DNA of 64,000 bases from Phycisphaerales bacterium Planc_01 (GTDB lineage: Bacteria > Planctomycetota > Phycisphaerae > Sedimentisphaerales > Anaerobacaceae), in contig LVBB01000144.1 in assembly GCA_001603075.1 (NCBI GenBank), positions 1-64,000 of the forward strand, written 5' to 3'. The translations under genes were made by a program, and so were the position numbers. How positions within the stretch are numbered: the first letter of the stretch is position 1; each line of letters starts with the position of its first letter. The notes beneath the pieces are model-generated. The model was not told the DNA's origin. It worked only from the letters and a program-made list of their open reading frames with translations, and made no database searches. This document shows, one piece after another, positions 1 to 64,000 of this stretch.

Positions 1-1347
1 CTCCGTTTTCTGATCTCGAAACGCAGGCTGGAGAGGTTCGGCCGTCTCGTCTGCGTATAAGGTATCTTTCCTGGGGGCGGCAGGTTCGTCCGCCCAGCAA
101 TCCAGAAGCGCCCCGTCGATCACGCTTCGATCGCTGTCGATCTCGCCTTCGAGCCACGCCTCCACGCCATGCTCAGGACCGAACAGGCTGACCCCGATGC
201 GTTTGCCGTCGACCAGACCGAACCAGTCGACCTCCAATACATCTCCGTCCGCGAGCGTCAGGCGGCCTCGGCGACCCTCGAAGCGGACCCCTTCGAAGAA
301 AACGACAAGCTCCCCGATGGGGGTCGAAGCGCTGTCACGGACATCATAGGTTCGCCTCGCGACGAGTACATCGAGGTCTGCCGTATCCCAACGGAGTACC
401 TCGCGCAGGCTCGCCAGCACGTTCACATACACCTCCAGATGTGGCCCAGCATCGGGATCGATGTACGTCAGCTCATCGGCCTGCGGGTCGGTCCCGACAG
501 GGCTGTCTTCCAGGGCAATGTACTCAATCGCTTCAAGCCAGCAGTTGATCGCATCAAGCCAGTCCTGGCGAGCATGTGCAAGGGTCGCGAGATTATCCAC
601 CGGACCGTCCTGGTATGCCGCGACGGCAAGACGCCTGATCTCTGCAACCAACAGGCCCGCCTCGGATTGAGAGTCGCCGAAATCGACCGGAGCGAACGTC
701 TCGCTGTAGACGTACGGCTCGCCAAGACAGGCGACCTGCGTCGTCAGCATGCCCCGATACGCCAGGAGCAGACCTTTGAGGATCAATACGTCCCCGTAGT
801 CGATCTCCAGCCCGCCCGCCAGGCCCGTCTCCTCAGCCAACATGACCATCGTAAATGTTCCTGCCGTCTCATCGATCGAATCCAGCGCGGAGAGAATCGA
901 CGCGAACTGGGGCAGAATCGATTCGAAAAGCACCCGACGAACGTGGTTTGGGTCGTATTCACGCGGCAACAGGCTCGGGCCGATTTGTGGGCACGACGCG
1001 CCGACACCGAGACTATGAAGGACACCCGGCGCCAGCGTTACCCCGCACCCTTCGGCCACGTCGAGCAGATCGCCGGAGACCAGGACATCGTGGTGATCGA
1101 TGAACAGCATCGCCACGTTCGTGACAGCTCGCAGGAAGACCAATTTGCCGTCGGTCCGGCAGTCGGAACAGTCGCCATCACCGATCGCGGCTTCGAAGAT
1201 CTCGTGGGCCTGTCGCACACCGGTTTCTGTCCCCTGTCCCAGATGCATGCGACCGGCCAGAGCATAGTCCTCCGCCGACAGGCCGTACGCCCTCCCTGGC
1301 AAACCGCAACACGTCAAGACGATCCAAACTGCGATCCGTTTGCCCAT
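1..1347 (-). CDS. secreted protein of unknown function (3' end lies outside the window)
   Basis: The reading frame starts at the ATG at 1347 and stays open to base 1, so the C-terminus is missing. About 449 residues are visible. The start is preceded by a GGAAGGGG ribosome-binding site. The N-terminus (MGKRIAVWIVLTCCGLPG) is a short basic, hydrophobic signal peptide, so export is expected. The mature part is acidic, with helical segments resembling TPR-like packing near residues 25-90 (AEDYALAGRMHLGQG and following). No catalytic motif was recognised. The start overlaps the end of the upstream membrane-anchored gene by 34 nt, so the two are probably cotranscribed. Function unknown. Confidence 0.7.
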   Translation of the reverse strand, partial: MGKRIAVWIVLTCCGLPGRAYGLSAEDYALAGRMHLGQGTETGVRQAHEIFEAAIGDGDCSDCRTDGKLVFLRAVTNVAMLFIDHHDVLVSGDLLDVAEGCGVTLAPGVLHSLGVGASCPQIGPSLLPREYDPNHVRRVLFESILPQFASILSALDSIDETAGTFTMVMLAEETGLAGGLEIDYGDVLILKGLLLAYRGMLTTQVACLGEPYVYSETFAPVDFGDSQSEAGLLVAEIRRLAVAAYQDGPVDNLATLAHARQDWLDAINCWLEAIEYIALEDSPVGTDPQADELTYIDPDAGPHLEVYVNVLASLREVLRWDTADLDVLVARRTYDVRDSASTPIGELVVFFEGVRFEGRRGRLTLADGDVLEVDWFGLVDGKRIGVSLFGPEHGVEAWLEGEIDSDRSVIDGALLDCWADEPAAPRKDTLYADETAEPLQPAFRDQKTE

Positions 1348-2168
1348 CCCTGATCCCCTTCCACGTCCGATGATCCTCCACCAGCCGGCCTTAATGTGGC
1401 ACGGAAGCGTCCCCCCAGCCCAGTCCGTGTGGCCCTGCCGTACCGCAACGCATAGCGACCCGGCGCGTAGATCGACTCGTTCCACACATCCACTTCGATG
1501 CAGTTGCTCTCCAGGACCGCCTGCGGCGTCGCCACCATGACGCGCCCGCGCAGTACCATGCGGGACTTGTCACTCCGCAGCACGGCGTGCTGAGACCGGA
1601 CGTGAAATACCGTGCCATCGTCCCGGCCGACCCGCCAATCCAAGCCCCTGATCCGGACCTCCTCTACGTTCGACATGTCCACGGGCATCGACCAATCCGC
1701 ATTCTGCTTCTGCAACTCGTCGAACAAACCCAGTGGACCGGTGCCCCCGCGGCCCTCCCGTCGCGGTGCAAAGAGTGCATGGAACTCGCAAAGCCCTGCG
1801 TCCGCCCCATTGCCCTGTAAGAAGAAGGTTGCTTGGAGGTTGTCCACATATACGATCCTGGACGAGGCCGTCTTGAAGACGCCAAGATTACCGTTCTCGA
1901 CTCGGAGGTTGTCGAAGACGACCCTGTATGACGGCCGGGCCTGCGGAGACGGCCCCCTTTGCCATATCGTCAGCGCACCGGTCTGACCGCTGGTTGAGGC
2001 AGAAAGATCACCCTTGAACGCGGCCGCACCATCCGGCAATCGCTCCGGCAAAACAGCATAGAAGGCAAACAGAATGAGGCCTGCCAACCAGAACAGCCCA
2101 AGGCGAACCAGGTTCCTGCGGCCCAGACAGTCCGAGAATGTGCTGTCGAGAGTTGCATTCCAGTCCAT
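1314..2168 (-). CDS. membrane-anchored protein with an LptC/OstA-like beta-sheet pattern
   Basis: This is a 284-residue protein starting MDWNATLDSTF. In-frame codons upstream are possible, but the sequence before this ATG looks non-coding. One transmembrane helix lies at about residues 20-40 (LVRLGLFWLAGLILFAFYAV), placing most of the protein in the periplasm. The C-terminal half has short alternating strands, such as FHVRSQHAVLRSDKSRMVL followed by GRVMVATPQAVLESNCIEV. That spacing resembles the beta-taco repeats of LptC/OstA proteins of lipopolysaccharide transport. The resemblance is inferred by eye, and the protein may be unrelated. It overlaps the following secreted-protein gene by 34 nt. 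Confidence 0.65.
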   Translation of the reverse strand: MDWNATLDSTFSDCLGRRNLVRLGLFWLAGLILFAFYAVLPERLPDGAAAFKGDLSASTSGQTGALTIWQRGPSPQARPSYRVVFDNLRVENGNLGVFKTASSRIVYVDNLQATFFLQGNGADAGLCEFHALFAPRREGRGGTGPLGLFDELQKQNADWSMPVDMSNVEEVRIRGLDWRVGRDDGTVFHVRSQHAVLRSDKSRMVLRGRVMVATPQAVLESNCIEVDVWNESIYAPGRYALRYGRATRTGLGGRFRATLRPAGGGSSDVEGDQGWANGSQFGSS

Positions 2169-2234
2169 TTGTCCTGCTCTCACGCCCCTCCGAGCCGAGC
2201 CGGGCCACGGAAGGCCATATAACCTTAAATCCAT

Positions 2235-2540
2235 TTAAGAAAAGAGCTTATGCCCAGATCACGGCGAACTGCCGTCTAATCCGGTTCTGCCGTTTGTATC
2301 GGCAATTCGGGACCCGTCAAATGAGCTAAAATAGAGAATCTGGGTAGATTGACGTTGGGCAATCCAGCTTGGATTGCCCGAGTCGGACCCACAGGAAAAC
2401 GGCCTGCACATGGCGGCCTTGACATAGACCCTTTACAGTTCTATGCTTGCGCGATCGGCCGCCGCCACCGCTTCCGAAGGGAATTCCGACGGTGGATCCG
2501 GCGTAGCTGCACAACAGAGTAATTAAGCCGTCCTGCAAAG
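2235..2540. other. intergenic region with the polysaccharide cluster promoter
   Basis: This roughly 300-bp region separates two divergent transcription units. The first 100 bases are more AT-rich than their surroundings. It contains a strong promoter at 2419-2447 reading toward the flippase. No open frame with coding character was seen. Confidence 0.6.
2419..2447 (+). promoter_or_regulatory. sigma-70-type promoter of the polysaccharide operon
   Basis: A perfect TTGACA at 2419-2424 is separated by 17 bases from TATGCT at 2442-2447. Transcription would start near 2454, giving a leader of about 87 nt before the flippase ATG at 2541. The spacing and hexamers are close to consensus. Confidence 0.7.
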
Positions 2541-3845
2541 ATGCCAGAAACCTTCACAGCCGCATGCCGGAAACACCGGACAATCCTCACCAACTTCTTT
2601 TCCCTGTCCGTTCTCCAGTTCACAGCCTATTTGGCGCCACTGATCACTCTGCCATATCTCGTCCGCATCCTCGGCCCGTCCCGCTTTGGCCTGGTGGAGT
2701 TGGCCCGGGCTATCAGCATGTACTTCATCATCGTCACAGATTACGGCTTCGACCTGTCCGCTACCCGGGAGATCTCCTTACATCGGGACAATCCACCAAG
2801 GCTCTCGGAGGTCTTCTCGGCAGTCCTGCTCCTGAAGCTGTTCCTGACCGCCGTGAGCTTCGTCGCCTTGGCGGCGGGGGTCCTGGCCGTGCCCAAGCTG
2901 CGCGGCGACTGGCCCGTCTACCTGCTGGCGTTTGGGACCGTCCTCGGACAGAGCCTGTTCCCGGTCTGGTTGTTCCAGGGCCTGGAACGGATGAAGTACA
3001 CCGCCGTCCTGACCATCCTCTCGAAGCTGGCCATCACGGTGGCGATCTTCGCATTCATCCGGCAGGGCAGCGACTACATCTACGCCCCCGTGGTGTACTC
3101 GGCCGGGACCCTCGCCATGGGCGTAGCCGGACTGCTCGTGGCCCTCCGGGTATTCCCCGTCCGGTTCATCCTGCCTTCGAGAGTCGCTCTGAAACGGGAG
3201 TTTGTCGATGGCTGGCACCTGTTCATTTCGAGGATGTCGGTCAGCCTCTACACCACGGGCAACACCGTCATCCTCGGCCTGTTCGCAAGCAATACCGTCG
3301 TCGCATACTACGTCGCCGGCGAGAAGATCGTCCGGGCGATCCAGGGCCTTCAGTTTCCTCTGGCGCAGGCCGTGTTTCCACACATTGGCAGGCTGGCGGC
3401 CGAGTCGAAGACGGCGGCACTGGCCTTTGCCTCTCGCATGACTCGTATCGTAGGGACCGTCACCCTGGTCATGTCGGCGGGTCTGTTCCTGGCGGCCGGA
3501 CCGCTGACCCGCCTCGTTCTGGGCGAGCAGTTCGGCGACAGCGTTCTCGTGGTGCGCATCCTGTCCCTGTTGCCGTTCCTTGGAAATCTGAGCAACATCC
3601 TCAGCATACAGGTGATGGTCAACTTCGGACTGAAACGGACCTTGACCAGGATCCTGGCCATCGCCGGCGTCGCCAACATCGTTCTGGTCTTCGCATTGGT
3701 CGGTCTATTGCAGCACATCGGCGTCTGTATCGCCGTACTGCTGACGGAGGCGGGGATCACCGTGGCGATGTACGTGGCCCTGCGGCGGAGGGGACTGGAT
3801 GTGTTCCGGCGTTTCCCGACGAGGGAGGCCAAGGATGGTGTATGA
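2541..3845 (+). CDS. Wzx-type oligosaccharide flippase
   Basis: This 434-residue polytopic membrane protein has about 12-14 predicted transmembrane segments. The N-terminal signature is typical of RfbX/Wzx flippases of the MATE/MOP superfamily: an FFSLSVLQF segment, then LVRILGPSRFGLVELARA, where the LGPxxFG element is common in the family. These proteins move undecaprenyl-linked oligosaccharide units across the inner membrane. It is the first gene of a tightly packed cluster; its stop overlaps the start of UDP-galactopyranose mutase by 11 nt. The ATG at 2541 lies 88 nt downstream of a near-consensus promoter. The membrane family is certain; the exact substrate is inferred from the neighbours. 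Confidence 0.88.
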   Translation: MPETFTAACRKHRTILTNFFSLSVLQFTAYLAPLITLPYLVRILGPSRFGLVELARAISMYFIIVTDYGFDLSATREISLHRDNPPRLSEVFSAVLLLKLFLTAVSFVALAAGVLAVPKLRGDWPVYLLAFGTVLGQSLFPVWLFQGLERMKYTAVLTILSKLAITVAIFAFIRQGSDYIYAPVVYSAGTLAMGVAGLLVALRVFPVRFILPSRVALKREFVDGWHLFISRMSVSLYTTGNTVILGLFASNTVVAYYVAGEKIVRAIQGLQFPLAQAVFPHIGRLAAESKTAALAFASRMTRIVGTVTLVMSAGLFLAAGPLTRLVLGEQFGDSVLVVRILSLLPFLGNLSNILSIQVMVNFGLKRTLTRILAIAGVANIVLVFALVGLLQHIGVCIAVLLTEAGITVAMYVALRRRGLDVFRRFPTREAKDGV

Positions 3846-4932
3846 CTGCCTCATCGTCGGTGCGGGCTGGGCCGGGTGTGTCCTGGCGGAACGGCTGGCC
3901 AATGAACTCAACCAGAAGGTCCTGCTCGTCGAATGCCGCACGCATATCGCAGGCAATGCCTATGACGCTGTCGATCAGCACGGGATCATCGTTCAGCGGT
4001 ATGGACCACACGTCTTTCACACATCAGCAAAGCACATCTGGGATTACGTCAGCCGGTTCACAACGTGGAACGGCTACGTCCATCGTGTTCTGGCGCAGTT
4101 GACAGACAAGACTGTCTCTCTGCCGATCAGTCTGGACACGATGGAGCGACTGTATGGCCGTCCCTTCACCGCCGAGCAGTTTCGCGACTTCCTTGAACAG
4201 CGCCGCGTGCCGGTCGAGACGATCGCCAACGCCAGGGATGTGGTGATCTCGCAAGTCGGCTGGGAATTGTACGAGCTGTTCTACGAGAACTACACGAGGA
4301 AGCAATGGGGGCTCAGCCCTGAGGAACTGGCGCCCGAAGTCACCCGGCGACTGCCCGTTCGGTTCGACAGGGACACGCGGTATTTCGACGATCCCTACCA
4401 GGGCGTCCCGGAAGACGGTTTCACTTCCTTGTTCGAGCGCATGATCGATTCGCCCAACATCACCCTCCGACTGCGCACGGACTATCAATCGGTTGCCGGG
4501 TCCGAGCGGTTCGGCCGGCTCGTCTACACCGGTCCGATCGATGAGTACTTCGATTGCGTCTACGGCCGACTTCCGTACCGGAGCGTCACGTTTCGGTTTG
4601 AGACCTTCGAGCGGGAGCGATTCCAGGCCGTGGGGGTCGTCAACTATCCCGGCGAACAGGACTACACCCGCATCACCGAATTCAAACACCTGACATTGCA
4701 GAGACATCCCAAGACGACGATCTGCTATGAGTATGGAGCAGCGGAGGGCCCTCCATGCTACCCTGTCCCGACCGAGGCCAATCGGAGGCTGTACGAACGG
4801 TACAGCGCCAGGGCCGAGGCGTTGGATGGCGTACACTTCGTCGGTCGGTTGGCTCAGTACGAATACCTGAACATGGACCAGGTCGTCGATCGCGCTCTGC
4901 TGGTGTTCGAGGAGATCCGAACCCGTGGCTGA
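3835..4932 (+). CDS. glf: UDP-galactopyranose mutase
   Basis: This 365-residue flavoenzyme converts UDP-galactopyranose to UDP-galactofuranose. The N-terminal Rossmann motif is VYDCLIVGAGWAG with a following glutamate (LLVECRTHIAGNAYD), which fits FAD binding. Further family motifs are YGPHVFHT, KQWGLSPEEL and PVRFDRDTRYFDD. The C-terminal YEYLNMDQVVDRAL is the usual Glf ending. The start is set at the ATG at 3835, which overlaps the flippase stop; a start at 3799 would only add unrelated residues. Its presence means that the polysaccharide made here probably contains galactofuranose, which fits the GlfT1-like transferase that follows it. Confidence 0.95.
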   Translation: MVYDCLIVGAGWAGCVLAERLANELNQKVLLVECRTHIAGNAYDAVDQHGIIVQRYGPHVFHTSAKHIWDYVSRFTTWNGYVHRVLAQLTDKTVSLPISLDTMERLYGRPFTAEQFRDFLEQRRVPVETIANARDVVISQVGWELYELFYENYTRKQWGLSPEELAPEVTRRLPVRFDRDTRYFDDPYQGVPEDGFTSLFERMIDSPNITLRLRTDYQSVAGSERFGRLVYTGPIDEYFDCVYGRLPYRSVTFRFETFERERFQAVGVVNYPGEQDYTRITEFKHLTLQRHPKTTICYEYGAAEGPPCYPVPTEANRRLYERYSARAEALDGVHFVGRLAQYEYLNMDQVVDRALLVFEEIRTRG

Positions 4933-5923
4933 TCGCGAACGACAGACCATTGCCGCCGTCGTGGTGACGTACAACCGCAAAGTGCTGTTGGCGCGGTGCC
5001 TCGACGCCCTCCTGGCGCAAAGCCACCGACCCGACGCCATCTACGTCATTGACAACGACTCGACGGACGGGACGTATGAAGACCTTCTGGACAGAGGGCT
5101 GACCGTCGCGCTTTCGAGCAGTGAAGAGGGCATTCGAGAGTCGGTCAGGACCATCGGAGCTGACTCATCGGGCAACCGGCCTGTCACAATCCACTATGTG
5201 AGAATGCCTGAGAACACCGGGGGCGCAGGCGGTTTCCACGAAGGGATGCGCCGCAGTGCTGCGGCGGGCTTCGACTGGCTCTGGCTGATGGACGACGATC
5301 TGGAGCCCTTCGCCCATGCGCTGGAGGCGCTGATCGCCAAGAAGAGATACCTCGAAGAGACGTCGCCCCGGCCCTTCCTGCTGAACTGCCTGGTCCTGTC
5401 ACAGGACCTGGCGGACGGCGATACGCTGGCCTTCCCCCTCCAGGAGATCACCACAAGGGGCTATCCCAGATTGGGCGTGTATCACTGGCGTCTGTCCGAG
5501 GTGGCCGAGAAGGTCTGCAACGGCCTGTACCGCTGGGCCTGCCCCTTCAACGGGACATTCCTTCCCGCTCGCATCGTGACCGAAATCGGACTGCCGAACA
5601 AGGAGCTGTACATCCGGGGCGACGAACAGGACTACCTCTGGCGGGCCGCGAAGAAGCTGGACCCGTACACGGTCATCGACAGCCAGGCGCACCACCCCCG
5701 ACCGCGCGTTGACGCATTTGACTGGAAACAGTACTATCACATCCGCAATATGTTCGTGGTGAACGGCCACTTCAACTTCCGGTGGCTGAGAAATCTCAAG
5801 TTGATCGTTCTGAGCCTGGCGCTGGGGTTGCGCCATGGACGGCGCGCCACGGCGTTGGTCGTCCGTGCGATTGCCGACGGACTCGCCGGCCGTTTGGGCA
5901 AGAGAGAACAGGTACATCCATGA
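4925..5923 (+). CDS. GT2 galactofuranosyltransferase-like glycosyltransferase
   Basis: This is a 332-residue GT-A fold enzyme. It opens with the nucleotide-binding strand VVVTYNRKVLLARCLDALL. It then has NTGGAGGFHEGM and WLWLMDDDLEP, in which the DDD is the metal-binding motif. The TGGAGGF...W.MDDD combination is characteristic of the GlfT1-type galactofuranosyltransferases, so UDP-galactofuranose made by the upstream mutase is the likely donor. The gene uses a GTG start and overlaps glf by 8 nt; its own stop overlaps the polymerase start as ATGA. Family assignment is strong; acceptor specificity is unknown. Confidence 0.87.
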   Translation: MADRERQTIAAVVVTYNRKVLLARCLDALLAQSHRPDAIYVIDNDSTDGTYEDLLDRGLTVALSSSEEGIRESVRTIGADSSGNRPVTIHYVRMPENTGGAGGFHEGMRRSAAAGFDWLWLMDDDLEPFAHALEALIAKKRYLEETSPRPFLLNCLVLSQDLADGDTLAFPLQEITTRGYPRLGVYHWRLSEVAEKVCNGLYRWACPFNGTFLPARIVTEIGLPNKELYIRGDEQDYLWRAAKKLDPYTVIDSQAHHPRPRVDAFDWKQYYHIRNMFVVNGHFNFRWLRNLKLIVLSLALGLRHGRRATALVVRAIADGLAGRLGKREQVHP

Positions 5924-7173
5924 TGCGATGTCTCGTGAATCCGCTGTGTCTCTATCTGGCCGTATGGGGCCTGGTCGTAGCCCTCTACGTCGAGGGACTC
6001 AACGTCGAGTTCTTCCCCCCGGCGACGCCTGAGGTCTTCTGGGCGGTCGGGCTGCATGTGGCAGCCTTCGGTTTCGGTTACGTGACGTGGGTCCTGCTGC
6101 GACGGACCAAGACAAGCAACGGTGTGCTTCACGCACCGGCACTTGCTCCGCTGAACGCACGATCGCTTCGAACCTATCTGCATGTCACACTCTTCTTTGG
6201 CTTCCTGGCCGTCGTGATGTGCGCCGTGCGGGTCGTGGTTCTCGCAAGGACGCACGAAATCGATCTGTGGCGCCTCATCACCGATTCGCATCTGTGGCGA
6301 CAGACCCTCACCCTGCGCATCACCCCGGACATGATGGCCGTTCGACTCTGCACGATCGCCATCACGCTGACATGCAGCGTCTTCTCCATCGGCTTCGTCC
6401 TGCTGGGCGCTCTGCTCTACTTCGGCCGCAGTCGGTGGCGATACGGCACCGTGTTGCTGTTCCTGTTGGCCGCCCTGGGGATCGGCCTGCTCAGCATCGC
6501 GCGAAAGGAAGTCACGATCAACCTGCTGTTCATGGCGCTGTCGTACCTGTTCCTGCATCAGCAGTATCGCACCCGACGGACCATCGAGGTGGTCGGGCAC
6601 CTGGTCGCCCCCGTCGCGGCTTTGGCTGTGCTGTTCCTGCTGGTGGACGCCCTGCTCCAGAAGGGGGCCAATTACGATCCCTCAAGTCGGCTGATGGGGT
6701 TCCTCGTTTCGGTGTACTGGTATATCGCCAGCCCGCTGGCGGCATTCGGTGAGTTCCTCAAGACCCATGACGGTAACTGGCGCCTCGGGCAGAGCGTGTT
6801 CCTGCCGATCTACAAGTGGCTGGCTCGGGCCCATCTGGTTCCCGTGCCCGATTCGATGAGCATCATCTATATGGAGAAGATCCACATTCCGTACATGGCC
6901 AATGTGTACACCTATCTGCGCAATATCTACGAGGATTTCGGATTCGTCGGTCTGGGCGTCATTCCCTACCTGCTCGGGCTTCTGTCGGCCGCTGTACAGA
7001 GCCGGGCCGGGCGGTCTTGTGGGTATCTGAATCTCTACATGATCGTCCTGATCGTGATCGTCTTCTCGTTCTACGACCACCTTCTGATTTCCAACCAGTA
7101 CTATTTCCAGGCGTTCTTCGGGTTTGTGTTCTTTCGTTCTCGCCTGCCCGAGATGGATGCCGAAGGTTTCTGA
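5920..7173 (+). CDS. O-antigen / repeat-unit polymerase (Wzy-like)
   Basis: This is a 417-residue integral membrane protein with about ten hydrophobic segments and a long periplasmic loop toward the C-terminus, the usual Wzy layout. The motif NVYTYLRNIYEDFGFVGLG near residue 330 matches the conserved region of oligosaccharide repeat-unit polymerases of the Wzy/WzyE class. These join lipid-linked repeat units in the periplasm. The start is the ATG at 5920 (MMRCLVNPLC), which overlaps the previous TGA; an upstream in-frame start gives a non-membrane, arginine-rich leader and is rejected. It sits between two glycosyltransferase genes, as expected of a polymerase. Confidence 0.82.
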   Translation: MMRCLVNPLCLYLAVWGLVVALYVEGLNVEFFPPATPEVFWAVGLHVAAFGFGYVTWVLLRRTKTSNGVLHAPALAPLNARSLRTYLHVTLFFGFLAVVMCAVRVVVLARTHEIDLWRLITDSHLWRQTLTLRITPDMMAVRLCTIAITLTCSVFSIGFVLLGALLYFGRSRWRYGTVLLFLLAALGIGLLSIARKEVTINLLFMALSYLFLHQQYRTRRTIEVVGHLVAPVAALAVLFLLVDALLQKGANYDPSSRLMGFLVSVYWYIASPLAAFGEFLKTHDGNWRLGQSVFLPIYKWLARAHLVPVPDSMSIIYMEKIHIPYMANVYTYLRNIYEDFGFVGLGVIPYLLGLLSAAVQSRAGRSCGYLNLYMIVLIVIVFSFYDHLLISNQYYFQAFFGFVFFRSRLPEMDAEGF

Positions 7174-7179
7174 CGCTCC

Positions 7180-8403
7180 ATGAACGGCCGACTGAGAGTC
7201 CTGAGGTGCATTGCCGATCCCCGTTTCGGCGGACCACACCGCTTGAGCTTTGCGATCGCCGAACGCCTGCAGGCCGAGGGCATCGAGACGGTCTTCCTCT
7301 TCGGGCCCAGAACCGATGAACCGGGGCCACCGTGTCCCTTCGAGCACTTCCATCTGAGACACCTGCTGTTTCTGCGTCGCCGACGGCCTTTGTTGAACCT
7401 GCTGGCATTTCTGCTCTGGCTCCCCTGGAACCTGTTGCGCATCCGGAAGATCGTTCGGTCCGGCCGAATCGACGTCGTCGATGTGGATGGGGCGCTGAAT
7501 CTGGTGCCTGCCCTGGCGGCCCGCCTGTGCCGGGTGCCGGTCCTGTGGTGCTACAACGACCATCTGCCCGGCCCCGTCAGGTTCGTGCTCCTGCCTCTGG
7601 TGGCCCGGCTCGCGACCCGAATCGTCATCCAGGGCGAATGCCTTCGTCGGACGCGTGTGGCCTCGCATCCCCTGATGCAGCAGAAGGCCGCCGTCCTCCA
7701 CACCGGGACCGACACGACGGTGTTCGACCCCGACCGCTATGGCCCCGACGCGCGGCGCCGCGTGCGAGAGCACTGGCAGATCGCCCCGGCCTGCCCGCTC
7801 ATCGGTACGGTCGGCAACGTGAATCCTTTCAAAGGCCATGAGGACTTCCTCCGCGCCGCCGCCCGGATCAAAGAACGGGCCGGCGACGCCAAGTTCATCA
7901 TCGTGGGACGGAGATTGACGACCGCCCCCGGCTACTGGGAGCGATTACAGCAACTGACCGTCGAGTTGGGCCTCAAGGACGACGTGATCTACACCGGGTT
8001 CTGCGACGACATCCCCTCGATGCTGGCGGCGCTCGATGTCTTCGTACTGGCGTCGGTTTGCGAGTCCTGCCCCAACGTGGTGCTGGAGGCAATGGCCATG
8101 AGGGTGCCTGTGGTGGCCACCGACGTCGGCGCCGTCTCCGAGCTGGTCGCCGACGGTCGAACCGGGGCCATCGTACCGCCGCACGATCCCGATGCGATCG
8201 CCGCAGCCGTGCTCGACCACCTGGCCAGAACGCCCGAGCAGGCCGAGGCCATGACGGACGCCGCCCGCCAGCGCGTTCAGAGGGAATTCTCACTCGACCG
8301 AATCGCGCATCAGCAGCACGCGCTGTACATCTCCGTCGGCCGGAACGAGCCACACCCGCCCAACAACGGCATGGGCGTCGCCGAACGGATCGAAAAGGAG
8401 TGA
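7180..8403 (+). CDS. GT4 family glycosyltransferase
   Basis: This 407-residue GT-B fold transferase has an N-terminal acceptor half beginning RVLRCIADPRFGGPHRLSF. The C-terminal donor half contains LIGTVGNVNPFKGHEDFL, then SCPNVVLEAMAMRVPVVAT with the family Glu. The last domain (VGAVSELVADGRTGAIVPP) is typical of Glycos_transf_1 enzymes. It starts 6 nt after the polymerase stop and is the last gene of the first polysaccharide unit; a promoter follows directly. It probably adds one sugar of the repeat unit. Donor and acceptor cannot be read from the sequence. Confidence 0.9.
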   Translation: MNGRLRVLRCIADPRFGGPHRLSFAIAERLQAEGIETVFLFGPRTDEPGPPCPFEHFHLRHLLFLRRRRPLLNLLAFLLWLPWNLLRIRKIVRSGRIDVVDVDGALNLVPALAARLCRVPVLWCYNDHLPGPVRFVLLPLVARLATRIVIQGECLRRTRVASHPLMQQKAAVLHTGTDTTVFDPDRYGPDARRRVREHWQIAPACPLIGTVGNVNPFKGHEDFLRAAARIKERAGDAKFIIVGRRLTTAPGYWERLQQLTVELGLKDDVIYTGFCDDIPSMLAALDVFVLASVCESCPNVVLEAMAMRVPVVATDVGAVSELVADGRTGAIVPPHDPDAIAAAVLDHLARTPEQAEAMTDAARQRVQREFSLDRIAHQQHALYISVGRNEPHPPNNGMGVAERIEKE

Positions 8404-8411
8404 GGTCGCTA

Positions 8412-8440
8412 TTTACGGAACCCTTTGCTGCCGATATACT
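8412..8440 (+). promoter_or_regulatory. promoter of the epimerase-GT2 unit
   Basis: TTTACG at 8412-8417 is followed after 17 bases by TATACT at 8435-8440. It sits in the 189-nt gap after the GT4 gene, so the next two genes can be transcribed apart from the main cluster with a leader of about 145 nt. Confidence 0.55.
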
Positions 8441-8592
8441 GCTTCTTTTGATTCTGCACCGGTCGGATCGTGCGAGCCCGGTCCATGTCAAGACGGATTT
8501 GAGGAGGACCTCGTGCAGAGCTTCCTCATCACGATATCGGCCGATGTGGATTCCGGGCATGGTGTGGGTGGATTCATCCGTCGGAGGCATGA

Positions 8593-9597
8593 ATGAAGGT
8601 CTTTATCAGCGGCGTCGCCGGTTTTCTCGGGAGTCATCTGGCCGATGTCTTCCTGGCCGACGGCCATGAGGTTGTCGGATGCGACAATCTCGTGGGCGGC
8701 TATCTCGACAACGTCCCGGCCGACGTCGAGTTCCATCAGTACGACTGCACGTACCACAACTCGATGGTCAAGATCACCCGGGGCTGCGACGTCGTCTACC
8801 ACTGCGCGGCCAGCGCCTACGAAGGACTGAGCGTCTTCAGTCCCTTCTTCGTCACCAAGAACATCGTCCAGGCCTCGGTGTCCATGATCAGCGCCGCGAT
8901 CGCCAACGGCGTGCGCCGGTTCGTCTTCTGTTCGAGCATGGCGCGCTACGGCACCCAGGACACCGTGCCGTTCACAGAGGACATGATCCCCCGGCCCCAG
9001 GATCCGTATGGCATCGGTAAACTCAGCTCCGAGGCCCTGCTGGAGAACCTGGCGGGGGTGCACGGAATGGAATACGTCATCGCGGTCCCGCACAACATCA
9101 TCGGGCCGCGCCAGAAGTACGACGACCCCTATCGCAACGTCGCCAGCATCATGGCCAACCTCATGCTCCAGGGCCGTCAGCCGATCATCTACGGGGACGG
9201 CAACCAGAAACGGTGCTTCAGCTTCATTCAGGACGACGTGAAGATTCTCAAGCGGCTGGCCACGGAGCCGGCCGTCAACGGTGAGGTCATCAACATCGGG
9301 CCGGACGATGAGTTCGTCACGATCCGGGAACTGGCCGAGACCATCGGAGAGCTTCTGGACTTCGACGTCAGACCCGTGTACGTCCGCAGCCGGCCGCAGG
9401 AGGTGCTGCTGGCCAACTGCTCGGCCGACAAGGCCCGGAGGCTGCTGAACTACGAAACCCAGGTCAAGCTGCGAGACGGCCTGGCGGCGGTCATCGAGCA
9501 CATCCGCCAGCGCGGCCCGAGGCCCTTCAAGTATCACATCGACCTGGAAATCATCAACGACAAGACACCCGAGACCTGGAAGGACAAGCTCTTCTGA
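8593..9597 (+). CDS. NAD-dependent nucleotide-sugar epimerase/dehydratase
   Basis: This is a 334-residue extended short-chain dehydrogenase. The NAD-binding glycine motif is GVAGFLGSH near residue 7. The catalytic stretch is CSSMARYG followed by DPYGIGKLSSE, which supplies the Tyr-x-x-x-Lys pair. HNIIGPRQKYDDPYRNV and GDGNQKRCFSFIQDD are typical of UDP-glucose 4-epimerase-like enzymes. The C-terminus (residues 300-334) carries a short extension ending ETWKDKLF. It probably makes a nucleotide sugar for the neighbouring transferases. The exact reaction (4-epimerase, dehydratase or decarboxylase) cannot be decided by reading. Confidence 0.88.
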   Translation: MKVFISGVAGFLGSHLADVFLADGHEVVGCDNLVGGYLDNVPADVEFHQYDCTYHNSMVKITRGCDVVYHCAASAYEGLSVFSPFFVTKNIVQASVSMISAAIANGVRRFVFCSSMARYGTQDTVPFTEDMIPRPQDPYGIGKLSSEALLENLAGVHGMEYVIAVPHNIIGPRQKYDDPYRNVASIMANLMLQGRQPIIYGDGNQKRCFSFIQDDVKILKRLATEPAVNGEVINIGPDDEFVTIRELAETIGELLDFDVRPVYVRSRPQEVLLANCSADKARRLLNYETQVKLRDGLAAVIEHIRQRGPRPFKYHIDLEIINDKTPETWKDKLF

Positions 9598-9606
9598 TCG
9601 CGGCCC

Positions 9607-10506
9607 ATGTGTATGACCCAAAGCAAATCTTCCATCTCCATCGTGATTGTCAGCTTCAACGTCGAGACGCTGCTGAAGGAATGCCTTGCGTCGGTCTATC
9701 GCGAGACGACTGAAGCCGCCTTCGACATCTGGGTCGTTGACAACCACTCGCGCGACAACAGCGTGCAGATGGTCAAGGACAGCTTCCCCGATGTCCACCT
9801 GATCGAAAACGACCGGAATCTCGGCTTTCCCAAGGCCAACAACCAGGCCGTCGCCCGAAGCACCTCCGATTACATCCTGCTGCTCAATCCCGATACGATC
9901 GTCCGGGACGGCGCCATCGACAAGATGGTCCGCTTCATGGACGAACACCCGGACGTCGGCGTCTCGGGCTGTCGCGTCCTGAACGAGGACGGCTCGCTCC
10001 AACTGGCCTGCCGCAGGAGCATCCCGACACCAAGGGTGGCCTTTTACCGCCTCACCGGCCTGAGCCGATTGTTCCCCAACAGCAAGACCATGGCCCGGTA
10101 CAACCTGACCTATCTCGACCCGAACGCGCCTCATGAGGTCGATGCCGTCTCCGGCGCGTTCCTGGTGATCCGCAGGAAGGTGGTCGATGCCATCGGCGTG
10201 CTCGATGAGAGCTTCTTCATCTACGGAGAAGACATGGACTGGTGCATCCGCGCCAAGAAAGCCGGATGGAAGGTGATGTACTACCCCCACGCACAGATCA
10301 TTCACTACAAGGGAGTCGGCTGCAAGACCAACAACCTCAAGACGACGTACGAGTTCTACCGGGCGATGGTCCTGTTTCACAGGAAGCACTTCGCCGGCGA
10401 ATGCGCCTGGCCGACGAATCTCATCATCTACATCGGGATCGTCCTGACGGCACTGCTCGCCTGGCGCCGATGGCTGTTCAGCACCAAGCCAGGTTCCGGC
10501 AGGTGA
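9607..10506 (+). CDS. GT2 glycosyltransferase (rhamnosyltransferase-like)
   Basis: This 299-residue GT-A transferase begins with ISIVIVSFNVETLLKECLASV, has the loop NDRNLGFPKANNQA and the metal site LLLNPDTIVRDGAI. A C-terminal FFIYGEDMDWCIRAKKAGW follows, and a single hydrophobic helix near residues 275-290 suggests membrane attachment. The architecture matches WcaA/RfbF-type inverting enzymes that add rhamnose or similar sugars. Two ATG codons lie two codons apart at 9607 and 9613; neither has a clear ribosome-binding site. It follows the epimerase by 9 nt and ends the polysaccharide region. Confidence 0.87.
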   Translation: MCMTQSKSSISIVIVSFNVETLLKECLASVYRETTEAAFDIWVVDNHSRDNSVQMVKDSFPDVHLIENDRNLGFPKANNQAVARSTSDYILLLNPDTIVRDGAIDKMVRFMDEHPDVGVSGCRVLNEDGSLQLACRRSIPTPRVAFYRLTGLSRLFPNSKTMARYNLTYLDPNAPHEVDAVSGAFLVIRRKVVDAIGVLDESFFIYGEDMDWCIRAKKAGWKVMYYPHAQIIHYKGVGCKTNNLKTTYEFYRAMVLFHRKHFAGECAWPTNLIIYIGIVLTALLAWRRWLFSTKPGSGR

Positions 10507-10532
10507 CACGGCACAATCGGATCACACGGGGA

Positions 10533-12782
10533 TCACGGGCGTCGGAGGATCGTCACGGTCCTTCCGCTGCTCGAATCGAGCGGAGCGGAGAACACGCGGA
10601 CCCAATCCGCCGGCACCACGCCGGGCTCGCCGGGACTCGGCAGCGTCAGGATGTAGTCCACCTCCCGCAGGTCCAGCGACCGTTCATAGGGCACCTGCGT
10701 CCGCTCGGCGTAGAACCCGATCCGCCGATCGTTCGCCGCAATCACCTCCTCCGCGGCGGTGTTGTCCCGAAGCCAGCGGACCGCCGCAGGATAAGCCCTC
10801 TGCTTTCCGTCGTCGCGTGACAGGAGCTTTGGAATGCAGATTCCCACACCGAGCGCGACCAGCAGACAGAACCAACGTCGCCTGATCTGCTCAGACGACG
10901 CCTGCCCGTTCCGCTGCGGCGTGAGCCTGGCAAGCCCCCCTGCGATCATCTCCAGCCCCACCGGCACATAGCCGATGGTCAGAGCAATCAGTCCCAGACT
11001 GTACCGTCGGGCGACAACCGGTTGGATCCACAGGTACCGAGCCAGCATCAGCGAGACATTCGCGGCCACGATGGAGATTATCAACGTCCGTTCGTACGGT
11101 CCGGCCTCACGTCGCAGACGGCACCAGAGCCCCAAGCACAGCGGCACCAGAAAATACTGCATCAGATTGTCGCTGATGCTGCGGAAGATCGCATTTGCCA
11201 CGCGTGCAATCGCTGTCACGCCCGCGCACCGGCCGACGTCAGGAACGCCTGCACGAACCGGCTCCACATCGCCCACCTCGATCTGAATCAACTGACAGCT
11301 TTGGAGGCGGCCGTCATCCACAATGACGTTCAGTTGATGGACGCCTTGTTGATCCGACTCCGGCCGCCACCGAACAACGCTGCCCTCAACTGCCAGCCCG
11401 GCCGGCGGCGCCCAGCCGGCATGCGCATACCATGCGAAGGCATCGCGCACCAGATCCTCGTCGCCCTCGACCGCCCAGACGCGGTGTCCTTCCCGGCCGC
11501 GGAATCGATAGACGGCGATCCCGTCAGCCGGCGGGCAGTCCTGCCCAAACGCATAGAATGCCACGCCTTCGCCGAGCCATTGGTTCTCCGACTCGTCCTC
11601 GACGATCGTCTTTCGCTCGGCATCCAGGAGACTGTAGAAATGGCGATCGAGCACAGGGGACCAGAACCCATAGACCGGTAGAAGTCCGGCCGCCGCATCC
11701 GCCTCGGCATAGGCGTAGCAGCCGATGCCGTCGTACTGCCACACGCCCGGCCGGTAGCGAGTCAGAAGCAGGCTCTTCTGGCGGTCGGAGATCGTCCAGA
11801 GGGTGTCGCCCGTTCCGTTCAATCGAAGACGATAGACAGGTCGTACGCCGACGGGTACCGCAACAACGGAAACCGTCATCGGGTCACCGTCGGGGTCGAA
11901 CGCCTCGATCGGAATCGCAACGAGCGAACCGACCGCGGCGTCGAATCGCAGCGGTTCGAAGCGAACGGTCCGGCCACCCACGGACGTGATAACCGGCGCC
12001 CGGTTGAATGCGGGCGGGTCCAGCTTGCGGGCGGTCGGCAGTCCCGCCCAGGCAACGTACGGCGCCGCCGGGATGGTGAAACCTAAGAGCAGCAGCGCCG
12101 CCGGTCCGATCAATGCTCGCCGGCGCACCGGCGATGAACCGCGCGAAGCGTTCAGAGCAAAGACGGTCAGGCCGATGAGGCCATAGACGAGCAGTTGGGC
12201 GCACTCCGGACGAACCAGATAACCCAGTCCCGCGTCAAGTCCGATCAACCCGAACAGCCACCATCGTTCGCCGCGAAGGGCCACGAACAACAGCCAGACG
12301 CCCACAGCCAGAAACAGCAGAAACGGCCATTCCCTCAGCACATCGCTGCCATTGTGGGCCGGATAGGGCAGAACGATGAGGATCAGGACAGCCCAGAAGC
12401 CCTTTCGCGAGCCCACGAGAAGCCGGGCCAGCAGATAGAGCGGGATCAACGCCATCAGCCGGAACAGCACCGTTACTGCCAGTGACGAGGCAACCCATGC
12501 AGCCGGCGTCTCGCCTGCACCAAGGAAGGTGCCGATGCGATGGGCGAGGTACAGTAGAAAAGGATAGCCTGCCGGATACGTCCGCGCCGTACGCAAGGGA
12601 TCGTGCGCGAGAGTCTTCGCCATGTTGATGTAGAGGACGCCGTCCCTGGAGATCCACGCGTTGCCGGCCGCCAGATAGATGCCCAAGACCACGGCCAGAA
12701 CCACAAGCACGGCGAGGTTCAGACCGTCCCGATCGAACAGCCCCGGATTCTCTGTGGCGCCGGCGTACGGGTAGCCTTTCAT
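10533..12782 (-). CDS. membrane glycosyltransferase (GT39/ArnT-like) with inserted Ig-like and DUF5648-like domains
   Basis: This is a 749-residue protein. Residues 20-245 are a polytopic membrane core with an early acidic loop (AWISRDGVLYINMAKTL) and DVLREWPFL, typical of PMT/ArnT-like lipid-sugar transferases. Residues 260-510 are soluble and predicted periplasmic. An Ig/cadherin-like half (IPIEAFDPDGDPMTVSV) is completed only at 465-505 (VVRWRPESDQQGVHQLNVIV). Between them lie three DUF5648-like repeats near 315-360, 369-415 and 422-465 (VYGFWSPVLDRHFYSL and EGVAFYAFG). More membrane helices follow from about 535. The ATG at 12782 overlaps the stop of the Gfo/Idh gene as ATGA. The nested layout is very unusual; acceptor and donor are unknown. 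Confidence 0.8.
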   Translation of the reverse strand: MKGYPYAGATENPGLFDRDGLNLAVLVVLAVVLGIYLAAGNAWISRDGVLYINMAKTLAHDPLRTARTYPAGYPFLLYLAHRIGTFLGAGETPAAWVASSLAVTVLFRLMALIPLYLLARLLVGSRKGFWAVLILIVLPYPAHNGSDVLREWPFLLFLAVGVWLLFVALRGERWWLFGLIGLDAGLGYLVRPECAQLLVYGLIGLTVFALNASRGSSPVRRRALIGPAALLLLGFTIPAAPYVAWAGLPTARKLDPPAFNRAPVITSVGGRTVRFEPLRFDAAVGSLVAIPIEAFDPDGDPMTVSVVAVPVGVRPVYRLRLNGTGDTLWTISDRQKSLLLTRYRPGVWQYDGIGCYAYAEADAAAGLLPVYGFWSPVLDRHFYSLLDAERKTIVEDESENQWLGEGVAFYAFGQDCPPADGIAVYRFRGREGHRVWAVEGDEDLVRDAFAWYAHAGWAPPAGLAVEGSVVRWRPESDQQGVHQLNVIVDDGRLQSCQLIQIEVGDVEPVRAGVPDVGRCAGVTAIARVANAIFRSISDNLMQYFLVPLCLGLWCRLRREAGPYERTLIISIVAANVSLMLARYLWIQPVVARRYSLGLIALTIGYVPVGLEMIAGGLARLTPQRNGQASSEQIRRRWFCLLVALGVGICIPKLLSRDDGKQRAYPAAVRWLRDNTAAEEVIAANDRRIGFYAERTQVPYERSLDLREVDYILTLPSPGEPGVVPADWVRVFSAPLDSSSGRTVTILRRP

Positions 12783-14110
12783 ACCAGTGGAGTCTGTCCG
12801 GGGACCGCAACCGGCCGGACCGGCAACGGACCGAACTCGTACTTCGGCGGGCTCAGGTCCAGCTTTGACTGGTGCATCGCCCAGCTCCACTTCATCGCGC
12901 GGCCGGTGTAAGCGCTCATCCTTCCAGCAATGGCGGCCATCGTGCTCTCGGCAACCTGCACGCCCTCGTTGATCGGTTCGCCCGCCCGAATGGCGCCGAT
13001 CCAGTCGGCGTGCTCCTGGACGTAGGGATTGGGCGAGGCGGGCGGCTCGTAGGGATGCTCCCCGCGAATCCACCCGGTGCTGCTGTCGATGTAGACGGTC
13101 CCCTTGGTTCCGACGATATGTTCGGAGACGCGATCGGTGCAGCCGGAATGATGCCGGCACATGCTCAAGGCGCGCACCCCGCCCGGATACTCGAACTCGA
13201 CGGCGAAATGATCCCAGATGTTGCCGCCCCGTCGCACCTGGCGACCGCCCATGCCCATGATGAGCTCCGGCGGGCCCTGCATCGCCCAGTGCATGATGTC
13301 GATGTTGTGGACGTGCTGCTCGACGATGTGGTCGCCGCAGGTCCAGCAGAAGTAGTACCAGTTGCGGACCTGCCACTCCATGTCGCTCATACCCGCCGGC
13401 TTGGTCCGCGTCAGCGAGCCGCCGCTGCCGTTCCAATACACCTGGGCCGCTCGAATCTCGCCGATCGCGCCGTCGTGGACACGCTTCATGATCTCGATGT
13501 AGTGCGTCTGGTGTCGCCGCTGCGTGCCGGCCACGACGCAGAGTCCCTTGCGCTCGGCCTCCTTGGCGGCGGCAATCACCGTTCGGATGCCCACCGGATC
13601 GACTGCCACGGGTTTTTCCATGAACACGTGCTTGCCCGCCTCGACGGCCGCCTGAAACTGCATCGGCCGAAAGCCCGGGGGCGTCGCGAGGATCACCATG
13701 TCCACGCCGCTGGCCAGCAGCTTCCGGTAGGCGTCGAATCCGACGAACTTGCGTTCCTCGGGCACATTCATCTGCGCGGCGAGCCCATCGAAGGCGACGC
13801 GGTCGTAGCGTGCCTCGGCCCCGTCGTGGAGCATGGTGTAGCTCTTGTCGAGCTGATCGCGGAACACATCGGCCATCGCCCAGAGCTTGATCGGGGTGTC
13901 GGTGGCCATCAGGGCCTGGGTGACGGCGCCGGTGCCGCGTCCGCCGCACCCGATCAGGCCGAGCTTCAGCTCGTCCGACCCGGCCGCGTAGGCCCGTCCG
14001 GCCACCTGCGAGGCCAGTGTGACAGAGGCAACCGTCGCGGCCGACTGTCTCATGAAGTCTCTGCGGGACAATCTCCCGTCCGCGCGCGTCGGATCCGATT
14101 CCTGCTGCAT
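12779..14110 (-). CDS. TAT-exported Gfo/Idh/MocA family oxidoreductase
   Basis: This is a 443-residue dehydrogenase. The leader LSRRDFMRQSAATVASVTLA is a twin-arginine signal, so the enzyme folds with its cofactor before export. The Rossmann motif is KLGLIGCGGRGTGAV, and MEKPVAVDP is the family EKP motif with the catalytic Lys. CGDHIVEQHVHNIDIMHWA resembles the planctomycete glycoside-oxidising members. The ATG at 14110 follows a GAAGGGA site at good distance. It lies 17 nt after the DUF362 gene and overlaps the membrane transferase gene by 4 nt. A paralogue at 48293-49618 shares its architecture and its C-terminal ending. The substrate is probably a sugar or sugar derivative (inference). Confidence 0.9.
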   Translation of the reverse strand: MQQESDPTRADGRLSRRDFMRQSAATVASVTLASQVAGRAYAAGSDELKLGLIGCGGRGTGAVTQALMATDTPIKLWAMADVFRDQLDKSYTMLHDGAEARYDRVAFDGLAAQMNVPEERKFVGFDAYRKLLASGVDMVILATPPGFRPMQFQAAVEAGKHVFMEKPVAVDPVGIRTVIAAAKEAERKGLCVVAGTQRRHQTHYIEIMKRVHDGAIGEIRAAQVYWNGSGGSLTRTKPAGMSDMEWQVRNWYYFCWTCGDHIVEQHVHNIDIMHWAMQGPPELIMGMGGRQVRRGGNIWDHFAVEFEYPGGVRALSMCRHHSGCTDRVSEHIVGTKGTVYIDSSTGWIRGEHPYEPPASPNPYVQEHADWIGAIRAGEPINEGVQVAESTMAAIAGRMSAYTGRAMKWSWAMHQSKLDLSPPKYEFGPLPVRPVAVPGQTPLV

Positions 14111-14127
14111 GATCGTCCCTTCCCTTC

Positions 14128-15204
14128 TCAACCCAAGCCGTAGGGTTCGATGAGCCTCTCATGAGGTTTGAAGTGGAACTGACATTCTTCGGCCGGCGTG
14201 CCCAGGACGGTGATCTTCGCCAGATCGCCCTGTCCCTTGCCCGCCTCGGCCAGCGACGTCAGGTACATGATCTTGTTCGGGTCGAAACCCATCAACTTCG
14301 TCGTCAGCACGTCGAGCGCCAGCGAGTCGAGGCTGGCCAGCGCCACTCGCGCATCGACCGGCGTGCCGCCGACCGGCCCATTGCCCTCCATCGCCACGAA
14401 CCCGTCGATCACGCCGAGATCAGGATAGATCTCCTGGGCCAGGTGGAACATATTGAAATGGAGCAGCGCCTTGGGCGAGAAATTGTACTCGGCATGCGTG
14501 AGCCACTTGTCGTTGGTCTTGTAGTCGTTCAGCGGCGCCGCCAGCAGAATGTTCTTGAGCGCCAAGGTCGTGACGGCGCGGTCGTGCGTTTTCATCTTGG
14601 CGGCTGAGATGACGTAGGTGTCGGGATCGAGGAACGTCGAGATGATCCGGATCGGTGTCGGCTTGTGGCCCTTGCCAAAGACGTAGCGATACACCCATGG
14701 CTGCTCGTTCAGATCGATCAGCTTGACGTTGTATTCCTTCTCCAGGGCCAGATAGCCGTAGTTGACATAGCCCTCGCGCGTGCCACCCCCGAAGGCAGTC
14801 GATTCGCCGATCGTAATCTGCTCCTTGTAATGGCCCGTGAGAAAATCGAGGATGCCTCTGACCGCGTCGACGTGCGTCGCGCACAGCTCGCGGCGCGTGC
14901 TGACGAAGTTAGGCTTGATCAGGATCCTCTTCTTGCCCTCGATCGACGCCAGGACTTCGTCCTCGATATGCCGGAGCGCCTGATAGACGATGTCCCGGCG
15001 GTCGTTGCCCCTGACCAGCCCGACCCTGGCGGGTGGCGCCGATTGCGCAAACAGCTTCCCGCCAAGCACTTGCGCCGGCTCGGCCTGCGTCTGAGCCTGG
15101 CTGAGTTGTCCTTTGAGACCCAAGGAGCCGAGGGTGGCCGCGACCGCTCCAGCACCGAACCCCCTGAGAACCTCACGACGATTGAGTTGATGGCGACCCG
15201 TCAT
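14128..15204 (-). CDS. TAT-exported DUF362 domain protein
   Basis: This is a 358-residue protein with a twin-arginine leader (LNRREVLRGFGAGAVAATLG). The DUF362 core includes KKRILIKPNFVSTRRELCATH, TIGESTAFGGG and VISAAKMKTHDRAVTTLALKN, and ends with a conserved Asp-rich stretch near LGVIDGFVAMEGNGPVGG. No ferredoxin-type Cys clusters are present, unlike longer DUF362 relatives. The molecular role of DUF362 is not established. Here it is the promoter-proximal gene of an operon with the Gfo/Idh oxidoreductase and the membrane glycosyltransferase. The ATG follows a perfect AGGAGGT site at 5-nt spacing. Confidence 0.88.
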   Translation of the reverse strand: MTGRHQLNRREVLRGFGAGAVAATLGSLGLKGQLSQAQTQAEPAQVLGGKLFAQSAPPARVGLVRGNDRRDIVYQALRHIEDEVLASIEGKKRILIKPNFVSTRRELCATHVDAVRGILDFLTGHYKEQITIGESTAFGGGTREGYVNYGYLALEKEYNVKLIDLNEQPWVYRYVFGKGHKPTPIRIISTFLDPDTYVISAAKMKTHDRAVTTLALKNILLAAPLNDYKTNDKWLTHAEYNFSPKALLHFNMFHLAQEIYPDLGVIDGFVAMEGNGPVGGTPVDARVALASLDSLALDVLTTKLMGFDPNKIMYLTSLAEAGKGQGDLAKITVLGTPAEECQFHFKPHERLIEPYGLG

Positions 15205-15249
15205 GGATACCTCCTGACCAAGCTGCGAATCGATTCTGTCGAGGCATCC

Positions 15250-15278
15250 ATTCTACAGGATCACCCCCATGCCCACAA
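15250..15278 (-). promoter_or_regulatory. promoter of the DUF362 operon
   Basis: On the minus strand TTGTGG (15278-15273) is followed after 17 bases by TAGAAT (15255-15250), about 45 nt before the DUF362 start at 15204. The spacing and -10 match sigma-70 promoters. Confidence 0.5.
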
Positions 15279-15354
15279 CGCCCCTGTGGAGCTCAGGCTG
15301 AACCAGCCGAAGAGCCTGTGTCCTCGCTCGACGGGTGGACGACGACAAAAAAGA

Positions 15355-15382
15355 TTGCTGCGCCGGCACAGACCGATAGAAT
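15355..15382 (+). promoter_or_regulatory. promoter of nadE
   Basis: TTGCTG at 15355-15360 is followed after 16 bases by TAGAAT at 15377-15382. A start near 15389 would give a leader of about 95 nt before the nadE GTG at 15484. It is divergent from the DUF362 promoter. Confidence 0.45.
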
Positions 15383-15483
15383 AGGGCCTCTGTAGAGCAT
15401 CCATTCCCAGCGTTCGGTGGGAGACTGCAAGAGCAACTGCCGCCGGGCTTTCGGTGTATTAGGATTCTTTGGAGTCTCGTTCG

Positions 15484-17127
15484 GTGCGAATCGCTCTGGG
15501 TCAGTTCAACGCCGTCGTCGGCGATCTGTCGGGCAATATCGAGAAAATGACGTCGATGTGGGCCGGGGCCGTCGAGGCGGGTGCGGACCTGGTGGTTTTC
15601 CCCGAACTGGCGATTTGCGGCTACCCACCCGAAGACCTCGTCTACAAGAGACAGTTCCTTGAAGACAACCGGACCGCCGTCGAGACGCTGGCGGCCGCCT
15701 GCCCCGCCAAGACCCTCGTGGTCGGCTTCGTCGAGAGCGTCAACGGCACCGCCTTCAACGCAGCCGCGGTGATCCAGGACGGGCGGGTCGCCGAGACGTA
15801 TCAGAAGCGCGAGCTGCCCAACTACGGCGTCTTCGACGAACGCCGGTACTTTCGGCCCGGCAATCGTCCCGTTCTTGTGGAACTGGCCGGCCTGAATATC
15901 GTCCTGACCATCTGCGAGGACCTGTGGGAGATCGAATGGCTCAAACGGTTCTTCACGGAATCCGGGCCCTTCGATCTGCTGCTCAACATCTCGGCATCTC
16001 CCTTTCACATGGGCAAGTTCGACGAGCGCGGACACATCATCACGCGGTGCTCGACGGCCTTCGGCTGTGCAGTGGCCTACTGCAATCTCGTCGGCTGTCA
16101 GGACGAACTGATCTTTGACGGCCAGAGCATCCTGGCCGATTCGGCGGGCCACATCGTCACCCGGGCCAGGGCCTTCGAAGAGGACCTGCTGATCGCCGAC
16201 GTGACGCGGGCCGAGGAGAACGTCGCCGTTGCGCCGACTCAGCCAGACGTCGCGCCGCCGGAAGGCCCGCTTGACGAGATCTATCACGCGCTGGTTCTGG
16301 GCACCCGGGACTATGCAGGGAAGAACGGGTTCAAGAAGGTGTTGCTGGGCCTCAGCGGTGGGATTGATTCTGCGGTGACGGCGGCTGTCGCCGTGGCGGC
16401 CCTCGGCGCCGAGAACGTGCTTGGCATCACCATGCCGTCGCGCTTCAACAGCCCCGAGACCATCGCCGATGCGAAGAAAGTGGCTGACAATCTGGGCATC
16501 GAACTGCTGACGATCCCCATCGAGCCGATCCTGACGCCGTTCAGCAGGTCGCTCCAGGCGGACCCTCGCTGGGACGACAAAGGCATCGCCTACGAGAACC
16601 TCCAGTCGCGCATCCGCGGCACGATCCTGATGTCGCTGAGCAACCAGATCGGCGCGCTCGTGCTGACCACGGGCAACAAGAGCGAGACGTCCGTTGGCTA
16701 CAGCACGCTTTACGGCGACACCGCCGGCGGTTTCGCCGTCATCAAGGACGTGCTCAAGACCATGGTCTACCGCCTGGCCGCGTACATGAACGCCAAAGCC
16801 GGCCGCGAACTGATTCCGTCCGACGTCATCACCCGGCCGCCCAGCGCCGAGCTGCGGCCCGACCAGAAGGACGCCGATTCGCTGCCCGATTACGATCTGC
16901 TCGATGAGATCATCAAGGGGTACGTCGAGAAGGATACGTCCGCCCGCGAACTGGTCGCCTCGGGCCTGCCCGCCAAGGATGTCGAACGCGTGATCCGCCT
17001 GATCGATCAAAACGAATACAAACGCCGCCAATCTCCCCCCGGCGTCCGCATCACCCCCAAGGCCTTCGGCAAAGACCGTCGACTGCCCATCACCAACCGC
17101 TATACTACCACCCTCCCCAAACCCTGA
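15484..17127 (+). CDS. nadE: glutamine-dependent NAD+ synthetase
   Basis: This is a 547-residue two-domain enzyme that amidates deamido-NAD using glutamine-derived ammonia. The N-terminal nitrilase-like glutaminase (1-260) has Glu in FPELAICGYPPEDLV, Lys in YQKRELPNYGVFDERRYF and Cys in LTICEDLWE. The C-terminal synthetase has the ATP-binding P-loop LLGLSGGIDSAVTA and LTTGNKSETSVGYSTLYGD. The GTG at 15484 is preferred because a GGAG site lies 9 nt upstream; a TTG at 15469 would overlap that site. It is monocistronic, with divergent DUF362 upstream. Confidence 0.95.
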   Translation: MRIALGQFNAVVGDLSGNIEKMTSMWAGAVEAGADLVVFPELAICGYPPEDLVYKRQFLEDNRTAVETLAAACPAKTLVVGFVESVNGTAFNAAAVIQDGRVAETYQKRELPNYGVFDERRYFRPGNRPVLVELAGLNIVLTICEDLWEIEWLKRFFTESGPFDLLLNISASPFHMGKFDERGHIITRCSTAFGCAVAYCNLVGCQDELIFDGQSILADSAGHIVTRARAFEEDLLIADVTRAEENVAVAPTQPDVAPPEGPLDEIYHALVLGTRDYAGKNGFKKVLLGLSGGIDSAVTAAVAVAALGAENVLGITMPSRFNSPETIADAKKVADNLGIELLTIPIEPILTPFSRSLQADPRWDDKGIAYENLQSRIRGTILMSLSNQIGALVLTTGNKSETSVGYSTLYGDTAGGFAVIKDVLKTMVYRLAAYMNAKAGRELIPSDVITRPPSAELRPDQKDADSLPDYDLLDEIIKGYVEKDTSARELVASGLPAKDVERVIRLIDQNEYKRRQSPPGVRITPKAFGKDRRLPITNRYTTTLPKP

Positions 17128-17364
17128 CCGCATTCCCATTCCGCCCACCAGGGTAGCCGGTCCCAGCCACAAGAACGCCTCATTCTCCACCCCACGTATT
17201 CCGACAGATTTCGGGTTCTCGGGCCCGCACGGCGTGGGTGATTCGGAGGCCATTTCTTTGCGAAAAACACATCGAATCCTTACCTGCCGCAAACAGTAGG
17301 CGGCGAGAATGGAGTGGTGAGAATCTATGAGAAGTGTAGCCGAACGGCATCAGGAGGCATGTGC
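17128..17364. other. intergenic region after nadE
   Basis: No convincing open frame, promoter or terminator is seen in these 237 bases. The last part carries the AGGAGG ribosome-binding site of the small zinc-binding protein that follows. Confidence 0.4.
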
Positions 17365-17640
17365 ATGGTTGTTTGTACCGAAGTGTATGACTGCGAGCGC
17401 GTCGCGGAAAGGACCCTGGAACTGGGGTTCTTCACGGAACAGGAACTGAACGCCTTCTCCGTGTTGATCCATCGCCGTCGCTGTCTGCCGATCTTCCTCG
17501 GCGACGGTTGGCGTTGCCCCAGTTGCGGATGCGAGCGCAGCGACCTTGCGGGGATGGCGAACCACATCCTGGCGACCCATCCGCCGGAACCATTCAACGA
17601 AGAGGATCTGCTGGAACTGCGGCCGCGTCGCTGTGCGTAA
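17365..17640 (+). CDS. small protein with a C2H2-like zinc-finger motif
   Basis: This is a 91-residue protein starting MVVCTEVYDCERV. The AGGAGG at 17352-17357 is 7 nt before this ATG, whereas it is only 1 nt before the alternative ATG at 17359. The motif CPSCGCERSDLAGMANHILATH has spacing Cys-x2-Cys-x12-His-x4-His, which looks like a single metal-binding finger. The rest is predicted helical with a hydrophobic core (VAERTLELGFFTEQELNAF). It may bind nucleic acid or partner proteins, but no function can be assigned. It stands alone between nadE and the sugar-kinase gene. Confidence 0.6.
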   Translation: MVVCTEVYDCERVAERTLELGFFTEQELNAFSVLIHRRRCLPIFLGDGWRCPSCGCERSDLAGMANHILATHPPEPFNEEDLLELRPRRCA

Positions 17641-17845
17641 GCGCCGTATGAGCCCGCGGATCGAACGGCAACGGCAGGCGGAACCGTTGCCGGAAGACGG
17701 CAGTCTGCGAGACTGAGGGGTTGCGATTTCGTGCGAGATCTGGTAGGCATTGCCCCCAGTGCGTCCCGAGCCGTCGCTCGTAACGCGTCGCTCGTGGCCC
17801 GAGCCACGGGTCACCGGTCACGGATAAGTTCGAAAGGAGACCCTC
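17641..17845. other. short intergenic region before the sugar kinase
   Basis: These 205 bases hold no recognisable gene. They end with the AAAGGAGA ribosome-binding site at 17833-17840. No clear promoter pair was found. Confidence 0.35.
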
Positions 17846-18925
17846 GTGAGCATTGAACTCAAGAAGGACTGTCGCTATGCCCTGCTCGTGCCCACCAGTA
17901 TGGGGGCCCGCCTGACGCCCGACAACGGCCAGCCGTTCCATTGCAGCCGGCGATTCACACTCCAGGCCACCAGCGCCGAGACCAACGTCGCCAGCGTCTC
18001 ATCCTACCTGGGCCTCCCGGTCAAGGTCCTCACGACATTCGTCAAGGGCAGCCCGATCGCCCGCTTCCTGAAAGACGACCTGGCCGGCCGGCACATGGAC
18101 GTCGAAGGTCCCGATCTCGATCAGGGCGGCCCGTGGGGCTACCGGCACCAGCTCAATCTGGCCGACTGCGGGACCGGCTCGCGCGGCCCGCGCGTCTGCA
18201 ACGACCGCGCCGGTGAGGTCGGACGGACGCTGAACGTAAAGGATTTCGACCTCGAACGGATCTTCGGGCGCGAAGGCGTCCAGATCGTGCACCTGTCGGG
18301 CCTGATCGCCGCGCTGTCGCCCGAGACAGGGACGTTCTGCCTCGAGATCGCACGGGCCGCTAAGAAGCACGGCACGCGAATCTCGTTCGATCTGAACCAC
18401 CGCGCCTCGTTTTGGAAGGGTCGCGAAAAGGAGCTGCGGGCGATTTTCCACGAGATCGCATCCGTCGCGGACATCCTCGTCGGCAACGAGGAAGACTTCC
18501 AACTCGCCCTGGGCATCGAGGGCCCCGAGGCCGGCGGCAAGGGCCTGGGCGGCAAGATCGACAGCTTCAAAGGCATGATCGAGCGGGCCGGCAAGGCCTA
18601 CCCGAACGCAAAGGTCTTCGCGACCACGCTGCGCGAGGTCGTCAACGCCAACATGCACCTCTGGGGCGCGCTGCTGAGCGAGGGCGGCCGCTGGCACGCG
18701 ATCGAGCCGCGACAGATTGGCGTCGTCGACCGCATCGGCGGCGGGGACGCCTTCGTCGGCGGCATGCTCTACGCGATCCTTCGCGGCTGGGAACCCGAGA
18801 AGTGGGCCCAGTTCGGCTGGGCCACCGGCGCTCTGGTCGTCACCCTGCTGACCGACTACGCCCAGCCGGCCGACGAGGACCAGATCTGGAGCATCTGGGA
18901 AGGCAACGCCCGTGTGAAACGATAG
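17846..18925 (+). CDS. PfkB-family carbohydrate kinase (2-keto-3-deoxygluconate kinase-like)
   Basis: This is a 359-residue ribokinase-fold enzyme. The catalytic signature is DRIGGGDAFVGGMLYAI near residue 295, with the base Asp in GGGDAF. ISFDLNHRASFW and ILVGNEEDF are the second half-signature typical of KdgK-like kinases. The GTG start follows a strong AAAGGAG. The likely reaction is ATP-dependent phosphorylation of 2-keto-3-deoxygluconate or a related sugar acid, which would fit uronic-acid catabolism in a polysaccharide degrader. Assignment to KdgK over other PfkB members is by overall resemblance only. Confidence 0.82.
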   Translation: MSIELKKDCRYALLVPTSMGARLTPDNGQPFHCSRRFTLQATSAETNVASVSSYLGLPVKVLTTFVKGSPIARFLKDDLAGRHMDVEGPDLDQGGPWGYRHQLNLADCGTGSRGPRVCNDRAGEVGRTLNVKDFDLERIFGREGVQIVHLSGLIAALSPETGTFCLEIARAAKKHGTRISFDLNHRASFWKGREKELRAIFHEIASVADILVGNEEDFQLALGIEGPEAGGKGLGGKIDSFKGMIERAGKAYPNAKVFATTLREVVNANMHLWGALLSEGGRWHAIEPRQIGVVDRIGGGDAFVGGMLYAILRGWEPEKWAQFGWATGALVVTLLTDYAQPADEDQIWSIWEGNARVKR

Positions 18926-18941
18926 TCGCCTGGGACGCGCC

Positions 18942-19391
18942 TTACGGCTTGTCGAGCGGGTCTTCGGCGTCGAGACGCTGGGTGGCGAACAGGGCGCGGA
19001 ACTGGGCGGAAGGCAGCCATTCGACGGCACCGTCGAGGCGCAGGACGACGAAGCCGTCGTCGAGGAACGACGAGGGATGTCGTTTCTCGGAGTAGGCCAG
19101 GATCGTCTCGTCGGGGGCGCCCGGGCCGATCCAAATCGCGCGGTAGCGCACGTTGCCGATCCGCACGGCCCCGTCCACCCGGTCCTTGATGTCGTCGATG
19201 AACGATTGCGGGGGTAGCGCCCCGTGCGCGGAGCGATAATCCAGGATGCGGCCGCCGAGCTGCGTCATGGCCCGCATCGCCTCCGAGCGGTTGACATAGT
19301 CCTTCAGGTGCATCAAGCCGACAATGGCCGCCACCGTTGCCAGCAGAACGACAACGGACTGTATTAATAGTGATCGTTTGTAGCCTGTCAC
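18942..19391 (-). CDS. hypothetical protein with one N-terminal membrane helix
   Basis: This is a 149-residue protein with a GTG start. A transmembrane helix spans about residues 7-27 (LLIQSVVVLLATVAAIVGLMH), followed by a helix beginning KDYVNRSEAMRAMTQLGGRI. That layout resembles pseudopilins: N-terminal hydrophobic helix, then a soluble domain containing LPPQSF. No prepilin peptidase site (G then F/M with E at +5) is visible, so it is not clearly a pilin. The soluble part ends VVLRLDGAVEWLPSAQF. It lies 25 nt after the RNase HI-PurN gene and is probably the last gene of that operon. Confidence 0.6.
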   Translation of the reverse strand: MTGYKRSLLIQSVVVLLATVAAIVGLMHLKDYVNRSEAMRAMTQLGGRILDYRSAHGALPPQSFIDDIKDRVDGAVRIGNVRYRAIWIGPGAPDETILAYSEKRHPSSFLDDGFVVLRLDGAVEWLPSAQFRALFATQRLDAEDPLDKP

Positions 19392-19415
19392 GGCATGTCC
19401 CCGCCCCAGGGGTCG

Positions 19416-20486
19416 CTATGCTCTGACTCTCACTCGATGGCCTTCGATCTGCAAGCGACCCTCGGCAAACAGCGCGATGGCCTGCGGATAAGCGACGCAC
19501 TCCTGCTCGAAGACCCGCTCGGCCAGCGTCTCTGGCGTATCGTCGTCCTCGACCGGGCAGGTCCGCTGCACGACGATGGGCCCGCTGTCATATTCGTTGG
19601 TGCAGAAATGGACGGTGCAGCCGCTGACCTTGCAGCCGGCCGCGAGAACCGCCTCATGGACGTGGTGGCCCCACATGCCCTGGCCACCGAAGCTGGGCAG
19701 CAGGGCCGGATGGATGTTCAGGACGCGACCTTCATACCGCCTGGGGATCTTCCAGAGGCAGAGCCAGCCGCCCTGTACGACGAGGTCTACCTCGGCGGCG
19801 GCGAGCACCTCTTCGATCCTGTGGCTGAACGAATCGATGTCCGGATAGTCCTTCTTGCGAACGATCTCGACCGGCAGTCCGGCGTCGCGGGCCCTGGCGA
19901 TGCCGGCCACGGTGGAGCGGGAACTGATCACGACGGAAATCTCGGCGTGGAGTCGGCCCTGGCGGATTTCGTCGAGGATGTTGGTCATCGTTCGGCCGCC
20001 GCCGCTGATGAGAAAGCCCAGACGAAGGGGCTTAGCCTCAGGATCGGGCATCTTCCGGCCGGCAGGCATCTCGTCGACGTCTTGCTCAGCGTCGAGCGCC
20101 AGGTTCACCAGCCGGTCGGCGTCCTGGTTCTTCTCGCGTCGGACGTGCCGCACGTCGCAGGCTTCGAACCGGTCCATCAGAGTCCGAACCTCGTCGAAGA
20201 ACGGCCGGATCAGGTCGCTCTTGACCTTGTACCGGCCCTCGATCTGCCTGACGAGAAGCTCGCTGTCGCTGAAGACCGTGACCTGCCGAGCCCCGAGCTT
20301 TGCGGCCGCTTCCAGCGCCCTGGCCAGGGCCGTATATTCGGCCACATTGTTCGTCGCTTCGCCCAGGAAGAATGCTCGGGCAGCCAGCCGGCGACCGTCA
20401 GGATCATCGAGAACGAAACCTGCTGCAGCAGGGCCCGGATTGCCTCGGCTGCCGCCGTCGGTATGGACAATCACCTTGGCAGACAA
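19416..20486 (-). CDS. RNase HI - phosphoribosylglycinamide formyltransferase (PurN) fusion
   Basis: This is a 356-residue fusion. Residues 1-135 are an RNase HI domain with all four acidic residues: D10 (HTDGGSRGNPG), E50 (NNVAEYTAL), D74 (FSDSELLVRQI) and D124 (KNQDADRLVN). After a short linker (PAGRKMPDPEAKP), residues 153-356 are PurN: LGFLISGGGRTMTNIL, then NIHPALLPSF with N257 and H259, GHHVHEAVLAAG and CTVHFCTNEYDSGPIVVQ with D300. Both active sites look intact. PurN formylates GAR in purine synthesis; RNase HI removes RNA-DNA hybrids. The gene follows the zinc-ribbon gene by 43 nt. No internal start or frameshift is evident, so a single polypeptide is expected. Confidence 0.92.
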   Translation of the reverse strand: MSAKVIVHTDGGSRGNPGPAAAGFVLDDPDGRRLAARAFFLGEATNNVAEYTALARALEAAAKLGARQVTVFSDSELLVRQIEGRYKVKSDLIRPFFDEVRTLMDRFEACDVRHVRREKNQDADRLVNLALDAEQDVDEMPAGRKMPDPEAKPLRLGFLISGGGRTMTNILDEIRQGRLHAEISVVISSRSTVAGIARARDAGLPVEIVRKKDYPDIDSFSHRIEEVLAAAEVDLVVQGGWLCLWKIPRRYEGRVLNIHPALLPSFGGQGMWGHHVHEAVLAAGCKVSGCTVHFCTNEYDSGPIVVQRTCPVEDDDTPETLAERVFEQECVAYPQAIALFAEGRLQIEGHRVRVRA

Positions 20487-20529
20487 CGATGTTCCTCCCC
20501 AAGAAAAGCGATTCCGATGCGGCGTCCGC

Positions 20530-21264
20530 TCAATCCGAAGACTCGGCGAGCACCAGAATCCTCGTGCAGTTGGAGCAGCGAATGATCTCGTCCCGCGTCA
20601 TCAGCAGGTTGACCGACTCGGCGGTGACCCCCATGAAGCAGCCGCCGCAACTGTAAGCGCCCGAGCGGCCCTCCTGCTCGTCGATCCGCACGACCGCCTC
20701 GCCATCGTAGGTGTCGGCCACCCGGTTGAAAACAGTCAATGCGGCCGCGGGAATGGCCCTGGCAACCTCATCCCACTCGGCCTGGATCTTGGTGATCTCG
20801 GCTTCGTATTCGCCGGCCGAGCTGTCGACCTTCTTGCGGGTCTCCTCCAGCACCTGTTTCTGCTCTTCGATCTGCTGGCGAATGCCGGCGGATTCCTCCT
20901 CGTCGGCATCGAGGGCTTTCATCAGCTCCAGGATCTGCGTTTCGATCTTCGAGTTGTCCGCCTTGGTCGTGTTCAGCATGGTCAGAACGGCGGCGTACTC
21001 CTTGTTCGTCTTGGCGTTGTTCAGGGAAGCGCGAAGCTTGTTGACCTCGGCGTCTCGCGATTTGAGCTCCAGCTCCAGACGGTCGCACTGCACCTTCGTG
21101 AGCTGGGCCTCCTCCTTCTTGGCCTCCAGGGCGCTCTGAAGGCTCCGAACCTGATTCTCTTGAACGATGACGCTTCTTCGACAACGAGCCAACTTGGCCT
21201 TGGCGGCCCGCAGGCGATTCTCCACACTCTGAAGTTTTATCAACCCGTTCAGTACAGGTCCCAT
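20530..21264 (-). CDS. coiled-coil C4-type zinc-ribbon protein (zf-RING_7 / CdsZ-like)
   Basis: This is a 244-residue protein. Residues 5-165 form a long coiled coil (IKLQSVENRLRAAKAKL and onward). The C-terminal ribbon has CGGC near 205 and CSNC near 230, a four-Cys zinc site of the zf-RING_7 family that includes Helicobacter FlgZ. The start is the ATG at 21264 (MGPVLNGLIKL), preceded by AGAGGAGC; the longer frame upstream lacks coding character. In mycobacteria a zf-RING_7 gene also adjoins an RNase HI fusion gene (from memory), and the same pairing is seen here. It likely binds nucleic acid or a partner protein. It heads the operon with the RNase HI-PurN fusion. Confidence 0.85.
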   Translation of the reverse strand: MGPVLNGLIKLQSVENRLRAAKAKLARCRRSVIVQENQVRSLQSALEAKKEEAQLTKVQCDRLELELKSRDAEVNKLRASLNNAKTNKEYAAVLTMLNTTKADNSKIETQILELMKALDADEEESAGIRQQIEEQKQVLEETRKKVDSSAGEYEAEITKIQAEWDEVARAIPAAALTVFNRVADTYDGEAVVRIDEQEGRSGAYSCGGCFMGVTAESVNLLMTRDEIIRCSNCTRILVLAESSD

Positions 21265-21309
21265 CGATGCTCCTCTGGTCAGCTCGACCCAACAACCTTT
21301 TAATCCTGC

Positions 21310-21338
21310 ATTATGGGCGGGGTAGGCGCGATCGGCAA
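21310..21338 (-). promoter_or_regulatory. promoter of the zinc-ribbon / RNase HI-PurN operon
   Basis: On the minus strand TTGCCG (21338-21333) and CATAAT (21315-21310) are 17 bases apart, about 46 nt before the zinc-ribbon gene start. It is divergent from the M20 peptidase promoter. Confidence 0.5.
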
Positions 21339-21430
21339 CAGAAACATGGCGGGTTTGCGAGATATTTTTGGGCCCGTGGTCCGATCGGCTCTTTCTTGAG
21401 ACCATCCGAACGAGGCCGGGACGCGAACGG

Positions 21431-21458
21431 TTGCCCCAGGGCGAACCGCCGGTATAAT
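21431..21458 (+). promoter_or_regulatory. promoter giving a nearly leaderless M20 transcript
   Basis: TTGCCC at 21431-21436, 16 bases, then a perfect TATAAT at 21453-21458. The ATG of the peptidase is at 21468, so the expected start site lies 0-4 nt before it. No Shine-Dalgarno sequence fits in that space. Confidence 0.6.
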
Positions 21459-21467
21459 CGGCAGACC

Positions 21468-22580
21468 ATGAAGGAACTGCTCAGACAACTGATTCGGGCC
21501 CGGTCCACTCTCGATGCCGGGGAACTGACCGCGGCCAAAGTCGTCGCCAACCACTTCGAGCGGCATGGGATACGCTGTCGGGTCGATTTGTGGGACCAGA
21601 ACCGAGCCAACGTCATCGCCCATATCCAATCGGCAGGGACACGGCCGGGCCTGCTCTTCGTCTGCCACCTCGACGTGGTCGGCCCGGGCGAAGACCCGTG
21701 GGTTCACCCGGCTTTCGAAGGCCGGCAGGTGGATGGGAAGATCTATGGACGCGGCACCGTAGATATGAAGGGCGGGATCGCTTCGACCGTCGCGGCAATC
21801 TGCGAGGTGGTGGCCTCCGGCGTCAAACTCCAGGGCGACATCGTCTTCGCAGCCACCGCCGGGGAAGAAACGGACAGCGCCGGGATCGAGCGGTTCGCGG
21901 CCGACCTGTCCTGGCTGGGCAAGCCGGCCGGCGCAATCATCCCCGAGCCGACGGACTTCGCGGTCATCACCGCCCATCGCGGCCTGTTCTGGCTGGAAAT
22001 CACCACCAGGGGCAAGGCGGTCCACAGCTCGATGCCCCAGCGCGGGGTCAACGCCATCCTGTCGATGCGGCGCATCATCGAGGAGCTCGAACACTACGAG
22101 GTGGACTTCAAGCCGCACCCGGAACTGGGCAAGTGCTCGGTCAGCGTCAACACCATCCGGGGCGGGGAAGCGATGAACATCGTCCCCGACCGGTGCTCCA
22201 TCGGGGTCGACATCCGCACCCTGCCCGGGCAGAACGGCGACGCGATCCGGTGCGACCTCGAACGCATGCTCGCCGGACTCAAGGCGAAGGTCCCGCACTT
22301 CGATGCCGCGATTGCCGTTCAACGCGCGGTGGGGGCCATGGAGACCGATCCGGACTGCGAGTTCGTCCGGACCTTCTGCTCGGTGGTGGACGTGGACCAG
22401 ACCAACGCCGTCGGTTTCACGACCGATGCGCCCCACCTGGCGTCCCTGGGCGTCCCGATCGTCATCTACGGACCGGGCCAACCCAGCCAGTGCCATCAGG
22501 TGGACGAACACATCACTCTCGCCGACCTCGAACGCAGCCGAAGGCACTTCAAGGACATCGTCCGGCGCTTTCTCACGTGA
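21468..22580 (+). CDS. M20 family metallopeptidase / deacylase (ArgE/DapE-like)
   Basis: This is a 370-residue di-zinc hydrolase. Metal ligands and catalytic residues appear in FVCHLDVVGPG (H67), GRGTVDMKGG (D99), TAGEETDSAG (E133-E134) and EPTDFAVITAHRG. The dimerisation domain begins near WLEITTRGKAVHSSMPQ, and a final ligand is in YGPGQPSQCHQVDEHI. Members remove acyl groups from amino acids or cleave small peptides; DapE and ArgE are relatives. The substrate is undefined here. The ATG at 21468 sits directly after a perfect -10 box; an upstream in-frame ATG at 21267 would run through the promoter and is rejected. Confidence 0.9.
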   Translation: MKELLRQLIRARSTLDAGELTAAKVVANHFERHGIRCRVDLWDQNRANVIAHIQSAGTRPGLLFVCHLDVVGPGEDPWVHPAFEGRQVDGKIYGRGTVDMKGGIASTVAAICEVVASGVKLQGDIVFAATAGEETDSAGIERFAADLSWLGKPAGAIIPEPTDFAVITAHRGLFWLEITTRGKAVHSSMPQRGVNAILSMRRIIEELEHYEVDFKPHPELGKCSVSVNTIRGGEAMNIVPDRCSIGVDIRTLPGQNGDAIRCDLERMLAGLKAKVPHFDAAIAVQRAVGAMETDPDCEFVRTFCSVVDVDQTNAVGFTTDAPHLASLGVPIVIYGPGQPSQCHQVDEHITLADLERSRRHFKDIVRRFLT

Positions 22581-22680
22581 CAGGAGCAGCGCTCGAATGC
22601 CGCAGGAGAGGCGTCGCCCCCCCCGGGTACCCGTGACCTGAAACTCCCGTGTTTTTTCTCCATTTTTTCGCCACTTCCAC

Positions 22681-22707
22681 TTGACTCGGATGGGCCGAGT
22701 CTATAAA
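22681..22707 (+). promoter_or_regulatory. candidate promoter with an inverted repeat in its spacer
   Basis: TTGACT at 22681-22686 and TATAAA at 22702-22707 are 15 bases apart, or 17 if TAAATT at 22704 is the -10. The spacer contains the perfect inverted repeat GACTCGG (22683-22689) and CCGAGTC (22695-22701) with a 5-nt centre. That is a good operator candidate; it could also be a hairpin in a read-through transcript. Confidence 0.4.
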
Positions 22708-22713
22708 TTTGAC

Positions 22714-22958
22714 TGTTGTCTTTGTTTTCAACGAGATCACGAGCATGATCCATCTTGGGACGAGCACCGTCAGGCGATTTAGCGGTCACCATGTGGCCGG
22801 GCGGAAGCGCTGTGTGCGCATTGCCGCGACGACGACGTCCGTCATTGTAGCCAAGGCCATGTGCTTTCTGGAGGGCGCTGCCTGAGAAGGATTCCTCATT
22901 AAACTGTGAATCAACCAGCGAAGCCTTTCAGGGAGCACGAGCCTCTGAAAGGCTTTTT
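22714..22958 (+). ncRNA. candidate small RNA or leader transcript
   Basis: This is a predicted transcript of about 245 nt, running from the candidate promoter at 22681-22707 to the intrinsic terminator at 22921-22958. No known RNA family was recognised: the conserved parts of 6S, SRP and tmRNA were not seen. It could equally be the leader of the methyltransferase operon starting at 23033, with the terminator acting as an attenuator. The call rests only on its boundaries. Confidence 0.3.
22921..22958 (+). terminator. intrinsic terminator
   Basis: An 11-bp perfect stem pairs AAGCCTTTCAG (22921-22931) with CTGAAAGGCTT (22945-22955), closing a 13-nt loop and running into TTTTTTC. This is the clearest intrinsic terminator in the window, on the plus strand, 75 nt before the methyltransferase start. 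Confidence 0.85.
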
Positions 22959-23032
22959 TCGTTTGCGTGGACGGCAAAACGACAAGCTTTGCGAGGACGT
23001 GAGAGATTTGTCAGATGATCAGGGGCACAGAG

Positions 23033-23788
23033 ATGGACACCGAGCACGGTATCCACGACGCGGACAACCTGGAAGCCGCACGCGGGCCGGGATGGCTGTA
23101 CGATGAGACCAGGCCCTGCGGCGTCAACTACAACAATGCGCTGCTTGCCAGGCACTACGACAGCCATCACCAATCGTTCCGGGACTATAGGAAGGAGGCC
23201 GAGGACATTGTCGCCCGCCTGGACGTGGGTCCGTCGGCGACGGTCATCGATATGGGCTGTGGGACCGGGGCTTTCGCCCTGCACGCCGCCGGACACTATC
23301 GAACGGTCCATGCGGTCGATGTCTCGCCGGCCATGCTCCGACGCGCGCAGCGAAAGGCCGACAAGATGGGACTGAAGAACATCGAGTTCCATCGCGGGGG
23401 TTTTCTGACCTACGAACACAGGGCCGAACCGGCCGACGCCATCAGCACCGTGTTCGCACTGCACCACCTGCCCGACTTCTGGAAGCTCGTCGCCCTGCGG
23501 CGTCTGGCCTGGATGCTCAGACCCAACGGCCGGCTCTTCCTGTTCGACGTGGTCTTCTCGTTCGACATCGGTGAATACGAGCAAAGCATCGAGCGATTCA
23601 TCGGCAAGACCCGCGAGCAGATGGGCGAGAACGGACGGGACGAATCCGAGACGCACGTGCGCGAGGAGTACAGCACCTGCGACTGGATCATGGAGGGCCT
23701 CTTGGAGAAGGCCGGCTTCAGCATACAAACCGCCGACTACCGTGACGGGTTTCTGGCGTCCCATCTGTGTATGAAAAGAGGTCAATGA
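23033..23788 (+). CDS. class I SAM-dependent methyltransferase
   Basis: This is a 251-residue methyltransferase. The SAM-binding motif I is VIDMGCGTGAFALHA, the acidic loop is HAVDVSPAMLRRA, and motif IV is STVFALHHLPDFW. The N-terminal region (residues 1-60) has WLYDETRPCGVNYNNA, which is not typical of the best-known families, so the substrate is unknown. The ATG at 23033 follows AGGGG at 7 nt; an ATG at 23015 would add six residues. The stop overlaps the GNAT gene start as ATGA, making this the first gene of a compact operon. A terminator lies just upstream. Confidence 0.85.
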   Translation: MDTEHGIHDADNLEAARGPGWLYDETRPCGVNYNNALLARHYDSHHQSFRDYRKEAEDIVARLDVGPSATVIDMGCGTGAFALHAAGHYRTVHAVDVSPAMLRRAQRKADKMGLKNIEFHRGGFLTYEHRAEPADAISTVFALHHLPDFWKLVALRRLAWMLRPNGRLFLFDVVFSFDIGEYEQSIERFIGKTREQMGENGRDESETHVREEYSTCDWIMEGLLEKAGFSIQTADYRDGFLASHLCMKRGQ

Positions 23789-24327
23789 CCATGATGATCC
23801 GACCGGCCCGCGCCGATGACGTGCAAACGGTGGTGAGCCTCCTGCGGCGGGCCTGCGCCACCGTCGCAGAGCGATTCGGTCTGACGCAGGACAACTGCCC
23901 GAAGAGCCCGGCCTTCTACACCGAGGAGCGCGTGAAGGCCGACCTCGACCGCGGCGTGCAGTACTACTTCCTCGAAGAGGACGACCAAGTCTGCGGGTGT
24001 GTCGCCTTGGAGAAGGCCCGTCCCGACGTCGGGTACCTGGAGCGTCTGGCGGTGCTGCCGGAGCATCGGTCGAAGGGGTTTGGCAGCACGCTGGTCCGGC
24101 ACGTCCTGGCCCAGGCCCGGTCGATGGGACTGGAGCGCGTCGGAATCGCCATCATCGCCGAAGATGAGCCGCTCAGCGAATGGTACCGCCGGTTCGGCTT
24201 CGTACCGACGGGGACCCGAAAGTTCGATCACTTGCCGTTCGTCGTCGCGTTCATGGAAAAGGAACTGCGAGAACCATCGGGCCGGGATGCACCGAATCGA
24301 ATTGTCTCTGCTGAAGAGGAGCCATGA
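23785..24327 (+). CDS. GNAT family N-acetyltransferase
   Basis: This is a 180-residue GNAT-fold protein. The acetyl-CoA loop is LAVLPEHRSKGFGSTLVRHV, with R-S-K-G-F-G matching motif A (Q/RxxGxG/A). It ends with WYRRFGFVPTGTRKFDHLP, the usual motif B region. The start ATG at 23785 overlaps the methyltransferase stop, and its own stop overlaps the aminotransferase ATG, so the three genes are translationally coupled. It probably acetylates a small molecule or amino-acid derivative handled by neighbouring enzymes. The substrate is not readable. Confidence 0.85.
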   Translation: MTMMIRPARADDVQTVVSLLRRACATVAERFGLTQDNCPKSPAFYTEERVKADLDRGVQYYFLEEDDQVCGCVALEKARPDVGYLERLAVLPEHRSKGFGSTLVRHVLAQARSMGLERVGIAIIAEDEPLSEWYRRFGFVPTGTRKFDHLPFVVAFMEKELREPSGRDAPNRIVSAEEEP

Positions 24328-25508
24328 TGACATCGCCGTATGCGCCGAGGATGGGGACGATCCCCCGATCGTTCGTTCGCGAGATCCTGAAGGTCACGCA
24401 GAACCCTGAGGTCATTTCATTCGCCGGGGGGTTGCCGAACCCGCGGTTCTTTCCGGTCCAGGGAATCGCCGAGGCCGCCACGGACATCCTGACGGGAGCG
24501 GATGGGTCGGCCCTTCAGTACGGCACGACGGAGGGCTACGCGCCCTTGCGCGAGTACGTCGCACAGCGGTACCGAAAGACCGATGGCCTGGACGTCTCTG
24601 CCGACGAGATCCTGATCACGAACGGATCGCAGCAGGCGCTGGACCTCGTGGGCAAGGTCTTCATCGACCGCGACGACGCCATCGCAATCGAGCGGCCCGG
24701 CTATCTGGGCGCGATCCAGGCGTTTTCGGTGTACGAACCGCAGTTCCATCCGGTGCCTCTGCTGGAAGACGGCGTGGACCTCGATCGGCTGTCCGATGTG
24801 TTGCGAACCCGCCGCGTCCGGTTCTTCCACACCGTGATCAACTTTCAGAACCCCTCCGGCATCAGCTACTCGGTCGAGAAACGACGCGTGCTGGCCGCGC
24901 TGCTGAAGGAGCGCGACGCGTTCGTGATCGAAGATGACCCGTATCGGGAATTGCGTTTCGAGGGGACGGCGAAGCCTTCGATGCGCCACGAGCTGGGCGG
25001 GAAGGCGGTGCTGCTTGGGTCGTTCTCGAAGATCGTCGCGCCGGGTCTGCGGCTGGGCTGGGTCTGCGCCTCACGCGAAACGATGGCCGCCCTCGTAGTG
25101 GCCAAGCAGGCCAGCGATCTGCATTCGAATTCGTTCTGCCAGCGGATGCTGCATCGCTTTCTGCTTGCACATGACATCGATGAGCACATTGCGCTGATCC
25201 GAGCAGCGTACAAACACCAGAAGGATATCATGTTGACGGCGCTGGAAGCGCACTTCCCGCCCGAGGTCACCTTCACCCGGCCGGAGGGCGGGATGTTCAT
25301 CTGGGCCACACTGCCCGAGAGGCTCACCGCCCTGGAGTTGCTCGAACGCGCCGCCCAAGAGAAGGTCGTCTTCGTTCCCGGAACGCCCTTCTTCGTCGAC
25401 GGCGGCGGAACCGGCAACATGCGGCTGAATTTCTCCAACGCCGACGAGAGCCGCATTGAGGAAGGAATCGCCCGCCTGGGCCGGATCATCAAGGAGATGC
25501 TGGCCTGA
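24324..25508 (+). CDS. PLP-dependent aminotransferase (2-aminoadipate aminotransferase-like)
   Basis: This is a 394-residue fold-type I aminotransferase. The start region ISFAGGLPNPRFFPVQ and LQYGTTEGYAPLREYVA are typical of the LysN / MocR-catalytic family. The PLP lysine is in LLGSFSKIVAPGLRLGW, and a conserved Arg at the C-terminus is in GNMRLNFSN for carboxylate binding. Relatives convert 2-aminoadipate or aromatic and branched amino acids. It lacks the GntR DNA-binding domain of MocR regulators, so it is an enzyme only. It is the third gene of the coupled operon. Confidence 0.9.
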   Translation: MMTSPYAPRMGTIPRSFVREILKVTQNPEVISFAGGLPNPRFFPVQGIAEAATDILTGADGSALQYGTTEGYAPLREYVAQRYRKTDGLDVSADEILITNGSQQALDLVGKVFIDRDDAIAIERPGYLGAIQAFSVYEPQFHPVPLLEDGVDLDRLSDVLRTRRVRFFHTVINFQNPSGISYSVEKRRVLAALLKERDAFVIEDDPYRELRFEGTAKPSMRHELGGKAVLLGSFSKIVAPGLRLGWVCASRETMAALVVAKQASDLHSNSFCQRMLHRFLLAHDIDEHIALIRAAYKHQKDIMLTALEAHFPPEVTFTRPEGGMFIWATLPERLTALELLERAAQEKVVFVPGTPFFVDGGGTGNMRLNFSNADESRIEEGIARLGRIIKEMLA

Positions 25509-25537
25509 GCCGGCTGCCGTCACAACAGGAGAGCAAC

Positions 25538-26377
25538 ATGCAGATCGCCGATATCGTGACACGCTCGCGCCAGCCCGGCCCCTGGGTGGATGCCGACAAG
25601 ATTCCCTGGCACGAGCCGGGATTCAGTCGGCGGATGCTGCAAGAGCACCTCTCGCAAGAGCACAACCTGGCCAGCCGCCGGTTCGTCATCGTGGATGAGC
25701 ACGTGCAATGGATTCATCATCACCTGCTGGGAGACACGCCCGCGCGGATTCTGGACCTCGGATGCGGGCCGGGCCTCTACACCAGCCGGCTGGCGAAGCT
25801 GAAACACTCCTGTGTCGGCATCGACTGCTCCCCCGCTTCGATGGAATACGCGATGCAGCAGGCGGCCGAGCAGCAGTTGGACTGCACCTATGTGCACGGC
25901 GACGTGCGGACCATCGATTTCGGAACCGGATTCGACCTGGTGATGATGGTGTTTGGGGAGCTGAACGTCTTCCATTCGTCCGATGCCAGAACGATCGTGG
26001 CCAAAGCCCGGCGAGCGCTGGCTCCAGACGGCGTCCTGCTTCTGGAGCCGCACCGGTTCAGCGCGATCGAACAATTGGGCAGGCAAGGCCCCTCTTGGCA
26101 CACTGCGGAATCGGGCTTGTTCTCCGATACGCCGCACCTCTGGCTCGAAGAGAGCTTCTGGAACCCGCAGAGCTGCACGGCGATTCAGTACTTCTACGTG
26201 ATTGACGCCGCAACGGGCGACGTGACACGACACGGGCAGACGATCCAGGCCTATACGGACGAACAATACCGCAACCTGCTGGCCGATTGCGGGTTCAAGT
26301 CGATTGAATTGCTGCCCTCTCTCGGAACCACCGAGGAGGCCGGGCAGCGTCATCTCATGGCCGTTGTGGCGCGTTGA
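25538..26377 (+). CDS. class I SAM-dependent methyltransferase
   Basis: This 279-residue protein has motif I ILDLGCGPGLYTSRL, acidic loop VGIDCSPASMEYA and motif IV DLVMMVFGELNVFH. The N-terminal 60 residues (MQIADIVTRSRQPGPW, then FSRRMLQEHLSQEHNLASRR) form a helical cap. The C-terminal region has long strands with conserved aromatics (IQYFYVIDAATGDV) found in several uncharacterised small-molecule methyltransferases. A clear CAGGAGAG site precedes the ATG. It follows the aminotransferase by 29 nt. The substrate is unknown. Confidence 0.87.
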   Translation: MQIADIVTRSRQPGPWVDADKIPWHEPGFSRRMLQEHLSQEHNLASRRFVIVDEHVQWIHHHLLGDTPARILDLGCGPGLYTSRLAKLKHSCVGIDCSPASMEYAMQQAAEQQLDCTYVHGDVRTIDFGTGFDLVMMVFGELNVFHSSDARTIVAKARRALAPDGVLLLEPHRFSAIEQLGRQGPSWHTAESGLFSDTPHLWLEESFWNPQSCTAIQYFYVIDAATGDVTRHGQTIQAYTDEQYRNLLADCGFKSIELLPSLGTTEEAGQRHLMAVVAR

Positions 26378-26395
26378 ATCGACAGGAGATATGCC

Positions 26396-27280
26396 ATGAC
26401 CGAGCACCTTTTCTACATCGTAGACGTATTTGCCGAGCGAAAGTATGCGGGCAATCAGCTTGCGGTCTTTCGAAACGCAGGTGATCTGACCGACGACGAG
26501 ATGCAGCAGATCGCACGCGAGATGAACTTCTCGGAGACGACATTCATCCTGTCGGATGCACCGCACGATGGCGGATACGACGTGCGGATCTTCACACCCG
26601 TCGCGGAGGTGCCCTTCGCAGGGCATCCGACTCTGGGAACCGCTTACATCATCCGCCGCGAGATCGTCGGTGAAGACATCACACAGGTCAACCTGAACCT
26701 GAAGCTCAAGCAGATCCCCGTCGCGTTCGGACAGGAGGCGGGCCGCAGCATTCTGTGGATGAAGCAGAAGTCGCCCGACTTCGGGGACACGACGGATCCG
26801 GCGTCGATGGCGGAACTGCTGGGGCTGGCTGTAGAGCAGATCGACACGCGCTTCCCCATCCAGGCGGTCTCGACGGGCCTGTGGTTTGCCATCGTTCCTC
26901 TGAAAGACCTCGAAGCGGTGAAGCAGGCGAGGGTCAACCGTGACAGGTACTTCGCCGAATCGCGACAGAGGAACGAGGACGGCATCCTGGTCTTCTGTCC
27001 CGAGACATACGACCCGAGGGACAATCTGAACGTCCGCGTGTTCGTGCCGCTCTATGGAATCGAGGAGGACCCGGCCACGGGCAGCGGCAACGGCTGCCTG
27101 GCGGGTTATCTCGTCAAGCACCGCTACTGGGGCGACACCCGCATCGACGCCCGCGTCGAACAGGGCTACGAGATCGACCGGCCTTCACTGATCCGCCTGA
27201 GGGCCGGGCAACAGCAGGATGCGATCGACGTCCACGTTGGCGGCAACGTCGTCATGGTCGCGAAAGGACAATGGTTATGA
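26396..27280 (+). CDS. PhzF family isomerase-like protein
   Basis: This is a 294-residue protein of the PhzF/YddE family, which shares the diaminopimelate-epimerase fold. It begins FYIVDVFAERKYAGNQLAVF. The catalytic Glu is probably E47 in MNFSETTFIL. EVPFAGHPTLGTAYII and DPATGSGNGCLAGYLV are the paired phosphate/carboxylate loops. PhzF itself isomerises a phenazine precursor, but most relatives have unknown substrates. It lies 18 nt after a methyltransferase and overlaps the Fe-S gene by 4 nt. It shares its fold with the DapF homologue 1.1 kb downstream. Confidence 0.9.
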   Translation: MTEHLFYIVDVFAERKYAGNQLAVFRNAGDLTDDEMQQIAREMNFSETTFILSDAPHDGGYDVRIFTPVAEVPFAGHPTLGTAYIIRREIVGEDITQVNLNLKLKQIPVAFGQEAGRSILWMKQKSPDFGDTTDPASMAELLGLAVEQIDTRFPIQAVSTGLWFAIVPLKDLEAVKQARVNRDRYFAESRQRNEDGILVFCPETYDPRDNLNVRVFVPLYGIEEDPATGSGNGCLAGYLVKHRYWGDTRIDARVEQGYEIDRPSLIRLRAGQQQDAIDVHVGGNVVMVAKGQWL

Positions 27281-27969
27281 TCGCCAGCCAGACCGTCAAA
27301 GACCTGGCAAGACAACTGGGCGCTGATCTGTGCGGCGTTGCGCCCGCAAGCCGCTTCGATCAGGCTCCGAAGGGATTTCATCCGAGGGACCTGTTCCCGC
27401 AGGTCCGGTCGGTCCTGGCAGTTGCGAAGCGGTTCCCCGAAGGTCCCTTCCATGCGCGCAGCCCGATCCCGTACAGCGTCGCCAACGACATGATCCTCGC
27501 CGAGGTCGGTCGACTGGTCTGTGCGCTTTGCGTCCGGCTGGAAGGCGCGGATCATCTCTGCGCCGTGCCCGTGCCGAGCGAACCGTACGAGTATTGGGAC
27601 GCGCCGAATCGCGAAGGGCGAGGCCTGCTGTCGCTCAAGCACGCCGGTTGGCTGGCAGGACTGGGCGTCATCAGCAAGAACACACTGCTGACCAACCGTG
27701 AGTTCGGCAACCGGATCTGCCTGGGAGCCATCCTGCTGGACGTCGAACTGGAGGGCGATGCGATGGCTGACTACCCGCTCTGCGCCGAGGATTGCCGGCG
27801 CTGTGTCGACGCCTGTCCCGCCCGCGCCATCGACGGCTTGACGGTCAACCAGAAGCGCTGCCGAAGCCACGCGCAAAGCCGGACAGCCAAAGGGGAGCCC
27901 ATCTGCGTCTGCAACAACTGTCGCGCTGTCTGCCCTAACGGCAGAGGCACTCTGGCGGCAAGCGTCTGA
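27277..27969 (+). CDS. 4Fe-4S protein related to epoxyqueuosine reductase
   Basis: This is a 230-residue protein. Residues 120-170 carry LKHAGWLAGLGVISKNTLLT, matching the QueG-like core AGLGxIGKxxLL. Cys clusters follow: CAEDCRRCVDACPARAI (first 4Fe-4S) and CVCNNCRAVCP (second). The upstream 100 residues form the alpha/beta part common to these double-cluster proteins. It is shorter than QueG (about 350 residues) and lacks the HEAT-like C-terminus, so it belongs to the shorter uncharacterised group. It is probably a reductase or electron-transfer protein. It overlaps the PhzF stop as ATGA (ATG 27277). Confidence 0.82.
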   Translation: MIASQTVKDLARQLGADLCGVAPASRFDQAPKGFHPRDLFPQVRSVLAVAKRFPEGPFHARSPIPYSVANDMILAEVGRLVCALCVRLEGADHLCAVPVPSEPYEYWDAPNREGRGLLSLKHAGWLAGLGVISKNTLLTNREFGNRICLGAILLDVELEGDAMADYPLCAEDCRRCVDACPARAIDGLTVNQKRCRSHAQSRTAKGEPICVCNNCRAVCPNGRGTLAASV

Positions 27970-27987
27970 TAGCCGAGAAGACCGAGA

Positions 27988-28317
27988 ATGCCATCGTTGA
28001 ACACGGAGCAGTTCAATCCCGTGACGCTCTCGATGCCCGTCCAGCACAAGACTCTTGCCACGCGGGCGGGCCTGGGCTGGATCGGCAAGTCGGCCCTGCT
28101 CGTCACCAAGGAGTACGGGCCGGCGGTGCGGCTGGGCTCGGCGCTGACCGATGCCGATCTCCGGACGGGCACGCCGACGGACACCGCGCGCTGCGGCAAC
28201 TGCCGCCAGTGTGTGGACCGCTGCCCGGCCCGGGCCGTCGTCGGGAACAACTGGCAGGCGGGCATGGCCCGCGAAGGCGCAGAACCGGGCGAAGCGATCA
28301 TTGATGAAATCGAGTGA
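27988..28317 (+). pseudogene. truncated copy of a 4Fe-4S epoxyqueuosine-reductase-like gene
   Basis: This 109-codon open frame has only the central part of the family. It begins near VQHKTLATRAGLGWIGKSALLVT, and has one 4Fe-4S motif (CGNCRQCVDRCPA). It then ends without the second cluster. Compared with the intact 230-residue neighbour, about 90 N-terminal residues and the C-terminal cluster region are missing. No start with a good ribosome-binding site is seen. It may be a decayed tandem relative or a short functional protein. The dapF promoter overlaps its 3' end. Confidence 0.6.
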
Positions 28318-28329
28318 GTCGTATATAAA
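28301..28329 (+). promoter_or_regulatory. promoter of the DapF homologue gene
   Basis: TTGATG at 28301-28306, 17 bases, then TATAAA at 28324-28329. A start near 28336 gives a leader of about 45 nt before the ATG at 28381. It lies across the end of the truncated Fe-S gene. Confidence 0.6.
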
Positions 28330-28380
28330 CCAGATTCGTTTAACGCCGTCAGAAACACGTGTTTTGCAGGGCAGGGGAAA

Positions 28381-29256
28381 ATGGAAGTGGATTTCAAGAA
28401 GTATCACGGGTTGGGCAACGACTATCTGGTGATCGACCCGAACGTGCGGGATGTGGCGATGACCGAGGCGAACGTCCGGCTGATCTGCGACCGCAACTTC
28501 GGCGTCGGCTCCGACGGCATCCTCTACGGGCCGATCCTCGACGGAGACATCCCCAGATTGCGGATTCTCAACCCCGACGGCAGCGAGGCCGAGAAGAGCG
28601 GCAACGGCCTGCGCATCTTCGCCAAGTACCTCTTCGAGAAGAAATACATCCGGTCCAAGACATTCCAGATCAAGACCCTGGGCGGCACCGTTCACGTGCA
28701 GGTCAAGGACGACACCGCGAACCTGATCCGCATCAACATGGGCAAGGTGACGTTCGTCAGCACCGAGATTCCCGTCAGGGGCGAACGCCGCGAGGTGGTC
28801 AACGAGGTGCTGGATGTCAACGGCGTCGATTTCAGGGTGACGTGCCTGTCCATCGGCAATCCACACTGCGTGATCCCGATGGAAGAGGTCTGTGAGGAGC
28901 GGGCCCGCGCGATCGGGCCGTTCGTGGAGAACCACCAGCGGTTTCCCAACCGGATCAACATGCAACTGCTCAAAGTCATCGACCGTGCCAACATCGACAT
29001 CCGCATCTGGGAGCGCGGCGCCGGCTACACACTGGCCTCGGGCAGCAGCTCGTGCGCAGCCGCCTGCGCCGCCCACCGACTGGGCCTGGTGGACAACGAC
29101 ATCACCGTTCACATGCCTGGCGGAAAGCTGCACATCGAGATCATGCCCGACAGTGAAGTCTTCATGACCGGCCCGGTGGAGGGCACCTTCGAGGGCACGT
29201 TCCACGCCGACCTGCTGGAGAGGATATCAAATATCAAAATGAGAGTACCAAGATGA
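28381..29256 (+). CDS. dapF: diaminopimelate epimerase homologue with both catalytic cysteines replaced by serine
   Basis: This is a 291-residue DapF-fold protein. It starts with YHGLGNDYLVID and keeps LNPDGSEAEKSGNGLRIFAK and IWERGAGYTLASGSSSCAAA. In DapF enzymes the two catalytic bases are Cys in ...CGNGxR (position 73 in the Haemophilus numbering) and Cys in TxACGxGACA. Here the first is S73 (AGC) and the second S220 (TCG). Other substrate-binding motifs, such as SIGNPHCV, are intact. DapF interconverts LL- and meso-diaminopimelate for peptidoglycan and lysine. Either a Ser/Ser epimerase, a different racemase or a non-catalytic protein is possible. The last ten residues are encoded inside an AT-rich repeat. 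Confidence 0.85.
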   Translation: MEVDFKKYHGLGNDYLVIDPNVRDVAMTEANVRLICDRNFGVGSDGILYGPILDGDIPRLRILNPDGSEAEKSGNGLRIFAKYLFEKKYIRSKTFQIKTLGGTVHVQVKDDTANLIRINMGKVTFVSTEIPVRGERREVVNEVLDVNGVDFRVTCLSIGNPHCVIPMEEVCEERARAIGPFVENHQRFPNRINMQLLKVIDRANIDIRIWERGAGYTLASGSSSCAAACAAHRLGLVDNDITVHMPGGKLHIEIMPDSEVFMTGPVEGTFEGTFHADLLERISNIKMRVPR

Positions 29257-29334
29257 CAAATCAAAAACCCATAATGGCAGGAGCCATCGCCAAAGGCGAT
29301 TCCGCAACTTTGATATTTGCGTTTTGATCTTTGC
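29225..29334. repeat. AT-rich inverted-repeat element at the end of dapF
   Basis: This roughly 110-bp element has AAATATCAAA at 29229-29238 and its reverse complement TTTGATATTT at 29309-29318. A central hairpin pairs ATCGCC (29286-29291) with GGCGAT (29295-29300) around AAA. Base composition differs sharply from the GC-rich neighbours. It spans the dapF stop codon. It looks like a dispersed intergenic repeat, but only one copy was found here. Confidence 0.6.
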
Positions 29335-29341
29335 AGTGACG

Positions 29342-29809
29342 ATGTGGCCGCGACTGAGACGTGCAACGAATGCCGACTGTGAACCGGTGAGAACCCTTGT
29401 GTTCACAGTCCTCGACGAGTACGGCCTGAAACCCGACCCCGACGGCACCGACGCCGACCTCGATGACATCGAACGATCGTACTTCGCGCGGGGCGGCACG
29501 TTCTGCGTCCTGGAAGACCAGGACGGTTCGATCGTCGGCGCCTATGGCCTCTACCCCACGACGGATCGGGCCTGCGAGTTGCGGAAGATGTACCTGCGGC
29601 GTACGCATCGTGGCCGGGGCCTCGGCAAGCGACTGCTCGAAGATGCCCTCAATGCCGCCGGCAGGCTGGGATTCACAACCGTGACTCTGGAAACGGCCTC
29701 CGTCCTGAAAGAAGCCATCGCTCTCTACAGGCGATATGGCTTCGTCCCCTGCCCCAGCGACCATCTCGCCACCCGCTGCGACCAGGCCTATGTCCTCGAA
29801 CGATCGTAA
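29342..29809 (+). CDS. GNAT family N-acetyltransferase
   Basis: This is a 155-residue GNAT protein. Motif A is KMYLRRTHRGRGLGKRLLEDAL with the R-G-x-G-L-G acetyl-CoA loop. The end has ALYRRYGFVPCPSDHLATRC with the usual aromatic. The N-terminus is PRLRRATNADCEPVRTLV, a normal first strand and helix. The start is probably the ATG at 29342; a TTG at 29324 lies within the AT-rich repeat. It lies 85 nt after dapF, separated by the repeat, and converges on the Minf_1886 gene. The substrate is unknown. Confidence 0.82.
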   Translation: MWPRLRRATNADCEPVRTLVFTVLDEYGLKPDPDGTDADLDDIERSYFARGGTFCVLEDQDGSIVGAYGLYPTTDRACELRKMYLRRTHRGRGLGKRLLEDALNAAGRLGFTTVTLETASVLKEAIALYRRYGFVPCPSDHLATRCDQAYVLERS

Positions 29810-29815
29810 CCGACC

Positions 29816-30169
29816 TCAGAAAGCGACAAGGTCGTCGAAGGCAGTGGCGAAATCGTAGACGTCGTTGAAGTCATCGATGGTGTCGGTGGGCTGGGCGCTC
29901 ATCCATTCGTAGTCGATCAGCGTGTAGACGATCTCGCCGAAGTGGCGTGTGGTCTTGAGGCCCCAGGAGCGCAGGACCATAGGGGCCAGCCGGCCGTATT
30001 TCTCTGCGGCCATCCGACGCAAACCCTCGCACAGGGTCTGGCCGGTGATGTGCTGCTGTTCGCCGACGATGTTCTTGATCGTGTAGCCGAGACCCTCGTA
30101 GACGAACTTGAAAGCCGCCACACTGAAGCGGCCGTCCGCTATCGCAATTTCATCGAGACTTTTCTTCAT
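29816..30169 (-). CDS. Minf_1886 family protein
   Basis: This is a 117-residue protein with the conserved pattern of the Minf_1886 family: FKFVYEGLGYTI near residue 23, HITGQTLCEGLRRMA, and MVLRSWGLKTTRHFGEIVYTLID. Family members are widespread in planctomycetes and verrucomicrobia and have no assigned function. The start is the ATG at 30169 (MKKSLDEIAI); a longer frame has no coding character. It is the last gene of the long minus-strand block after metG (67 nt gap) and overlaps no other gene. The association with metG and the upstream genes suggests a housekeeping role, but this is inference. Confidence 0.85.
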   Translation of the reverse strand: MKKSLDEIAIADGRFSVAAFKFVYEGLGYTIKNIVGEQQHITGQTLCEGLRRMAAEKYGRLAPMVLRSWGLKTTRHFGEIVYTLIDYEWMSAQPTDTIDDFNDVYDFATAFDDLVAF

Positions 30170-30236
30170 ATCCCCTTGCTTTGCAGAGAGGCCCCTGACA
30201 GCCCCCGAGAGCCTATTGGACCTATCGAATGGGTCG

Positions 30237-32255
30237 TCAGGACACGGCCAGTCCGGGCGTTGCGCCGGCGTCGGGCGACAGGACAAACACATCGGCGCCA
30301 CCGGGACCACAGGCCAGAATCATGCCTTCGGAGGTGCCGAACTTCATCTTACGGGGTTTCAGGTTGGCGAAGAAAACCACCAGCCGGCCCACGAGCTGCT
30401 CGGGCCGGTAGGCCTTGGCGATGCCCGCCAGGACGTTCCTCTCGACACCACCGACGTCCAGCACGAGGTGCAGGAGCTTGTCGGCGCCCTCGACAGGTTC
30501 GGCCGTCAGCACCTTGGCGATCCGCAGATCGAGCTTGGCGAAATCATCGATGGTCACTTCCGGCTTGAAGGGCGAAACCGCCGCCTTCTCGGGTTCCGGT
30601 GCCGGCGCCGCCTTGGGGGCCTGGCCTTCCTTGCTTTCTTCCAGCATGGTCTGTACCTGTTCCTCGTCAATTCTCTCAAACAACCGTTCAAACGTACCGA
30701 TTTCGTGATCTTGCAGGATTCTGCCCACGTCCGCAAAGCCCAGCGGCTCGACGTTCAGGAACTTCTCGACCTTCTCGGCGAACTTCGGCAGGATGGGCTT
30801 GAGGTAGATCGTCAGGATCTTCATCGCGTTCAGTGTCGCGGTCAATGTCGCCCGCGTCTGCTCGGGATCGACCTTGATCGTCGCCCAGGGCTGCTTGGTT
30901 TCGACATACCGGTTGGCCTCGTCAGCCAGAGCACTGACCGTGCGGACTACGGCGGCATAGTCGAGCCCTTCGTAGCCCGCGACGACGGCGTCCCTGGCGG
31001 CCGCGAGCCGCTCAATGAGCCGAAGGCCCTCATCATCGAGCCGGCCGAGCCGACCGTCAAGCTTGTTCGCCAGCATGGGCCCGGACCGCGAAGCGAGATT
31101 GGCGTACTTGCCGACGATGTCGGCGTTCGTCTTGTTGACGAAGTCCTCGATCCCCAGGTCAATGTCGCCGACCGTGTCGGTCAGCTTGCTGGCATAGTAG
31201 TATCGCAGGCTTTCCGGGTCGAGATGCCGAGCGAAGGTGGCCGCGCGGATGAACGTCCCGCGCGACTTGCTCATCTTCTCGCCGTTGACGGTGAGAAATC
31301 CGTGCACGAAGAGCTTGTTGGCCGTCTTGAAGCCCGAGCCCATGAGCATGGCCGGCCAGAACAGGGCATGGAAGTACATGATGTCCTTGCCGATGAAATG
31401 GTACAGCTCGTTTTCCGGGCTATTCCAGAGGGAGTCGAAGTCCAGCCCATGTCGCTCGCAGTAATTCCGAGCCGAGGCCATATAGCCGATGGGGGCGTCG
31501 AGCCAGACATAAAAATACTTGTTCTCCTCGCCCGGAATTTTGAATCCGAAGTACGGCCCATCGCGGGAGATGTCCCAGTCCTTCAGGCCGGCCTTGAACC
31601 ACTCGTCAAGCTTGTTGGCGACGGACTTCTGCGTGTGCCCGGCGACGATCAGCGCCTTGAGTCGGTCCTCGTAGTCGGCCAGTTTGAAGAAGTAATGCTC
31701 GGACCTCTGAAGCACGGGCGTCGCGCCGCACGTGGCGCAGCGGGGTTCGACCAGGTCCTTCGGCTGATACGTGGCGCCGCACGCCTCGCAGGAATCGCCG
31801 TACTGATCGGCGGCGCCGCAGCGGGGACACGTGCCGCGCACATAGCGGTCGGGCAGCGGCATCTCGCAGCGCTGGCAGTACGTCTGCTCGACGTCGCGCC
31901 GCTCGATCGAACCGGCCCGATCGAGCCGGGTGAAGATCAGTTCGCTGAGCTGCCGATTCTCGGGCGAATGGGTCGTGTAATAATTGTCGAACTCGATGTG
32001 AAAGCGATCGAAATCGGCCTTGTGCTCTTTGTGGATCCGCCCGATGAGTTCCTCGGGCGTGATGCCGGCGTTCCGTGCGCTGAGCATGATGGGCGTACCG
32101 TGCGTATCGTCGGCGCAGAAGTAAAGGCACCGGTTGCCGCACGCTTTCTGGAAGCGAACCCAGATATCGGTCTGGAGGTATTCCACCAGGTGCCCGATGT
32201 GGATCGGGCCGTTGGCATACGGCAGCGCCGAGGTGACTACGATCTGTCGAGGCAT
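30237..32255 (-). CDS. metG: methionyl-tRNA synthetase
   Basis: This is a 672-residue class I synthetase with a C-terminal tRNA-binding domain. HIGH is residues 19-22 in [21 protein letters not shown] is in [13 protein letters not shown] zinc knuckle has [26 protein letters not shown] and CATCGA, matching the four-Cys-pair type. From about residue 565 the EMAP/Trbp-like domain ([23 protein letters not shown] through [12 protein letters not shown]) improves tRNA binding. A Pro/Ala-rich linker precedes it. It follows the PSP1 gene by 16 nt. The order tmk-holB-PSP1-metG is close to the conserved order in Firmicutes. Confidence 0.97.
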
Positions 32256-32271
32256 GTATCGTCCTTCGCGT

Positions 32272-33273
32272 CTATTTCTTTCTGGGATTGCCGCCTCGGC
32301 GTGGTCGGCGTGGCGGTGGAGGCGGCTCGGAACCCTCGGGCTTCTCCTGCCGGACCGGCGGCGCGGGAAGGATCGTCACCTCGTCCACGGGAAACGCCAT
32401 CCTCTCGCCCCGCTCGGACTCGACGACCACGAGCTGCGTCAGAATCTGGGCGTCGATGACCTTGCCCTCGAAGACTTTCCCTTCGGCCGGCTTGGCCTGT
32501 ACCCAGGTGCTTCTCTTGGGCAGTCGCTTCTTGAGCGACGTGTAGGTCTCGTCCTCATAGCGAAGGCAGCATTTCAGTCGGCCGCAGTAGCCGGAGATCT
32601 TGGACGGATCGAGCGTGGCCTTCTGCATCTTCGCCATGCGCATGTTGACGGGCTTGAGCAATTGCAGAAAGCGGATGCAGCAACACTCCTGGCCACAGCT
32701 CTCGACGTCGCCCAGCAGTTTTGCCTCGTCGCGCGAGCCGATCTGCCGCATTTCGATCCGCGTCTGGTATTCCTGGGCCAGCCGGCGAACCAGTTCGCGA
32801 AAATCCACACGGCCGTCGGCCATGAAATAAAAGACGATCCGCTCGCCACCGAAGATGTGCTCGGCATCGACGATCTTCATCTTCAGGCCCAGATCCTTGA
32901 CGAAACGCTCGCAGCAGGCGATTTCCTCATCGGTGATCTTCGTCAGATGCTGTTCTTCGCAGATGTCGTCGGCGGTCGCAATGCGAAGGACCTTGCCGGC
33001 GATCTCATTGGGAAAGTTGATGTCGCTGTTGGCGAAGTAGCTGCAGATCTGCTCCTCGGTGAACCGGAAGCGGCCGTCCTTGTACGAGATCGGCTGTCCT
33101 ACGATGTAGCCCAGTTCAAGGCCTTTGTCCGTCTTGACCACAACCCGCGCCGGCGTCCTGGGCAACTGCGCTTCCTCGTGCTCGAACAAGCCGAGGTTGT
33201 TCATCCGCCCATAGCGCACCAGCATGTACTTCTTACCCTTGACGGGTTTCTGTTTGGCCGTTGTTTCGGTCAT
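32272..33273 (-). CDS. PSP1 domain protein (RicT/YaaT-like)
   Basis: This is a 333-residue protein of the PSP1 family. After [14 protein letters not shown] and [13 protein letters not shown] come the conserved pieces [32 protein letters not shown] and [19 protein letters not shown], with several Cys that bind iron-sulfur in the Bacillus RicT complex. The C-terminal 40 residues are Pro/Arg-rich ([12 protein letters not shown]). RicT with RicA and RicF affects RNase Y activity in Bacillus. No RicA/RicF homologues are seen here, so the partner is unknown. It lies between holB (75 nt gap) and metG (16 nt gap). Confidence 0.88.
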
Positions 33274-33348
33274 ATCGACAATCCTAACCGGGAGTCCGCC
33301 ACATGCCGGGCGGGAACGGGAATCCCGTAAATGGAGAACTACACAGAA

Positions 33349-34473
33349 TTAACGCTTTGGGCAGATTATAGCAGATGGGGCCAGACGCAACAACAGCCGC
33401 TCGAAAATTAGCTTCTCGTTGACGTTGGCGTCGATCCAGCGGAGGGCCTCATAGGCCTCGTCGATGCACCGGGCGGCCTGTTCGGGGTCGAGCCGACCGG
33501 CCAGACGCGCAATCTCCTGGCCCTGGTCGGCGTGGATCAACACATGATCCGGCGCCACGTTGACCATCATGGCGTCATGGAACGCCGACAGGAGGATCTG
33601 AATGACGGTCTTCTGGGCCCGCCGGCCGAGATCGCTCTTGCTGACTGTCTTGTCGAGGTCGGCCCAGGCAGCGGCGATCTCCTTGGCGGCAGCGATGAAC
33701 CGCTCGGCCAGCTCCAGAACGTCGGTCCGCTGGAAGCCTGCGGCGGCTGCGACAATCCCCCTCTTCGCGTCGAACAGCGCCAGCCCGCCCTGCTCCAGCC
33801 GGGCCCATTGGCTGGCCAATCCCAGACTGCCCTGGGCCAGCCTCGCGAAGAACTGGGCGCGCCCGCGGTCGAGCCCCATCTCGGCCAATCGGGCGATGAT
33901 CCGATCTTCGGCGACCGGTCCGAAACGGACGATCTGGCAGCGCGATTTCGTCGTCGGCAGGAGCTGTTCGAGACGGGTGCAGAGCAGGATGATCGTACAA
34001 TAGTGCGGCGGCTCTTCCAGCACCTTCAGCAGGGCGTTCTGCGACGAGGCGTTCAGTTTTTCGGCCTCGCTGACAACGAACACCTTGCGTTCGGACACCG
34101 TCGGGCGGATCGTGACCTTTTCCAGCAGGAACTCGCGGACGACGTCGATCGGAAACTCGACCGGGGCTTTGCGCCCCTTGCCCTCTTTCGTGAACTCCAG
34201 CAACTCCTTGTGGACGTGGGAGTAGTCCGGGTGTGCGCCCCCTTCGAACAGAGCGCAAGATTCGCATGAGCCACAACTGTCGGCAAAGCCTTCGCCGTCG
34301 CCGGCAACGGGATTCCGGCAAAGCACGAGACGGGCCCATTCGCAGGCGGTCGTATACTTGCCCACGCCTTCGAGCCCGGCGAAGATATACGCATGCGCGG
34401 CGCGGCCGGCCGCCCGCCCGCGCTGCAAAATCTCAATCGCCCTGTCCTGACAGAACACGTTTTTCAACGCCAT
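33349..34473 (-). CDS. holB: DNA polymerase III subunit delta'
   Basis: This is a 374-residue clamp-loader AAA+ subunit. The P-loop-like motif is AGLEGVGKYTTACEWA, followed by a zinc site with CGSCESCALFEGGAHPD. The sensor region NASSQNALLKVLEEPPHYC and TRLEQLLPTTKSRCQIVRF is typical of delta' / gamma subunits. It loads the sliding clamp together with delta and gamma/tau. The start is the ATG at 34473 (MALKNVFCQD); four more codons upstream are possible but not needed. It lies 48 nt after tmk and 75 nt before the PSP1 gene. Confidence 0.93.
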   Translation of the reverse strand: MALKNVFCQDRAIEILQRGRAAGRAAHAYIFAGLEGVGKYTTACEWARLVLCRNPVAGDGEGFADSCGSCESCALFEGGAHPDYSHVHKELLEFTKEGKGRKAPVEFPIDVVREFLLEKVTIRPTVSERKVFVVSEAEKLNASSQNALLKVLEEPPHYCTIILLCTRLEQLLPTTKSRCQIVRFGPVAEDRIIARLAEMGLDRGRAQFFARLAQGSLGLASQWARLEQGGLALFDAKRGIVAAAAGFQRTDVLELAERFIAAAKEIAAAWADLDKTVSKSDLGRRAQKTVIQILLSAFHDAMMVNVAPDHVLIHADQGQEIARLAGRLDPEQAARCIDEAYEALRWIDANVNEKLIFERLLLRLAPSAIICPKR

Positions 34474-34521
34474 AGAAGACCACACTCAGTCTATTCATCC
34501 GATCGAAGATCGGCATATGTC

Positions 34522-35172
34522 CTATCGGTCCCATGCCGACTGTCGAGGCGACAACCCCAACCGCCGCACCGCCTCGACAACCTGCTCGTGGACCGCATCG
34601 ACCCCAGCGGCCGCGTCGATCACCACGAAATCGTTCCGACTCTCGGCGAGCTTCAGGAAACCCTCACGGACCTTTCGATGGTAGCTGTCACCCTTCTGCT
34701 CCATGCGATCCAACGCCCGATTGAGCCGTCCGGCGGCCGTCGCCAGGTCCACATCGAGGACGATGGTCAGGTCGGGCCAAACCCGGTCGAGCGATTCGGT
34801 GGCGATGGCGATCACCTTTTCGATGCCGAACTGTCCGGCGTGGCCCTGGTAGGCGCACGTGCTCGACAGCCAGCGGTCCAGGAGCACGCACCGACCCTGC
34901 TGCAAGGCCGGGGCGATCTCCTCAGCCCAAAGCTGCGCCCGCGCCGCCATGTAGAGCAGCACCTCCGTCGGCGTCGTCATTGCGTCGTGCGCCGGACTTA
35001 GCAGGATCTCGCGAATCTTCTCACCGATGGCCGTCGTGCCGGGATCGCGAAAGCTCGCGGTCGAAACGCCCTGCGCACCAAGCCACTGGGCGAGCCTCCG
35101 CATTTGCGTGCTCTTGCCGCACCCGTCCGGGCCATCCAGTACAACAAACCTGCCACCCAACGTTCCCGTCAA
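34522..35172 (-). CDS. tmk: thymidylate kinase
   Basis: This is a 216-residue kinase that phosphorylates dTMP. The P-loop is LDGPDGCGKSTQ, the DRW motif is LLDRWLSSTCAYQG, and REILLSPAHD with LYMAARAQLWAEEI are the usual substrate region. The lid segment is NRALDRMEQKGDSYHRKVREG. The start is taken as TTG at 35172 because AGGAGG at 35185-35180 is 7 nt upstream; an ATG at 35202 lies before that site and would overlap the preceding gene. The gene begins 16 nt after the nucleotidyltransferase stop. Confidence 0.9.
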   Translation of the reverse strand: MTGTLGGRFVVLDGPDGCGKSTQMRRLAQWLGAQGVSTASFRDPGTTAIGEKIREILLSPAHDAMTTPTEVLLYMAARAQLWAEEIAPALQQGRCVLLDRWLSSTCAYQGHAGQFGIEKVIAIATESLDRVWPDLTIVLDVDLATAAGRLNRALDRMEQKGDSYHRKVREGFLKLAESRNDFVVIDAAAGVDAVHEQVVEAVRRLGLSPRQSAWDR

Positions 35173-35188
35173 ACCGCCACCTCCTACA

Positions 35189-35767
35189 CTAACCAACGTC
35201 ATCGGCTGTAGCCCCGGCCTCGGCCAACAAATGAGCCAATGGCTTCTCCACCCCAAGCTCTACGGCCCACTTCTTAAGGTAGGCCAAGTCCAGATTGCCC
35301 CACTGCGCAATGGCTATTCCCAGAGCATCTGAATACGGTACGTCCGAGTCTCGTCCTTTCATCCATTCGAGCTTGCTGAGGATGATATCCTCCGGAGCCG
35401 CGATCCAGAGCGCCTGACCCATGACTTCAATCCGGTGTCGGCGTCCGAATTCCTCGTGGCTGAAAGGCCTGTCCCGTCGAATAATGAAATCCGCCTTCCA
35501 GCCTCCGTCCAGACCGATGACATTGAACATGCTTCGACAATGTAGCGCCTCAAAGGCGGCATCCCGGCTGACATAATAATCTTGCGCCAGAAGAGCAATG
35601 AACGAGTCGAGCTGATCGTGCGTCGGGTCAATCACGACATCCACGTCTTGCGTCGCCCGAGGACGGCCGTGGATACTGCTGCTCATGGAACCAGTCGTCA
35701 TGTAGGGTATTGCGGCCTCATGAAGGAGCCGCGTCAGACGCAGAAGGAATTCTTGCTGCGTGCTCAT
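35189..35767 (-). CDS. nucleotidyltransferase-fold protein
   Basis: This is a 192-residue protein with the nucleotidyltransferase core: YMTTGSMSSSIHGRPRATQDVDVVID, where GSM...S and DVDVV supply the Ser and two Asp ligands. A third acidic position is likely in GWKADFIIRR. The family includes uncharacterised AbiEii/MNT-like proteins used as antiviral or toxin-antitoxin components, and many stand-alone proteins. It is coupled by ATGA with an 86-residue partner gene upstream, and its end lies 16 nt before the tmk start. This pair sits inside a replication operon, which is unusual. Confidence 0.78.
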   Translation of the reverse strand: MSTQQEFLLRLTRLLHEAAIPYMTTGSMSSSIHGRPRATQDVDVVIDPTHDQLDSFIALLAQDYYVSRDAAFEALHCRSMFNVIGLDGGWKADFIIRRDRPFSHEEFGRRHRIEVMGQALWIAAPEDIILSKLEWMKGRDSDVPYSDALGIAIAQWGNLDLAYLKKWAVELGVEKPLAHLLAEAGATADDVG

Positions 35768-36024
35768 GATGCAGTCGATCCCTCCCCGTAGGCTTGCCGG
35801 AACAGCTCGTCGCCGACCATCAGACGGATGACTTCCCGTTCGACGGCTCGGTCGTCCCAGAGAGGGTTGCGGTGCCGCACGCCCGCCTCAACCAACAAGC
35901 GCAGGTTGTTGCTCAACTCGAACGTCATGGCCGCCCTGCCGGCAGAACCCATCCGACGCAGAATCCGAAACTGCACGGCAAGGGCCTCAGCGGTGGTGTC
36001 GTCGCGCATCCGGTCTCTCATCAT
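35764..36024 (-). CDS. small partner of the nucleotidyltransferase
   Basis: This is an 86-residue helical protein starting MMRDRMRDDTTAEALAVQF. The body has FRILRRMGSAGRAAMTFELSN and ends AVEREVIRLMVGDELFRQAY. Similar short proteins with R...M...A...LS..LR.L...G...R.P spacing accompany nucleotidyltransferase genes in other bacteria (recollection, not a search). Its stop overlaps the nucleotidyltransferase start as ATGA, so the two are translationally coupled. It may be an antitoxin-like or regulatory partner. The function is not established. Confidence 0.7.
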   Translation of the reverse strand: MMRDRMRDDTTAEALAVQFRILRRMGSAGRAAMTFELSNNLRLLVEAGVRHRNPLWDDRAVEREVIRLMVGDELFRQAYGEGSTAS

Positions 36025-36034
36025 TCCCGCCCGC

Positions 36035-36409
36035 CTACAATCCGGAACGACCGGCAGTGGCCGGCTGGAAATAGAGCAGAAGCCGTGCCTCCGACAACTT
36101 GATGCCGAAGACCTTCTCGAATTCGACCGCCTGACCGGCCGACCCGATGGAGAAATCGTATGTGTCGCCACGTTTCATCGACCGCGTCTCGACGATCTTG
36201 CCGCTGGTCTTCTCCACCAGGTAGGCGGTTCCCTCGGCGGGCGCCTGCCAGTTGATCATCATGCCGCCGCCAACGAGATACTCCTCCCCCGGCACCCCAT
36301 CGGCCAGCATCGGCCGACTTGCGCTGCACCCGCCCAGAAGCAGGGCCGGGAATAACGAGAATCCAACAACAAGCAACCAATCAGCTTTCGATCTGTCACG
36401 TCGCATCAC
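36035..36409 (-). CDS. small lipoprotein
   Basis: This is a 124-residue lipoprotein. The signal peptide is WLLVVGFSLFPALLLGGC with the lipobox LGG-C around residue 28. The mature part has MINWQAPAEGTAYLVEKTSGKIV, a beta-rich fold reminiscent of small periplasmic or outer-membrane-associated lipoproteins, but no family is recognised. It starts 31 nt after dnaE and ends 10 nt before the 86-residue gene. Lipoproteins are uncommon in replication operons. Function unknown. Confidence 0.72.
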   Translation of the reverse strand: MMRRDRSKADWLLVVGFSLFPALLLGGCSASRPMLADGVPGEEYLVGGGMMINWQAPAEGTAYLVEKTSGKIVETRSMKRGDTYDFSIGSAGQAVEFEKVFGIKLSEARLLLYFQPATAGRSGL

Positions 36410-36440
36410 TCATATCCCTTCCATTTCGGCTTGTTCGCTG

Positions 36441-39400
36441 CTATTTCGCCAGGGCGAAGTTGGCTTCGCCGACGAGCTGTTTCATCTGCCGGCAGAATTC
36501 CACGTCGGGGTTGACGCACAGCATCCGGTCGGCAGTGGCGTAGACCTTGCCCTTGCCGGTCCGGACCACGACGGACAGCGGCCGGTCGCCTCTGTGACGC
36601 TGGCAGATGCTGCGGATGTGCACGATCTTCTCCTGCGTCACCTCGCGGGCGTCGAGCCGGATCCGGACGCCCTTGGCCAGCTTCTCGCGCGCCCGTTCCA
36701 GCGGAATCAGTTCGGAGGCAATGACGTTCGGTTTCTCTCGGCGAAAATCGGTCTTGCCTCGAACGAAGACCACCGTATCCTCGACCACAAGCGATCCGAA
36801 CTGAGTGAGCGTATCGGGAAAGAGAACCACCTCGGCGGTACCCTGAAGGTCCTCAAGGACGAAGACCGCCATCTTGGCGCCGGCGTTTCGCCCGTTCTTG
36901 GTGATGTTGTACCGAATCCTCGTGACCATGCCGCCGATGACGACCTGCTTTTCGCCGGAGCTTTGGGCGAGCTGGGCGGTGTTGATGCTCGAATAATCGG
37001 CGATCTCCTCGGCATGATGGCTCAGCGGGTTGCTCGTGACATAGAAGCCGAGCACCTGCTTCTCGAACGCAAGCATCTGCGGCTCGGGCCACGGGGCCAC
37101 GTCGGGCAGACGCTTGTGGTCCTCGGCGTAGTCGATCTGGCCGCCCATCTGGCCGAAGAAGTTCATCTGGCCCTTGACCTTGTCGCTTTGCAGACTGGCG
37201 CCGGTCTCCATGGCCTTTTCGAGCCCGACCATCATCTGGTGACGGTTGCCGCCGAGCCGGTCGAACGCGCCGGCCTTGATCAACGCTTCGAGCACCTGCT
37301 TGTTGACGGCCCGCAGATCGACGTTCTCGCAGAAATGGAACAGGCTCTTGAACCGACCGATCTTCCTGCGGGCCTCGATGATCTGCTCGACCGCCTTGCC
37401 GCCGACGCCCTTGACGGCCGCCAGGCCGAATCGGATCACGCCCTTGCTCTTGTTGTCGCCGTCCTTGTAGAGCGGGGTGAAATCGACGCCGCTCTCGTTG
37501 ATGTCGGGCGCAAGGACTTCGATGCCCATCGTCTGGCATTCGGCAATGTACTCGACGATCTTGTCGGTGCTGTCCATTTCGTAGGTCAGCAGCGCCGCCA
37601 TAAACTCGACCGGCCAGTGCGCCTTCAGGTAGGCGGTCTGATACGCCACAAAGGCGTATCGCGTCGAGTGACTCTTGTTGAAGCCGTAGCCGGCGAACCG
37701 CTCGATCAGCTCGAAGATCTGGACCGCCTGGTCCTTGCTCAGGCCCTTGCCCACGCAACCGGCGATGAACCGCTCCTTCTCCTTCGCGATGATGGCGAGC
37801 TTCTTCTTGCTGATCGCCTTGATCAGCGTGTACGCCTCGCGGAGCGGAATGTCGCCAAGCCGGTTGCAGATCCGCATGACCTGCTCCTGGTAGGTCATGA
37901 TGCCGTAGGTCTCTTCCAGAACCTCGGTCATGATCGGATGCGGCAGGGTCCACTTGGCGCCGTGCTTGCGATCGATGTAGTCCGGGATCAGGATCATCGG
38001 CCCGGGGCGATACAGCGCGTTGGCCGCGATGAGGTCCTCGATCCGGTCGGGCTTCATCTTCATCAGCAGGTCCTGCATGCCGCCCGACTCGAACTGGAAG
38101 ACGCCCTTGGTCTTGCCGCCCGCAAAGACTGCGAAGGTCTTCGGGTCGTGGATGTCGATCTTCTCCAGGTCGATCTCCACACCGTGGAGGTCCTTGATCA
38201 GATCGCGTGCGCGGGCCAGAACGCTCAGCGTCTTGAGGCCCAGAAAGTCCATCTTCAGCAGGCCGACCTTCTCGACGGTGGGTCCTTCGAATTGCGTGAT
38301 GATGTCGTCCGAGCCGCTCGCCTTATAGAGGGGCAGGAAGCTCGTCAGCGGCTCGTCGGCGATCACCACGCCGCAGGCGTGCACCGAGGCGTGCCGCGTC
38401 AGGCCCTCCAGCTTCCGGCCGATGTCGATCACCTTGTGGGTCCGCTCATCCTGCTCATAGGCCTGCTTCAGCTCCGGCTCGATCTCGAGCGCCTTGTCGA
38501 GCGTCATCTTCAGATCGTTGGGCACGAGCTTGGCCAGACGGTCGGCCTCGGCCAGCGGCACATCGAGCACCCGGCAGACGTCGCGGATGACGGCCTTGGC
38601 CTTCATCGTCCCGAACGTGATGATCTGCGCGATCTGCCCGTACTTCTGCCGGACGTATTCGAGCACGCGGGCCCGTCCGTCCTGGCAGATGTCGATATCG
38701 ATATCGGGCATCTCATTTCGCGCCGGGTCCATGAACCGCTCGAACAGCAGGTCATACTGGATCGGGTCCACGTCACAGATGCCCAGACAGTAGCCGACGA
38801 TCGTACCGACGGCACTGCCACGAGCCCCGACCGGGATGTTGTTCTCGCGGGCGAAGTTGCAGAAGTCCCAGACGATGAGGAAGTAGCTGGCGAAACCCTT
38901 GCCCTCGATGACGGCCAGCTCGCGGTCGATCCGCTCCTGGATCTCCGGCGTGATCGTGCCATAGAGGCGCTTGGCGCCCTGCATGACCAGACGCGTCAGG
39001 CATTCCTCGGGCGTGCTCTTGTCGGCGGGTGTATAGACCGGCGCGTGCCGGGCGCTCAGATCGATCTCGACGTTGCAGCGTTCGGCGATGGCCAGCGTAT
39101 TGTCACACGCCTCGGGCACATCGCGGAACATCCGGCGCATCTCGTCGGGACTCTTGAGATACACGTCCGGCGGATACACCAGGCGGCTCGCGTCGGTGAT
39201 CAGCTTACCGGTACTGATGCAGCACAGCGCGTTGTGGGCCTCGTAGTCCTCGGCATCGAGAAAATGCACGTCGTTCGTCACGACCAGGCCGATGCCCATC
39301 TCGCCGGCCAAATCGATCATGGGCTGACGCACGTCCGGCATCGTCTCGTCGGGACTCTCGTGATGCTGGATTTCGAGGAAGAAGCGGTCCGAGCCGAAGA

Positions 39401-39905
39401 TCTTCAAGAAGCTCTCGGCCGCCTCGCGCGCCGCCTTGTGGTCGCCGCGCGCCAGCGCCGTCGGCACCTCGCCGGCCACGCAGGCGGTGGTGCAGATAAT
39501 CCCCTCGCTGTGCTCGGCCAGCACCTCCTTGTCGATTCGCGGGCGGTAGTAGAACCCTTCGAGAAAGCCGATGCTGCTGAGCTTCATGAGGTTGCGGTAG
39601 CCTGTGAGGTTCTCGGCCAGCAGAAGCAGGTGGTAGGCGTTCTCCTTAACCCCGCCGCCGCCGGTCTTGTCGAACCGGCTGCCCGGAGCGATGTAGGCCT
39701 CGATCCCGATGATCGGCTTGATCTCCGCTGCACGGGCCTTCGTGTAGAACTCGATTACGCCGAACATGTTCCCGTGGTCGGTCAGCGCCACGGAGTCCAT
39801 GCCCAGCTTCCTGCACCGATCGAAGAGCCGCCCGAAGGGGATGGCCCCGTCGAGAAGCGAGTACTGACTGTGCAGGTGTAAGTGCGCAAATCCCTTTTCA
39901 GGCAT
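36441..39905 (-). CDS. dnaE: DNA polymerase III alpha subunit
   Basis: This is a 1154-residue C-family replicative polymerase. The PHP domain begins AHLHLHSQYSLLDGAIPFG with His-x-His. The polymerase palm has PDIDIDICQDGRARVLEYV, with the two catalytic Asp in DxD. Fingers and helix-hairpin-helix regions follow (KSHSTRYAFVAYQTAYLKAHWP), then an OB-fold (GMVTRIRYNITKNGRNAGAKM). Length and order match DnaE1. The promoter at 39946-39974 lies 41 nt upstream of the start, and the lipoprotein gene follows after 31 nt. Confidence 0.97.
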   Translation of the reverse strand: MPEKGFAHLHLHSQYSLLDGAIPFGRLFDRCRKLGMDSVALTDHGNMFGVIEFYTKARAAEIKPIIGIEAYIAPGSRFDKTGGGGVKENAYHLLLLAENLTGYRNLMKLSSIGFLEGFYYRPRIDKEVLAEHSEGIICTTACVAGEVPTALARGDHKAAREAAESFLKIFGSDRFFLEIQHHESPDETMPDVRQPMIDLAGEMGIGLVVTNDVHFLDAEDYEAHNALCCISTGKLITDASRLVYPPDVYLKSPDEMRRMFRDVPEACDNTLAIAERCNVEIDLSARHAPVYTPADKSTPEECLTRLVMQGAKRLYGTITPEIQERIDRELAVIEGKGFASYFLIVWDFCNFARENNIPVGARGSAVGTIVGYCLGICDVDPIQYDLLFERFMDPARNEMPDIDIDICQDGRARVLEYVRQKYGQIAQIITFGTMKAKAVIRDVCRVLDVPLAEADRLAKLVPNDLKMTLDKALEIEPELKQAYEQDERTHKVIDIGRKLEGLTRHASVHACGVVIADEPLTSFLPLYKASGSDDIITQFEGPTVEKVGLLKMDFLGLKTLSVLARARDLIKDLHGVEIDLEKIDIHDPKTFAVFAGGKTKGVFQFESGGMQDLLMKMKPDRIEDLIAANALYRPGPMILIPDYIDRKHGAKWTLPHPIMTEVLEETYGIMTYQEQVMRICNRLGDIPLREAYTLIKAISKKKLAIIAKEKERFIAGCVGKGLSKDQAVQIFELIERFAGYGFNKSHSTRYAFVAYQTAYLKAHWPVEFMAALLTYEMDSTDKIVEYIAECQTMGIEVLAPDINESGVDFTPLYKDGDNKSKGVIRFGLAAVKGVGGKAVEQIIEARRKIGRFKSLFHFCENVDLRAVNKQVLEALIKAGAFDRLGGNRHQMMVGLEKAMETGASLQSDKVKGQMNFFGQMGGQIDYAEDHKRLPDVAPWPEPQMLAFEKQVLGFYVTSNPLSHHAEEIADYSSINTAQLAQSSGEKQVVIGGMVTRIRYNITKNGRNAGAKMAVFVLEDLQGTAEVVLFPDTLTQFGSLVVEDTVVFVRGKTDFRREKPNVIASELIPLERAREKLAKGVRIRLDAREVTQEKIVHIRSICQRHRGDRPLSVVVRTGKGKVYATADRMLCVNPDVEFCRQMKQLVGEANFALAK

Positions 39906-39945
39906 GATTTACAAATCCTGTAGAAGAGTCGAATCCGTTGCCGCC

Positions 39946-39974
39946 ATGATAGACCCGCCCCCGCTTGTTGTCAA
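39946..39974 (-). promoter_or_regulatory. promoter of dnaE
   Basis: On the minus strand a perfect TTGACA (39974-39969) and TATCAT (39951-39946) are 17 bases apart. Transcription would start near 39938 and reach the dnaE ATG at 39905. It lies in the 98-nt gap after recJ. Confidence 0.7.
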
Positions 39975-40003
39975 GCCGCCGCTGCCGCCGATCTTGTGTG
40001 GGG

Positions 40004-41755
40004 CTATTCGAACTGGACGTCGAGGGCGATGAATTCGACGTTGCTGTTGCCGTTGTAGTGGTTGATCTGGGCCTCGAAGGCGACGTTGAAGAATTCCTTT
40101 TCGAGCATCCGTTTTTCGAGGGGGCCCATGCGGAAGCCGACGCAGCGGGCGGCGCCCGTGTTGTCGGCGATGGTGAACTGGAGGTGGTCGCTCTTGGCGC
40201 CGACGCGCCTGGGGGTAGCAGCGAGCCGCACGCCCTTGACCGCGAAAACCGGCTTCGGATTGCCCTGCCCGAACGGACCGAGCATGGCCAGTTGCTCGAC
40301 GGCCTCGCGAGTGAACTGCCGCAGCGGGGCCATGGCGTCGATGTGGAGCTTGGCGACGACATCAGCTTCGTGCAGGTGGTCGGCGGCGTAGGCCTCGAAG
40401 TCGGCGGCGAAATCCTCGATCCGCTCCGGCTGGATCGTCAGGCCCGCCGCCATCGTGTGGCCGCCGAACGTCGTCAAATGGTCCGAGCATGCCTTGATCG
40501 CGCTGAGCAGGCAGAAGCCGGGGATCGAACGGGCCGAGCCCTGGGCCGAGCCGCTCTCGCCGGGCGAGGCGTTGATCATAATTGTGGGCCGAAAATACTT
40601 ATCGACGATCCGCGAGGCGACGATGCCGAGCACGCCCGTGTGCCAGCCCTCGGCCGCCAGGACGATGCTGCGCCGGTCGGGGTGGTTCAATCCCCTGGTC
40701 GTCACCATCTCGCAGGCCTGCTTGACGATCTTTCGCTCGCATTGCTGCCGCTGGACGTTCTGATCTTTGAGATACTCGGCGATCTGCAGGGCCCGCAGCT
40801 CGCTCGTACTGGTCATCAGCTCGACGGCCAGGCGGGCGTGGCCCATCCGGCCGGCCGCGTTGAGCATCGGCGCCAGCCGGAACCCGATGGCGTAGCTGTC
40901 CAGCCCCTGCCCCGTCAGCCCGGCCGTGGCGATCAGGGCGCGAAGACCACACAGCTTGCTCTCCGGCAGCGACCGCAGGCCGAAACTGGTCAGGATGCGG
41001 TTCTCGCCGCGAAGGTCCACCACGTCGGCGACGGTGCCCATGGCCGCCAGGCTCGTGGCGTTGAGCATGAACTCGCGCAGTTTCGGTTCGAGTCGCGGCC
41101 CCCGGCTGAACTCCTCCGCCAGCGCCCAAGCGAGCTTGTAGGCGACCATCGCCCCGGCCGAGTCCTGGTTGGGATACGACGCCTCCAGAACCGGATGAAC
41201 GATGGCGACCGCCTCGGGCAGCGTCGCCTCGGGGGCGTGGTGGTCGGTGACGACCAGGTCCATGCCGAGTTCGCCGGCCAGCGCGGCGGCCGCGAGGGCG
41301 GTGATGCCGCAGTCGACCGTCACCAGCAGACGTGTGCCCGACTCGGCCAGCGAGCGCACCGCATCGATATTGAGGCCGTAGCCTTCGTCGATTCGGTGCG
41401 GGATGTAGAAATCGACGCTGGCGCCCAACAGCGTCAGCAGCTCCCAGAGGATCGAGACGCCTGTAATGCCGTCGACGTCGTAGTCGCCGTAGAGGGTGAC
41501 CTTCTCTTTGGCCTCGATGGCCTGCCGAATCCGGCGGACCGCCGGCTCGATGCCGGGCATCTTGTCCGGGCGGATCAGCTCGGTCAGCTTGGGACGCAGA
41601 AAGACGCTGCCGTCGGCGGCCTCGGTGATCCCCCGATTGAGAAGGACCTGGGCCACCAGGGGCGAGACCCTCAGCGATTGGGCCAGCGGCGCGACCCGGT
41701 CGTCGGCCGGCCGGACCACCCATTCATTCTTCTGCGTCCTTGCCGATAGCAGCAT
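40004..41755 (-). CDS. recJ: single-stranded-DNA-specific exonuclease RecJ
   Basis: This is a 583-residue DHH nuclease. The metal-binding motifs are LYGDYDVDGITGVSI, VDCGITAL and VVTDHHAPEATLP, with the canonical DHH. The DHHA1 domain has NAAGRMGHARLAVEL and GWHTGVLGIVASRI. A C-terminal OB-fold (FEAQINHYNGNSNVEFIAL) completes the protein. RecJ degrades single-stranded DNA 5' to 3' in recombination and repair. The start is the ATG at 41755 after GGGGACC; a TTG at 41815 lies inside the inverted-repeat element and is less likely. A promoter lies at 41981-42009, beyond that element. Confidence 0.94.
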   Translation of the reverse strand: MLLSARTQKNEWVVRPADDRVAPLAQSLRVSPLVAQVLLNRGITEAADGSVFLRPKLTELIRPDKMPGIEPAVRRIRQAIEAKEKVTLYGDYDVDGITGVSILWELLTLLGASVDFYIPHRIDEGYGLNIDAVRSLAESGTRLLVTVDCGITALAAAALAGELGMDLVVTDHHAPEATLPEAVAIVHPVLEASYPNQDSAGAMVAYKLAWALAEEFSRGPRLEPKLREFMLNATSLAAMGTVADVVDLRGENRILTSFGLRSLPESKLCGLRALIATAGLTGQGLDSYAIGFRLAPMLNAAGRMGHARLAVELMTSTSELRALQIAEYLKDQNVQRQQCERKIVKQACEMVTTRGLNHPDRRSIVLAAEGWHTGVLGIVASRIVDKYFRPTIMINASPGESGSAQGSARSIPGFCLLSAIKACSDHLTTFGGHTMAAGLTIQPERIEDFAADFEAYAADHLHEADVVAKLHIDAMAPLRQFTREAVEQLAMLGPFGQGNPKPVFAVKGVRLAATPRRVGAKSDHLQFTIADNTGAARCVGFRMGPLEKRMLEKEFFNVAFEAQINHYNGNSNVEFIALDVQFE

Positions 41756-41784
41756 CTGGTCCCCATGTCCGAGCGGAAAGGGCT

Positions 41785-41941
41785 GCAAAATGGAGGTTAG
41801 GCCTATATTGCTCAAGGAAATCGTTCTTTGATTTCCCTGAGCAATCAGCAGAACAACCTACAACTGAACCAGTTCAATCATGGGAGGAAGAATCAAGATA
41901 CCGATTTTTCCTCCCGTAAGTAGGCCTAACCTCCATTTTGC
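41785..41941. repeat. 157-bp cloverleaf-shaped inverted-repeat element in the recJ leader
   Basis: A perfect 21-bp inverted repeat (41785-41805 and 41921-41941) encloses three further hairpins. One is 16 bp with one mismatch (41807-41822 with 41830-41845). One is AACTG/CAGTT (41862-41866 with 41870-41874). One is 13 bp with one imperfect pair (41882-41894 with 41903-41915). If transcribed from the recJ promoter at 41981-42009 it would form a four-way junction in the leader, ending 30 nt before the ATG. It could be a structured regulatory RNA or a small palindromic mobile element. No clear target-site duplication is seen. Confidence 0.85.
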
Positions 41942-41980
41942 GGAAGTCCACCTACAGCGGAAAACAACTTCGCGACGCCC

Positions 41981-42009
41981 CTTATACCAAAGCCGCGCCC
42001 TCGCGGCAA
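41981..42009 (-). promoter_or_regulatory. promoter of recJ, upstream of the structured element
   Basis: On the minus strand TTGCCG (42009-42004) and TATAAG (41986-41981) are 17 bases apart. A start near 41974 would give a recJ leader of about 220 nt carrying the whole 157-bp element. It is divergent from the DUF503 promoter 26 bases away. Confidence 0.55.
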
Positions 42010-42034
42010 GCACTCTCGGCCTGCGGCATGGCGA

Positions 42035-42063
42035 TTGACCGCTCCGGCCGATCCTGCTATCCT
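42035..42063 (+). promoter_or_regulatory. promoter of the DUF503 gene
   Basis: TTGACC at 42035-42040, 17 bases, TATCCT at 42058-42063. The ATG is at 42105 with an AGGAG at 42094-42098. The leader is about 35 nt. Confidence 0.6.
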
Positions 42064-42104
42064 GCCTTCGATCGGGAACGAATCGCCTGTGGCAGGAGAA
42101 ACCC

Positions 42105-42389
42105 ATGCTGGTCGGAACGATGACCGCTCAGATGTACATGCACGGGATCGGCTCGCTCAAGGAGAAGCGCAGCATCGTCAAGAGCGTGATCGGCCGGCTC
42201 CAGAGCCGCTTCAACGTCTCGGTCTCCGAGGTCGAACACCAGGACAACAAGACCATCGCCGTGATCGGCATCGCCGTCGTCGGCAACGACTCGCAGTTCA
42301 TCGGCCAGCAGCTCGACGCCGTCCTCAAATTCATGCGAAACGACGCCCGCTTCTACCTCGGCCAGGTCGACCGCGAAATCTTCTCCTGA
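42105..42389 (+). CDS. DUF503 family protein (YlxP-like)
   Basis: This is a 94-residue protein with the family pattern MLVGTMTAQMYMHGIGSLK, KEKRSIVKSVIGRLQSRFNVSVSEV, then IGIAVVGNDSQFIGQQLDAVLKFM. DUF503 proteins are often near infB-rbfA-truB and are thought to relate to ribosome or translation functions, but their role is unproved. Here it stands alone behind a good promoter, divergent from recJ. The short ferredoxin-like fold is predicted from alternating strands and helices. Confidence 0.88.
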   Translation: MLVGTMTAQMYMHGIGSLKEKRSIVKSVIGRLQSRFNVSVSEVEHQDNKTIAVIGIAVVGNDSQFIGQQLDAVLKFMRNDARFYLGQVDREIFS

Positions 42390-42612
42390 ACCTACCAGAG
42401 TCGCGCAAGAAAGCAACCTCGTGCCTGCGATTCTCATTGCGATGCACACCTGAAGGGTTCTCAGGTCTACTGGTACGGAGAAACGGGTATCCCCCCAACG
42501 TACCTGACGGCCGCCTCCCCCCCGAAATTCAAGCTAAAGTCGCGAGCCTATCTGGCCGAAGAGCGCATCTGTGAGGCGCAAGCAGAACAACTTCTGTGGA
42601 GGCATACGAATC
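42390..42612. other. intergenic region with a small hairpin
   Basis: These 223 bases contain one short hairpin, ACCTGA (42448-42453) with TCAGGT (42461-42466), but no T-run follows, so it is not called a terminator. No gene is seen. The composition becomes more AT-rich toward the accessory genes that follow. Confidence 0.4.
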
Positions 42613-43212
42613 ATGCCCATACGCGATTTTGAACTCTACCACGGAGCCTTGCTGACGAAGCTGGTCCGAAGTGACCGCCCGATCACCCTCCGGATGATAG
42701 AGACGGACGCGGATGATTGCTGGTCGGCCTATACTGTGGACGACCTCGCTACGGTGTACGCGAAGGTCAGAGGTCACGGGAATTTCTCCGAATCCGACAA
42801 GTCTGTCGAATGGGTGTTCACCTTCCAGCCAAGGCACTTGGATGACCTACGCCGGCTCTCAGAACAAGGTGATGTCTATTTGGCTCTGGTCTGTGCAAAC
42901 CACAGCCTTCCGAAGGCAATCCCTGGGTTCATACCATTTTCCGATGACTGGCATGCGGTTACCAAGCACTATGACCGCTGGCTGGCGGTTGAGAAATCAC
43001 TGCGAAAGAAACGGACAGGCATTTGCTTTTTGGAGCCCGGTGAGTGGAATCAGTGCTTGGACCTGGCGACAGCCAGGACACAATCCATCGCCGTAGAAAT
43101 GTCGAGAGGCAAGAGCTTCCTGGTCAACGATCACCTGCGTGTGCCACAAAACCGCATTGATACCTGGACAATCCGGAAACCAAGCAACGCACACTGTGTC
43201 TCTTGCCCTTGA
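42613..43212 (+). CDS. accessory protein of unknown function
   Basis: This is a 199-residue protein starting MPIRDFELYHGALLTKLV, with GGAGG 10 nt upstream. It has no signal peptide, membrane helix or motif I recognise. The first part is rich in strands (WSAYTVDDLATVYAKV), and the end has IAVEMSRGKSFLVNDHLRV. Codon use by eye is more AT-rich than in the neighbours. It is followed after 34 nt by another accessory gene. Because neither neighbour is a housekeeping gene, this looks like a small transferred island. Confidence 0.6.
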   Translation: MPIRDFELYHGALLTKLVRSDRPITLRMIETDADDCWSAYTVDDLATVYAKVRGHGNFSESDKSVEWVFTFQPRHLDDLRRLSEQGDVYLALVCANHSLPKAIPGFIPFSDDWHAVTKHYDRWLAVEKSLRKKRTGICFLEPGEWNQCLDLATARTQSIAVEMSRGKSFLVNDHLRVPQNRIDTWTIRKPSNAHCVSCP

Positions 43213-43246
43213 GCTTGACCATGGTTAGGTCACAGGTACGTGTCCC

Positions 43247-43837
43247 ATGATTAGTAATGAAGAGGATTTGGCGGCATCTGCAGAAGAAGTGGGCACGCTT
43301 CTCCAAGAGATTCAAGACTATCTTGGGGATAGGAGTAACGCCAGCGGCAGAGTGCCCTTCCCGAAGGGCTTTATTCGTACGAAGAGATCCATCGAGAGCA
43401 CGTTGCCTGTCACGAAGAGCCCAAAGCACAGAGACGCACTCTCAAAGAACATCTGTTACACATTGATCGAGGCAGACGTGCTCAAGTGGCTCCTGACGAG
43501 AACACACCTGGGCCTCGTGGCCAAGACAATGGTAATAAAGGAAGTGATGCGTGTCCTGGGAGACGTTTGTGATAGCCTCATGGTAGACGCCCTTTATCGG
43601 AAGCACGGCGCAAAGAAGTCCTATAAGCAGCGAACTAAGAAGCTCTCTGAACTCGGAATCATCACCGCTGAACTACAGGAGGCCCTTGATTGGCTTTGGG
43701 ATCAGCGTAGCAGGGTGCATCTCTGGCAACTCGGGGAGTCTGAGTACGACGATCACAGATATGGCGTCGATCGGTATGAGCGCGCCCATCGGACATATGA
43801 GCAACTCATCGCAGCTCTGAAGACTTCGGACAACTGA
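43247..43837 (+). CDS. accessory protein, possibly HEPN-like
   Basis: This is a 196-residue protein, mostly helical. The C-terminal half has LNALDWLWDQRSRVHLWQL-like spacing (actual: LQEALDWLWDQRSRVHLWQL), where R-S-R-V-H resembles the short R-x-x-x-H variant of the HEPN nuclease motif. HEPN proteins act as ribonucleases in toxin-antitoxin and antiviral systems. The resemblance is only to that motif and to the helical layout. It lies 34 nt after the unknown accessory gene and converges on a minimal nucleotidyltransferase gene. Confidence 0.55.
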   Translation: MISNEEDLAASAEEVGTLLQEIQDYLGDRSNASGRVPFPKGFIRTKRSIESTLPVTKSPKHRDALSKNICYTLIEADVLKWLLTRTHLGLVAKTMVIKEVMRVLGDVCDSLMVDALYRKHGAKKSYKQRTKKLSELGIITAELQEALDWLWDQRSRVHLWQLGESEYDDHRYGVDRYERAHRTYEQLIAALKTSDN

Positions 43838-43894
43838 TCCCACCCTCTGTCGATGCCACAGTCTGAACACCGCACGGTGAGGAGGACGGGCGGA

Positions 43895-44245
43895 TCAGTT
43901 CGCAAACCTATCCGGACTGTCGTCGGCAAGGACCTGGATACCTTCGCGGCGGGCGATCTCGATGATGGGGGTGGCGGCGTCTTCGATCCATTGGCGCTGG
44001 CCGCAGGGGATCGGCTCGATCCGGCTGTCGGTACGTGCGGCGACGCGCCAAAGGCAGTCGATCTTCTCCCGCGAGTACGTCCCGTCGAACGTGGGCGAGA
44101 CGACCAGCAGATCGATATCACTCCACCGGCCCGGATGACCCGAGGCGTGGGAGCCAAAGATCACACCCATACTCGCCACAATGCCCTGCTCTGCGAGCTC
44201 CCGAAGGTACTGTCGAACGATGTCTAAGACTGCCGTATCAACCAT
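43895..44245 (-). CDS. minimal nucleotidyltransferase (MNT-type)
   Basis: This is a 116-residue protein with the MNT signature GVIFGSHASGHPGRWSDIDLLVVS, including GS..S and DID. A third acidic residue is probably in SRIEPIPC. MNT proteins often pair with HEPN proteins as toxin-antitoxin systems, where the MNT modifies the HEPN partner. Here the possible HEPN-like gene is nearby, but on the opposite strand and convergent, so the usual operon order is absent. It may act alone. Confidence 0.78.
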   Translation of the reverse strand: MVDTAVLDIVRQYLRELAEQGIVASMGVIFGSHASGHPGRWSDIDLLVVSPTFDGTYSREKIDCLWRVAARTDSRIEPIPCGQRQWIEDAATPIIEIARREGIQVLADDSPDRFAN

Positions 44246-44290
44246 GCCAGGACCTCTCGCGACCGGGCCGGGGGCGTTTCGGGGGTCGGG

Positions 44291-45343
44291 TCAGTGGATC
44301 TTGTCGACGATGTATTGGGCGCTGAGGAAGACGTCGATGGCGATGACGGCGTAGAGGATGAGCCCTCGCAGGCGCGGCAGGCGGAGCTTCTGGCGGGTCA
44401 TCGTGAAGATGACCACCATGGCGATCGCCGCGATCAGGTACATCTTGGCGGCCTCGACGAACAGGCGGGCGTAGCCATCCCCCAAGCTGAAGGCGGTCTG
44501 GAAGTACTGAGTCGCCAGCAGCAGCGTCGCGATCGCCAGAACGCCCAGGACCGACGCGCCGGCCAGGACCCACTTGCCGTCGGAGTAGCTCGCTTCGATC
44601 AGACCCTGGAGCCCGACGCCCGCCAGGACCGACAGGCACACCAGCGGGATGCTCAGCCACAGGATCGGGCTGATTCCCAGCCAGGCGAGCTGGGCGGGCG
44701 CGAGGAACGACCGGCAGAACGCCAGGGCGAAGCCACAGACCAGAATCAGCAGAATGCCGTAGCGGCGGGACCGGAACATCATCGCCAGACCGAAGACCAG
44801 GGCCGCGACGGGGACGTGATACAGGCCGGGCAACGCCGTCGTGCGCGTGGCCATCACCAGCGGTGCGACGAAGCCAAACAGGTCGGCCGGCTTCGGCGCC
44901 GCCTGAATGGGCGCGGCGAACAGTCGGTAGTCGGCGCCGGCGCTGACGCGAAAGAACAACACCACCGCAAGAAAAGGCAGCAATGACAGCAGCAATGCCG
45001 CGGCGCCGCCCCGCTTGCGGCCCAGATAGGCGGCCGGCATGAACAGCCAGGGGATGCCCGCCGCCAGAAGGACAGCGGTCTCGTGGAATCGGGCCAGGGA
45101 CAGCACGAACGGCCCGAAGCCATAGACCAGCCCGGCCAGGAACGAGCCGGCGAAGCCGACCACCCAGCGCCGACTCAGGACGAAGCAGCCGACCGCCGCC
45201 AGACAGACGCCAACAGGCAGCAGCCACTGCCGTGGCGTGAATCCATCGAGATAAGGACGATACAGATGCACCGCAAAAACGATGTAGACGACCGCTGCAA
45301 CCACCAGGCAGACCAGGTTTTGCGTGCGTCGCGACACCGTCAT
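44291..45343 (-). CDS. polytopic membrane protein of unknown function
   Basis: This is a 350-residue protein with about nine to ten predicted membrane helices, starting with LVCLVVAAVVYIVFAVHLY. Loops are short and carry few charged residues. The overall layout resembles polytopic glycosyltransferase-like or polymer-export proteins, but no family motif was found. It follows purM by 114 nt, and the MNT gene follows it after 45 nt. The hydrophobic pattern supports a real gene. Role unknown. Confidence 0.7.
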   Translation of the reverse strand: MTVSRRTQNLVCLVVAAVVYIVFAVHLYRPYLDGFTPRQWLLPVGVCLAAVGCFVLSRRWVVGFAGSFLAGLVYGFGPFVLSLARFHETAVLLAAGIPWLFMPAAYLGRKRGGAAALLLSLLPFLAVVLFFRVSAGADYRLFAAPIQAAPKPADLFGFVAPLVMATRTTALPGLYHVPVAALVFGLAMMFRSRRYGILLILVCGFALAFCRSFLAPAQLAWLGISPILWLSIPLVCLSVLAGVGLQGLIEASYSDGKWVLAGASVLGVLAIATLLLATQYFQTAFSLGDGYARLFVEAAKMYLIAAIAMVVIFTMTRQKLRLPRLRGLILYAVIAIDVFLSAQYIVDKIH

Positions 45344-45457
45344 CGGCAGGCCTCCGCCGGTTCGCCTGCCGTCGCCAGGACAGGTTGCCTCGCCCCCGAG
45401 GAATCGTTGCCTGCATCGAGAATAGGAGTCGCTCGTTTCTTCAAGACACGGCGCTTA

Positions 45458-46528
45458 TCAGTTCTTCAGGACGACCTTGCCGCTGCCGGCGGTGACGGTC
45501 CCGATCCGGTTGACCTTCTCTCCCCATCGCTGGAGGCTCCGGCCGATCGAGTCGGCGAAATCAGCGGCGACGATCAGCACGTAGCCAATCCCCATATTGA
45601 ACACGCGGAACATCTCGTCCTCCTCGACGGGTCCGGCCTTCTGGAGGAAGGGGAAGATCTTCGGCCGCGGCCAGCTCGATTTCTTGATCACCGCGTTGCA
45701 GTCCTTCGGCAGGACGCGCGGGATGTTGCCGACGAGACCCCCGCCGGTGATGTGGGCCATCGCATGCACGACGCGCTTGACCCTGTACTTGGTCAGCAGC
45801 TTGACGATCGGCTGAACGTAGATCCGCGTCGGCGTCAGCAGGGTCTCGCCGACCGTAGTGCCGTCGAGTTCGTCGAGCACATCGTTCATCTTGAGGCCGG
45901 CCTGCTTGAAGCAGATGTTGCGGGCCAGCGTGTATCCGTTGCTGTGCAGGCCGCTGGAGCGCAGGCCGAGGATGACATCGCCGGGGCGGACCTTTTTGCC
46001 CGTGATCGTCTTGTCCCTCTCGACGACGCCCACCGCGAAGCCGGCCAGGTCGAAATCGCCCTTGCGATAGGTGTCGGGCATCTCGGCGGTTTCGCCGCCG
46101 ATCAGGGCGCAGTCCGCCATGCGGCAGCCGGCGGCGATCCCCTTGACCAGCTCGGCCACCAGCGCCGGCTCGAGCTTGTGAAGGGCCACGTAGTCGAGGA
46201 AGAACAGCGGCTCGGCGCCGATCACGAGCATGTCGTTGACGCTCATCGCCACCAGGTCGATGCCGACGGTGTCGAACTTTTTGGCCTTGGCCGCCAACTG
46301 AACCTTGCTGCCGACGCCGTCGGTACAGGCGACGAGCACGGGGTTCTTGTAGTTCTTCTTGAAGAGCTTCTCGTCGTAGTCGAGTCGAAACAGCCCGGCG
46401 AATCCACCCGGCAAGGCGATCACGCGCGGTCCGAACGTGCTGGTCAGGCTGGACTGAATCCGCTCGACCATCTCGTCGTTGGCGTCGATATTGACGCCCG
46501 CCTGCTGGTAGCTGACGTACTTACTCAT
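45458..46528 (-). CDS. purM: phosphoribosylformylglycinamidine cyclo-ligase
   Basis: This is a 356-residue PurM enzyme that makes aminoimidazole ribonucleotide from FGAM using ATP. The family motifs are ACTDGVGSKVQLA, GGETAEMPDTY, GLHSNGYTLAR and HITGGGLVGNIPRVLP. The start overlaps the end of purF by 8 nt, so the two are translationally coupled in a purine operon. Together with the PurN domain at 19416-20486, three of the purine enzymes of the pathway are in this window. The rest are elsewhere in the genome. Confidence 0.97.
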   Translation of the reverse strand: MSKYVSYQQAGVNIDANDEMVERIQSSLTSTFGPRVIALPGGFAGLFRLDYDEKLFKKNYKNPVLVACTDGVGSKVQLAAKAKKFDTVGIDLVAMSVNDMLVIGAEPLFFLDYVALHKLEPALVAELVKGIAAGCRMADCALIGGETAEMPDTYRKGDFDLAGFAVGVVERDKTITGKKVRPGDVILGLRSSGLHSNGYTLARNICFKQAGLKMNDVLDELDGTTVGETLLTPTRIYVQPIVKLLTKYRVKRVVHAMAHITGGGLVGNIPRVLPKDCNAVIKKSSWPRPKIFPFLQKAGPVEEDEMFRVFNMGIGYVLIVAADFADSIGRSLQRWGEKVNRIGTVTAGSGKVVLKN

Positions 46529-48005
46529 GCGCGGCCGAAAAGTCCTCGAACATCGTCATCTGGTAATGTTCCATCGTGAACTTGTTCAAGGCGATGTCGA
46601 TGGGAATCCGGTACTTGCCGCTCCAGCAGGCGGTGCAGTAGTGGTCGGCCGGCAGGGCCGCACACGAGAGCATGCCCTCCAGAGACAGATAGCCCACGCT
46701 GTCAACCTCGAGGAAGTCCCTGATCTCGTCCAGGTCCCGGTTGTTCGCCAGAAGCTCTTCTTTGGTGGGGAAATCGATCCCGTAGTAGCAGGGATAACGG
46801 ATGGGCGGGCAACTGACCCGCATGTGGATCTCGGTCGCCCCCGCCTCACGCAGGGCGCGGATCTTGCCACGCGTCGTCGTGCCACGCACGATCGAATCGT
46901 CCACGACCACGATGCGCTTGCCGGCGACAACCTCCTTGATGACCGCGAGCTTGAGCCGGACCGCCATCTCGCGCAATCTTTGATCGGGCGCAATGAAGGT
47001 TCGACCCACGTAATGGCTGCGGACGAAACCCATGTCGAATGGGATACCGCTGTGCTCGGCGTAACCGATCGCCGCCGAGGTCCCGGAATCGGGCACCGGA
47101 ATCACCACATCGGCCTCGACCGGATACTCCCTGGCCAAATGCCGGCCGAGCTTCTTGCGCAGCTCATGGACGTTCTCGCCGAAGACGAGGGAGTTCTGTT
47201 TGGAGAAATAGACGTGCTCGAAGATGCAGTGGGCCGGCGTGATGTCGCCGCGCCGGACAAAGAACCGGCTGTGGAGACCGTTGGCATCGAGCCGGACGAT
47301 CTCGCCCGGTTCGACTTCGCGCACGTATTCGGCGCCGATCGCATCGAAGGCGCAGCTCTCACTGGCGACGACGTAGGCGCCCTGCTCGGTCCGTCCGATG
47401 CACAGGGGTTTGATGCCGTAGGGATCGCGTGCGGCGACGATGTGATCGGCGAACATGAACAGCAGCGAATAGGCGCCCTGGAGGTGGTTCAGCACGTGGC
47501 CGAGCGGGTCCGGCTTGGTCTGGTGCGTCGGCTTGGCCAGCAGATGGACGATGATCTCCGTGTCGCTGGTGCACTTGAAGATGCTGCCGTAGGCCTCGTA
47601 CTCGTCGCGCAGCAGTCCGGCGTTGATCAGGTTGCCGTTGTGCGCGACCGCCACCTGGCCCCGTGAGTACTCCGCCAGCATGGGCTGGCTGTTCTCGACG
47701 TTGGACGAGCCGGCCGTCGAATACCGCACGTGGCCGATCGCCATCGAATTCGCCAGCTTCTCCAAAATTCCCGAACCGGTGCGAAAGACCCGCGAGACGT
47801 TCCCCATGCCCTTATAGCACTGGATGAACTCGCCGTCGCTGCTGGCGATGCCGGCCGCCTCCTGGCCCCGATGCTGGAGACTGTGCAGGCCGAAATACGT
47901 CTTCTGGACCGCATCGGCATCGCCGAAGATGCCGAACAACCCGCATTCTTCCTTTTTCTCAGGAAAGACCTCGTTCCCATCACACTCAGATAATGGCTCA
48001 GACAT
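46521..48005 (-). CDS. purF: amidophosphoribosyltransferase
   Basis: This is a 494-residue PurF enzyme. After a 20-residue propeptide the catalytic Cys is C21 in ECGLFGIFG. The PRPP loop is KRIVVVDDSIVRGTTTRG. C-terminal cysteines in YCTACWSGKY together with earlier ones fit the Bacillus-type enzyme with a 4Fe-4S cluster and processed propeptide. It makes phosphoribosylamine from PRPP and glutamine, the first committed step of purine synthesis. The start is probably ATG 48005 (MSEPLSECDG); an ATG at 48014 is only 1 nt from its AAGAGG. A promoter lies at 48081-48109. Confidence 0.96.
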   Translation of the reverse strand: MSEPLSECDGNEVFPEKKEECGLFGIFGDADAVQKTYFGLHSLQHRGQEAAGIASSDGEFIQCYKGMGNVSRVFRTGSGILEKLANSMAIGHVRYSTAGSSNVENSQPMLAEYSRGQVAVAHNGNLINAGLLRDEYEAYGSIFKCTSDTEIIVHLLAKPTHQTKPDPLGHVLNHLQGAYSLLFMFADHIVAARDPYGIKPLCIGRTEQGAYVVASESCAFDAIGAEYVREVEPGEIVRLDANGLHSRFFVRRGDITPAHCIFEHVYFSKQNSLVFGENVHELRKKLGRHLAREYPVEADVVIPVPDSGTSAAIGYAEHSGIPFDMGFVRSHYVGRTFIAPDQRLREMAVRLKLAVIKEVVAGKRIVVVDDSIVRGTTTRGKIRALREAGATEIHMRVSCPPIRYPCYYGIDFPTKEELLANNRDLDEIRDFLEVDSVGYLSLEGMLSCAALPADHYCTACWSGKYRIPIDIALNKFTMEHYQMTMFEDFSAAHE

Positions 48006-48080
48006 GACCCTCATGCCTCTTGAGAAGAGGTTGATAACTTCGATTCACCAGAAACGTTCGTATCACCCGCCAAAAGAGGT

Positions 48081-48109
48081 AGTGTACCGATTTGCCCGCC
48101 CCGCGTCAA
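48081..48109 (-). promoter_or_regulatory. promoter of purF-purM
   Basis: On the minus strand TTGACG (48109-48104) and TACACT (48086-48081) are 17 bases apart. The start would be near 48074, giving a leader of about 70 nt. No PurR-type operator or purine riboswitch was recognised. Confidence 0.6.
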
Positions 48110-48157
48110 CCGTCGTATTGAGAAACATCGCCCGGTCACCTGCGATCACGATGGCGT

Positions 48158-48203
48158 GCCACGTGTGCCAACACACACCCCTGTCATGGCACTTGGCGGT
48201 GGC
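48158..48203. repeat. palindromic repeat, copy A (reverse orientation)
   Basis: Left arm GCCACGTGTGCCA (48158-48170) and right arm starting TGGCACTTGGC (48187-48203) form an imperfect hairpin. The loop (ACACACACCCCTGTC) is the reverse complement of the loops of the copies at 51 and 53 kb. It lies between the Gfo/Idh gene end and the purF promoter. Confidence 0.7.
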
Positions 48204-48292
48204 GCCCGGTCTTGTCACCCTTCGTCCTCTTCTGCGTCGGGCAGATGCCCTGCCAGGATCGGCGGCATGGGCTCAAGTCCATCCTACAGGCA

Positions 48293-49618
48293 TCAAACCA
48301 GTGGCGTCACGCCGGGGATGGCGACCGGGGCGACGGGCAGGTCGCCGAGTTCGTACCTCGGCGGGGTCAGGTCGAGCTTGGAGCTCTTGATCGCCCAGTC
48401 CCACTTCATGGCCCGGCCGGTGTACGCGCTCATCCGGCCGAGGATCGCGGTCATCGTGCTCTCGGCCACCGCCTTGCCCTCGTTCAAAGGCCGGCCACTG
48501 CGGATGCTCCGGATCAGATCGGCGTGCTCCTGCTCGTACGGATTCGGCGTCGGACCTTCATATTTGTAGGCTCTGGCCCCTTCGATTGCCCCTTCCATGG
48601 CGATGCCTTTGGCGCCGACGATGCGTTCGCCGATGCGTTCGGTGCACCCGGCGATCTGGCGGGCCATGCTCAGGATGCGGGCGCCGTTGGGATACTCGAA
48701 TTCGACGGCGAAGTGGTCGTAGATGTTGCCGAACTCCGGCTCGACGCGCACCTCGCGACCGCCCATGCCCATCGCCATCACCGGATGCGTTCCCATCGCC
48801 CAGTTGATCACATCGAGGTTGTGCACGTGCTGCTCGACGATGTGGTCGCCGGAAAGCCACGTGTAGTAGTACCAGTTACGGCACTGGGTCTCCATGTCGG
48901 TCCACTGCGGCTGCCGCTCGGTGTAGAATCCCCACTGGCGAACCCAGCCCTGGACCCAGTAGCACTGGCCCGCGACGAGTTCGCCGATCTCGCCGTTGTG
49001 GACGCGCTTGATCACTTCGACGTACTTCGGATCGTGGCGGCGCTGCGTGCCGGCGCCGATGGCCAGCCCCTTCTGCCCGGCCAGTTCAGACGACGCGAGG
49101 ACCGAACGGATGCCGACGGGGTCCACAGCGACGGGCTTTTCCATGAATACGTGCCTGCCCGCCTCGATGGCCGCCTTGAGGTGTATCGGGCGAAAATGCG
49201 GCGACGTGGCGAGGATAACGAGATCCACACCGCTGTTGATGACCTTCTTATAGGCCTCGAAGCCTGTGAAGCACGTTTCCGGCGTGACCTTCACCTTGTC
49301 GGCGTGCGTCCAGGGCACCGACGAACTCCAGTCCTTCTCGCCGTTGGTCTTGATCGTCTTGAGGCAGGTGTCGATGCGGTCCTGGAACAGATCACCGAGG
49401 GCCACGATCTCCACATTCGGCGCCGCATCGACGCAATTGCGAACGGCCCCCATGCCCCGGCTGCCGCAGCCGATCAGGCCCACGCGGATCGTGTCGGACC
49501 CGGCGGCAAAGAGCCGCCCGCCGCCCAGCCCCATCGCGGCCGCCGAGAGGGCCGCACCCTGCATGAATCTTCGCCGCGAAATCGACTCGCCCGATCTGCC
49601 AGTAGCCTGCCGTACCAT
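48293..49618 (-). CDS. TAT-exported Gfo/Idh/MocA family oxidoreductase
   Basis: This is a 441-residue protein, a paralogue of the one at 12779-14110. The twin-arginine leader is SISRRRFMQGAALSAAAMG. The Rossmann motif is RVGLIGCGSRGMGAV, and MEKPVAVDP is the EKP catalytic motif. HIVEQHVHNLDVINWAMG and the ending PPRYELGDLPVAPVAI match the other copy closely. The start ATG at 49618 follows GAGGAGA. Sugar-derivative oxidation in the periplasm is inferred. It stands alone, 90 nt after rdgB, with palindrome copy A behind it. Confidence 0.9.
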   Translation of the reverse strand: MVRQATGRSGESISRRRFMQGAALSAAAMGLGGGRLFAAGSDTIRVGLIGCGSRGMGAVRNCVDAAPNVEIVALGDLFQDRIDTCLKTIKTNGEKDWSSSVPWTHADKVKVTPETCFTGFEAYKKVINSGVDLVILATSPHFRPIHLKAAIEAGRHVFMEKPVAVDPVGIRSVLASSELAGQKGLAIGAGTQRRHDPKYVEVIKRVHNGEIGELVAGQCYWVQGWVRQWGFYTERQPQWTDMETQCRNWYYYTWLSGDHIVEQHVHNLDVINWAMGTHPVMAMGMGGREVRVEPEFGNIYDHFAVEFEYPNGARILSMARQIAGCTERIGERIVGAKGIAMEGAIEGARAYKYEGPTPNPYEQEHADLIRSIRSGRPLNEGKAVAESTMTAILGRMSAYTGRAMKWDWAIKSSKLDLTPPRYELGDLPVAPVAIPGVTPLV

Positions 49619-49707
49619 GTTTGTCTCCTCGCCCAGAAGTCCGGATGATCCGCGTGCATCGCACTGCACCTCGGTGTCCACCAGTCTGCCCTTTTCTCAG
49701 AAGAAGG

Positions 49708-50379
49708 TCAAGGCCCTGCAAGAAGCCGGTTCAACAAGGGGATGAATCTGCGGATGGCGTTGCCGCGATGGCTGATGGCGTTCTTCTCGTCGTCGGGCAG
49801 TTGGGCCACCGTCCGGCCGAGGGCCCCGACGAAGAAGACCGGGTCGTAGCCAAAACCGTTCTCCCCGGCCGGCACATCGACGATGAGCCCTTCGACCGTG
49901 CCCTGCGTCTCGACGAGCACTCGCTCCGGACTGGCCAGGCACAGGTGGCACATGAACCGCGCCGTGCGCTTCTCGGGCGGGACCCCTTCCAGCAGCCTCA
50001 GGAGCTTGGCGATATTCCGCCTGTCGATCTCCCGCCGGTCGGCCCCGGCAGGAAGGTCGCCCGAGAACCGAGCCGACTGGACGCCCGGGGCGCCTCCCAG
50101 CGCATCGACCACCAGCCCCGAATCGTCGGCCAGCGTCCAGAGCCCCGTTGTCCCGGCGTATTCGGTCGCCTTCTTGCGGGCGTTCTCCGCAAACGTCGCA
50201 CCGTCCTCCTCGACCTCGCCGACGTCGGGAAAATCCGCCAGCGTCTTCCACACCACCGCCCCGCCCAGCATCGCCCGCAACTCCCGAACCTTCCCCGCAT
50301 TCGTCGTCGCCACCAGAATCGTATGCTCCGACTCGTTGCGGCTATTGTGCCGAGAACTCTTCCTCTGTGACGATTCCAT
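49708..50379 (-). CDS. rdgB: XTP/dITP diphosphatase (RdgB/HAM1 family)
   Basis: This is a 223-residue inosine triphosphate pyrophosphatase. Motifs: ILVATTNAGKVRELRAML, LADDSGLVVDALGGAPGVQSARF, then NGFGYDPVFFV and HRGNAIRRF. It hydrolyses ITP, XTP and dITP to keep deaminated nucleotides out of nucleic acids. The start ATG at 50379 leaves a 20-residue polar extension before the first strand, longer than in most relatives. A short SHOCT-like frame overlaps this start on the same strand in another frame. Confidence 0.93.
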   Translation of the reverse strand: MESSQRKSSRHNSRNESEHTILVATTNAGKVRELRAMLGGAVVWKTLADFPDVGEVEEDGATFAENARKKATEYAGTTGLWTLADDSGLVVDALGGAPGVQSARFSGDLPAGADRREIDRRNIAKLLRLLEGVPPEKRTARFMCHLCLASPERVLVETQGTVEGLIVDVPAGENGFGYDPVFFVGALGRTVAQLPDDEKNAISHRGNAIRRFIPLLNRLLAGP

Positions 50380-50602
50380 GCTGTGCCTTGAGACTACCAT
50401 CATCCAACGAAGTCAAGATGGGAATTGCCTTGGTTATAGCGGGTCTTGCCGCAGATTTCAACCCTCGCCCGCCGGGCCGGCGTCGGAACGCGAAGGGCGG
50501 GCATCGCACCGGCGTCAAAACGAGCATTTTGCCTACGCACTGCGGGCGGGCCGGCCGGCTATCGGATCGGTACGATCAACCTTTGTTTCGCGAGGATCAA
50601 CC
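50380..50602. other. intergenic region, mostly empty
   Basis: Between divergent rdgB and the NTF2-like gene. No promoter pair with standard spacing was found. A 61-codon minus-strand frame (50342-50527) ends with a SHOCT-like peptide and is discussed under findings. Confidence 0.35.
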
Positions 50603-51049
50603 ATGGCAACGCAAGTGGATACCAAGATCGCTGAGGCGCAGATTCGTCATCTCATGGACGATTGGGCGCGGGCCGCCCGCGACAAGGACATCGACGGGCT
50701 CATGGCCTGCTATACGCCGGATATTGTCTCGTTCGATATGATTCCCCCGTTGCAGTACGTGGGGACCGAGGCGTACCGCAAGGACTGGCAGATGGGGTTC
50801 GAGATGTGCCAGGAGCCAGGCGACTTCGAGACGCGCGACGAAACGCTCGCGGTGGGCGCCGACGTGGCCTTCTGCCACCGGCTCAACCGGATGAGCGGGA
50901 CCGACAAGGAGGGCAACGCGTTCGACTGCTGGGTACGCTGGACGCAATGCTTCAAGAAGGTCCACGGCAAGTGGCTGATCGCCCACGAGCACATCTCCGT
51001 CCCGCTCGACATGCAGACCAACCAGGCCCTGACCGACCTCAAGCCGTAA
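50603..51049 (+). CDS. SnoaL/NTF2-like protein
   Basis: This is a 148-residue protein with the NTF2-like cone fold pattern: IRHLMDDWARAARDKDIDGL, a strand pair with YTPDIVSFDMIPPLQYVGTEAYRKDW, then WVRWTQCFKKVHGKWLIAHEH. The SgcJ/YybH-type members bind small hydrophobic ligands or act as ketosteroid-isomerase-like enzymes. No catalytic residue set is evident here. The start is ATG 50603. It stands between rdgB and a repeat-rich region. Confidence 0.8.
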   Translation: MATQVDTKIAEAQIRHLMDDWARAARDKDIDGLMACYTPDIVSFDMIPPLQYVGTEAYRKDWQMGFEMCQEPGDFETRDETLAVGADVAFCHRLNRMSGTDKEGNAFDCWVRWTQCFKKVHGKWLIAHEHISVPLDMQTNQALTDLKP

Positions 51050-51097
51050 CGGAACGTCGCGCATCGCTCGACGATGGCGGTAACCCGCCGACCGCAT

Positions 51098-51197
51098 CGG
51101 TCCTCAGGCGGAGGCTGTTTGTGTTGGCTCGCATGGCGGATGGCCTGCCACGTGCCACGAACAGGCCTGTCTGATGGCACGTGGCACGCCATCGCGG
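51098..51197. repeat. palindromic repeat copy B, in a longer direct repeat
   Basis: The 55-bp palindrome (51139-51193) has a 19-bp stem with one mismatch (GATGGCCTGCCACGTGCCA on the left) and a 17-nt loop containing ACAGGCCTGT. It is part of a 100-bp stretch that recurs at 52849-52948. The first 67 bases are identical in the two copies. Confidence 0.85.
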
Positions 51198-51234
51198 GTA
51201 GGGTGACCGCCCCGGCGGGCACTGGACGCCGGCG

Positions 51235-51288
51235 GTGCCAGTGCCAGTGCCAACAACAGGGGTGTGTGTTGGCACTTGGCGGTGGCAC
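51235..51288. repeat. palindromic repeat copy C
   Basis: The left arm (51235-51254) and right arm (51268-51288) form an imperfect stem of GTGCCA/TGGCAC units. The 13-nt loop is AACAGGGGTGTGT. It lies directly after copy B and ahead of the secreted-protein promoter. Confidence 0.75.
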
Positions 51289-51358
51289 TGACAGAGGGTC
51301 TCTACCCGAGCAGTAAATGCCGCCCACAGAAAAATGGGGGGTTAGAACATTTTTTTGC

Positions 51359-51386
51359 TTGACATTCTGGGTAGTTTGCGTAATCC
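51359..51386 (+). promoter_or_regulatory. promoter of the secreted-protein gene
   Basis: TTGACA at 51359-51364, 16 bases, then TAATCC at 51381-51386. The -35 is perfect, the -10 weaker. A T-rich stretch precedes it, possibly an UP-like element. Confidence 0.45.
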
Positions 51387-51430
51387 TCCCTATTGGAATC
51401 GACGTGCGGAACAATGGAATAAGTAATCTC

Positions 51431-52027
51431 ATGGCTGAGGTGCGGAGGACAATCCTGGCGGTTACGGCGGCGTTTATCGTCGCGGCCGGTGCACGCGCCG
51501 ATCTGATGGCCGTTTCACCATCCGAGGCGCCCGCGGCCGGCGAGGCCTGTGCCCTTGGCGAAGCCGAATATCGCGAGGTCCTCCTGTTCGGCCTGTCCGA
51601 TCAGCTTCCGACGCCCGCAGATCTGCGTTCGCAGGCGGACGGCTTTGCCGGGGAGCCCCAGGCCGCTGCCAACGCAACGGCCGATTCAGAGCAAACCATT
51701 GTTCTGAGGGACGGTCGCGGCAGCCTCGATCTTTGCCTGTACACGCTCATCGGCCTGGGCCTTTTCCGCTCGGGTCACTGGGTGCGACGCTCCTCGCTCG
51801 GCTTTATCCCCGAATGGTACCACAGCGGTGCTCCGCAGCAGATCGGCTACAGCCATGCTGTGGGGCCCGATGCCTACTGCCATGCGGCGGTCTGCTTCGT
51901 CCAGCCGGACGTGATGGCCGACCGTCTCATGCCGCTCTACGACCGGGGCACCATCGGCGCCCTGGTGCGCACTTCGCAGTTCATCGCTGCCGTACTTGCC
52001 TGCCGGGCCCCTCCGAGCCTGTCATGA
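51431..52027 (+). CDS. secreted protein of unknown function
   Basis: This is a 198-residue protein. MAEVRRTILAVTAAFIVAAG is a signal peptide with a probable cleavage after ARA. The mature part is acidic and contains LSDQLPTPADLRSQ, with no known domain. It is directly followed by hairpins and a PEP-CTERM gene, and both sit between the direct repeats B and D. The two may form an exported cassette (inference). Confidence 0.68.
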   Translation: MAEVRRTILAVTAAFIVAAGARADLMAVSPSEAPAAGEACALGEAEYREVLLFGLSDQLPTPADLRSQADGFAGEPQAAANATADSEQTIVLRDGRGSLDLCLYTLIGLGLFRSGHWVRRSSLGFIPEWYHSGAPQQIGYSHAVGPDAYCHAAVCFVQPDVMADRLMPLYDRGTIGALVRTSQFIAAVLACRAPPSLS

Positions 52028-52032
52028 GCCCT

Positions 52033-52097
52033 GACGGCCTCGCCTGCTTTGCCGGGCGGCCGTCGCAGTCACCAACTCTCCGCTCCCCCGAGCGGAG
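52033..52097 (+). other. two tandem hairpins between the secreted and PEP-CTERM genes
   Basis: The first hairpin pairs GACGGCC (52033-52039) with GGCCGTC (52058-52064). The second is a perfect CTCCGCTC/GAGCGGAG stem with a CCCC loop (52078-52097). No T-run follows, so they could be mRNA processing or stability elements rather than terminators. Confidence 0.5.
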
Positions 52098-52143
52098 CAC
52101 ACTCGGATTATGACAGATTCTCACAACAAAAGGAGCAAGTACC

Positions 52144-52782
52144 ATGAAGAAACTCAGCATTGCACTCCTCGTGGCCGCCCTCGTGGCCCTCACCGCCGCA
52201 ACCGCTTCCGCCGATGTTTGGAGAGGCACTGAGTACGATTTCGTCGACCTGATCGACTACTGGACGCTGGATAGGCAACCAGCTGGGGCCACACAGGAGG
52301 GTCTTGAGATCGACAGTGTGCTGATCGGGCAGAATCTGCCCCTTAGCTACACGCACACCATCACGGGTTTTGCCATTCCCGAGGAGTACCTGGTTACAGC
52401 GGCATGGCTGGAACTCGACTTCACGAATGACACCACTGACGAGTCTCTCCGGATCCCCTTCACGAACATTTATCTCTATGACTTCCGTGAATACGTTCAA
52501 GTGGGCTTTGACGGCAACGTATGGCACGACCTCGGCGAGGTCGATGATGGCTTTTACCCCATGGACCTTGAGGTGATCGTCGGTGTTGACCTGCTCAACT
52601 TGGATGGGACGCTGAACGTCACCATCAATGTGAGCAATCCCGGGTGCACGGCAACGGCGTGGCTGGATCACTCGGTTCTTTACGGCAATGTATCGGTGGT
52701 TCCGGTTCCTGGTGCGGTTCTGCTGGGCGTTCTGGGTCTGAGCGCGGCGGGCATCAAGCTGCGGAAGAACCGGGCCGCCTAA
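52144..52782 (+). CDS. PEP-CTERM sorting-domain protein
   Basis: This is a 212-residue exported protein. The N-terminus KLSIALLVAALVALTAATASA is a signal peptide. The C-terminus has VPVPGAVLLGVLGLSAAGI followed by LRKNRAA, a PEP-CTERM-type signal with a Val-Pro variant of the PEP box, then a membrane helix and a basic tail. Such proteins are processed by exosortase and often end in extracellular polymer matrix. The body (residues 25-180) is beta-rich. A clear AAAGGAGC site precedes the ATG. No exosortase gene is in this window. Confidence 0.88.
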   Translation: MKKLSIALLVAALVALTAATASADVWRGTEYDFVDLIDYWTLDRQPAGATQEGLEIDSVLIGQNLPLSYTHTITGFAIPEEYLVTAAWLELDFTNDTTDESLRIPFTNIYLYDFREYVQVGFDGNVWHDLGEVDDGFYPMDLEVIVGVDLLNLDGTLNVTINVSNPGCTATAWLDHSVLYGNVSVVPVPGAVLLGVLGLSAAGIKLRKNRAA

Positions 52783-52848
52783 CGGCCATCCCCATTGGGG
52801 AATGAAGATCTCGTACTGCAACGACAGCCTCCGTTTGGGGATGCGGCT

Positions 52849-52948
52849 CGGTCCTCAGGCGGAGGCTGTTTGTGTTGGCTCGCATGGCGGATGGCCTGCC
52901 ACGTGCCACGAACAGCTCTGTCTGATGGCACGTGGCAGGGCATCGCGG
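52849..52948. repeat. palindromic repeat copy D, direct repeat of copy B
   Basis: A 100-bp segment nearly identical to 51098-51197. The palindrome 52890-52944 has a 19-bp stem with one mismatch and a 17-nt loop. B and D flank the secreted and PEP-CTERM genes in direct orientation. Confidence 0.85.
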
Positions 52949-53017
52949 GCGCGGGCGAGGGGAGCCGGGCCCGGACGGCCGCTTGACCACATCGCCCGCA
53001 TCTGATAAGATGATGAT

Positions 53018-53239
53018 ATGAAGATCGTCAGCGGCAAAGTGATTGCGGGCAGGGTTGTCGTCGAAGGCGAGCCTTTGCAGGAGGGTTGTACCGTTACGGT
53101 GCTCGCGCCGGAAGGGAATGAGACATTCGTGTTGGATTCACAGACCGAGGCCTCGCTGCTGGCGGCGATGGCCGAGGCCGACCACGGTGAGACGATCACC
53201 GGTGACGAACTCCTGCACGGACTGCGAGAGTCCGCTTGA
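53018..53239 (+). CDS. putative antitoxin of the ParE-type module
   Basis: This is a 73-residue protein beginning MKIVSGKVIAGRVVVEG. The acidic C-terminal half (AMAEADHGETITGDELLHGL) fits small antitoxins that wrap around a RelE/ParE toxin. It lies directly before the toxin gene and its stop overlaps the toxin's TTG start. No DNA-binding motif is obvious. Confidence 0.72.
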   Translation: MKIVSGKVIAGRVVVEGEPLQEGCTVTVLAPEGNETFVLDSQTEASLLAAMAEADHGETITGDELLHGLRESA

Positions 53240-53547
53240 GTCGGAGGCTTCCCATTCGGGTCGTCCGCACGGCGGCCGACCAGATCCTGGAGGCGTCTGC
53301 ATGGTGGAAGGCCAATCGCCCGAAGGCTCCAGAGGCGTTTCGTGAAGAAATCGTCCGAGCTTTCGAACTTGTCTGCGTTGAGCCTCACATTGGAGCAAGG
53401 GCCGAAAACGTCAAGCTCGCAGGTGTGCGCCGTATCCACCTCAGTCGCATTCGTTATCACCTCTACTATCGAGTGAAAACACCGCCAGGAATCGTCGCGA
53501 TACTCGCCTTCTGGCACGCCAGTCGCGGCACTGGACCTGCGTTGTAG
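53236..53547 (+). CDS. RelE/ParE family toxin
   Basis: This is a 103-residue toxin-fold protein: VRTAADQILEASAWWKANRP, EEIVRAFELVCVEPHIGARAENVKLAG, then RRIHLSRIRYHLYYRVK. The RYHLYYRV strand and the basic residues match the RelE/ParE family. TTG start at 53236 overlaps the antitoxin stop. Toxins of this family cleave mRNA or poison gyrase. The module lies between palindromic repeats D and E. Confidence 0.85.
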   Translation: MSRRLPIRVVRTAADQILEASAWWKANRPKAPEAFREEIVRAFELVCVEPHIGARAENVKLAGVRRIHLSRIRYHLYYRVKTPPGIVAILAFWHASRGTGPAL

Positions 53548-53668
53548 TATCGGCTACAAACGGCCAAGCCCTGCGGGCCTATGCAACTTCGCGCCGTGCA
53601 TGAGCCAATACAGGTATTCCTGGCAAGATAGACAAGAGCATGAAGATTGCGCCCCGGCTGGAGGGGAG

Positions 53669-53726
53669 CAGTGCCAGTGCCACCGCCAACAACAGGGGTG
53701 TCTGTTGGCACTTGGCACTGGCACTG
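53669..53726. repeat. palindromic repeat copy E
   Basis: Left arm 53669-53690 and right arm 53704-53726 form a long stem beginning CAGTGCCAGTGCCA. The 13-nt loop AACAGGGGTGTCT is nearly the same as in copy C. It lies after the toxin gene. Confidence 0.8.
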
Positions 53727-53799
53727 ACTCACCGTGTAGAGTCTGCACATATCCTGTCCTCCAGCGTCGCTTGGACCAGGGCCGATCCATGGATGTGAC

Positions 53800-53854
53800 G
53801 ATGCCCTGTCACGTGCCAACAACAGGGGTGTGTGATGGCACGTGGCAGGCCATC
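53800..53854. repeat. palindromic repeat copy F
   Basis: A 55-bp palindrome with 19-bp arms (two mismatches) and a 17-nt loop, arms as in B and D but loop with the ACAGGGGTGT core of C and E. It lies 74 nt after copy E and 176 nt before the sugar isomerase start. Confidence 0.8.
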
Positions 53855-54030
53855 GCGCTCTCGGGCGGCGGTGTTTTCGGTGGTGGGTTGCCTTGGCGGG
53901 CCGCCGGGGGTAGTATGGGGCCCGTATCGGCAGGGGCAAGGGGAGCCTGGCCCCTACGGGCATGTTACAGACGTTTCGGGTCGCTGGCGCGAAACAACGC
54001 AAATGGACGTAGATAAAAGGAGTGGTTGAG

Positions 54031-55158
54031 ATGGCGAAGAAGTCTTTACACAGCATATGCCGCTGGACGTTCAATCCGGGCAAGGGCGGGTTCGTGCCGG
54101 GGGATATGCGGCCGGAATGGGGGGCGGGGTTCGGCACGCCCGAGATGATCGAGCTGGTGGCCAAGCGGATCCGACCCCGCATGCCCAAGAACGTGCTGCT
54201 GGGCATCGAGATGCACTACGACGCCGAGGTGGACGACAAGAACGCCGCCGCCGTGGCCGATGCCTTGGTGAGCAACAAGTTGTACCTGGCGATGATCACG
54301 CCCGGCGCGCACTCGCACTTCGCCTACGGCGGCATCGCCTCGCTCGATCCCAAAGAGCGCAAGGCCGCCGAGGACCTGGGCACGCGAACGGTGGACCTGG
54401 CCTATGGGACGCTCAAGAAGGCATGGCACCCGGAGATCACGCCGGGCTTCGTCATCTGGAACGGCTCGTTCGGCTACGACATCGCCACCGTTGGCATCCA
54501 GCAGATGTACCAGAACCTCAAGGAGAGCGTCGCCGGCCTGTGCAAGTACGAGGCCAGGAAGGGCGGCCAGCTCTACATCGGCTTCGAGCCCAAGCCCAAC
54601 GAGGGACACCCGGCGATGCTCATCCCGACGGTGGCCAGCGCGCTGCTGTTCTGGTACAAGGTCGAGAAGGAGTTCGGCGTCAACATCGCCAAGAAGGGCG
54701 TCAACAAAGAATTCGGCCACTCCGAGATGATCGGCCTCGACCACGTCGCCGACACGGTCGAGGAGCTCGACAACGGCATGTGCGTGCACATGCACCTCAA
54801 CAGCCAGGGCTACAACGACGGGATCATCCTCGGCGGCCCGGGCAAGTACGACATCGACCACGGTGCCCGCATCAACGGGATGAACATCGCGATCGCCGGA
54901 CTGATCCAGGCGGCCGGCTACGAGCGATGGAAGGGTCACGACATGCAGACCCGCGCCTACGACAACACCGAGCAGGGCATCGACCGCGTGGTCCGCAGCG
55001 TGCTGAGCTGGGAGGCCTGCGAGCAGGCGGCCCGCAAGCTCAACACCAAGGCGCTGCTCAAGGCCCTGGCCCAGCGGGAGACCGCCAAGGCCGAGGACAT
55101 GATGCGCGCCGCGCTGGTGATGGCGCAGAACGCCTTCGATGAAATGTATAAAGCATAG
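54031..55158 (+). CDS. xylose-isomerase-like sugar isomerase
   Basis: This is a 375-residue TIM-barrel protein. GFEPKPNEGHPAML resembles the xylose isomerase EPKPxEP region, and FGHSEMIGLDHVADTV and MHLNSQGYNDGI supply likely metal ligands. It lacks the xylose isomerase VFWGGREG motif, so the substrate is probably another sugar. The start ATG at 54031 follows AAGGAG at 8 nt. Strongly conserved ending (DIDHGARINGMNIAIAGLI). It fits sugar-acid or deoxysugar metabolism. Confidence 0.83.
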   Translation: MAKKSLHSICRWTFNPGKGGFVPGDMRPEWGAGFGTPEMIELVAKRIRPRMPKNVLLGIEMHYDAEVDDKNAAAVADALVSNKLYLAMITPGAHSHFAYGGIASLDPKERKAAEDLGTRTVDLAYGTLKKAWHPEITPGFVIWNGSFGYDIATVGIQQMYQNLKESVAGLCKYEARKGGQLYIGFEPKPNEGHPAMLIPTVASALLFWYKVEKEFGVNIAKKGVNKEFGHSEMIGLDHVADTVEELDNGMCVHMHLNSQGYNDGIILGGPGKYDIDHGARINGMNIAIAGLIQAAGYERWKGHDMQTRAYDNTEQGIDRVVRSVLSWEACEQAARKLNTKALLKALAQRETAKAEDMMRAALVMAQNAFDEMYKA

Positions 55159-55263
55159 GCATCGCCGGAGTCGCAAACGGAAGTGTCACGATCTCGTGGC
55201 CGCCGGAAGACAGGATCAACCGTTCCGACCTTCCGGCGGCCACGTTGCGGTCAGGGAGAGCGC

Positions 55264-56403
55264 ATGGCGAAATCCCGTCTGCTGTTCGTAGACAATCTCC
55301 GCACCCTGATGATCGTGCTGGTGATCCTGGTGCACCTGTCCATCACCTACGGCGGCGTCGGAGGATGGTACTACTACGAGAGGCCGACGACCGAGCCGTC
55401 TTTCATCATCCTGGCCTTCTTCAACGCCGTGTGTCAGTCCTTCTTTATGGGTCTTCTCTTCCTTCTCTCGGCCTATCTGGCGGTCGGCTCGTACGACCGC
55501 AAAGGCCCCAGGCTCTTTCTGCGCGACCGCTTGCTGCGGCTCGGCGTTCCGCTGCTGGTTTTCGAGTTCGTCATTCATCCGTTTCAGCTCTATCCGCTGA
55601 TCCGGGCCGGCGCGCTCCACATCGAGGGCTCGTTCGGCGATCTGCTTGCTCGCTACTACCGCTCGTTCCACATCGGCAGCGGCCCTCTCTGGTTCGTCGA
55701 GACGCTGTTGATCTTTGCGCTGGTGTACACCGCCATTCGCGTGCTCGTCCCACGAAAGCCCAGGCCTGATGCGAATCTGCTGGCTCCACCTCGGACGTGG
55801 GTCATCCTGGCCTTCGCCCTGGTGCTGGGTATCCTCACCTTCGTGATCCGTCTGTGGTTTCCCTTTGGCTGGGCCTTCGGTCCGCTCAACCTCCAGTTGT
55901 GCTTCTTCGTTCAGTATATCGCGATGCTTGTCGTCGGCGTTGTCGCGTATCGCAACGATTGGCTGGTGCGCGTGCCCAAGGCGACCGGAAGGCTGGCGCT
56001 GGGCCTGGCCGTATTCCTGATCGCAGTGGTGTTCCCGGTGATGTTCATCCTGGGTGGAGCCGCCAAGGGCAACGAGGTGGTGTTCTTCGGCGGATGGCAC
56101 TGGCAGGCCTTCGCCTACGCGACGTGGGAGCAGTTCACCTGCGTCGCCATGATCACCGCCCTCACAGTGCTCTTTCGCGAGCGTTTCAACCGCCAGGGCC
56201 GGCTCGCGCGAGAAGCGTCAGCCAGCAGCTACGCGACCTACATCATCCATGCCCCGGTCATCATCCTCGGCGCGCTGGCGGTCCGACATATCACGATATA
56301 TCCTCTTTTGAAGTTCGTCCTCGTCTCGTTGGTATTGGTTCCGCTGTGTTTCGCGCTGGCGGCCGGCATCCGCCGCCTCCCCGGCGCCCGCCGCATCGTG
56401 TGA
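55264..56403 (+). CDS. acyltransferase 3 family membrane protein
   Basis: This is a 379-residue protein with about ten membrane helices. It starts LLFVDNLRTLMIVLVILVHL, where the R/H pair (NLRTL...HLS) is the acyltransferase 3 signature. It modifies extracellular polysaccharides or glucans with acetyl or succinyl groups in related systems. The start is ATG 55264 with GGGAGA upstream; a longer frame begins at 55183 but without a clear site. It lies 105 nt after the sugar isomerase gene. Confidence 0.87.
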   Translation: MAKSRLLFVDNLRTLMIVLVILVHLSITYGGVGGWYYYERPTTEPSFIILAFFNAVCQSFFMGLLFLLSAYLAVGSYDRKGPRLFLRDRLLRLGVPLLVFEFVIHPFQLYPLIRAGALHIEGSFGDLLARYYRSFHIGSGPLWFVETLLIFALVYTAIRVLVPRKPRPDANLLAPPRTWVILAFALVLGILTFVIRLWFPFGWAFGPLNLQLCFFVQYIAMLVVGVVAYRNDWLVRVPKATGRLALGLAVFLIAVVFPVMFILGGAAKGNEVVFFGGWHWQAFAYATWEQFTCVAMITALTVLFRERFNRQGRLAREASASSYATYIIHAPVIILGALAVRHITIYPLLKFVLVSLVLVPLCFALAAGIRRLPGARRIV

Positions 56404-56602
56404 TTCGCGTCAGAGAATCAGCACGGCATCGACTCCGGTGAACGCCGCGACCAGCGCCGATCGATGGCCAAAACCCAGAAGATGGACGTTGACAGACACG
56501 TCCTCTTCAGCCATAGTAGTCTCCAGGGATACATTTCTGACCGAGGTGCGACAAACGAGAGTGCGGCTCGCCGTGAAGAGGGCCGATGTGGTGAGGGCGA
56601 AG

Positions 56603-57139
56603 ATGAGCGAGAACACTACAGAACTTGACAAGAAGAACAGGTTTGCATGGAAGGCGTTGCTTGCGGGCGTCCTACTTGGTGTGCTGGTCAGTCTTTTGGT
56701 TCTGGTCATTCTTGCCTTCAAGTACGGCCCGCGAAGTGAAAACATTACGGTGGATCTGTATTCCGGGCATGTCATAACACACCGGTCCTTTCTCTGGAAA
56801 CGTTCCCATATCCACCAACCGAAGCCCGTCTATGTCCAGTGGGCCATCGAGCATCAGGATCCGGTAAGAAGCTGGTATCTTCCTTGTGCCGGCACGGGGC
56901 AAGGATGGTTTGAACCAGGGATTTCAGTCGATTTCACCACGCGGGTGTACGTCTATCAGATCCACTCCCTGAAGATCCCGGAAGAAGAGAAGGTCAAGCT
57001 GCTGCATCAGTACCACGAGGAGTTGGACGCCCTGAGATTGAAGGACCAGGAGTTAGGCCAATCACGTCGTTTCATGGAACGCTTCTACGAAGACTGGGAG
57101 CAGAAGCTGAAGGACCTGGAGACACAAGAGGCCCAATAG
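56603..57139 (+). CDS. membrane protein of unknown function
   Basis: This is a 178-residue protein starting MSENTTELDKKNRF. A membrane helix spans about residues 16-38 (LLAGVLLGVLVSLLVLVIL). The C-terminal 50 residues are charged and predicted coiled coil (EEEKVKLLHQYHEELDALRL). A longer frame from 56438 reads through non-coding sequence. It converges on queA. Function unknown. Confidence 0.65.
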   Translation: MSENTTELDKKNRFAWKALLAGVLLGVLVSLLVLVILAFKYGPRSENITVDLYSGHVITHRSFLWKRSHIHQPKPVYVQWAIEHQDPVRSWYLPCAGTGQGWFEPGISVDFTTRVYVYQIHSLKIPEEEKVKLLHQYHEELDALRLKDQELGQSRRFMERFYEDWEQKLKDLETQEAQ

Positions 57140-57162
57140 CATCCCGACTGCCTCAAGCAACT

Positions 57163-58269
57163 CTACAGGATGAGCATGGCGTCGCCGTAGGAGTAGAAGC
57201 GGTATCGCTGCTCGACCGCGTGGCGATAGGCGGCCAGCGTGCGGTCGAGTCCCGCGAACGCCGCGACCAGGGCCAGCAGCGTGCTGCGGGGCAGGTGGAA
57301 GTTGGTGATCATGGCATCGACGATCTTGAATTCATAGCCCGGCGTGATGAACAGGTTCGTTGTCCCTGTGCCCGCCACCACGCGGGGGCCGGAGGCGACG
57401 GTCTCCAACACCCGCGTCGCGGTCGTTCCCACGGCAACGATGCGCCCGCCCGCCTGCCTGGCGGCGTTGATCGCGCGGACGTTTGCCGCGTCTACCTCGT
57501 ACCACTCGCTATGGATCTCGTGGTGCTCAAGGTCTTCGGCCGTCACCGGCTTGAACGTGCCGGTCCCGACGTGGAGCGTCACCCAGGCCAGATGCACGCC
57601 CTGCTGCTGCAACTGGGCCAGCAGGGGCTCGGTGAAATGCAGACCGGCCGTAGGCGCCGCCACCGCGCCGGGCGTGCGGGCGTAAACCGTCTGATACCGA
57701 TGCCGGTCTTCGGTCGCCTGCTCGATATCGCCATCGCGGCGAATGTACGGCGGCAATGGCGGAAATCCGACTTCCTCCAGAATCTCCTCGGCGCTTCGGT
57801 CGGAGTCAATCCTGAGGAGGCAGACCCCATCGGGCCGCTTCTCGACCAGTTCGGCTTCGTAGGGTGTGCCGCGGGCGGACTGCACACCACCTTCTTCCTC
57901 CGCCGAGAGATGGTGGGCGAGGCCCACCCTACGGGAACGGTTGAGGATGCGGATGCGTTCGCCCGGCCGGACTTTGCGGGCGCCTTTGAGCATGACCTCC
58001 CACACGCCCGCCTGCTCGGCAAGGAACAGGCCTTCCATCGACGCCCCGGTCTTTCGTTCGGCGAAGAAGCGGGCGGGCAGGACCTTGGTGTCGTTCAGGA
58101 CGAGACAGTCTCCGGCGCGCAGGAATTGCAGGATGTCGGCGAAGCGGCAGTCCTTCAGGTCTTGTCCCGAGCGGTCCAGGACGAGTAGCCGGGACTCGCT
58201 TCGCGACGGCGCCGGCGTCTGGGCGATCAGCTCCGGCTCAAGCTCATAATCGAACAGCGATGTCTTCAT
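57163..58269 (-). CDS. queA: tRNA preQ1(34) S-adenosylmethionine ribosyltransferase-isomerase
   Basis: This is a 368-residue QueA that turns preQ1-tRNA into epoxyqueuosine-tRNA using SAM. Motifs: LFDYELEPELIAQTPAPSR, LVLNDTKVLPARF, GAVAAPTAGLHFTEPLL, HVGTGTFKPV and MITNFHLPRSTLLALV. Around residues 113-137 there is an extra segment RRVGLAHHLSAEEEGGVQSA that relatives usually lack; it is encoded by a palindromic repeat at 57858-57933. The insertion keeps the frame. The Fe-S genes at 27.3 kb are related to the next enzyme, QueG. Confidence 0.94.
   Translation of the reverse strand: MKTSLFDYELEPELIAQTPAPSRSESRLLVLDRSGQDLKDCRFADILQFLRAGDCLVLNDTKVLPARFFAERKTGASMEGLFLAEQAGVWEVMLKGARKVRPGERIRILNRSRRVGLAHHLSAEEEGGVQSARGTPYEAELVEKRPDGVCLLRIDSDRSAEEILEEVGFPPLPPYIRRDGDIEQATEDRHRYQTVYARTPGAVAAPTAGLHFTEPLLAQLQQQGVHLAWVTLHVGTGTFKPVTAEDLEHHEIHSEWYEVDAANVRAINAARQAGGRIVAVGTTATRVLETVASGPRVVAGTGTTNLFITPGYEFKIVDAMITNFHLPRSTLLALVAAFAGLDRTLAAYRHAVEQRYRFYSYGDAMLIL
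57858..57933. repeat. 76-bp palindromic repeat inside queA
   Basis: Outer arms CGTAGGGTG (57858-57866) and CACCCTACG (57925-57933). Inside are two hairpins, GGTGTGC (57863-57869) with GCACACC (57882-57888), and GGTGGGC (57912-57918) with GCCCACC (57922-57928). On the coding strand it adds about 25 residues in frame. The GTAGGGTG...CACCCTAC form resembles dispersed repeats in other genomes. Confidence 0.8.
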
Positions 58270-58393
58270 CGACGTATGTTATCAGACGTGGCTGCAAGCG
58301 CACGAGTTTTTTTCCGCCGCTTGTCGGGCGGATTGGCGGGTTGTGATCGTGTCCCGTGATTTGCGGGCAAAGTGGCCCGCCCGGCTGGGCGAT

Positions 58394-58663
58394 ATGACTG
58401 CGTCAGGGCGTCCACCGCAGGCGGATGCAGAAACGGCAACCACAAGAATCGCAAAGGTCACGACTGTGTATTCACAAGGACGCTTCGAGCAGGTTTCCAC
58501 ATCGATCGCCGTGCTGGGCCGCAGCGAGCTCAAGAGCCGGATCAAGAACTTCCGCGGGCGATTCAAACTCGACTTCACCGACGACTATCTCGACGCGATC
58601 GACACCGACCGGCTCCGTCACATCCTCCTGGCCGCCCTGATCACCGCCAAGAGCCACCACTGA
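58394..58663 (+). CDS. small conserved-looking protein
   Basis: This is an 89-residue protein in a longer open frame from 58343. The C-terminal 50 residues (ELKSRIKNFRGRFKLDFTDD and LRHILLAALITAKS) are basic then acidic and look well structured. The exact start is uncertain, since GTG codons also occur. It lies divergent from queA. Function unknown. Confidence 0.55.
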   Translation: MTASGRPPQADAETATTRIAKVTTVYSQGRFEQVSTSIAVLGRSELKSRIKNFRGRFKLDFTDDYLDAIDTDRLRHILLAALITAKSHH

Positions 58664-58819
58664 CAGGCCGGTACGGCGCAGTTCACACTCCATCCTCCAC
58701 ACCAGCCGCGAGCGTAGCTGACCCAGGCGTCAGTCTACCCTCTGGAAGTTCATCGCCATTCTGATATGCTCTGGCCAAACGAGTAAGCGCGTTGTGGTCG
58801 TGTAATTCGGGAGGTCGGT

Positions 58820-61093
58820 ATGACAGATCGTTCGCGATGGCTCTTGTTCGTGTTTCTGGGATGGTCGCTGCTCGCCACTGCCTCTGCGGAGCGGGTTTCG
58901 TGGGAGCCGGTGGGTCTGTCGGGCGGAGGGGGCATGTTCTCGCCGGCGATCTCGCCGGTTGACCCCAACCTGATGATGCTCAATTGCGATATGGGCGCGG
59001 CTTACATCTCCGAGGATGGCGGGCACCACTGGCGGATGATCCACCACGCGCAGTTGCGCAGCGACACACGTTGCCGGCCCGCGTTTCATCCGCACAATGC
59101 CGACGTGATCTACGCCTCGTCGGGTGGTCGGCTGCGAATCAGCCGGGACCGGGGCCGGACGTTCTCGCCCATCGGCGACCTGGCCGACTCGCTGTACGGC
59201 GAGATTGCTGTCGATCCATCGGAGCCGCTCGTCATGCTCGCAGGCACGCGCAACGGCCGATGCCAAATCACGCGCGACGCCGGGCTGACGTGGACGCCGT
59301 GCGCCGGGCCCGAGGGACAGGTGCTCGGCTTCCATTTCGACCGCACGAGCGGGGGTCGCATCCTGTTTGCCGCGACGGACAAGGGGATCTGGCGATCTGA
59401 CGACCGGGGCCAAACCTGGGTGAGAAAGACCCACGGTCTGCCTTCGACAAATATTCAGGGCTTTGCCGGCGGGTCGAACGAGGCCGGCGGCCGCATCATT
59501 CTCTATTGCACCGTCCCCAGCAAGGACGAAGGCGGCGCCTTTGCCGGCGGTGTCTACCGCTCGACGGACCGGGGCGAGACCTGGCAGTCGGCCATGGGCG
59601 ACGGCATCAACACCGGAACGAAGCAGGTCGATCAGTATGCCCATGGTCCCATCGCGCAGTATCGACTGGTCCTGACGACCGACGCCGATCCGCACACCGT
59701 GTATGCGTTGAACACCAGCACGGGGTTTCACCCGCCTCACCACGAGACGGTGTACCGCAGCGACGACGCCGGACGCACCTGGCGGGCCACCTACTTCCAG
59801 GACCCGCGATTCGAGCGATACAACGTCGCTCCCAATTATGTCACCGTCTCGGCGGGCCAGTCGCTCAAGGGCGGCGACACGCCGTTCGGAGCGGCCATCT
59901 GCAACAGCGACCCGAATCGTCTGATCCTGGTGTGGAGCCAGTCCTACATCACGCACGACGGCGGCGAGTGGTGGTTCAACGGCGACACCTACGTCGCGCC
60001 CGGCCACGAGGCCGAGCCCGGCTGCGCCTGGGCCTGCACGGGCCTGGTCGTCACCACAACGTGGCATTACTATATCGATCCGTTCGAGGCGAACCGTCAC
60101 TATATCGCCTACACGGATATCGGTATGGCCCGCTCGCTCGACGCGGGCAAGACCTGGATCTGGTGGGACAGGAACACCTGGGCCCCGTGGCGAAACACCT
60201 GCTACGAGATCGCGTTCGACCCGGACGTGCCGGGCAGGATGTGGGGGGCGTTCTCCGACGTACACGACATCCCCAACGACAACATCATCTCCGAGCGGCA
60301 CGGCCACAAGCGGCCTGGCGGCGTGTGCGTCTCGCGCGACTTCGGCGTTTCGTGGCAGGCGGAGGCGCAGGGCATTGGGCCCAGACCCGTCACGTCGATC
60401 GTGCTCGATCCGAAGAGCCCCAAGGGCCGGCGTACGCTCTACGCCGGCGTGTTCGATGAGGGCGTCTACAAGTCCATCGATGACGGCAGGACGTGGACGC
60501 TCAAGAAGAACGGGCTGGGCGATCCGAAGAATATGCGGGTCAGCCGCGTGATGCTTCACGCGGACGGCACGCTCTTTGCGATGGTCTGCGCCAAGCGGCC
60601 CGCCCAGGGCCAGCCCCTGATGAGCGAAGGCGTGGGGCTGTACCGATCCAGCGACGGCGCTGAAACCTGGGAGAAAGTCAACCCGCCGAAGGCGGGCCTG
60701 TTCCTGTACCCCAAGGACTTTTCCGTTCATCCGGCCGACAGCAACGTGATTCTCGTCGGCATCTGTGATGCAAATTGGGATGACCGGTCGGGCGGCCTGT
60801 ACCGCACCGACGACGGCGGACGCTCGTGGCGACGGATCGGCCGCCAGGGCCGGCAGACCTTCGGCGGATACTTCCACCCCCGGCGCAACGGATGGGTCTA
60901 CATGACGCTCACCGAAGGGGCGCCCGACGCCGGCTTGTGGCTCTCGCGAGACGATGGGCAGACGTGGCAGGCGTTCGACGAGCTGCCCTTCTCGAACGTG
61001 CAGCGCCTGACATTCGACCCATCCGACGACGGCGTGATGTACGTCACCACCTTCGGCGGCAGCGTCTGGCGCGGGCCGGTCGCACCGCAGTAG
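58820..61093 (+). CDS. exported BNR/Asp-box repeat protein (sialidase-like beta propeller)
   Basis: This is a 757-residue protein with an N-terminal signal peptide (LLFVFLGWSLLATASA). About twelve Asp boxes (S/T-x-D-x-G-x-T-W) are visible, for example YISEDGGHHW, WRSDDRGQTW, YRSTDRGETW, YKSIDDGRTW and WLSRDDGQTW. This gives a large beta-propeller as in GH74 xyloglucanases, sialidases and VPS10-like proteins. No catalytic residues can be assigned. A strong GGGAGG precedes the ATG. It converges on an exported esterase gene, which suggests polysaccharide breakdown. Confidence 0.88.
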   Translation: MTDRSRWLLFVFLGWSLLATASAERVSWEPVGLSGGGGMFSPAISPVDPNLMMLNCDMGAAYISEDGGHHWRMIHHAQLRSDTRCRPAFHPHNADVIYASSGGRLRISRDRGRTFSPIGDLADSLYGEIAVDPSEPLVMLAGTRNGRCQITRDAGLTWTPCAGPEGQVLGFHFDRTSGGRILFAATDKGIWRSDDRGQTWVRKTHGLPSTNIQGFAGGSNEAGGRIILYCTVPSKDEGGAFAGGVYRSTDRGETWQSAMGDGINTGTKQVDQYAHGPIAQYRLVLTTDADPHTVYALNTSTGFHPPHHETVYRSDDAGRTWRATYFQDPRFERYNVAPNYVTVSAGQSLKGGDTPFGAAICNSDPNRLILVWSQSYITHDGGEWWFNGDTYVAPGHEAEPGCAWACTGLVVTTTWHYYIDPFEANRHYIAYTDIGMARSLDAGKTWIWWDRNTWAPWRNTCYEIAFDPDVPGRMWGAFSDVHDIPNDNIISERHGHKRPGGVCVSRDFGVSWQAEAQGIGPRPVTSIVLDPKSPKGRRTLYAGVFDEGVYKSIDDGRTWTLKKNGLGDPKNMRVSRVMLHADGTLFAMVCAKRPAQGQPLMSEGVGLYRSSDGAETWEKVNPPKAGLFLYPKDFSVHPADSNVILVGICDANWDDRSGGLYRTDDGGRSWRRIGRQGRQTFGGYFHPRRNGWVYMTLTEGAPDAGLWLSRDDGQTWQAFDELPFSNVQRLTFDPSDDGVMYVTTFGGSVWRGPVAPQ

Positions 61094-61105
61094 ACCGAGC
61101 GTCGC

Positions 61106-63121
61106 CTATGGGGCGGCCACCCGGAATCGTCCATCGGGCCATCCGAGATTGTTTGCAGCCGACTGCGGAAACGTCCACGGCAAGGCATCCGCCTGATGCA
61201 ATACGACCGGCGCACGTTCGGCGGCCACGGCGACGGCTTGCGGCATATCGAGGTAGCGCAGCACGTTGAGGAAGGTCGGCCCGTCGCGGTGTGTCGAGGG
61301 CAGCTCGGACAGATCCAGTCGCTCGACAGACGGCTCGAAAAGCGAGGCATAGAGTGCGATACCCGCCATGTTCCCCCGGGCCGTCAGCATGACCGGCAGA
61401 CCTTCGATAGCGGCAATATGGTTCAGGGCCTGCACGGCCCGCCGGACGTCCCAGACGCGCATGCCGTCGAGCGTCTGGCCCAGCAGCATGAAGCGTCTGC
61501 GAATCTGCACCTGCTTTCGCTCGTCGCCGCTGGCGGCATCGAGCCCGAGCCCGCGTGGAGTGAAGAACGCGTGAACTTCGTCCCGGGCCTCTGCGATCCC
61601 GACATCCATCGGGACCATGTTGGGGTCGTCGACCACGTGGAGGTTCACACGGCTGGGGCTCTGTGCATCGGGATGCCGGACGACCAAGAGGCTCAGGCGA
61701 ACGTGAGGCTGGCTGGTGAAGTCGAATCGTTCCAGACACCGGCCGGGCGTCGGTTGCGAACCCGCAACAGGACGCACATCCAGCGGTCCGGCCTCGTCGT
61801 GATTGGGCCAGCCTCGAAAGACCTTCTCCCGGAGCGCCGCCATCCACCCATTTCGCTGGGCGGCCCATTCGTCCTGGGATTTCGGCGCCACGGCATCCCC
61901 GGCCAATGGCACGAAGGTCTCGTGGACGCTGGCATTGATCTGATTGAGCGGCAGCTCGGCGAAGACCTTCAGTGCTTCGGGTTCAAAAAGGGGCACGGCC
62001 GGCTCGGTAATGACAGGATTTGCTTCTTTGAGAAATCGATTGAACCACACAAAGGCGTGCATCCGCAGTTCCTGCGTGTCCTGGTGCGGCCCTTCGGTGA
62101 TGTGCAGGCCGAGCTTGTCGTCGGCGCCGTAGAGCCGGTAAATGCGCCGGATCTTCTCGTGCGTGCGAACGACCCCGTCGAGCGGGAAGATGTTGTCTTT
62201 GTCGGTGTTGGAGATCAACAGGGGCCTCGGCGCCACGAGTGCCGCAACCAGCGGATAGTCCCAGCGGTATGTGTTGACGACATACATGCAATCGCAGTGG
62301 CCTTCGACGCAGCCATCGACGACATGGTTCCGGAGGTCGGTGATCCCGGCGACGGGCACGGCGACCTTGACGCGATCGTCGATGGCGGCAATCCACCAGC
62401 TATAGGCCCCGCCGCCGGAGCGGCCGGTGACGCCGAGACGCTGCGGGTCCACCTCCGGACGCTCTTGCAGGTAGTCCAGCGCCCGGATGCAGTTCCAGGC
62501 CTCGACGCCGGCGGGCGTATACCCCCGGCTGTTCCACCACCACATGCCGTGGCGGTAGGTGCCATGATGGATGCCCTCGATCTCGCCGAGCTGGAGCGTG
62601 TCGATGATGAGGCAGACGTAGCCGTGCCGGGCGAACCACCCCGCGTGGTGCTGGTAGTGCGCCTTGCTGCCATAGGCGACGCCGTCTTTCTTGACCTGGG
62701 CGTGGCCGCAGACGTACAGGACCGCCGGCGCCGGCCCGTCCAGTGTGTTGGGGATGTAGAGGTTGCCGGTGACGTACAGGCCCGGGCGCGACTGAAAGTG
62801 CACGTTCTTCACCGTAAACGTCTCGTGCTCGATCGTGTCGGTGGTCATTGCTTTCAACGGGGTCTTCTCCGGCAACGGATCGAGACCGAGCATCTCCAGC
62901 AGTTGCCTGCGATAGACCGGCCGTCTGGCTTCCCACTGCTCCAGGGTTTCGATACCACTGAGGCAATCGGCCTCGAGCCTGGCGGTCTCGGTGCGGAAGT
63001 AATCGGCCAATCTCTGGTCGGCCTCCGATGGTGTGTCCGCGTTCCGGCCTGAGGCGGTTGCTGCAAGAACAATCAGCATCATCGCGATGCACGCGGACAA
63101 ACGACTGGCACGGTTCTTCAT
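61106..63121 (-). CDS. exported alpha/beta-hydrolase (acetylxylan-esterase-like), two domains
   Basis: This is a 671-residue protein with a signal peptide (MKNRASRLSACIAMMLIVLA). The first domain (about 90-390) has APAVLYVCGHAQVKKDG, GVTGRSGGGAYSWW with the nucleophile Ser, and a late His in GPHQDTQEL. A second, shorter alpha/beta domain (about 500-671) has VMLTARGNMAGIALYASL, but without a clear GxSxG. The closest resemblance is to acetylxylan esterases. It would remove acyl or uronyl groups from plant or algal polymers. It lies 23 nt after the Gfo/Idh gene. Confidence 0.8.
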   Translation of the reverse strand: MKNRASRLSACIAMMLIVLAATASGRNADTPSEADQRLADYFRTETARLEADCLSGIETLEQWEARRPVYRRQLLEMLGLDPLPEKTPLKAMTTDTIEHETFTVKNVHFQSRPGLYVTGNLYIPNTLDGPAPAVLYVCGHAQVKKDGVAYGSKAHYQHHAGWFARHGYVCLIIDTLQLGEIEGIHHGTYRHGMWWWNSRGYTPAGVEAWNCIRALDYLQERPEVDPQRLGVTGRSGGGAYSWWIAAIDDRVKVAVPVAGITDLRNHVVDGCVEGHCDCMYVVNTYRWDYPLVAALVAPRPLLISNTDKDNIFPLDGVVRTHEKIRRIYRLYGADDKLGLHITEGPHQDTQELRMHAFVWFNRFLKEANPVITEPAVPLFEPEALKVFAELPLNQINASVHETFVPLAGDAVAPKSQDEWAAQRNGWMAALREKVFRGWPNHDEAGPLDVRPVAGSQPTPGRCLERFDFTSQPHVRLSLLVVRHPDAQSPSRVNLHVVDDPNMVPMDVGIAEARDEVHAFFTPRGLGLDAASGDERKQVQIRRRFMLLGQTLDGMRVWDVRRAVQALNHIAAIEGLPVMLTARGNMAGIALYASLFEPSVERLDLSELPSTHRDGPTFLNVLRYLDMPQAVAVAAERAPVVLHQADALPWTFPQSAANNLGWPDGRFRVAAP

Positions 63122-63144
63122 GGAGGACCTCTTGTCGTCAGAAT

Positions 63145-64000
63145 TTACACGTTTTCGGGGACAACGAACGGTTCGCGGTACGTCCGGCGGACCAGGGCAT
63201 TGGCCTCGGAGGCGAATTCGCCTGTAAACGTTTCGGTCTTCGGGTCCAGCGTCAGCCAGGGTCCGAGGATTCGCGGCGTCTGCTGCACGTCCACGCCGTT
63301 AACGAGCAGATGCTCCTGCATGCGTTCGAAGCACTCCGCCATGCCGTCGGCGCCGGCGATCTGCTCGACGATCTTCTCGCGCGAAGCGGTCGCTCCGAGC
63401 CGGTGCGAGATGTTGCCCATGTGGCACAGGGCGCTGGACAGATGGCCGTCGAGCACATCGGCGTTGAGGTCGCTGACCTTGCGGCTGCGGACGGCGTCGA
63501 TGAAGTTGGCGTGGTGCCCGGTGCCCTCGGTGACCTGGAACTGGCGGATCTTCTTGCCGTCGTTGTCGTAGGCCCAGCCGCCGACGAAATAGCCTTTCTC
63601 GCAGTGGACCACGGTGCCGGCCGACGTGCCGTAGTAGTAGTCCATCGCCTTGTTGCCCTTCTCTCGCGGCAGGCCCCGAACCTCGAAGATGATCGGGGCC
63701 GGCTTGTAGTCGTAGAAGAGGATCTGCGTGTTGGGCGTCTCGCCATCGTCAATGTAGCCGAAGCGACCGCCGACCGAGATCACGCGTCGCGGCAGTTCGT
63801 TGGCGCCCAGGACCCAACGGCAGATGTCGATGAAGTGAATCCCGTTGTTGCCGAAATCGCCGTTGCCCGTCGGCCAGACCCAGTGCCAGTCGTAGTGCAG
63901 GCTCTTGCGCGTCAGCGGCGCCATGGGGGCCGGCCCGCACCAGAGGTTGTAGTCCACGCTCTGGGGGATCGGCTGGGGGCCGTCCACCTTGCCGATGCTG
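63145..64000 (-). CDS. Gfo/Idh/MocA family oxidoreductase (5' end lies outside the window)
   Basis: The frame is open to base 64000, so the N-terminal cofactor domain is missing. About 285 residues are seen, including WPTGNGDFGNNGIHFIDICRWVLG, which is the substrate-domain segment with the catalytic His, and YDYKPAPIIFEVRGLPREKGN. The end VRRTYREPFVVPENV is typical of the large planctomycete group. It is not as close to the other two copies in this window as they are to each other. It precedes the esterase gene by 23 nt, probably in one operon. Confidence 0.85.
   Translation of the reverse strand, partial: SIGKVDGPQPIPQSVDYNLWCGPAPMAPLTRKSLHYDWHWVWPTGNGDFGNNGIHFIDICRWVLGANELPRRVISVGGRFGYIDDGETPNTQILFYDYKPAPIIFEVRGLPREKGNKAMDYYYGTSAGTVVHCEKGYFVGGWAYDNDGKKIRQFQVTEGTGHHANFIDAVRSRKVSDLNADVLDGHLSSALCHMGNISHRLGATASREKIVEQIAGADGMAECFERMQEHLLVNGVDVQQTPRILGPWLTLDPKTETFTGEFASEANALVRRTYREPFVVPENV

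Follow-up and report, generated by a model that had tools for sequence, protein, structure and literature searches.

The window, i.e. the whole stretch of 64,000 nucleotides analysed here (contig LVBB01000144.1 of Phycisphaerales bacterium Planc_01), carries a gene for a DapF-family protein, preceded by a plausible ribosome-binding site (Table 1). The protein scored 244.2 bits against TIGR00652 over residues 4–274, where the cut-off is 114.65, and matched PF01678 with 191 bits; this was its sole Pfam match at E ≤ 0.001, and the proline racemase family PF05544 gave none. In its motifs NPDGSEAEK-S73-GNGLR and WERGAGYTLA-S220-GSSSCAAA, Ser73 and Ser220 fall exactly on the catalytic Cys pair of solved DapFs. 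The residue of E. coli DapF that corresponds to Cys225 ('SSSCAAA') is the non-catalytic Cys in 'GACAA', and some relatives (L047, L051 and L100) have Ser at this position.

A sequence-only reading of the window had described this gene as a DapF homologue with serine at both catalytic positions and with the substrate-pocket motifs kept. The ORF, its coordinates, the residue numbers and both codons were as it gave them, and the DAP-contact residues were all retained in the alignment. It had named an alternative alignment and sequencing error as possible refutations. The former was ruled out by the flanking GNG and ERGAG..G[ST] blocks, which lock the register so that no Cys can be shifted in, and the latter by Ser at both sites in every Ser/Ser-type planctomycete relative read (50–91% identity). 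A pseudogene was also ruled out: the frame is intact, dN and dS against L034 were 0.05 and 0.41, and dN/dS against the nearest relatives was ∼0.12–0.2, i.e. purifying selection. A second DapF in the genome, for which the same reading had advised a search, was found neither by protein search nor with the TIGR00652 profile, whose other match there was a stop-containing fragment that scored 16.6 bits, short of the cut-off.

Table 1. Positions of the features discussed (in the window unless a locus is named)
Feature	Position	Strand	Basis or remark
DapF-family protein, Ser/Ser subfamily, 291 aa, ATG start	28381..29256	+	TIGR00652, PF01678, AlphaFold2 model
Codon 73, AGC (Ser); catalytic Cys73 in E. 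coli DapF	28597..28599	+	alignment
Codon 220, TCG (Ser); catalytic Cys217 in E. coli DapF	29038..29040	+	alignment
Codon 72, Lys	28594..28596	+	alignment; role putative
Codon 223, Ser, possible helix-cap partner of Ser220	29047..29049	+	role by analogy with Ser90-Asn93 (PMC4113996)
AGGGGAA, plausible ribosome-binding site of the gene	28373..28379	+	read from sequence
PhzF-family isomerase gene	26396-27280
QueG-like Fe-S sequences, two adjoining ORFs	27271-27969; 27988-28317
Ser/Ser gene between thiG-like and thiH-like genes in G023 and G034	L050 6219-9011; L064 2360-5201		named by eye
Distant Acidobacteriota Ser/Ser DapFs	L044 5962-6840; L045 5956-6846
Cluster-type Ser/Ser DapF-like proteins without Asn160	L095 7956-8852; L097 4998-5942
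Cys/Cys dapF near flhG-fliA-like genes	L007, L008, L012, L013, L015, L020, L024, L025, L029, L081, L084, L168, L169 and others

The AlphaFold2 model of the protein (pLDDT 90, pTM 0.85) has the two-domain DapF fold. Its best Foldseek match was the DAP epimerase 9mro (38% identity, TM 0.85), TM was 0.81–0.87 against most DapF structures, and VIA Z against DapF structures was ∼34–36; the DapF-RppH complexes 6d13 and 6vck were among the PDB matches. The top VIA structural match, tied with DapF entries, was the O-ureidoserine racemase DcsC (7vdy, Z 35.8), but this enzyme has 33% identity and another substrate. In comparison with the TIGR00652 enzymes of E. coli, H. influenzae and Anabaena (9mro), the protein has full-length homology at 35–40% identity, the same fold, all DAP-contact residues and the same pathway genes in its genome, but both acid/base Cys are Ser. 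It is a DapF-family homologue outside the Cys/Cys DAP epimerases as defined; because it belongs to the family by sequence and fold while the defining Cys/Cys pair is absent, listing it as a proven diaminopimelate epimerase would be unjustified.

The DAP-contact residues were defined from the Anabaena enzyme structure (PMC12039745), and N13, N64, G74, N75, N160, N193, E211, R212 and G221, with a hydroxyl at 222, were invariant in the planctomycete Ser/Ser rows. Fixed residues specific to the Ser/Ser subfamily included Tyr8, Pro65, Lys72, Ile79, Tyr216 and Ser223, the last five of which are rare or absent in planctomycete Cys/Cys DapFs. Position 72 was Lys in 28/28 planctomycete Ser/Ser rows and Met or Gln in Cys/Cys rows, and position 223 was Ser in 28/28 against an invariable Gly. 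In the proline-racemase superfamily, a catalytic Ser is held by the residue three positions on (the Ser90-Asn93 motif, PMC4113996), to which Ser223, three residues past Ser220, is a possible parallel. Members of that superfamily share the fold and a natural Ser at the catalytic Cys position, but identity to its structures is ∼10–15% and the substrate class differs. The natural 4-hydroxyproline epimerase 4HypE B9JQV3 (Ser/Cys) is active with a catalytic Ser opposite Cys, and t3HypD B9K4G4 (Ser/Thr) is a dehydratase (PMC4113996). 4HypE thus keeps one thiol, whereas the window protein has a thiol at neither position.

Distribution and history of the Ser/Ser type

A DapF match was present in 76 of the 89 genomes of the window's family, whose DapF genes were read from 30 short loci and 40 longer stretches. 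Two types were found, Cys/Cys ('EMCGNG...ACGTGACA') and Ser/Ser ('EKSGNGLR...ASGSSSCA'). By genome, 17 had Ser/Ser only, 13 both types, 46 Cys/Cys only and 13 none, where three of the Ser/Ser genes are partial (contig ends or scaffold gaps) and some Cys/Cys calls are by profile score alone. The split genes of G023 and G030 were considered as breaks near the catalytic region and proved to be scaffold gaps (runs of N). A scan of 392 genomes of the phylum with a Ser/Ser profile added G145 and G372 to those with the close type and revealed a relative at 43% in G134; the remaining loci were Cys/Cys.

The suggestion of the sequence-only reading that Ser/Ser might be a clade feature was borne out, the pair being invariant in 28 complete planctomycete relatives that group together in the tree. 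In this maximum-likelihood tree of 91 proteins, whose deep placements are uncertain on account of long branches, all Ser/Ser proteins lay on one side of one branch (95/71) separating them from Cys/Cys, 31 of them were grouped at 100/95, and 96% of bootstrap trees involved a single Cys/Ser change. Divergence within the clade reaches ∼50% identity and the type is spread through several families. Ala or Gly was found at neither catalytic position in the 42 Ser/Ser sequences, the hydroxyl always being kept.

Of these 42 sequences, 39 encode the Ser of site 1 by AGY, and all encode that of site 2 by TCN. Either codon type is a single step away from TGY, and the two thus record two old single changes; the three TCN exceptions at site 1 (L101, L044 and L045) may be separate events. 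The two different Ser codons had been taken at first reading as an argument against a simple single event; the argument is weak because two ordinary substitutions of one base each, TGC to AGC and TGC to TCC, give exactly that.

Outside the phylum, the only DapF found in two Acidobacteriota (G486 and G487) was a distant Ser/Ser type (SGNGTR / ASGT). No relative of the Ser/Ser protein was found in viral contigs, and matches in phage and plasmid collections were mostly ordinary DapF by identity and annotation; the top three plasmid matches were read. Plasmid-borne homologues of A. vitis and Streptomyces were Ser/Ser and are currently annotated 'diaminopimelate epimerase'. Their neighbours are annotated as an iron-containing redox enzyme, a 2OG-Fe dioxygenase and a molybdopterin oxidoreductase, and it is by these neighbour genes, not by BelM/HrmT sequences, that L095 and L097 were likened to BelM/HrmT of the belactosin/hormaomycin clusters. 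The belM and hrmT products have only been guessed to be DAP epimerases (PMC10764440). These proteins share Ser/Ser and group with the planctomycete type in the tree (96/70, long branches) but have lost Asn160, which is kept in the planctomycete clade, and no diiron oxidase, 2OG-Fe oxygenase or molybdopterin oxidoreductase adjoins the window gene (ORFs of 21.3–33.3 kb). Our search of the literature outside subscription sources yielded no description of a naturally occurring Ser/Ser DapF.

Pathway context and gene neighbourhood

In the window's genus (g1) and genus g40, Ser/Ser was found in 12 of 15 genomes and Cys/Cys in none, compared with Cys/Cys DapF in 59 of the 74 remaining family genomes; were the genomes independent, the chance of 0/15 would be 0.2^15, or ∼3e-11. 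All 15 had dapL and murE above cut-off and 13 had a full lysA. DapL produces LL-DAP and LysA requires meso-DAP, and an epimerase is therefore expected in g1 and g40. The meso-DAP dehydrogenase Ddh was not found above cut-off in 31 relatives, a set with all six g1 genomes in it and g40 outside it. No extra racemase gene was recognised by eye beside lysA or dapL, and the lysA neighbourhood was alike in Ser/Ser-only and Cys/Cys genomes. In G372 (96% complete), G134 (88%), G486 and G487, which all have lysA, Ser/Ser was again the sole DapF found. Within g1 and g40, no DAP-epimerase candidate other than the Ser/Ser protein was recognised.

The alanine racemase C-terminal domain PF00842 was absent from 86 of the 89 family genomes, including the window's. 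A PLP-dependent replacement of DapF (DapF2) has been proposed in Staphylococcus (PMC9026213); such an alanine-racemase-type replacement was rejected here by the absence of PF00842, while one without that domain is possible. The source of D-Glu and D-Ala in the family is itself puzzling: PF00842 occurs in 3/89 genomes and the glutamate racemase MurI (TIGR00067) in none of the 89 above cut-off, yet murE is common. A chlamydial DapF has been reported to make D-Glu (PMC5885031).

ORFs scanned at 21.3–33.3 kb of the window encode an M20 peptidase, methyltransferases, GNATs, an aminotransferase, PhzF, an Fe-S protein, MetG and RicT. Close relatives share the PhzF, Fe-S (QueG-like), aminotransferase, methyltransferase, GNAT and M20 neighbours, but distant Ser/Ser genomes do not; the neighbours there, named by eye, looked like thiG/thiH (G023 and G034), ribF (G019) or purH (G372). 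No neighbourhood was common to the whole subfamily, immediate neighbours elsewhere looking like ordinary metabolism, as for a stand-alone housekeeping gene.

Some features of the surroundings were observed in their own right. The PhzF-family isomerase, a member of the DapF fold superfamily, lies upstream of the Ser/Ser gene with only the Fe-S gene between, and it remains nearby in many close relatives. The QueG-like Fe-S sequences, likewise kept in close relatives, occupy two adjoining ORFs, the first of which scored 54 bits against the QueG profile, below the cut-off of 200. In the window's family, Cys/Cys dapF often lies close beside flhG-fliA-like flagellar genes, and some genera might have lost this dapF along with their flagella.

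Candidate functions of the Ser/Ser protein

DapF and the proline, glutamate and related racemases are described as using a thiolate to deprotonate an alpha-carbon of pKa ∼29. The sequence-only reading had offered a slow or differently tuned epimerase, another racemase activity or a non-catalytic role, all of which retain some probability. The genomes themselves speak for a working DAP epimerase, since they have retained dapL, murE and lysA and no alternative route through an epimerase or a dehydrogenase was recognised in them. That the window protein is a DAP epimerase working with a serine pair we regard as the likeliest reading, at about even odds. The gene would be an ancient DapF paralogue still binding diaminopimelate, whose product in the g1/g40 lineage would convert LL-DAP from DapL into the meso-DAP that LysA and MurE use. 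The thiol/thiolate pair would be replaced by Ser73 and Ser220, both of which sit at alpha-helix N-termini, and these N-termini with Lys72 and Ser223 may help serine to act as a base. Both catalytic activity and DAP as the substrate are what we infer. The full proposal, a natural thiol-free, cofactor-independent Ser/Ser epimerase acting on DAP, sole of its kind in whole genera and feeding lysine and peptidoglycan, is tentative and falls a little short of an even chance.

Several points weigh against a serine-pair DAP epimerase. The presence of Cys/Cys DapF beside Ser/Ser in 13 relatives suggests that the two are not fully redundant, and a non-homologous epimerase could have been missed, named families alone being searched. 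E. coli survives mutation of dapF, so a lack of epimerase activity need not be lethal. Cys-to-Ser changes at either site of PddB leave <0.1% activity, with similar M. tuberculosis DapF results cited there (PMC8225329), and single Cys-to-Ser mutants have been used to trap structures (PMC11602996).

It is rather unlikely, though worth serious consideration, that the Ser/Ser protein acts in a different way on an amino acid, DAP-like or not, by one-base isomerisation, by elimination or by racemising an activated substrate, and that DAP is epimerised by an unrecognised enzyme. The 13 relatives with both types would fit this, as would the Ser/Ser homologues of A. vitis and Streptomyces in belactosin/hormaomycin-like clusters (PMC10764440) and the Ser/Thr dehydratases of the proline-racemase superfamily (PMC4113996). 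However, the planctomycete clade shows no variation in the DAP-contact residues, and it is the two cluster-type proteins that lost Asn160; the PhzF, Fe-S, GNAT and M20 neighbours are found mainly in closer relatives of the window; and several lysA-bearing lineages yielded no DapF but Ser/Ser.

A slow or vestigial epimerase, with trace DAP epimerase activity that is enough for slow-growing bacteria, would agree with the trace activity retained by laboratory Cys-to-Ser mutants (PMC8225329). We consider it improbable: Ser is fixed at both sites without reversion down to ∼50% identity and through several families, whereas reversion would be expected of a handicap that one base change at each site could cure. 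Quite improbable, in our view, is a role without catalysis, in which the protein would bind DAP or some other partner, e.g. as a regulator. E. coli DapF binds RppH, the DapF-RppH complexes were among the structural matches, and binding residues are retained with both thiols gone; on the other hand, the unbroken hydroxyl at both positions, never Ala or Gly, speaks against it, and genomes in which neither a further DapF nor Ddh was found would then lack an explanation for their meso-DAP.

In sum, the Ser/Ser change in DapF is real, ancient and conserved. Whether or not the protein is a DAP epimerase, the annotation 'diaminopimelate epimerase' is unproven for the Ser/Ser subfamily. A conserved natural Ser/Ser subfamily that is the sole DapF found in several lineages makes the thiol requirement directly testable, and if it is inactive as an epimerase, the Ser/Ser-only lineages have an undiscovered source of meso-DAP.
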